IMG/VR virus record: IMGVR_UViG_3300006802_000585
Coordinates: 1-23,625 of that record
Length of the DNA: 23,625 nucleotides
From: a virus
Reading direction: 5' to 3' (one strand)
Shown: positions 1 to 23,625 of the stretch, piece by piece
Numbering within the stretch: the first letter of the stretch is position 1
Layout: every line of letters begins with the position of its first letter
Notes under the pieces: generated by a model
What the model saw: the letters and a program-made list of their open reading frames with translations, nothing else
Databases searched by the model: none
What the model was told of the DNA's origin: nothing
Position numbers and translations under genes: made by a program

Positions 1-948
1 AGCCGCACCAGCAGCAGCGCCACCAAGACCGCTGAATATACTTTCAAGTCCCGCTGGCATACCAAAAGCCAACGCTCCAATTGCAAGGATTGCAGGGAGA
101 AAGTCTCCGAAGTCGCTATCTTCTTCTCCCGGACGATGGTATTTGTAGCTAAATTCTTTTTGGAGGTCGAAATCTTCTGGCAACAACACTATGCCAGAGT
201 CAGCATTGATGCCTAGTTTCTTGGCTGCATCCGCTTCGAATATCTTTGCATAGTCGCTCCGCTGATCGTTCAACCAAGTATTCTGATCCATGCCATCATG
301 TTGCGCACCACTCATCGTGGCGACATAGCGGGTTGTGCCGTCCGCCGCTTTAATACCCCACAGATTAGGAGCTACTTGGACAGGCTTGAACGTAGGATCG
401 AAATCAAGACTGCCATACCCTGACATTCCAAAAGTATCGGTGTCACCAAGGCTGTAGCCGATATTCTGAAAGTTACCCATAAGTGCATTTCCACCACCAA
501 CTGTCTGATACCAAGGCTGACCACCTGTATGTACTGATTGGTTCGGCCTAAAGTATATAGTGTCAGCATCGTCAATTAACTTGACCGCATTCGGGTTTGG
601 GTTTTCCCATTGGCCTATCCCACTCTCTCCGATAGTCCACCTATAGGGATTTTCGTTCTCATAGTTATAGGTAAACACCCCGGCGTCGCCGTAATCCTTT
701 GTCTCTGTTGTGGTTTCTGTCCACGAACTTTTCCACAAAGTCGGGTCTTTGGCAGCAGCGTCACGCCAGTAGGCTTCCCATCCCTCTGGCGCTTGGCCGG
801 AAAGCTGCCCATTCGGGCCTTGGTACATCATTGTGGGTGCCGCCGCCCCCCAATAGCCACCTACATTATTGGCGTCCGGATACCATTGTTGAGCGCCCTC
901 ATAAGTGTACGGCGCATACTTCCACCCAGAGTAATCATTTGTTGGCAT
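1..948 (-). CDS. Putative virion protein (tail-fibre-distal gene), C-terminus cut off by window edge
   Basis: An open frame of 316 codons runs from an ATG at 948 to the window edge without a stop, so the gene continues outside. An AAGGAA ribosome binding site lies about 9 nt before the ATG, and the gene starts 14 nt after the stop of the large fibre gene. The visible N-terminal part is rich in Tyr, Trp, Gly and Asn (it begins MPTNDYSGWKYAPYTYEGAQ) and ends in an Ala/Gly-rich hydrophobic stretch (LPAILAIGALAFGMPAG, then a Gly-Ala run) near residues 285-316. Late-operon position and such Gly/Ala hydrophobic segments are common in internal or ejection proteins of podoviruses, but I do not recognise the family. 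Ejection protein is inference only; a further tail protein is equally possible. Confidence 0.75.
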   Translation of the reverse strand, partial: MPTNDYSGWKYAPYTYEGAQQWYPDANNVGGYWGAAAPTMMYQGPNGQLSGQAPEGWEAYWRDAAAKDPTLWKSSWTETTTETKDYGDAGVFTYNYENENPYRWTIGESGIGQWENPNPNAVKLIDDADTIYFRPNQSVHTGGQPWYQTVGGGNALMGNFQNIGYSLGDTDTFGMSGYGSLDFDPTFKPVQVAPNLWGIKAADGTTRYVATMSGAQHDGMDQNTWLNDQRSDYAKIFEADAAKKLGINADSGIVLLPEDFDLQKEFSYKYHRPGEEDSDFGDFLPAILAIGALAFGMPAGLESIFSGLGGAAAGAA

Positions 949-962
949 AATTTATTCCTTGG

Positions 963-3900
963 TTAAGTCCAGAAATCTGGCACTTTTGCTTTTGTTCCAA
1001 TACCAGTACTTTGATAATGCAAGTCAACATAATGTAAAAACGGATCAGGAACAGACCCAGACGAAACAGTAATATCATTTGAACTCAAATAAACACGAAC
1101 TAGGATAACTCCATCAACCTCAAGATCATCCGAATCTATTTGTGACCCACTAGGCGTAGTGGCAGATAACTGCACTTCTGTAATGTAATGCTGATACAGG
1201 GTAGACGCAGTTGTGCCAGAAGCAACAGTAGTGGTGACAGGTGAAGAAAAGGCCGCTTGATTATGCCCCTTCGCGTATGACACCTCTGCTCCCCAAGTTA
1301 CTGTTCCTCCTGTTACTGTTCCCGCTGCTGATCCTGTTGTGGTAGTCCCATTAAGTGACCAATGAAAATGAAGATAAACATGACTTGCAGGAACATAATC
1401 ATGTGGCATATGGAATTCAATAAAGCACTCTTCCGATGGATCAAACTGATACCCCCGAATACCACCTTGATAAACATTATACGAAGGATCACTAGCGCCA
1501 ACACCACGAATACTAACAGCCCCAAGAAGGTCATGCCAAGGGAAAGTAGGTGTGGTGGTATCTACCTTAAAACCTGTACCTTTAGTCTTTGGAATGGCAG
1601 CATATGTAGTACTAAGTTCTAATATGTTTGTACCACCCGCATAGATATCTAGGATATCAGCACTAACCTCTGTAACATAAGTGTTTCCAGTAGCAGCTAC
1701 ACCATCGAAGTAGAACTTGGCTGCTGATTTCATTGCAATATCACCAGCGTTGGTAATACGCATCTGTTCAACAACAGAGGCACTTCCGTCAGGAGTTGTT
1801 CTGAATAACAACCTTCCCGGCATATCTCCTGAGCCGGGAGTACCATCAACTTCAGCAACAATCTGTGCTGCATACTGGAATGCTGATCCATCCGAACCAC
1901 GGAAGGAGATATATCCAAGTGCATCACCAGAAGCTACAGCACTATGAGTACCAATCGTAGCACTCTTAGACCGAGCATAGGAGAGTTGTGGGGCAGCAGC
2001 CGCAGTAGCAGACCAACCACCCATTGCATAACCCCCGGCACCAGATACGTTGACTTCAACAAGTTCAGCACTAAGCCTAGATACAGCAGCAGTATGTCCA
2101 AGCACCAATACACCGCTATTTAACAGACGCATCTTCTCTGCTGTTGTAGTCGTGGTATTCGCAGTTGTACCCCATGCAATGTACGTTCCCTGCGCGGCAT
2201 CAGTCCACGCCTCAGATGAGAACATTGTCATATAGGCGCGAGCCGCAGAAGCATAAGCCGTAGAACCATATCCTGCCGCAGCAACCGTACCTAGTGTAAG
2301 ATCAGCAGTAAGAGCAGTCGGCGAAGCCCCTGTACCTTCCGCTCTACGGAAATACAACCCTTGGTTTGCACCAAACGTATCCATTACGATAGCGTTTAGT
2401 ACAGCATCCGTTCCTGCAACATACATTGTACTTGCACTACCAGAGCCAAACATAGACATTCTGGTAGTAGTAAAGAGTGTGGTAAACGCAGCCGTATTTC
2501 TATGCTTGATCAATAGCTGACCATTGGACGTAAGACGCATACGCTCCGTCGAAGAGGTAGAGCCATCCGGAGTTGTCCAGAACATGATCTGTCCCGGCAT
2601 GTCGCCTGAGGCTGTTGCTACTCCCAAGAGATCGTCAGCATTACCCGTAATAAACGCAGCACCTCGCCATGAACCAGAACCGTCAGCCCCATAGAAGCCA
2701 ATCGTTCCTAGTCTACCCCCCGCTGCTACTAACGTATGAGTACCAATTGTGGCACTTCGACTTGCACCAAAAGAAAGGTAGCCGCCTTCTGAGGCAGTCG
2801 TAGACCAAGCAAAGGCACCAATGCCAGCATGATTGGCCGAAGTATGAACCTGTAACTTATCAGCAGTAGAGATACCGACATCGGCAGTATGCCCAATTAG
2901 CAACTGACCAGTACTCAGTAGCCGCATTCTTTCAGTAGCCGTAGTACTAGCCGCAGGAGTAGTAATGAATCTGAGATAAGTACTACTTGCTGAGTCAGTC
3001 CAAGCTGCGGCAGCGTGTATCCATAGACCGCCTTTGGCACCAGTTACATACGCAGTACTTCCATAACCACCACCAGCAACAACAAGTAACTGATCGTCAG
3101 TCTGCACGGCTGTTGGTGAAGCCGCTGTTCCTCTAGCTAGACGACCATTCAAAATAGGAGCGGCACCAGTACCCCAAGAGTCCACCAGAATTCTAGTAGA
3201 ACTACTATCTGCCGAGTAAACATATACTGCTGTATCTACGTTAATCCCCGGCATCCGCGCTGCGGTATAGGCCGTAGACATTACAGTTGTATTGCCACGG
3301 TTTACAAACAACTGTCCTTGGTTGGTAATCCGCATTCTCTCTGACACAGTAGCAGCAGCATCGGGAGAAGTCCAGAAAGTAATCCGCCCCGGTGTATCAC
3401 CAGACCCGCTAGTAACACTTAGCGTATCATCTATCTCTCCAAAGATCGCCGCTGGCGCTCGCCAAGTAACACCGTCAGAGCCATAAAACACTACAGCACC
3501 AAGCCGTGTGCCAGCAGCTACAAGTCCATGAGTACCAATCGTATTATTGTTACTATGCCCAAGGTTGATCCTACCACTATGTGTGGTGGTTGTTGACCAA
3601 GAGGTTGAAGACGTAAGGCTATCTGCCGAACCAGTATGAACCTGAAGTTTCTCGTTTTGAGGGCCGCTATCAGCGGTATGCCCGATTACTAAACTCCCAT
3701 TCGCCAACAACCGCATACGCTCTGTAACAGTAGTACTGGCGTTAGGCGTAGTCCAGAACGTCATGTAGGTGTCTTGACTAGCATCTGTCCAAATGGCGGA
3801 AGCATATACGGCAATAGCGGCGCGACTACCTGCGCTATATGCAGTTGACCCACGCCCAAACCAGTTAAAGGAACCCATCGCATCGTTCGCCTGTAAGGCG

Positions 3901-5348
3901 GTTGGCGAGGCCCAGCTACCTGCTGCTCTACGAAGACTCATAACAGGAGATACTGCTCCGGCAGCATCTACAAGAACCCTTGTATTTGTATCCGAATACA
4001 CATACAAGGCAGTATCAGCCCCACTACTAGGAAGCCTAGTAGTAGTGAATGTTGTCGAAAATCCGGCAGTACTACGAGCAATAGCTAAGGCTCCGGCATT
4101 AGTTATTCGAACCCGCTCGGTTAATGAAGCAGCGCCGTCCGGACTAGTATAAAAAGCAAGCCTACCCGGAACATCAGCAGAGCCACTCGTAGCACCAAGA
4201 GAGTCATCCATCTCTCCCATGATGGCCGAAGGCACTCGCCATTGTACACCGTCTGATCCCCAAAAAGCCACAATACCAAGTCGAGTCCCGGCAGCTACTA
4301 GACCGTGTGTACCAATCGTAGCATTATGACTACGACCAAGGTACAAAGCACCAGCATCAGTTGTAGTTGTTGACCAACCGTATGCCCCAATCTTACCAAA
4401 TCCAGAACCTTTATGGACTTGAAGTGTATCGGTATTGGCAGACACATCAGCAGTATGCCCAATGATAAGCGCACCTGTAGGCATTAGCCGCATCTGTTCT
4501 GTTATCGTTGTGGATGCAGTTGGTGTGGTAAAGAAAACTTGATACGTTCCTTGTGCAGCATCAGTCCAAGTCTCAGCAGCATAGTAACCAATACCAACAG
4601 CAGCAGTTGATCTATATCCTGTAGAACCATAACCAGTAGCACCAACAAATCCTAAGGAATTGTCAGTAGCACTAGCTGTCTTTGCAGCCCAAGTACCGCT
4701 GGCGTGTCTAAAAGTTAAATTGCTGTTGGTTGCAATACTATCCAGCATTATTCTGGCCGAAGAAGTAGCAGCATTAGCAATATGAAGCAATGTGCCAGCA
4801 AGTCCAGCTGTTACAGAAGCGCCAGAACTATTCAGATAAAAAATACTACCGTCAAACTGAAGTTTGACTGATTCTCCCCAAGTATTCGTACTAGTAGCAT
4901 ACGGAATATAATTAGCCGTAGCTCCATTGGGGAGAACCAATGTTGATGCGCCCCAATTAGTACCATCTGCTCTTAGAAATGTTCCAGTAGTCGTAGCCAC
5001 ACTAGGATAAGTCGCAGTAGACCAAGCAGGAAGAGCAGAAGCGCCACCACTCCGGAGGATCTGGCCAGATGAGCCAGTATCTAACGTCTGCAAAGCACCT
5101 GTGGCAGTAGTACCCGCAGCAATTAAGCCGTAAGCTGTTAAAGAACTAGTCCTACCAGTACCACCACCTGTAACAAGCAATGGTGTACCCGCAAGGTCAT
5201 TGATATCCGAATCAGTTAGATCAATAAGCTCCCATCCCAAAGATCCTGCCGAAGACAGGTAGCCTTGCAATTGGCGATACCAATCCTGCCAGATATAGGA
5301 ATTCTTATCTGGGTTAGAAGTTGGCGGCGGGGGAAGAAATCCTGTCAT
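963..5348 (-). CDS. Very large repeat-built tail fibre / receptor-binding protein (1461 aa)
   Basis: The product probably forms a host-binding fibre on the virion. The N-terminus has a Pro-rich lead (GFLPPPPTSNPDKNSYIWQD) and then a Gly/Thr/Ser stretch (GGGTGRTSSLTAYGL) typical of phage tail-fibre N-terminal regions. From about residue 165 to 1215 it is made of alternating modules of roughly 130 residues, each ending in an ERMR(L/I)xxxGxLxI motif. Four modules carry GHTA(D/A) and TIGTH motifs about 260 residues apart. The last ~190 residues lack the repeats and look like a separate beta-rich C-terminal domain (FHMPHDYVPASHVYLHFHW). No intramolecular chaperone motif was seen. The start is the ATG at 5348, which overlaps the upstream TGA (TGATG) and has an AGGAAG ribosome site; a TTG one codon earlier is less likely. 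Fibre role is inferred from repeat type and context. Confidence 0.85.
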   Translation of the reverse strand: MTGFLPPPPTSNPDKNSYIWQDWYRQLQGYLSSAGSLGWELIDLTDSDINDLAGTPLLVTGGGTGRTSSLTAYGLIAAGTTATGALQTLDTGSSGQILRSGGASALPAWSTATYPSVATTTGTFLRADGTNWGASTLVLPNGATANYIPYATSTNTWGESVKLQFDGSIFYLNSSGASVTAGLAGTLLHIANAATSSARIMLDSIATNSNLTFRHASGTWAAKTASATDNSLGFVGATGYGSTGYRSTAAVGIGYYAAETWTDAAQGTYQVFFTTPTASTTITEQMRLMPTGALIIGHTADVSANTDTLQVHKGSGFGKIGAYGWSTTTTDAGALYLGRSHNATIGTHGLVAAGTRLGIVAFWGSDGVQWRVPSAIMGEMDDSLGATSGSADVPGRLAFYTSPDGAASLTERVRITNAGALAIARSTAGFSTTFTTTRLPSSGADTALYVYSDTNTRVLVDAAGAVSPVMSLRRAAGSWASPTALQANDAMGSFNWFGRGSTAYSAGSRAAIAVYASAIWTDASQDTYMTFWTTPNASTTVTERMRLLANGSLVIGHTADSGPQNEKLQVHTGSADSLTSSTSWSTTTTHSGRINLGHSNNNTIGTHGLVAAGTRLGAVVFYGSDGVTWRAPAAIFGEIDDTLSVTSGSGDTPGRITFWTSPDAAATVSERMRITNQGQLFVNRGNTTVMSTAYTAARMPGINVDTAVYVYSADSSSTRILVDSWGTGAAPILNGRLARGTAASPTAVQTDDQLLVVAGGGYGSTAYVTGAKGGLWIHAAAAWTDSASSTYLRFITTPAASTTATERMRLLSTGQLLIGHTADVGISTADKLQVHTSANHAGIGAFAWSTTASEGGYLSFGASRSATIGTHTLVAAGGRLGTIGFYGADGSGSWRGAAFITGNADDLLGVATASGDMPGQIMFWTTPDGSTSSTERMRLTSNGQLLIKHRNTAAFTTLFTTTRMSMFGSGSASTMYVAGTDAVLNAIVMDTFGANQGLYFRRAEGTGASPTALTADLTLGTVAAAGYGSTAYASAARAYMTMFSSEAWTDAAQGTYIAWGTTANTTTTTAEKMRLLNSGVLVLGHTAAVSRLSAELVEVNVSGAGGYAMGGWSATAAAAPQLSYARSKSATIGTHSAVASGDALGYISFRGSDGSAFQYAAQIVAEVDGTPGSGDMPGRLLFRTTPDGSASVVEQMRITNAGDIAMKSAAKFYFDGVAATGNTYVTEVSADILDIYAGGTNILELSTTYAAIPKTKGTGFKVDTTTPTFPWHDLLGAVSIRGVGASDPSYNVYQGGIRGYQFDPSEECFIEFHMPHDYVPASHVYLHFHWSLNGTTTTGSAAGTVTGGTVTWGAEVSYAKGHNQAAFSSPVTTTVASGTTASTLYQHYITEVQLSATTPSGSQIDSDDLEVDGVILVRVYLSSNDITVSSGSVPDPFLHYVDLHYQSTGIGTKAKVPDFWT
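1720..4850 (-). repeat. Alternating ~130-residue modules (A/B) within the fibre gene, ~780-790 bp full period
   Basis: The encoded protein repeats a two-part unit. One half contains GHTAD…TIGTH…(V/I)AxGxxLG…GSDG…PGR; the other contains (Y/A)VYS…ASPTAL…GSTAY…WTDA. Both halves end in TTP/TSPD…(T/S)ERMR. In the DNA the accaat(c/t)gt word encoding TIGTH recurs at 4311, 3534, 2742 and 1950, giving periods of 777, 792 and 792 bp. The nucleotide copies are clearly diverged, so this is an old protein-level duplication and not a recent exact repeat. Outer boundaries are approximate. Confidence 0.85.
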
Positions 5349-7207
5349 CAATGACTTCCTAATGACAAATCTACTTCAATCGCTTCAATTCGCCAATCAT
5401 AATTGGCAGTATACAATATGTTGAAAGCACGGCGTCGGAATGATCCAAGATTAGGAATATAAGTCCGACTCGCAAGACTAATGGTTTTAGTGTTACTCCA
5501 AGTAACGTAGTCGTCATCACACCACTTTATCGCAACCGTCGAGGCGGCAACCGGATCGCATACAAGATGGAAGTCATGTAGAAACTTCCTGTGCATGGAT
5601 TCAAAGTCAAGTCTTTGAGTGGTAATATCCATGAGGATTGCATTAGCATTGTAGTCTTGATAGGCAGAATCACTCATGGTGTAAAGCTCACCATTGGTAG
5701 CCCCTAGAATCATAGGGACACCTGTACCAAGATCGAAGGCATATGCACCCACAAAGTTAGCGTGGGTGTTAGAACTATTGGTAGACCACTCATGCCATGA
5801 GTTTTCTTCCGGATCATATACTAACGTTCTGGATGTCAATCGGATTACATAGAACAAATGGCCTTTGGATCTAACAAAATATCCTCTGGCATTCCCGATG
5901 TTAGACCCCTCAGCACTTAAGATCCGATCTTGATATTCTGTACTAACCTTTTGGGGTTGATATCCCTCGATCTTCCATACGCCGAATCCACCGTCATTAG
6001 TAGTGCCGATAAAGCACACAATCCTGTCGGTTGAGGCTACAGACTCAGCAGCAGGAGTACCAATCCTATTTGCAAAGCTAACGTTGCGAGACAAAGGACT
6101 GCCTGTAGGATTTGCTTCATCAATGAAAAACTCCATGCTTTGCTGTCCGATAGCGATAATAGTATTGTGGTGTCGTGTCAGGCAGCGCAAAGGATCCGGG
6201 TACATTTCAGCGTCTACGAAATCAATAGAATTCCAGCTATAGGGGTTCCTTACCCCGGAGTTGTAGATGGAAGAAGACGGATTCCCATTAGAGTCTAAAG
6301 CAATTAGATATAACGTATGGTCAAGATAGACCGGATATGGAAGATGGCTCTTTGGCATAGGAGTGGTTGTATCAACCAAACCAACACACTCCCATGTTGC
6401 TGCACCATCTACCACAGTACTGCTAATGGTTTGGGGCCATGATGGTTCAGTACCCCCAACAGCGCCAGAGACAGTACACTCATAGTAGTAGCCATTACTG
6501 ACAGTTGGCACAATTTGAGTGCCAACAGAAGGAGTCCTTGGCGTTGACCATGTGGCCATCGAATAACCATAGTACCCCTTGTTAATCCAAGTAACAGCAT
6601 CGTCCACAACCTGATCCCCCGGCACAGTAGGCCAAGTAGGCTCAGTCGTACCGTGAGTCTTGTAGTCTCCTGTACGAGCAATACATTGGTAAAAGAATCC
6701 GTTCTCAGTAGTAGGAATGACCCGCGCACCAATTGCCGTTACAGTATCAGCAGCCCAATCGGCGATGGTAATTGGGATCGTGGTAACTGTAGTACCGTCA
6801 GTAACATATCCCCAAGTGCCATCGCAAAAGAACAACATCTCCGTCCAGTTATCATAGATAACGGTAAAGCCTACATGACCACTTGTACCAGTAATTGTCT
6901 TATGTGCTGAACCATCTTTATAAACAGTATCCCCAACTGCCACATAATCGGCACCGTTCCAACGAAACAGACCGCGAGCATTTCCCGCAGTATACGATCT
7001 TCGCGTAGCAAGGCCAGCACGTTTTTGAAGGTATATTTTTTTCTGTTCGGTGTAGGCATTTGCAGAGGCCTCCGGGAAACAGTTAATAAACCGCTCATCC
7101 TTAGCTGAGGATGAATTGCGGTTCATATGACTTCCCACTAAAGGCATCCTAAATGTCTTGTTAGTGGTACTTTGTGGTGAGGCTTGTCTAGCCTGCCTAG
7201 TAGCCAT
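5348..7207 (-). CDS. P22 gp10-like tail hub / packaged-DNA stabilisation protein (619 aa)
   Basis: The protein resembles the podovirus head-completion and tail-hub proteins of the P22 gp10 type, which plug the portal channel and connect tail parts. The N-terminal signature is visible at residues 21-66 (MPLVGSHMNRNSSSAKDERF, then INCFPE, then LQKRAGL). Later segments such as YQDRILSAEGSNIGNARGYF and LVYDPEENSWHEWST also fit a beta-propeller-like hub. Two related ~60-residue modules are inserted at about residues 149-276. The start is the ATG at 7207, which shares one base with the upstream TAA (TAATG); AAGGAG lies about 10 nt upstream. A TTG at 7213 in the same frame is not preferred. It follows the gp4-like gene directly, the order expected for head completion proteins. 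Assignment is from motif memory, not a search. Confidence 0.8.
   Translation of the reverse strand: MATRQARQASPQSTTNKTFRMPLVGSHMNRNSSSAKDERFINCFPEASANAYTEQKKIYLQKRAGLATRRSYTAGNARGLFRWNGADYVAVGDTVYKDGSAHKTITGTSGHVGFTVIYDNWTEMLFFCDGTWGYVTDGTTVTTIPITIADWAADTVTAIGARVIPTTENGFFYQCIARTGDYKTHGTTEPTWPTVPGDQVVDDAVTWINKGYYGYSMATWSTPRTPSVGTQIVPTVSNGYYYECTVSGAVGGTEPSWPQTISSTVVDGAATWECVGLVDTTTPMPKSHLPYPVYLDHTLYLIALDSNGNPSSSIYNSGVRNPYSWNSIDFVDAEMYPDPLRCLTRHHNTIIAIGQQSMEFFIDEANPTGSPLSRNVSFANRIGTPAAESVASTDRIVCFIGTTNDGGFGVWKIEGYQPQKVSTEYQDRILSAEGSNIGNARGYFVRSKGHLFYVIRLTSRTLVYDPEENSWHEWSTNSSNTHANFVGAYAFDLGTGVPMILGATNGELYTMSDSAYQDYNANAILMDITTQRLDFESMHRKFLHDFHLVCDPVAASTVAIKWCDDDYVTWSNTKTISLASRTYIPNLGSFRRRAFNILYTANYDWRIEAIEVDLSLGSH
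6380..6763 (-). repeat. Tandem duplicated W/Y-rich module inside the gp10-like protein
   Basis: Residues about 149-210 and 217-276 of the gp10-like protein share the pattern W(A/S)…GxxxxPTxxNG(F/Y)(F/Y)YxC…GTEPxWP…VxD(D/G)AxTW. This is a small beta module often seen in tandem in phage tail proteins and suspected to bind surface glycans. The duplication is seen directly in the translation; the binding role is inference. Confidence 0.75.
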
Positions 7208-7926
7208 TACCAACCACTCCTTGTATCACGTTGAAAATACAGACTACCCTCCTCAGTACCAAACGAAAGAGCGTCATTCTTCATCATCATGAATAGCTTC
7301 TGAAGGTTTGATTGATCCTCTATTGGCACTCCATACTCAGGAGCCAAACGTATCGCTAGACCAAACTTAAGTGTGTCAAACCAATAAGACGGAAAATCCG
7401 GCTCATCTCCGGCTGCGTCAAAGTCTTCATATGGCCGTTGATAGGTAATACGGTAAGTATAATCGCTAGCAGCAGTAGCATTAGGAACCGGATATACATA
7501 TAGATCTCCGTATGTTCGTTGTGGATCATACCAGAACATCAGCGGAAGTCCTGTAACAGTCTTGTTGCTGATCCGTTCATACTGCTCCCGAGTCAGGAGT
7601 TCAAGCGGAACATCGGTAGTTGTTGAGGTATGCCGACGCAACATGGAGTGAATCCTGAGAGGCATGGGGGTATTAACTGTCGCACTTTCCCCAATACGAT
7701 AGCTACGAGTACCACTTGTCAAAGTGAGTGCATACTCCTTTATCGCCCACAGAGGCATACCGTCAGCCTGTAGATGTTTACAGAGGTAGTTAAGAGCCTC
7801 TGCTCCCTCAGTCAATTGATCCGAAGTAGCTGTCTCCCCCTGCGCCAATCCGCCAATAAGGCGAAGTGCGCCAGAGATCAGCAGGGATCTCGATGATGCG
7901 TAGTTAGTAGAACCGGAAGTAGCCAT
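7207..7926 (-). CDS. P22 gp4-like head completion / tail adaptor protein (239 aa)
   Basis: This protein probably forms the adaptor ring that attaches to the portal after DNA packaging and receives the tail hub. The N-terminal region (LLISGALRLIGGLAQGETAT, followed by a helical stretch ending in ADGMPLWAIKEY at about residues 54-65) and the middle (YDPQRTYGDLYVYPVPNAT at about 142-160) are typical of the gp4-like adaptor family. Length is close to that expected. It starts at an ATG sharing one base with the stop of the holin gene (TAATG) and ends in the same type of overlap with the gp10-like gene, so these genes are likely translated together in fixed ratio. Confidence 0.78.
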   Translation of the reverse strand: MATSGSTNYASSRSLLISGALRLIGGLAQGETATSDQLTEGAEALNYLCKHLQADGMPLWAIKEYALTLTSGTRSYRIGESATVNTPMPLRIHSMLRRHTSTTTDVPLELLTREQYERISNKTVTGLPLMFWYDPQRTYGDLYVYPVPNATAASDYTYRITYQRPYEDFDAAGDEPDFPSYWFDTLKFGLAIRLAPEYGVPIEDQSNLQKLFMMMKNDALSFGTEEGSLYFQRDTRSGW

Positions 7927-8327
7927 TAGCGTTTACCCATAGCGTTAGCAATTACTGGTACAATTTTCTCGGCACTACGGCCAATGACATACCCTCCAAG
8001 GCCGAGTTGAACAATATCCCACAACTTAATATACTCTTCTGGATTTAGTTCCGGAGCAGCCCATCCAAACCACCTAGCTACAATCAACGCCACAAAGGTA
8101 AGCATTGTGATTGGTCGCCACGAAGAAGCTAACCACGATTGGCTTTGGGCCTCAGCTTTGACGATATCCGCTGCTGCGATCTCGATGGCTTGTGCCTGTT
8201 CCAGTACTTTCGTTTGAAAGAGAATCTCTGTTTCCCGAGCCTTTTGAGCATCAGCAGGATCCGGAAAGAGAGACTTGGCTACCTGCGAACCGATCTGTCC
8301 TATAATTGGAAGAAGTGCTTGCCACAT
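7926..8327 (-). CDS. Holin, 3TM / gene-transfer-agent type (133 aa)
   Basis: The sequence matches the pattern of holins of the GTA_holin_3TM family. It has an amphipathic N-terminus (WQALLPIIGQIGSQVAKSLF) and a charged helical linker at about residues 23-65. A conserved segment follows with the first clear membrane helix (SWRPITMLTFVALIVARWFG, about 69-88), then a second hydrophobic segment (LWDIVQLGLGGYVIGRSAEK, about 101-120). Such proteins permeabilise the inner membrane to let the endolysin reach the peptidoglycan. Its neighbour upstream is the M15 endopeptidase, with a one-base TAATG overlap, which supports the lysis role. The next gene downstream is structural, so the lysis cassette is embedded in the tail gene block. 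Confidence 0.8.
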   Translation of the reverse strand: MWQALLPIIGQIGSQVAKSLFPDPADAQKARETEILFQTKVLEQAQAIEIAAADIVKAEAQSQSWLASSWRPITMLTFVALIVARWFGWAAPELNPEEYIKLWDIVQLGLGGYVIGRSAEKIVPVIANAMGKR

Positions 8328-8665
8328 TATCGTTGACCCCCATGCTCAAGCGAGTAGTGATTTCCATCATTGAATCTACCGCCCCACGAACCACCAAGGG
8401 ATTCCCAATACTCGCCCATTGGCTTGTGGTCTTCGGTAGTCTGAAGAAACTTCCCGTCCTTGAACAGATTAAAATCCATTGCTAACCGAATCTTGTGATT
8501 CGACCTACTACGGCCATAACCCTTTTGTTCCCCAACTTCTCCATGAACCCGAGGATCTCTATAAGCATCCCCTACTGTCAATTCATATCCATTAGCGTAA
8601 GCCCACTCAATGAGTTTAGATATCATGAGAGTAAAACGACGCTGCTTCTGGGAAAGAGTTTCCAT
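8327..8665 (-). CDS. Endolysin, M15 family peptidoglycan endopeptidase (112 aa)
   Basis: The product is a small single-domain zinc peptidase of the M15 family (L-alanyl-D-glutamate endopeptidase or D,D-carboxypeptidase type), which cuts the peptide stems of peptidoglycan at lysis. Visible zinc ligands are H57 and D64 in SNHKIRLAMDF and H103 in DGNHYSLEH. D100, three residues before H103, fits the catalytic acid of the family. The length is near the minimal catalytic domain and there is no cell-wall-binding domain, as is usual for phages of Gram-negative hosts. No signal peptide is present, so export needs the neighbouring holin. The ribosome site before the ATG at 8665 is weak (AGGG), and the upstream gene ends only 6 nt before the start. 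Confidence 0.88.
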   Translation of the reverse strand: METLSQKQRRFTLMISKLIEWAYANGYELTVGDAYRDPRVHGEVGEQKGYGRSRSNHKIRLAMDFNLFKDGKFLQTTEDHKPMGEYWESLGGSWGGRFNDGNHYSLEHGGQR

Positions 8666-8671
8666 GTGGCC

Positions 8672-8932
8672 CTACAGCATTTTTCCTAATGCTGTCACCG
8701 CCGTCGATATAGCTGCGGCGACTACTCCTGCGGTGCCTAAGAGTGCCGCCTTCGCTCCCTTTGCTTTGTTAATATCAGCTTCGATTGAGCGAAGCGTAGC
8801 AAAGAGGTGGTCTTGAAACTTCTCCTCTTCTTGCATGTGGTGGTCAAAGGCTCGCAGGATAGAGTCAATTTTTCCGTTGATCTCCCCTATCTTCTCTCCC
8901 TGATCATAAAGCCTATCTCGGTCTTCAGACAT
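8672..8932 (-). CDS. Small coiled-coil plus membrane-anchor protein, XhlA-like lysis accessory (86 aa)
   Basis: Residues 1-60 are charged and helical (GEKIGEINGKIDSILRAFDH and following, likely coiled coil). The C-terminus is a single hydrophobic segment (AALLGTAGVVAAAISTAV, about 62-79) followed by a short tail. This layout and size resemble haemolysin XhlA-type phage proteins, which work with holin and endolysin. It sits directly before the endopeptidase and holin genes, in line with that role. A strong AGGAGG ribosome site precedes the ATG at 8932, two bases after the upstream stop at 8934-8936. Lysis accessory or antiholin is inference; another membrane-anchored late protein is possible. 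Confidence 0.72.
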   Translation of the reverse strand: MSEDRDRLYDQGEKIGEINGKIDSILRAFDHHMQEEEKFQDHLFATLRSIEADINKAKGAKAALLGTAGVVAAAISTAVTALGKML

Positions 8933-8933
8933 A

Positions 8934-9995
8934 TTATCCTCCTAAATCGGCCTTTAGATATACTTTAGCGCCGCCACTCCATGTAGCCACATATACAGTA
9001 TTACATGGATCGTCTTCATTGAAATACAAATCCGACACTCCCTCACCAGAAGTTGAGAATGCTTCTGCATATGTGCCTAGGTTTGTAGGATCTGATACGT
9101 CAATAGAATATACAGCACAACTTGTTCCGTTACCTTTACCAACGTAATACTTCTTATCCCTTGGACGATAACAAGCTGGACTAGAAGAACCAGCAAAGGC
9201 TGGAAAAATAGTTGCTGAATCCACTACAGACCAAGTAGAAGTATTTATTGAATACACAATAGCATCAACTTGAACAACGTTAAATACATGCCCTCCTGAT
9301 GGAGAAAAGGCTAATCCACTTCCATCCAATCCAGAACCAACACTACCGAACACACAATAGTTGGTTGTTGCCATTGTTGAAGGGTTAATTTCAGCAACGT
9401 AACATTGTCCAGAAACAGGACTTGCGTATCTGAATCCAGAAGCATACAATTTTCCATTGTATACGGCCATATCCCTAAGAGTACTAGAACTAGCACCACC
9501 ACTAATCCACCATTTAGTACCGCTAAGTGATGGGCTAGCCTTGTTGGAAATATCTAATTTACAGACATTATAGTTTGGTGATCCATTAGCAGCATAACCA
9601 ACGCCGCCAACAAAACAAGTTGTTCCAATTACTTGAGGATGCGCCGCATAGCCACTCGGCAATCCCCCGGATAATGAAGTGGCACTAAGTAAACTTATTG
9701 CAGACGGATCTGAGATATCAAAGATAGCTAACTTGTTTGTATTTGCATATGCTACGACCATATAATTACCATCAAATACTTGTGGAAATTGTGGAGCAGC
9801 ATTTGTCTCACAAGTAAATGTCTCTTTTAGAGTTGGAGTAGTTCCCCACGAAATATCATAACAACTAATAGTATTTCCAGTTGAAGAACAAATATACAGA
9901 TATGACCCACGAACAGCAATCGTTGGTTGAGAAGATATTGCTGTAGTAAGAGTACTATTTGTAGTGCAAGTACCTACTTGGACAGGAAAGAACAT
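8934..9995 (-). CDS. LVIVD-repeat-like beta-propeller protein, putative tail/receptor-binding component (353 aa)
   Basis: The translation contains recurring propeller-blade motifs: ISCYDISWGTTPTLKETF, LAIFDISDPSAISLLSATS, VCKLDISNKASPSLSGTKW and VYSIDVSDPTNLGTYAEAF. Each has a strand ending in (D)ISxPxxL. This matches LVIVD-type repeats, which fold as beta-propellers. The frame is open upstream to 10148, but I place the start at the ATG at 9995. It follows the previous gene's TGA by one base (TGATATG), and the upstream extension only overlaps that gene. No strong ribosome site is visible, so translation probably depends on reinitiation. The function is unknown; position among fibre genes suggests a surface or adhesin role. 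Confidence 0.75.
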   Translation of the reverse strand: MFFPVQVGTCTTNSTLTTAISSQPTIAVRGSYLYICSSTGNTISCYDISWGTTPTLKETFTCETNAAPQFPQVFDGNYMVVAYANTNKLAIFDISDPSAISLLSATSLSGGLPSGYAAHPQVIGTTCFVGGVGYAANGSPNYNVCKLDISNKASPSLSGTKWWISGGASSSTLRDMAVYNGKLYASGFRYASPVSGQCYVAEINPSTMATTNYCVFGSVGSGLDGSGLAFSPSGGHVFNVVQVDAIVYSINTSTWSVVDSATIFPAFAGSSSPACYRPRDKKYYVGKGNGTSCAVYSIDVSDPTNLGTYAEAFSTSGEGVSDLYFNEDDPCNTVYVATWSGGAKVYLKADLGG

Positions 9996-9996
9996 A

Positions 9997-10956
9997 TCAC
10001 ATATTACAGCCAAGTGGTTCAATCTTGAATATTTCTGCGCCTTCGGCTCCAGTACCCCCACTTGATGCATGATAGTCACACCACAAGGTACTACCTTCAA
10101 ATTGTAAATAGGAGTATGTTGAATCATTAAACGCAGAAGTAACTCCACCAGAGAATCTTTCTACCCAAGTAGATTCTACTCGTTCGTAAATCTTCTTAGT
10201 CCCGGATACCAGACCACACCACCAGATATTAGGATTGTTAGCATGGCTAAGTAGTTTAGCAGTAGCACTCCCACCAGCGGGAACAGCAAAACTTGTCTGT
10301 TCTGTCAAAGTAGATACATCGTACTTGTAAATTGTTGCCCCTCCGGCAAGAATACCATATACATAAGTAAGATCTTTATGAACATGGAGTGTCTGCCAAG
10401 ATCTAGCAGTTGACGGACTTGTAGCCTGTAAAACACCAGCCAAGGTATATCTTTTGAGAGCAGTAGCTCCAAAGGTTCCATCTGACCCATGAATTAGGGA
10501 TGTACCACGAATTGCAATGATGGCAAGAGGAACAGTACCACTAACATAAAGATAATTTCCCACACTAGGTGCATCCAAGAAATACCAAATATACCCCGGA
10601 TTACCTCCCGCATGACGAGTAAAGAATACAGATCTATCCGTGTCAACTCTACTGATTGATGGCTGCGATCCGGAGTATGTTGCTGTAGGGGCTACATCAG
10701 CAATGCTAGTTCCGGTGTTTGTCCATGTATCATTCGCCAGATTATACGAATAGATGTAAACTTTACATGGGTGGACGTAGGTATTAGTCCAATCTCCAAC
10801 ACCAACAAGCATTGTCGTATCGCCATCGTCTACTCCGGTAGCCGCTCTTGCTCCAGCAAAGATACTCCACGGATCAGGTGTAACCCCGTTCTGTAGAGTA
10901 GTTAGAGTGTACTCAACCCCAGCAGGGCATCCCCCAGTAGGAGTCATGTAAAACAT
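9997..10956 (-). CDS. Beta-propeller-like virion protein of unknown function (319 aa)
   Basis: I do not recognise a named family. The sequence has recurring strand patterns with aromatic and Asp-Gly turns (KVYIYSYNLANDTWTNTG, YVSGTVPLAIIAIRGTSLIH, YVYGILAGGATIYKYDVST) that look like Kelch- or propeller-type blades. It lies directly after the short fibre gene (one base between TAA and ATG) and directly before another propeller-like gene, forming a tandem pair. Ser, Thr, Gly and Tyr are enriched and Lys is low, as in phage surface proteins. A role in the tail or adsorption apparatus is inferred from place and composition only. No clear ribosome binding site precedes the ATG, which supports coupled translation. 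Confidence 0.72.
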   Translation of the reverse strand: MFYMTPTGGCPAGVEYTLTTLQNGVTPDPWSIFAGARAATGVDDGDTTMLVGVGDWTNTYVHPCKVYIYSYNLANDTWTNTGTSIADVAPTATYSGSQPSISRVDTDRSVFFTRHAGGNPGYIWYFLDAPSVGNYLYVSGTVPLAIIAIRGTSLIHGSDGTFGATALKRYTLAGVLQATSPSTARSWQTLHVHKDLTYVYGILAGGATIYKYDVSTLTEQTSFAVPAGGSATAKLLSHANNPNIWWCGLVSGTKKIYERVESTWVERFSGGVTSAFNDSTYSYLQFEGSTLWCDYHASSGGTGAEGAEIFKIEPLGCNM

Positions 10957-10957
10957 A

Positions 10958-11746
10958 TTATGACCAAGCCACTTTCATATAAACTGCCCAACCCTTAGCA
11001 CCCGTACCAGCCGTATCAATGTCAATCGTCATTTCAGAATCATCGGCAATAGTCTGTGTAGCCCCGCCAGATTGGAAGGAGTACGCAGTCGCCGCCGTGG
11101 TGGAAGTTTTCTCGTTAGCATCAATAGTCAATTTGTTAGTCAAGATTGACGAGGCATCATCATTGATGTCAAAGGTCGGATTTCCAGAACTAGATACTGT
11201 TTGAAGAGAGGCGCGGACATCATAGACCACGCAAGCTGGAAGTCTGAATGTGATCTTGGCCGTACCAGTAGTGATGGTAGCTGTCTGATCAGAAGCTGCA
11301 AACATCAGCCATTGGTATGAGGTAGTGGCTACAGTACCCCACGACAGAGTAGATCCGTTGTTGGTAAGATACTTACCTGACTCATACGCGGGAAGCAGAT
11401 CAGCAGCGGTATACGTTCTACCTACCGTGCGCCAAGCACCATTGAGGTAGAAATACATGAGATAGTTAGTCTTGTCAATGATGACAGGACTAGCTCCCGT
11501 GTACGTTGCCGCAGGAGTACCTGTGGGAGTACCCGCGCAATCCGGCAGGTAAGTAAAGCCATTTGTGGCATCCGTAGCACGGCTTGATCCTGACTTGTTG
11601 GTTACGAAGTTTGAATTCGTATCAACGTATAGGGTTGTTGCCAGTACCGTAGGGCCAGCAAATACATCGTAAACTACTGCATCTACGTCATTAAGCCAAT
11701 CAGCGGCAATGACGGTTTCATATGCAGTAAAGGTAGTTGTAGTCAT
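10958..11746 (-). CDS. Short tail-fibre-like protein with C-terminal beta-sandwich domain (262 aa)
   Basis: The N-terminus (FTAYETVIAADWLNDVDAVV) is of the kind found at the start of podovirus tail-fibre proteins, where it contacts the tail. The middle (LPAYESGKYLTNNGSTLSWG) is a common phage fibre linker. The last ~120 residues (ITFRLPACVVYDVRASLQTV, FDINDDASSILTNKLTID, a Thr-rich turn, DDSEMTIDIDTAG) match a widespread phage C-terminal beta-sandwich domain. I chose the ATG at 11746 because it has AAGGAA at good spacing and leaves 8 nt after the upstream gene; the frame extends to 11779 but that would overlap. It is probably a virion surface protein. Confidence 0.78.
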   Translation of the reverse strand: MTTTTFTAYETVIAADWLNDVDAVVYDVFAGPTVLATTLYVDTNSNFVTNKSGSSRATDATNGFTYLPDCAGTPTGTPAATYTGASPVIIDKTNYLMYFYLNGAWRTVGRTYTAADLLPAYESGKYLTNNGSTLSWGTVATTSYQWLMFAASDQTATITTGTAKITFRLPACVVYDVRASLQTVSSSGNPTFDINDDASSILTNKLTIDANEKTSTTAATAYSFQSGGATQTIADDSEMTIDIDTAGTGAKGWAVYMKVAWS

Positions 11747-11754
11747 ATGGTTCC

Positions 11755-12048
11755 TTAAATAGTACTTGCTACAGCACAATCAGCAATGGCAAAGCCACAT
11801 CGTGCCGATCTACTACAACCAGTATCCGGCGGAAATACTCCCTCCTCCTCTGGCCTGATAAACGGAGGAACTATGCGATCTTTGGTGGTTCTTAGAATTT
11901 CCTGTGGATGTCTTGGATCAAAACAGGGATGGCAAACAATTGCACCATCCCATTGTTTGCGGGTTTGTGATGCCAAGACGATAAAGCCACAGGTATCGCA
12001 CCGGATTAGCCAATCGCCGCTCCGGAACCCTGTAGGCCGGATACCCAT
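11755..12048 (-). CDS. Small zinc-ribbon-type phage protein (97 aa)
   Basis: Two CxxC pairs are visible, CDTC at residues 17-20 and CHPC at 39-42, at the spacing of a zinc ribbon. The segment after the second pair (FDPRHPQEILR) is a recurring feature of small phage proteins found near tail and fibre genes. Three further Cys residues (78, 84, 91) lie in the C-terminal tail. The ATG at 12048 is two bases after the upstream stop, so translation is probably coupled. Function is not known; zinc binding is inferred from the Cys pattern. Confidence 0.75.
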   Translation of the reverse strand: MGIRPTGFRSGDWLIRCDTCGFIVLASQTRKQWDGAIVCHPCFDPRHPQEILRTTKDRIVPPFIRPEEEGVFPPDTGCSRSARCGFAIADCAVASTI

Positions 12049-12050
12049 GT

Positions 12051-12662
12051 TTAACTACCCGCAGTTTGCGAAGTATAAACCTGTAATTCAGCCCCGCTGC
12101 TATAAGAATTTACAGTAAGCCGGATTGCTGTGGCTCCGAGAGCAGCAACACTACTCGTATCAGCAGTTTTATCTGCAAGTGCAGTAATGTCTGTCCAAAC
12201 AGCCGTTTCACCAGCAAGAATGTTTGCGAAGGTTTGATCAACCGTAAAATCAATTGTACCAGTAACATCAACATGGATATTACAGGCATTGTTACTCCGA
12301 TAGTCAATCGGGTAAGTATGAGACACAACCTCGTCTACCCAACCAACATCCATCGTATTTCCACCTAGAGTACTGGCAGCAGTAATACTGGAAATCGTTT
12401 TGAAATACGCAGTAGTCTCTACCGTGTTGTTATTCGGGCCAGCACGAGTCTCAGTCAACGCAACACCATTGGCATCAGTACCAACAATAGTCATGTTAAT
12501 ACTGCTGAGATTAGCAGTTGATGTAAGACTTACCTGATGTGCCAAGCCATCTGTAGGAGTAGTCGCATCAAACGTTGTAAACGGGCCAGCCCCAGTAAGA
12601 CCAGTAGCAAAACCAGTAGTACTTGCATCTGCGACATCAATATCAATTACATTTGGGCGCAT
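12051..12662 (-). CDS. Beta-rich putative virion structural protein (203 aa)
   Basis: The protein is rich in Thr, Ala, Asn and Asp and low in Lys, with alternating hydrophobic strands. It resembles uncharacterised phage structural proteins that have an N-terminal MRPNVIDIDVADAS-like strand followed by a Gly/Thr loop. No enzymatic motif is visible. The frame is open to 12689, but the ATG at 12662 has a clear AGGAG site at correct spacing; the longer version would start inside a hairpin. The gene lies between a beta-helix protein and a zinc-ribbon protein. A head or tail decoration role is plausible but unproven. Confidence 0.72.
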   Translation of the reverse strand: MRPNVIDIDVADASTTGFATGLTGAGPFTTFDATTPTDGLAHQVSLTSTANLSSINMTIVGTDANGVALTETRAGPNNNTVETTAYFKTISSITAASTLGGNTMDVGWVDEVVSHTYPIDYRSNNACNIHVDVTGTIDFTVDQTFANILAGETAVWTDITALADKTADTSSVAALGATAIRLTVNSYSSGAELQVYTSQTAGS

Positions 12663-12679
12663 AGTTGCTCCTAGTAAGA

Positions 12680-12707
12680 TTCCCCCCAATCGTTAGATCG
12701 GGGGGAA
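12680..12707 (-). terminator. GC-rich hairpin between virion genes, possible attenuating terminator
   Basis: The arms TTCCCCCC and GGGGGGAA form an 8-bp stem, and three more pairs (ATC/GAT) are possible inside. It lies 15 nt after the stop of the beta-helix gene and 17 nt before the next ATG. Only a few T residues follow in the leftward direction, so it is a weak candidate for rho-independent termination. RNA processing or a barrier to decay is equally possible. Confidence 0.5.
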
Positions 12708-12722
12708 GTTAAGACCTACCTC

Positions 12723-13703
12723 TTAAGAAGCAGCAACGTCAGCAGTCAAGCCAGCCGTAGCAGCCGTGCCACCATCGGTACGAATCAGAACCTTACCGGA
12801 AACCGCAGCAGCTTCCCAATCCGTAGCCCCAATCAGCGAACAGAAATCAAGATAGATAATGCCATCTGGACTTCCACCGCCCGTCACATCAAAGGCTTCC
12901 GTCATGGTCGTACCAGCCGCATCACCCGTGGGCATATTCATGAAGATGGTATTTTTGAAGATCGTCCAACGATCAAGACCATTGACCGGAACCAACACAA
13001 ATTGATGCCCAGCGGCCTCAGCATAGGTAGCTACAATGCAGTTATCAAACAGGTTGCGCGTTGCACCGCTCTGCAAACGGATTTCCGAGTTTGCAGACGT
13101 TCCGCGAGCAATCGTATCAAGACCAATGTAGCAGTTCTTGAAGGTATTTTCCGCACCACCGGAAATGCCCAAGCTGTAGTTATCAGCCGAATCCATGGTG
13201 TCATGGCCGATTCCAGACATAGTTACATTGTCAAACAGATTGCGTTGACCCGTAACAAGAACCGCCCCCTTGGACGTTGCATCCCCGACTCCATGATACA
13301 CCGAGAAGTTTGAGAAGTAGCAGTTATCAGCCGAAACCGTCAACAGACCCGTAATGCCCGTAGCTGTCGAGAGTTGTGCAATACGAGCGCGTTGCTGCAC
13401 CATCGCACCGGAACACACACCAATCAGATGAACGCCGTCCTTGGCCCAAGCGAGCGCAGACGACTGATAATCCGTAGTGCTGGCCGCACTATTGGATTCC
13501 GACACCAGATAAACAACATCCCCTTTATCCGCAGTAGCCAAGGTCTGCGCTTTGGCAAGCGTTTTGAGAGCCTTGCTAGGCGTCTTGCCACTATTACTAT
13601 CCGAACCAGTTGACGGCTTGACCCACCACACCTTACCCGTGGAAAGGAAACCACCAACAAGTTGTCCACCGTTTTGATACACTTGATCTGCAAAAGTAGT
13701 CAT
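12723..13703 (-). CDS. Right-handed beta-helix (pectate-lyase-like) virion protein (326 aa)
   Basis: Residues 120-300 show repeated short strands with Asn-rich turns: NCYFSNFSVYHGV, RNLFDNVTMSGIGHD, ENTFKNCYIGLD, RNLFDNCIVATYAE and FKNTIFMNMP. This is the pattern of parallel beta-helix proteins. The N-terminal region (WWVKPSTGSDSNSGKTPSKA, then LKTLAKAQ) is the usual lead into such folds. In phages these proteins act as tailspikes or as surface decorations, sometimes with polysaccharide-degrading activity; no catalytic set can be identified here. An AGGAG site precedes the ATG at 13703, 10 nt after the upstream small gene. A capsid- or tail-associated spike is the likeliest role. Confidence 0.78.
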   Translation of the reverse strand: MTTFADQVYQNGGQLVGGFLSTGKVWWVKPSTGSDSNSGKTPSKALKTLAKAQTLATADKGDVVYLVSESNSAASTTDYQSSALAWAKDGVHLIGVCSGAMVQQRARIAQLSTATGITGLLTVSADNCYFSNFSVYHGVGDATSKGAVLVTGQRNLFDNVTMSGIGHDTMDSADNYSLGISGGAENTFKNCYIGLDTIARGTSANSEIRLQSGATRNLFDNCIVATYAEAAGHQFVLVPVNGLDRWTIFKNTIFMNMPTGDAAGTTMTEAFDVTGGGSPDGIIYLDFCSLIGATDWEAAAVSGKVLIRTDGGTAATAGLTADVAAS

Positions 13704-13713
13704 TCTATTTCTC

Positions 13714-13893
13714 CTAGTTAGATTCGGCTCGTTCTAGAGAGGTAACATCAACCGAGATCACTTCTCGATCAGCCGACCCGAAGATACGATCCCAACCATC
13801 CCGATACGCCTGTGAAGGCACGGAAGTTCTAACGGAACCGTATGATTGCAAAAACTCCTGATCATCCTGCGCTTTTTCTTGGATGTTCTGCAT
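13714..13893 (-). CDS. Small hypothetical protein between capsid terminator and beta-helix gene (59 aa)
   Basis: A complete 59-codon frame begins with MQNIQEKAQDDQEFLQSYGS and ends SLERAESN. An AGAGGG ribosome site lies a few bases before the ATG at 13893, and the stop leaves 10 nt before the next gene. The protein is acidic and soluble, with no membrane segment or known motif. It occupies the gap directly after the capsid terminator, so it is read only by transcripts that pass the terminator or start after it. Correct spacing, codon phase and fit in the operon argue that it is real. Function is unknown. Confidence 0.7.
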   Translation of the reverse strand: MQNIQEKAQDDQEFLQSYGSVRTSVPSQAYRDGWDRIFGSADREVISVDVTSLERAESN

Positions 13894-13909
13894 ATACCCT
13901 CTGAAAAAG

Positions 13910-13939
13910 CTAGATAAGGGGCCGAAGCCCCCTATCTAG
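13910..13939 (-). terminator. Strong UUCG-tetraloop rho-independent terminator after the major capsid gene
   Basis: On the minus strand the RNA forms a 13-pair stem from two CUAGAUA/UAUCUAG and GGGGC/GCCCC-type arms (one U-G wobble), closed by a C(UUCG)G tetraloop, then C and five U. It begins 8 nt beyond the capsid stop codon. This is a textbook intrinsic terminator and would lower expression of the downstream genes relative to capsid protein. Confidence 0.9.
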
Positions 13940-13947
13940 TTACAACA

Positions 13948-14856
13948 TTAGGCTCCGGGGGAACCGTAGATCCCCTTCGGATCAGACCAGCCGAAGCTGT
14001 ACCGAGCCGTCGCCTTGAACTTCGCATTTTCCGTGTCGAAGTCGTTGTCCATTTCGAACGCATCCGGACGCCGCTCAAAGTGCTTCAAGCCATCGTTCAC
14101 ATCCGTCAAAAGGAACCACGCATCCGAATCGGTGAGATAGTGGTTAACAATGATGTCACGCACGATGCCCATATCTTTCAGAGCATTGGCGTTATTGTTA
14201 GCCGTATCAACCTGAAGCGAGGACTTCAGAATGCGATGTGCTTCAAACATGAGTTGCGGCGGGATGACAAGCTTCGTCGGACGAGCGGCCATTTTCAGAC
14301 CACGATCATCCGTGAACGCAGCAATGTCAATCGTCGCTTGCTCAAGCGCCGCTTCCGAAAGGTCAGCAGCCGTGGTAAGTTCATTGGCAAACGTGCCACC
14401 CGCAACATTGGGGTGATCCGTCGCGCAAAGCTCTTTGCCATCTCCACCCGTGTAGGTGGAAGTGAACGCACGGTTAAGCACGTTCGCAGCAACAGTCTCT
14501 TTCGTTTGGCGCATCGACTTCGCCAGCGCACCAGCCTTCTTCTTACCAATGATGCCGTAGAGATCATCTTCGTACATCTCACGGGTAATAATGAAGCCCA
14601 GAGCATAGACAACGTGCGAGTAGCGAGTCGTGAAACCCTGCCGCATGTCATCGTAGGTGAGCGCAGCACCCTGAGTCTTTACCGAAGCAAGACCAAGGCC
14701 GCTATACGAAACATCTTCTTCGTAACTCCGCTTGGACTTGAACGTGGGGAAAATCTTGTCCCACTCAGAGGCCCAATCTTTATACGCATCACCGTACCAC
14801 TTGTTCACGCCGGGGGCAATAGCCTTGGCAAAACTCGTCGTAGTAATAAGTGCCAT
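13948..14856 (-). CDS. Major capsid protein (302 aa)
   Basis: The product is the likely major head subunit that forms the icosahedral shell, probably with the HK97 fold. It is the right size (about 300 residues), follows scaffold and decoration genes, and is followed by a strong terminator, as is usual for the most abundant virion protein. Features include the N-terminal ITTTSFAKAIAPGVNKWYGD, a mid-region FIITREMYEDDLYGIIGKKK that resembles the spine-helix region of related heads, and the C-terminal KFKATARYSFGWSDPKGIYG. The AAGGGAG ribosome site before the ATG at 14856 is strong. No protease gene is seen nearby and no long N-terminal delta domain is visible, which fits a separate scaffold. 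Assignment is by family memory and context. Confidence 0.88.
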   Translation of the reverse strand: MALITTTSFAKAIAPGVNKWYGDAYKDWASEWDKIFPTFKSKRSYEEDVSYSGLGLASVKTQGAALTYDDMRQGFTTRYSHVVYALGFIITREMYEDDLYGIIGKKKAGALAKSMRQTKETVAANVLNRAFTSTYTGGDGKELCATDHPNVAGGTFANELTTAADLSEAALEQATIDIAAFTDDRGLKMAARPTKLVIPPQLMFEAHRILKSSLQVDTANNNANALKDMGIVRDIIVNHYLTDSDAWFLLTDVNDGLKHFERRPDAFEMDNDFDTENAKFKATARYSFGWSDPKGIYGSPGA

Positions 14857-14872
14857 GATTATTCTCCCTTAA

Positions 14873-15445
14873 TTACGCGTGGAACGCTTGTTCAGCGCGG
14901 GTGAACATAACATGATAACGACCCCAAACCTCAGTAGAGGTGTTATCAACAAGCGGCGGAACTTCAACGACAGTCAAATCCGCATTACTGGAAGTAGTCG
15001 CCTCCGCAAGGGAAAGACCCGTGGTAGTACTACCCGCCCCGTTATTGGCGATATCCATCGTGTCGCCGACAACTTTCGTCAACGCCGTCGCGGTCTGGAC
15101 TTCGAACACCGCGTCATCAGCCGGAATGTACAAGCAATACCATTCCGTATGGGTAGACGCAGAGTCGTCGTAATACCTGCCACCAGCATCCAGATTCGTC
15201 GGGTTATACGCCAGAAGCGGAGTCTTCCCGTCTTTGTCAAACTTACCAAAACCAACTGCAACTCCGAGAATAGCGGAGTCGTTCGTCGCGCTAGGCGCGG
15301 CAAGGCCAGACGAAAGGGTAACAGCGTCGCCAACAAAAATGTCGGCACCGTCTGCTACACCAATCGCACGAACCATACCAGTCACCGGAGCGCCACTAAA
15401 GGTTTTCACAAACCGAAAACCATTGGGCCGATCAACATTAGCCAT
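14873..15445 (-). CDS. Capsid decoration / head structural protein (190 aa)
   Basis: The N-terminus MANVDRPNGFRFVKTFSGAP is the hallmark of a group of phage structural proteins encoded directly before the major capsid gene. The body is beta-rich (IFVGDAVTLSSGLAAP, VVGDTMDIANNGAG) with few Lys, as expected for a protein that coats the outside of the head. A good AGGAGA site precedes the ATG at 15445. Seventeen bases separate its stop from the capsid ATG. Cementing the capsid is the likely job; the exact family is not confirmed. Confidence 0.75.
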   Translation of the reverse strand: MANVDRPNGFRFVKTFSGAPVTGMVRAIGVADGADIFVGDAVTLSSGLAAPSATNDSAILGVAVGFGKFDKDGKTPLLAYNPTNLDAGGRYYDDSASTHTEWYCLYIPADDAVFEVQTATALTKVVGDTMDIANNGAGSTTTGLSLAEATTSSNADLTVVEVPPLVDNTSTEVWGRYHVMFTRAEQAFHA

Positions 15446-15499
15446 TGATATTATCTCCTAAAAAATTAGAGAGGCCCGAAAGTTATTAGAGTGGTTCAG

Positions 15500-15898
15500 C
15501 TATTCTCTATCGCCGCTGGTAATTTTACCATAGTCGGCTTTTTCCCTAGCGTCAGCTTTCATGGCTTCTTCTGACTTGTCAACATAGGCTTGTTTATCCC
15601 GTTGATCCTCGTCATAGAATTCCTTCTTCTGCCGCATGAGGTAAGCTTGAACTCCACCGCCAACAGATACTTTAACGGGAGATCCCTCTTTTGTCGGATT
15701 GGCAATACGCCGATCACCAACCCGAACATCATTGTCACAGACGATCTCATAGCCACGACTTTCAAAGTCAGCTATTCTATCGCCAACGTCATTCACGATT
15801 CTATACTCGTAATCCCCTTTCTTTCCGGAGACACGAAGTATGTTCCTGCCGCCATCAGCAACAGGCGTCCTGCGTACTCTTTCTGTCACTCGACCCAT
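15500..15898 (-). CDS. Hypothetical head-module protein (132 aa)
   Basis: The first half is mixed alpha/beta (ADFESRGYEIVCDNDVRVGD, about residues 43-62). The second half is strongly charged and helical (LMRQKKEFYDEDQRDKQAYV and beyond, about 87-132). No known motif is visible. Its ATG at 15898 overlaps the scaffold stop by one base (TAATG), and the scaffold's last codons supply AAGGAG as the ribosome site, so production is probably tied to scaffold. A minor head or assembly role is inferred from position; I do not recognise the family. Confidence 0.72.
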   Translation of the reverse strand: MGRVTERVRRTPVADGGRNILRVSGKKGDYEYRIVNDVGDRIADFESRGYEIVCDNDVRVGDRRIANPTKEGSPVKVSVGGGVQAYLMRQKKEFYDEDQRDKQAYVDKSEEAMKADAREKADYGKITSGDRE

Positions 15899-16833
15899 TA
15901 TTTCTCTCCTTTGATAGCCTTCAAGTCTCTAATGTACTCTTCTTTGGTCATGATACCATCGGACACAAAAGCGTTCATAACCCTACGTTCCTCATCTGTG
16001 AGTTTGTAAGTCTCAACGCTGCTTGCCCTTTGGGTCTGACCCCGTACATCATTCCCTCGACCTTCTGCATTACCCGGACGACTCCGCATTGGGTTACGAA
16101 ACTTTTCCGGATAGGTACGCACGATTCTCTCGTTGACGTACTTCAATACTTCCTCAGGCGTCTTTTGCGGATGCGCTCTGGCATGAGCCACGCCGATATC
16201 ATCAGCGAATTGACGCATCTCTTGATCTTGGACGTACCAAGGATTCTTTTCCACCCAAGCAACAAACCTCGGATCAGGTTTTGCGGCTTCTTGCTTGGCT
16301 GCTGTCTGCTGTGCCTTGGCTTCTGCCTTCATATCCATCAAAGCTTCATCAGCCTCAAGGACTTTATCGGCATCACCGTCAATCAAGGCCTGTTTCTTCT
16401 GGGCCTTAAGCTCTTCAATGGCACGAGCGTATTCAGTTTCCTTCACCTTCAGATGATGCTCTTGGAGCATCTTCAAGACCTTCTTAGTCTCCTTCAGTTC
16501 ACGAGACTGAGACTCGATCTTGTCGAAGAGTTCTCCCCTACGATTGTACTCGTCTGCTGGAACCCACTTTTTAGGATCACCCTGCCACTCATCCTTAGGT
16601 TTCCAACCCTTAGCCCGAGCTATCTCTTCGTCTGGGTCTACTTCTCCTTCTTCTCCTTCTTCTGTTTCTCCGTTACGTCCCGAAGCCTTCCCAGAGGTAC
16701 TCTTTTCTTCTTGTACTTCTTTTCCATCTTCTTCAGAAACGTCTGATTCCTCTCGTTCTCCTGCTTCTTCTGTGAGTTGTTCATCTTGAACCTCGTTGTC
16801 TTCAACCGCTGGTTTAACTGCCTCTTTAGGCAT
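15898..16833 (-). CDS. Capsid scaffolding protein (311 aa)
   Basis: This is the likely internal scaffold that guides capsid assembly and leaves before or during packaging. The first ~70 residues are extremely acidic (many Glu runs), residues about 95-195 are heptad-rich helix (ESQSRELKETKKVLKMLQEH, then AIEELKAQKKQA), and the C-terminal part is basic and helical (LTDEERRVMNAFVSDGIMTK, ending DLKAIKGEK), which could contact the capsid protein. The order portal, GroES, scaffold, decoration, capsid is typical. AAGGAGA before the ATG at 16833 is a strong ribosome site, placed within the GroES stop region. Sequence similarity in such proteins is low, so the call rests on composition and position. 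Confidence 0.82.
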   Translation of the reverse strand: MPKEAVKPAVEDNEVQDEQLTEEAGEREESDVSEEDGKEVQEEKSTSGKASGRNGETEEGEEGEVDPDEEIARAKGWKPKDEWQGDPKKWVPADEYNRRGELFDKIESQSRELKETKKVLKMLQEHHLKVKETEYARAIEELKAQKKQALIDGDADKVLEADEALMDMKAEAKAQQTAAKQEAAKPDPRFVAWVEKNPWYVQDQEMRQFADDIGVAHARAHPQKTPEEVLKYVNERIVRTYPEKFRNPMRSRPGNAEGRGNDVRGQTQRASSVETYKLTDEERRVMNAFVSDGIMTKEEYIRDLKAIKGEK

Positions 16834-16842
16834 ATAGTCTCC

Positions 16843-17151
16843 TTAGTCTTTTGTGATGATTGCTAGCACATCTTCGTCATTTAGAAGAAGATACTCGCTG
16901 TCATCTACGTCTTTTACCGTCTTCCCTGCATACTTGGCGTAGTAGATCCTATCCCCTACCTCCGGCAGGGTAATTCCTGTTTTTTCCTTGGTAAAGTCCA
17001 AGAAGGCTGTATCCCCAAGGTCAAGAATCGTACCCTTTTCAACTGCCTGACGCTCCTTCTTAGGATCCACAGCGAGTACAATGCCACTTGCTGTCGTCAT
17101 TTCAGCCTCATCAGGCTTAACTAGTACTCTATGTAGCACAGGTTTAAGCAT
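16843..17151 (-). CDS. GroES-type co-chaperonin (102 aa)
   Basis: The product should cap a GroEL ring and help fold a virion protein, most likely the capsid subunit. The N-terminal LKPVLHRVLVKPDEAE matches the GroES start, residues 21-27 (ASGIVLA) keep the IVL tripeptide of the mobile loop that contacts GroEL, and the C-terminal half (EVGDRIYYAKYAGKTVKDVD, then EYLLLNDEDVLAII) matches the GroES barrel. Length (102) is close to the bacterial protein (about 97). No GroEL is encoded in the window, so it would work with the host ring. Its ATG at 17151 overlaps the upstream stop by one base, and it sits between portal and scaffold, as expected for a head-folding helper such as T4 gp31. Confidence 0.92.
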   Translation of the reverse strand: MLKPVLHRVLVKPDEAEMTTASGIVLAVDPKKERQAVEKGTILDLGDTAFLDFTKEKTGITLPEVGDRIYYAKYAGKTVKDVDDSEYLLLNDEDVLAIITKD

Positions 17152-17351
17152 TATTCGAAGTCCACTTTGAGAACTTCCTCGTAAGCCTTGATAAATCCCC
17201 GGTTATGGTTGTCATTTACCGGATCAATCCCCGCCGTATCAGCGAGAATGTCTTTCAAGTCTTGGATTCTCTCAGCACACAACTCAAAAAATGCTTCAGT
17301 CACCTTGTCCTGCTTCCATGTTGCAAAGTCTTCTTTGCTGATTGCCTTCAT
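17151..17351 (-). CDS. Small helical hypothetical protein between portal and GroES (66 aa)
   Basis: The sequence (MKAISKEDFATWKQDKVTEA, then FFELCAERIQDLKDIL, later NHNRGFIKAYEEVLKVDFE) is helical and charged, with no known enzymatic motif. A GGAGG site lies just before the ATG at 17351, 8 nt after the portal stop, and the gene ends in a TAATG overlap with the co-chaperonin gene. Small helical proteins at this place occur in many podovirus-like head modules, but the function is unknown to me. A role in head assembly is inferred from position only. Confidence 0.78.
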   Translation of the reverse strand: MKAISKEDFATWKQDKVTEAFFELCAERIQDLKDILADTAGIDPVNDNHNRGFIKAYEEVLKVDFE

Positions 17352-17359
17352 TTAGCCTC

Positions 17360-19399
17360 CTATTTAGGCTTCGCCTTCTGAACCGCCGCCTTCTGTGCGG
17401 CCTGTACCATCTGCTGCCGATGTTGCATTTCTTTATGCATCATCTTTTGCTGCGACCCCATCGCTTCAGCTTGGATTTTCTGTCCTGACTGCTGCTCTAG
17501 GGCTTTTGCCTTCAACATTCCCAAGATTTGTTCTTGTTGGATCTTTATCTTGGACTTCTCCGCTTCAGCTTGCATCTTCTGCTGAGACTCAGCGGCCCTG
17601 ATCTTCATCTTCCCCTGCTCATTCATGACCCGCATTTGTGATTCTTGTTGTTTGATCTGAGCTTCCGCCTTCATCCTCTCAGCCTCAGGATCAGGCTTCT
17701 GCTGCGGTTGCATGATGAGCTTCTCCGGGTTCGGGATCTCATACGCTTCCATGTACATCTGCGTGAACGCCATAGGATTCAGCGTACCCAACTGCAACAG
17801 CTTGCCGAGTTGCTCCACCTTCGCTTGCTTCTCCTGCTGAGAAACAGCAGCAGGATCAGCAGCAGGGATGATGTCGTCTTCCGGCCCTTGGAAGTCAGAC
17901 TGTTGAACCTGACCATCAAGGACACTAACCATAACCTGAGGATCCAGATACACCTTGTTCAGCCTGTAGAGCTTACGGAACTCGGCTTGCATTGAACGGA
18001 AGATCCGTTTGTAGACAGCCGTGAATACCTTCATCCCCTGCTCAATAGAGGCCTGAGTAGTAGTGGCCGGAGTGTTCTGTCCCGGCATCTTGCCAGTAAA
18101 AATCTCAGCTACCGAAGCCAATTCCTTGCCACTCTGCACAAGGAACGTCATCAACTCAAACAACACCTTTGACGGTTCCCGTGTTGGAAGAGGCATGATT
18201 CCATTCTTCAGGTCTTGCCCGGTAGCATTGACATGCTTCCATTCACCCGGAGTAAACCGGGTTTCTCCCAACCGCAATCTCAACCCCTTAGCCAAGAAAC
18301 CAGCCTGTAGAGTATGGAGAGAACCGCCGTCAATCAACTGGTTGATCAGCGTGTCAACGGCGTCGTTGATCGGGCCGAGCAGCCTACCAAACCCAATGTC
18401 GTAAAAGCCACCATCGGGGTTCGGCACGAATCCATACTTGGTGTAATACTGTTGCGGCTTGATCTTAAGAATCTCGTTATCCGAATTAAAAGAGACATCT
18501 TCTTTGGTAAACCGAGCCACAATGCGCAGCACCTTACGGCTGTTCTTCTCAATGGTTACGATGTACGGTTCTGCATAACCATCCTTATCCAGATCCAAAT
18601 AACAATGCTGTTCCAAGATCATGTACGGAGTAGTGGTATCCACCTTCTCCGGTTGATTAAGCTGTGACGGGTTAGTGCCTGTGTTCCCCGAGAGGTTATT
18701 CTCAAGAACAGGATCACCAAGATCACAATCATAGTACAACCCCGCAAGCACCTTCTCGCGGATCTTGCGTTTGTTCATGTAGCGAATCTCAGTAATCCGC
18801 TCCACATCGTCAAGGGACTTGGCCCAATAATTGACGATAAGTTCTTTCGGCATGACGAGGACTGAAACATTGCGTCCCAATTCGGGATCAAACAAAGTCT
18901 TCTTGAACATCGTGCCGACAATAGGCAGCGTGATCAGAAGCCTGTCATGCTCCTCTTCCCACTCCTCCATCTCGTCCATGATCTGCCAAGACATGAACTT
19001 GGAGACTCTGTGCGCTCGCGCAGCCTTCTCCCCCGTGGGATCATACCCTACTACTTTTGCCTTGACGATATTCCCATGTGCAGGAACCAACGAAGGATAT
19101 GCCCTAGCAGCAAACTGCATCGAAGCAGTAGCCAGCAGCGGGTACTTCACATTGGAAGCATTGGGCCACGGCCAAGACTTGACTGACGCAATCTGAATGG
19201 CAAGCTTAGTCCAATTGTCCAGAAGGGTATCGAATTCCATCCTGCTCTTGAGATCCAAGTCATACCCGTCATAGACGGTAGTACCGATCTCACCCAACTC
19301 CTCCTCGTCCAATTCCTCAGCGAGATTAACGCTATTCAGAATGGTATCGAGATCCAAGCCCTTTTCCTTGCTTTCCTCAGCCTTTGTTTCGTCGTCCAT
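17360..19399 (-). CDS. Portal protein (679 aa)
   Basis: This is the dodecameric gate at one head vertex, through which DNA is packaged and ejected. It directly follows the large terminase gene, has the expected length for podovirus portals with an extended C-terminus, and shows typical segments: SWPWPNASNVKYPLLATAS at 75-93, a clip/stem-like middle around residues 330-400 (GFGRLLGPINDAVDTLINQL) and TTTQASIEQGMKVFTAVYKR further on. The last ~115 residues are a Gln, Lys, Met and Ala-rich coiled coil (EAERMKAEAQIKQQESQMR and repeats), which may form the long barrel reaching into the head. AAAGGA precedes the ATG at 19399. No truncation is visible. Confidence 0.9.
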   Translation of the reverse strand: MDDETKAEESKEKGLDLDTILNSVNLAEELDEEELGEIGTTVYDGYDLDLKSRMEFDTLLDNWTKLAIQIASVKSWPWPNASNVKYPLLATASMQFAARAYPSLVPAHGNIVKAKVVGYDPTGEKAARAHRVSKFMSWQIMDEMEEWEEEHDRLLITLPIVGTMFKKTLFDPELGRNVSVLVMPKELIVNYWAKSLDDVERITEIRYMNKRKIREKVLAGLYYDCDLGDPVLENNLSGNTGTNPSQLNQPEKVDTTTPYMILEQHCYLDLDKDGYAEPYIVTIEKNSRKVLRIVARFTKEDVSFNSDNEILKIKPQQYYTKYGFVPNPDGGFYDIGFGRLLGPINDAVDTLINQLIDGGSLHTLQAGFLAKGLRLRLGETRFTPGEWKHVNATGQDLKNGIMPLPTREPSKVLFELMTFLVQSGKELASVAEIFTGKMPGQNTPATTTQASIEQGMKVFTAVYKRIFRSMQAEFRKLYRLNKVYLDPQVMVSVLDGQVQQSDFQGPEDDIIPAADPAAVSQQEKQAKVEQLGKLLQLGTLNPMAFTQMYMEAYEIPNPEKLIMQPQQKPDPEAERMKAEAQIKQQESQMRVMNEQGKMKIRAAESQQKMQAEAEKSKIKIQQEQILGMLKAKALEQQSGQKIQAEAMGSQQKMMHKEMQHRQQMVQAAQKAAVQKAKPK

Positions 19400-19407
19400 G
19401 AGATCCT

Positions 19408-20952
19408 TTAGTATCCAGTAGTAGCGTTTCGTCCCAAATCCAGCATACCAGACTGTATGATATCTTCTTCTTTTGCATCATCCACTACCTCTGCCTCAGT
19501 TCTACCCTCAGCCATTCTGTCGAGTAGTAGGCCCATATAGCTGGTAGCGTCTACACAGTCGTCGTGCTTCGATCTTGGAAACTGCATCATCTCTTCTTCA
19601 TACACGGGCCACCATTCCGCCCCGGTATTAAACTTGACCGCACCAGCCCGCATACGAGCTTGAATGGATCTTGCTCTAGTTACCTTATCAGATCTATAGG
19701 GACTCATGCCAATGATGTTGGGATATGAGTCCCTTTCCAACATCGCTTTATTGATGATTGGCCCAAGAGACTTGGTAATCATCATGTCTTCGATCCCGAA
19801 GGCCACAGGATTGTACGCTTTCTGCAACGCGAAAATGGTTTCTATGATAGCTATGGCATCCATTCTCTCTCGGATAAGGTGTTCAATGTAGAGGTGTCCC
19901 TCTGCATCCATACCGCCTACCAAGAACACGGAGAAGTCAGCCTTGTCTCTTTCCGAGATTGCCAAGTCCACCGTGATGTAATAGTTTTTCTCCTTTTTCA
20001 GATCCTCTTCCTTCATCGAAAGGAAGTCTCCCTTCTTGAAGAAGCGAATCGAGTCATCTACGGGGTTACAGAGATACTCACAAGAGTACACTTCTGGTAT
20101 CCCTTGAGCCGCAAAGTCAGCCCTAAGAGCCTCAAAGTCCTCCTTCCTCTTGCGCTCAGGCCAGAGGATGTGAGCAAAGTCCCTGCTATGCGCACGGTAC
20201 TTGGCGCTACGCCACATTCCGATCTTCTTCGGACTCCAAATCTTAAGAGGCGTAACGATAGTATCCCTGCTAGTCTCCTTGGGCATCAGAGACTCTAGGG
20301 GATCATCCATGTTCATCGGAGTACCGACGAACCTTACAATCCCATCCTCGCTCCTGCAAGGTAGCAACGAACCATATACCCACCTTCTAAGCTTGTCCCG
20401 CCTAGCCTTGTTCATGACCAGTTCTTCATTCATCAGGTCATCTATCAGGATCAGGTCTGGTCTTGAACCATCCCACAACAGGCCACGAAGCTTCTGCTCC
20501 GCACCCTTGGCTACTATCCTGAACTTCTTCCCATCCCTGAACTTCACTATGATGTCGGTTTCCGTATCTTTCTCAAAGTCCGGTTCCCCGTTCTCATCCA
20601 TAGCCAAGTCAAAGAGGCTATGAATCTCCTTGGAATCCATGATCATTTGTTTGATCTGGCCCAAGAAGAGGGAGGCCTGTGACTCGGTATCCGCGACAAT
20701 CAGGCCATACCTCCTATTACGGAATAGCATCGCTGTTAGCGTATAAACTACCGTAATCGTTGTAGACTTGCTATGCGCTCGTGGCGCACAGATAGCTACA
20801 AACTTATCGTCTGAAGTGCAGTACTCCCACCACTCCCTATGAAACCGTGTAAAGGGACTAGGGTTATCAAAGTACCTCACCAGACAGCTAGATGCAAATC
20901 CCTCAATCAGTTGTGCATCCAGCTTTACATAATCCTTCCTTCTAACGTCCAC
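19408..20952 (-). CDS. terL: Terminase large subunit, ATPase and nuclease (514 aa)
   Basis: The motor protein pumps DNA into the prohead and cuts it. The ATPase half shows a Walker A of the terminase type (APRAHSKST, residues 56-64), Walker B with catalytic acids (LILIDD, 167-172) and the coupling motif FVGTPMN (208-214). The RNase H-like nuclease half has the acidic triad candidates D329 (ITVDLAIS), E388 (FGIEDMM) and D464/D465/D468 (KHDDCVDA). All key residues are present and the length is normal. The best start is GTG at 20952, which overlaps the upstream stop by 11 nt and has AGGGAAAGG just before it. The gene order small terminase, HNH-like, large terminase, portal is typical of phages. 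Confidence 0.95.
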   Translation of the reverse strand: MDVRRKDYVKLDAQLIEGFASSCLVRYFDNPSPFTRFHREWWEYCTSDDKFVAICAPRAHSKSTTITVVYTLTAMLFRNRRYGLIVADTESQASLFLGQIKQMIMDSKEIHSLFDLAMDENGEPDFEKDTETDIIVKFRDGKKFRIVAKGAEQKLRGLLWDGSRPDLILIDDLMNEELVMNKARRDKLRRWVYGSLLPCRSEDGIVRFVGTPMNMDDPLESLMPKETSRDTIVTPLKIWSPKKIGMWRSAKYRAHSRDFAHILWPERKRKEDFEALRADFAAQGIPEVYSCEYLCNPVDDSIRFFKKGDFLSMKEEDLKKEKNYYITVDLAISERDKADFSVFLVGGMDAEGHLYIEHLIRERMDAIAIIETIFALQKAYNPVAFGIEDMMITKSLGPIINKAMLERDSYPNIIGMSPYRSDKVTRARSIQARMRAGAVKFNTGAEWWPVYEEEMMQFPRSKHDDCVDATSYMGLLLDRMAEGRTEAEVVDDAKEEDIIQSGMLDLGRNATTGY

Positions 20953-21250
20953 GCCTTTCCCTCTTCGAAGTCTCTGACCTCATCGCCCCTTTGCTGGTAC
21001 GAGAGAATGACCTATTAGCAGAGGGAGACTGCACGAACAGATTACCCAGATAGTTAGACCCACCCTTAGATACAGCCCTGCGGTGTCCAACATCTCCACG
21101 AATACTCTTGGGGGATACTCCACGACCCTTCGCCACAATAGCCCTAGCAGCGTTCCTGTGAGCGCGATCCTTTACCCGATTTGGTTTTCGCCTGTGTTCC
21201 CACTTAAGCTCCTTCCGGTAGTCCCTCTTGCCGTTCGTCATGTAGGGCAT
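20942..21250 (-). CDS. HNH-like endonuclease fold protein between terminase subunits (102 aa)
   Basis: The protein is very basic. Residues 53-80 read DVGHRRAVSKGG, SNYLGN and SANR, which fits an HNH core (H56, N66/N70, N79) without the zinc Cys pairs. The preceding segment (KDRAHRNAARAIVAKGRGVS) is the lead often seen in this small phage family. HNH proteins beside terminase genes are known to assist packaging in some phages. It overlaps the small terminase by 47 nt and the large terminase by 11 nt, so all three are likely co-translated. An AAAGG site lies before the ATG at 21250; ATG at 21241 is an alternative start. Catalytic activity is not certain. Confidence 0.78.
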   Translation of the reverse strand: MPYMTNGKRDYRKELKWEHRRKPNRVKDRAHRNAARAIVAKGRGVSPKSIRGDVGHRRAVSKGGSNYLGNLFVQSPSANRSFSRTSKGAMRSETSKRERRGR

Positions 21251-21785
21251 GGTCTATAACCTTTTCTTCCTTTTCCTTAGCCTTCACAAAAGCCTTGAAA
21301 CTGTCAGCCAAACGAGACAACTGCTTCTCAAGCCTAGCCGTATCCCCGATCTCCTCCTCCTGAGGAAGAGTCTCCTTCTCCAAAACTAGTCTCCGGTCAA
21401 GAAGCGTAGTTGCGATCTTATTAAGTGCAGCAGCAGATACGGGAACACGAGCAAGCTCACCACTACGAGGATTGTACACCCAATCCCCATCTGAAAGACG
21501 AGTTCTAATACCTTCAATAGCCTGATCCACCAACGAAGAAATCTTCGATGCAGTCTCATTGTTCTGCTCTGCCCGTAGTTGTTTTTCTAGTTCCTCCCAC
21601 CACGGGGAGCGACGCTTCCACGACCACAAAGTATTCAGAGGGATCTGGGTAATATCCCTAACCTTGGCCATCTTGCCCAAGGCAATCCAAGCAGCTACAG
21701 CTTCGTACCTCTTCTCGTCTGACCAGATACCCTGCTGGTCGGGTTCAGTCCTGAGGTGCTTACTCAAATCCTTACGATTGAACAT
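21204..21785 (-). CDS. terS: Terminase small subunit, DNA-binding (193 aa)
   Basis: The product probably recognises the packaging site and regulates the large subunit. A helix-turn-helix-like segment lies near residues 30-55 (ALGKMAKVRDITQIPLNTLW, then SWKRRSPWWEELEKQL), and the C-terminal part is helical with a charged tail (RLADSFKAFVKAKEKEEKVI), as in other small terminases. I chose ATG 21785 (MFNRKDLSK), which overlaps the upstream gene by 14 nt with AAGAGAG directly before it. The frame runs to 21863, but that extra part only mirrors the upstream gene and is hydrophobic in a way unlike this family. Location just before the HNH and large terminase genes supports the call. Confidence 0.82.
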   Translation of the reverse strand: MFNRKDLSKHLRTEPDQQGIWSDEKRYEAVAAWIALGKMAKVRDITQIPLNTLWSWKRRSPWWEELEKQLRAEQNNETASKISSLVDQAIEGIRTRLSDGDWVYNPRSGELARVPVSAAALNKIATTLLDRRLVLEKETLPQEEEIGDTARLEKQLSRLADSFKAFVKAKEKEEKVIDHALHDERQEGLPEGA

Positions 21786-22068
21786 CTCTCTTAAAAGCCT
21801 GTATTGGTATCTCAGCCAACCAGCCATTAGCCAGTAGAACGTACACGATCCCGGTATTCCCATTCACCATCCAACACCCTGTTTGGGTAGTACCCCCAAC
21901 CGAGGCTAGGGCTTGCTTCCACCCCGGAATGGTAAACGTTTTACACGCGTCTTCGATGACAGTCACCGAGGATCCATTGGCGTCCGAGGTGGAGTAACTA
22001 GCCTTCTCTTCCGCGACGACAGGAGCAGCTACTAAGACAGTAATGAGCGGAGCTAGGCGTAGCGACAT
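21772..22068 (-). CDS. Small exported protein of unknown function, first gene of the late operon (98 aa)
   Basis: The N-terminus MSLRLAPLITVLVAAPVVA is a clear signal peptide, with likely cleavage after residue 19 before EEKASYS. The mature part has two Cys (about residues 42 and 59, a possible disulphide), a Trp-rich stretch and a strand-like end (IVYVLLANGWLAEIPIQAF). A periplasmic or envelope location in a Gram-negative host is inferred. GGAG lies about 10 nt before the ATG at 22068. The gene overlaps the small terminase start by 14 nt, which is odd partnering for a secreted protein. Superinfection exclusion, lysis timing or surface change are guesses; I do not recognise the family. Confidence 0.75.
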   Translation of the reverse strand: MSLRLAPLITVLVAAPVVAEEKASYSTSDANGSSVTVIEDACKTFTIPGWKQALASVGGTTQTGCWMVNGNTGIVYVLLANGWLAEIPIQAFKRDVQS

Positions 22069-22320
22069 GAGAGTTGTTCTCCTTTATGTCACCTTTAGAC
22101 AACAAAACCAAAAGAAAGTTCCCTTAAAAGACAGATATTTACAAAGAAGTATTCTAAGTACTTGATTATTAAGTATTCTATAAACCTAATATATATATTA
22201 TAATTATATATCTTTTATTATATATATTTTTTTGTTTCAATTATATAGTATTTATTATAATAAGACTTTATTTTATTCCCCCTTATTTCAATGCCAACCT
22301 AGAGACTACAATAGTAAACC
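22069..22320 (-). promoter_or_regulatory. AT-rich leader upstream of the late operon, probable promoter region
   Basis: The stretch has no gene and is almost pure A/T between about 22180 and 22270, with many TATAAT-like words on the minus strand and one TTGAAA. The 10-bp word AAGTATTCTA occurs twice, at 22147-22156 and 22171-22180, and AAGTACTT (22156-22163) is a palindrome between them. No single promoter can be chosen, since -10-like words are too frequent. It is the only sizeable gap before the leftward late genes, so a late promoter here is likely by inference. Confidence 0.5.
22147..22180. repeat. Direct repeat pair AAGTATTCTA in the late leader
   Basis: Two identical 10-bp words, starts 24 bp apart, flank the palindrome AAGTACTT. 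Such spacing (just over two helical turns) would place bound proteins on nearly the same face of DNA, so an operator for a late activator is possible. The AT-rich setting makes chance repeats more likely. Confidence 0.4.
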
Positions 22321-22343
22321 CATCCCCTCCCCCCAAGGGGATG
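22321..22343. other. CATCCCC/GGGGATG hairpin at the edge of the C-rich block
   Basis: A 7-bp perfect stem with a 9-nt loop (TCCCCCCAA). No T-run follows in either direction that would make it a convincing terminator. It marks the junction between the AT-rich leader and the C-rich block. Confidence 0.45.
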
Positions 22344-22617
22344 ATCTGTAAGATCCTCCCATTACTCATACCATTTTAATCCCCCCCATTACTCAGAACG
22401 TTTTTAGGATTTCAAAAATCCAAAAAATTTTGTCATGGTGTCCATCATCTAAAGTCAATCTCTCTTTTTTCCCCCCACCCCCCTTCTTATGCCCTTAAAA
22501 CCCATCCTCCTGCCCTCCATACGCATCTCCTACCCCCACCATGTACTCCCCCACATGCCCTTACTCTGCGCATTGCCTTGCCCTGTTTCCTTTCGAATTT
22601 GGATTGGTCTTTAATTC
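22344..22617. other. Gene-free block with a C-rich, G-poor plus strand
   Basis: No gene is visible. In 22441-22560 the plus strand has about 58 C and only 6 G, with runs of six or seven C at about 22381 and 22471-22483. The minus strand therefore carries several G-runs close together and could form a G-quadruplex. The block lies between two oppositely directed transcription units. Confidence 0.7.
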
Positions 22618-22720
22618 TGCACCATTTTGGTGCATGATTGATTAGGTTAGTAACCACTCACATACTGATCAGATACTTACATCCTAGTCCAATCCACCAA
22701 ATCATGCACTATAATGCACT
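22618..22720. promoter_or_regulatory. Cluster of GTGCA/TGCAC sites with hairpin, possible operator
   Basis: TGCACCA-TTT-TGGTGCA is a perfect 7-bp hairpin at 22618-22634. The word GTGCATGATT at 22630-22639 is repeated in inverted orientation at 22700-22709 (AATCATGCAC), and TGCACT occurs twice around a TATAAT (22705-22720). Four GTGCA-type sites in about 100 bp suggest a protein-binding cluster such as an operator or origin iterons. No good -35 box is seen for the TATAAT, so a promoter is uncertain. Confidence 0.45.
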
Positions 22721-22848
22721 AGATCCAAAGGCAGTATGCCTCGCTGTTGCTATTAGGACTCCGCTCGACTCGCTAATGCGTAATTGAGTCCTCGCTGTCG
22801 CTCGGACTAGATAACGGGCGAGTCTCGGTGGCCCGTCATGCCCACGAT

Positions 22849-22866
22849 TGTCGCTCCGCGACAACT
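22849..22866 (+). repeat. 18-bp exact repeat, copy 1
   Basis: TGTCGCTCCGCGACAACT occurs here and again at 23219-23236, 370 bp away. The first 15 bases are a self-complementary hairpin with a TCC loop. No gene overlaps either copy. Confidence 0.85.
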
Positions 22867-23218
22867 GCATTCTAGTTCCTGCCTCGCATACTCGCACTCG
22901 CTCGCCAACTACGCTCGCTCGTAAACGCTGCGTGTGCGAGTCAGTTAGCGTTCGCTTCGCTCACTATCTTAGGGCATGACTACCCGCTCAGGCCGCTAGG
23001 GCCGACTTATGAACTGCTCCGACAGGATTATGTTACATCCCTCGCAATGCGCCTATGTCAAGGCTACGGCCTCGCTGCGCCCTTTAGAGCAAGAAGCACG
23101 ATCCTCGCTTCGCTCGGATAAACATCTCATTCAGACATTACTAATAAGGTCGGTCATTCATCGGGCCATAGCGCGGGGCGCAGTCTACGGCCTCGGCCCT
23201 CTATTCAGACCCAAAGGA

Positions 23219-23236
23219 TGTCGCTCCGCGACAACT
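23219..23236 (+). repeat. 18-bp exact repeat, copy 2
   Basis: This is the second identical copy of the 18-bp word at 22849-22866, in the same orientation. Copy 1 has one extra stem pair on its outside, which this copy lacks. Confidence 0.85.
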
Positions 23237-23256
23237 ACTGAATCGCTACGCTCGAT

Positions 23257-23398
23257 AACTTAGATATGTTATCCTATCAATCCGCGATTCAAGTTAGTCT
23301 AGAGGGCAACCTTGAGCATAGCGCATTGCTGCGGTGTCTCCGTTCCTTGTCGTCGCAATCATAAGTCCAATGCAAATACTTCAGACAGGAGAACAAGA
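23257..23398 (+). other. Leader of the rightward transcript, no gene seen
   Basis: I see no gene and no confident promoter here. The stretch ends in the AGGAG ribosome site of the 35-residue membrane protein. A TTGAGC word near 23311 lacks a matching -10 box. Confidence 0.4.
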
Positions 23399-23506
23399 AT
23401 GGAAACACTTGAAAATATCTTAGGAGTGCTACTCATGGCTTTCCTAGGCTTGGTAGCGTTAATGGCTGTTATCCTCTTCTTCCGTGAAATAACCGGAGGC
23501 ATCTGA
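23399..23506 (+). CDS. Tiny single-span membrane protein (35 aa)
   Basis: The frame reads METLENILGVLLMAFLGLVA, then LMAVILFFREITGGI. One hydrophobic helix covers about residues 8-27, with an acidic N-terminus and a charged C-terminal end. AGGAG lies 7 nt before the ATG at 23399, at good spacing. The frame is open upstream to 23312, but that part has no ribosome site and a very different composition. It is the first gene on the plus strand after the long intergenic zone and is followed directly by another tiny membrane gene. Function is unknown; host membrane interference or lysis control are possibilities. Confidence 0.72.
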   Translation: METLENILGVLLMAFLGLVALMAVILFFREITGGI

Positions 23507-23507
23507 G

Positions 23508-23597
23508 ATGAGAACGAATCACTCACAGTTTGATGTTGATGCTGTGGTAGGATATGGCTGCTTGTTAGCAGTCATGATTGTGCTATACTTCGGATGA
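23508..23597 (+). CDS. Tiny single-span membrane protein (29 aa)
   Basis: The frame (MRTNHSQFDVDAVVGYGCLL, then AVMIVLYFG) has a short polar N-terminus and one hydrophobic segment at about residues 12-28. The ATG at 23508 lies one base after the stop of the 35-residue gene, and GGAGG sits about 8 nt before it, inside that gene. Good ribosome site, tandem position and similar size support a real gene pair, though frames this short can arise by chance. Function is unknown. Confidence 0.6.
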   Translation: MRTNHSQFDVDAVVGYGCLLAVMIVLYFG

Positions 23598-23625
23598 GGC
23601 AGCTTAGAGGGTCGGTCACATCCGG

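Follow-up and report, generated by a model that had tools for sequence, protein, structure and literature searches.

What is a cluster of very small hairpins doing in the non-coding gap of a phage genome, and how can its stems differ from one another while the loop stays the same? The window analyzed here is a 23,625-base fragment from an uncultured tailed phage, in which the head and packaging genes are read leftward (Table 1). The leftward unit begins at position 22068 and the first rightward frame that has a ribosome-binding site at 23399; the 1.3-kb gap between these divergent units (22068–23399) contains no convincing gene. The original prediction placed the array between divergent transcription units with no gene to explain it, and that placement holds. 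The left half of the gap is AT-rich and then strongly C-rich, and the right half, with a GC content of ~55%, bears the array. Between 22280 and 22560, C lies far above G and forms runs; one 100-nt bin contains 52 C and 6 G. Immediately to the left of the array, an operator-like 17-nt inverted repeat (88%; 22623–22639 and 22700–22716) surrounds repeated GTGCAT words. The gene between the small-terminase-position gene (TerS) and the large terminase gene (TerL), at 20942–21250 on the minus strand, is assigned to phrog_4590, a family of unassigned function; it resembles an HNH protein and has no Pfam match. The right-hand unit opens with two very short plus-strand frames (23399–23506 and 23508 onward) that resemble single-span membrane peptides.

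Table 1. Features of the window and of the hairpin array (elements written 5' to 3' on the minus strand unless stated otherwise)
Feature	Position	Strand	Description
Capsid gene	13948–14856	minus	
Portal gene	17360–19399	minus	
Large terminase gene (TerL)	19408–20952	minus	
Small-terminase-position gene (TerS)	21204–21863	minus	relatives match at 24–47% identity
AT-rich then C-rich non-coding stretch	22069–22700		5' of the terminase operon; AT tract and gap recur in relatives without the array
Whole array	22740–23260	minus	GC about 55%; every apex on the minus strand
E7	22787–22808	minus	AGTCC-[GA-GC-GACA-GC-GA]-GGACT; GNNA apex, tandem G.A pairs, 5-bp stem; plus strand AGTCC-TCGCTGTCGCTC-GGACT
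E6	22848–22864	minus	TTGTCGC-GGA-GCGACAA; GGA apex, perfect 7-bp stem; plus strand TTGTCGC-TCC-GCGACAA
E5	22950–22964	minus	GT-[GA-GC-GAA-GC-GA]-AC; GAA apex, tandem G.A pairs, 2-bp stem
E4	23074–23080	minus	GCGCAGC apex (GCA); no matched outer stem
E3	23101–23119	minus	ATCC-[GA-GC-GAA-GC-GA]-GGAT; plus strand ATCC-TCGCTTCGCTC-GGAT
E2	23219–23233	minus	TGTCGC-GGA-GCGACA; perfect hairpin; plus strand TGTCGC-TCC-GCGACA
E1	23242–23256	minus	core GAGCGTAGCGA (23243–23253), GTA apex; alternative ATCG/CGAT pairing; plus strand ATCG-CTACGCT-CGAT

The array is composed of six or seven very small hairpins with a common loop of an unusually stable DNA class and with different, mostly complementary stems. 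Between 22787 and 23256, the minus strand carries six d(GC-GNA-GC) apexes (GAA twice, GGA twice, GTA and GCA) and one GC-GNNA-GC apex (GACA); the plus strand of the array carries no GNA or GNNA apex. The inverted repeats named in the original prediction (E7, E3 and E1) are present as described, and two further perfect hairpins, E6 and E2, belong with them. E4 and E5 are nearly or wholly without a stem. In several elements, a tandem GA/GA mismatch separates the apex from the stem, and the C-GA-G context of such tandem G.A mismatches favours sheared pairs. The only unit duplicated within the fragment is an 18-nt direct repeat, TGTCGCTCCGCGACAACT, the first copy of which spans 22849–22866 and the second of which takes in E2. 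Loops of the GNA and GNNA type, when seated on two G-C pairs, are reported to form extraordinarily stable DNA mini-hairpins, with GCGAAGC melting at 78°C (PMC4686876). In all seven array apexes, the loop is of this type and is closed by at least two G-C pairs. Judged by loop class and by predicted folding energy, the apexes are putative ultrastable DNA loops, a class marked in single-stranded form by exceptional thermal stability and nuclease resistance.

The array is a statistically strong feature, rightly read in its core and its varying paired stems and misdescribed in its density. The core GCTNCGC has six plus-strand copies in 22735–23260 and no minus-strand copy, and none of 5000 shuffles, with a mean of 0.77, reaches six. 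Three copies of TCGCTNCGCTC lie in the array, where 0.017 are expected (0/5000 dinucleotide shuffles). TCGCT is found 14 times in the 526-nt array region and 13 times in the preceding 22 kb, and the AGCGA orientation never occurs inside the array. The original prediction also counted at least eight short inverted repeats in 500 bp, a reading to be dropped if shuffled sequence of equal composition proved as dense. By that criterion the density part is refuted: 19 perfect inverted repeats have a stem of 4 bp or more and a loop of 3–12 nt, against 18.1 in dinucleotide shuffles, and 3 have a stem of 6 bp or more, against 1.1, a count reached in 20 of 200 shuffles. Chance palindromes in a GC-rich, CTCGCT-rich stretch would give just this ordinary density, but they are a very improbable explanation of a core count and strand bias seen in 0/5000 dinucleotide shuffles and of the same core recurring elsewhere with paired, varying stems.

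Because a single sequence cannot show covariation, the claim of a conserved loop on changing but paired stems was examined on other contigs. Viral contigs were found mainly through the fixed 15-mer CCTCGCTTCGCTCGG; these seeds were masked, which left the other copies of GAGCGNAGCGA on those contigs for analysis. Among these 55 non-seed copies, 42% have a paired flank of at least 3 bp, built from 14 different stem trinucleotides, as compared with 4.5% for shuffled partners (16% in the highest of 2000 shuffles) and 5% for the same frame with any other, non-GNA loop. The 22 genome loci with this core behave alike, with paired flanks in 45% vs 4.8%. Core copies share a single orientation within most, indeed nearly every, viral contig. 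Bacterial and archaeal genomes contain the exact 19-mer of E3 (ATCC-core-GGAT) in 79 stretches, where chance is estimated to give about 2 in 257 billion bases. An array-like architecture, mostly in one orientation and with changing stems, is seen in Eubacterium (L152), in Lachnospiraceae (L253) and in two contigs of viral origin, L058 and L064. In the three other contigs that contain TTGTCGCTCCGCGACAA, the sequence stands alone, with no array next to it. The claim stands for the core on other contigs, where unrelated phages, bacteria and archaea combine this loop with varying stems, but the array itself is absent from related phages.

Longer haloarchaeal palindromes with the same apex give a further measure of how the stems vary. 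Eight of 13 outer pairs changed on both sides, and two-sided changes outnumber one-sided changes by 13 to 1, a result reached in 0/500 shuffles. Strong two-sided covariation of the outer stem was noted in L131, L137, L139, L141, L142, L144, L153, L161, L174 and L191. In four contigs (L133, L135, L176 and L205), the haloarchaeal element lies next to tRNA genes and apparent duplicated tRNA 3' ends, suggesting that these tRNA-adjacent elements mark integration sites. The idea that the haloarchaeal copies are parts of tRNAs was rejected, as they lie near tRNA genes and not inside them. A Lachnospiraceae chromosome (L255, G001:C1 about 1962257–1962819) holds 13 copies of ATGTCATCCT-GAGCGNAGCGA-AGGATCTTAGC at a regular 46 bp spacing, and these differ mainly at the variable base of the loop.

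The pattern is not universal and is limited to some lineages. In an unselected genome draw, the core flanks pair at 32% and 30% (null, 27% and 25%). The share of C(GNA)G among long-stem triloop hairpins corresponds to an odds ratio of 0.8 in ~1 Mb of unselected genomes and 1.2 in related phages; in one Lachnospiraceae genome, the loop is enriched with odds ratios of 2.3 to 3.1. A universal preference of hairpins for GNA loops was rejected on unselected sequence, the earlier positive result having rested on contigs selected for the core.

How the stems change can be followed in two phages, L121 and L478, which are 96.5% identical over 12.4 kb and carry the core at many places, most of them with identical stems. 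At one homologous core, both arms differ and are still paired. At two sites, just one of the phages has the core and its stem; elsewhere one hairpin is replaced by another, and at one site the apex is swapped inside a stem that is kept. Fold-back copying or whole-hairpin replacement predicts such joint change of both arms with no intermediates, and recombination that replaced whole hairpins would also explain these differences. Under slow compensatory RNA evolution, one-sided and G.U steps would be expected. The alternative wording of the original prediction, a short element that adopts its flanks on insertion, comes close to this pattern of the same core with new paired arms. In one such phage (L121/L478), most cores lie 1–8 nt before possible start codons, where the core may supply a ribosome-binding site (GGAG/GAGG). 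Some have probably been co-opted at start codons, because 8 of the 12 cores sit in this position ahead of a long frame.

Whether DNA or RNA is the folding molecule can be approached through the pairing itself. At core flank positions 1 and 2, Watson–Crick pairing amounts to 83% and 73%, and G.T combinations over six positions occur at about half the chance level. A 531-nt stretch shows a folding excess with DNA parameters (z of −2.5 and −2.6 on the two strands), compared with −0.9 and −1.2 for RNA parameters. The Watson–Crick arms with G.T depleted, and the rewriting of both arms between 96.5%-identical phages, suggest that DNA itself, not RNA, shapes these palindromes. The original prediction of a selected RNA or DNA structure is therefore borne out in its structural reading, with the DNA half favoured by the GNA/GNNA loops, the Watson–Crick stems and the DNA-parameter folding. 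An RNA feature, in the form of a leader, attenuator, terminator or ribosome-binding hairpins, could draw on the start-codon positions in L121/L478, where the frames have at least 130 codons, and on one viral core copy with a terminator-like T run. We consider it improbable here: no core in the window precedes the start codon of a frame of at least 60 codons, the array contains no intrinsic terminator (a GC-rich stem followed by a T run), whose sole match is at 22320–22344, and it matches no Rfam covariance model. Nor is there a folding excess with RNA parameters, and G.T is depleted rather than favoured.

Related phages show whether the array is conserved. Searches with the terminase and portal proteins gave few relative loci and a TerS query gave no matches, whereas a capsid search found 80 contigs that share the capsid with this phage, all but one at 60–69% identity. 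Where it is readable, the gene order in these relatives is TerS-HNH-TerL-portal-MCP, and their matches to the HNH-like gene lie at about 40–70% identity. TerL is covered in 44 of the 80. The region upstream of TerS was inspected in the 25 phages whose contigs reach this locus: none of them has the array, and many keep the AT-rich gap. The complete Alcaligenes phage QDWS535 and a Manatee Spring phage have the same divergent gap with the AT tract and no array. The only core copy in the 80 contigs lies in the gap of one relative (L372) and has a 2-bp stem. No similar DNA was found among phages and plasmids, and a search with the first rightward gene found no other strain of this phage. Because relatives keep the gap without the array, it is an addition in this lineage. 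Its absence from 25 relatives, together with the lack of GNA enrichment in unselected genomes, indicates that the array is a lineage-specific island rather than a packaging, promoter or replication signal conserved across the family. The word ‘selected’ in the original prediction accordingly finds no backing in this phage, where relatives keep the AT-rich divergent gap and the array is missing from it.

These comparisons bear on the possibility that the array is a functional single-stranded DNA site of this phage, serving replication initiation, packaging or N4-type promoter hairpins in the gap between early and late genes. The array lies just upstream of the terminase operon with an AT-rich tract adjoining, its GNA hairpins are on the would-be template strand of the rightward unit, and the terminal repeats of a linear archaeal virus contain the core (PMC10342651). 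The retention of the gap without GNA arrays in relatives including QDWS535, with a single core in one of them, and the absence on inspection of a common start-site sequence flanking the hairpins make such a site unlikely, though a little less so than an RNA feature.

The main rival is that the elements are REP-like mobile palindromes, single-stranded DNA units moved by a Y1 (RAYT-type) or similar enzyme that have since diverged into a mixed cluster. The core does form the apex of dispersed tagged repeats, as TGTCATYCT-GAGCGNAGCGA-AGRATCTTA in Lachnospiraceae and as CGTCATTGC-core-AGCAACCC in Pseudomonadota, and the tagged core repeats match the CGTC/TGTC-tagged REP architecture described by Di Nocera and co-workers (PMC3733652). 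In addition, core orientation in a Lachnospiraceae genome (G001) follows the chromosome arm, and one element of the array is duplicated exactly. Against this, a CGTC/TGTC tag is found at none of the six elements checked and GTAG precedes only one; neighbouring stems differ, so that the elements are not copies of one unit, and in place of many near-identical copies this fragment has one duplicated unit. The window lacks Y1_Tnp, a domain found in 15 of 20 core-enriched and 11 of 20 non-enriched genomes. A link between Y1/RAYT enzymes and the core is unsupported, since they are nearly as common without enrichment. A REP-like origin is therefore possible, and we regard it as doubtful.

The account that we tentatively prefer, at somewhat short of an even chance, is a lineage-specific island of DNA mini-hairpins in which a self-folding DNA apex has its arms rewritten by fold-back copying. 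This account sets out from the observed apex class, its single orientation, the covarying Watson–Crick arms of other genomes and the concerted arm change between close phages. In single-stranded DNA, a GNA or GNNA apex would fold back unaided. If a nascent strand halted with its 3' end on such an apex, the polymerase could copy the strand's own 5' flank, and this self-copying would render the two arms complementary whatever the prior sequence. Later switches would rewrite both arms together. Palindromes would build up where no gene forbids them, and would sometimes be co-opted, e.g. at start codons or as terminators. We infer the copying step, and likewise that the same process lies behind this array.

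Some results count against fold-back copying. C(GNA)G shows no enrichment in unselected genomes, an unselected genome draw has hardly any pairing at the core, two elements of the array (E4 and E5) are almost or entirely stemless, and the variable-stem hairpins of G001 do not follow the replication strand (26 vs 20). A replication-strand rule was set aside: it held for the core in one genome, mostly in tagged repeats, and not for variable-stem hairpins. Because C(GNA)G is enriched neither in unselected genomes nor in the relatives, a general polymerase error alone would be insufficient and something lineage-specific would be needed. It is conceivable, although we think it rather unlikely, that apex-conserved mini-hairpin arrays form a DNA element class of their own, confined to certain lineages of phages, bacteria and archaea, in which the GNA apex and tandem G.A pairs nucleate folding of single-stranded DNA and direct the writing of their own arms, the loop being conserved and the stem made on the spot.

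Fold-back copying, if correct, would provide a concrete and testable source of new genomic palindromes, a self-folding DNA apex that makes its own complementary arms. It would help to account for the sharing of GAGCGNAGCGA among viral repeats and REP families that have no relationship to one another, and it would mean that stem covariation, which is commonly taken to prove a functional RNA, can arise at the DNA level. In open-licence papers, we found the core only incidentally or as single cases and no description of genomic arrays with changing stems. The array appears to belong to a wider DNA-level phenomenon that we have not found described in that literature.

Several known systems share parts of this design. 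Template-switch quasi-palindrome mutagenesis is a proposed source of paired arms by intra-strand copying. Compared with that process and with the excess of small inverted repeats in prokaryotes, the apex here is fixed, the arms vary and only some lineages are involved. The promoters of the bacteriophage N4 virion RNA polymerase also consist of small hairpins that work as DNA, their three-base loops being rich in purines; the array differs in having no conserved sequence between hairpin and start, and that giant polymerase was not seen in the 23.6-kb fragment. The CGTC/TGTC- and GTAG-tagged REP sequences are also short extragenic palindromes in clusters (PMC3733652), whereas the elements of the window have no CGTC/TGTC tags, are not one repeated unit and are accompanied by no visible Y1 transposase. 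A further match is to the d(GCGAAGC)-type mini-hairpins of Hirao, Yoshizawa and co-workers (PMC4686876), with which the array apexes agree exactly in sequence and loop class. Those GNA and GNNA mini-hairpins are known from oligonucleotide studies, and here they are found in genomes, as arrays with changing stems.
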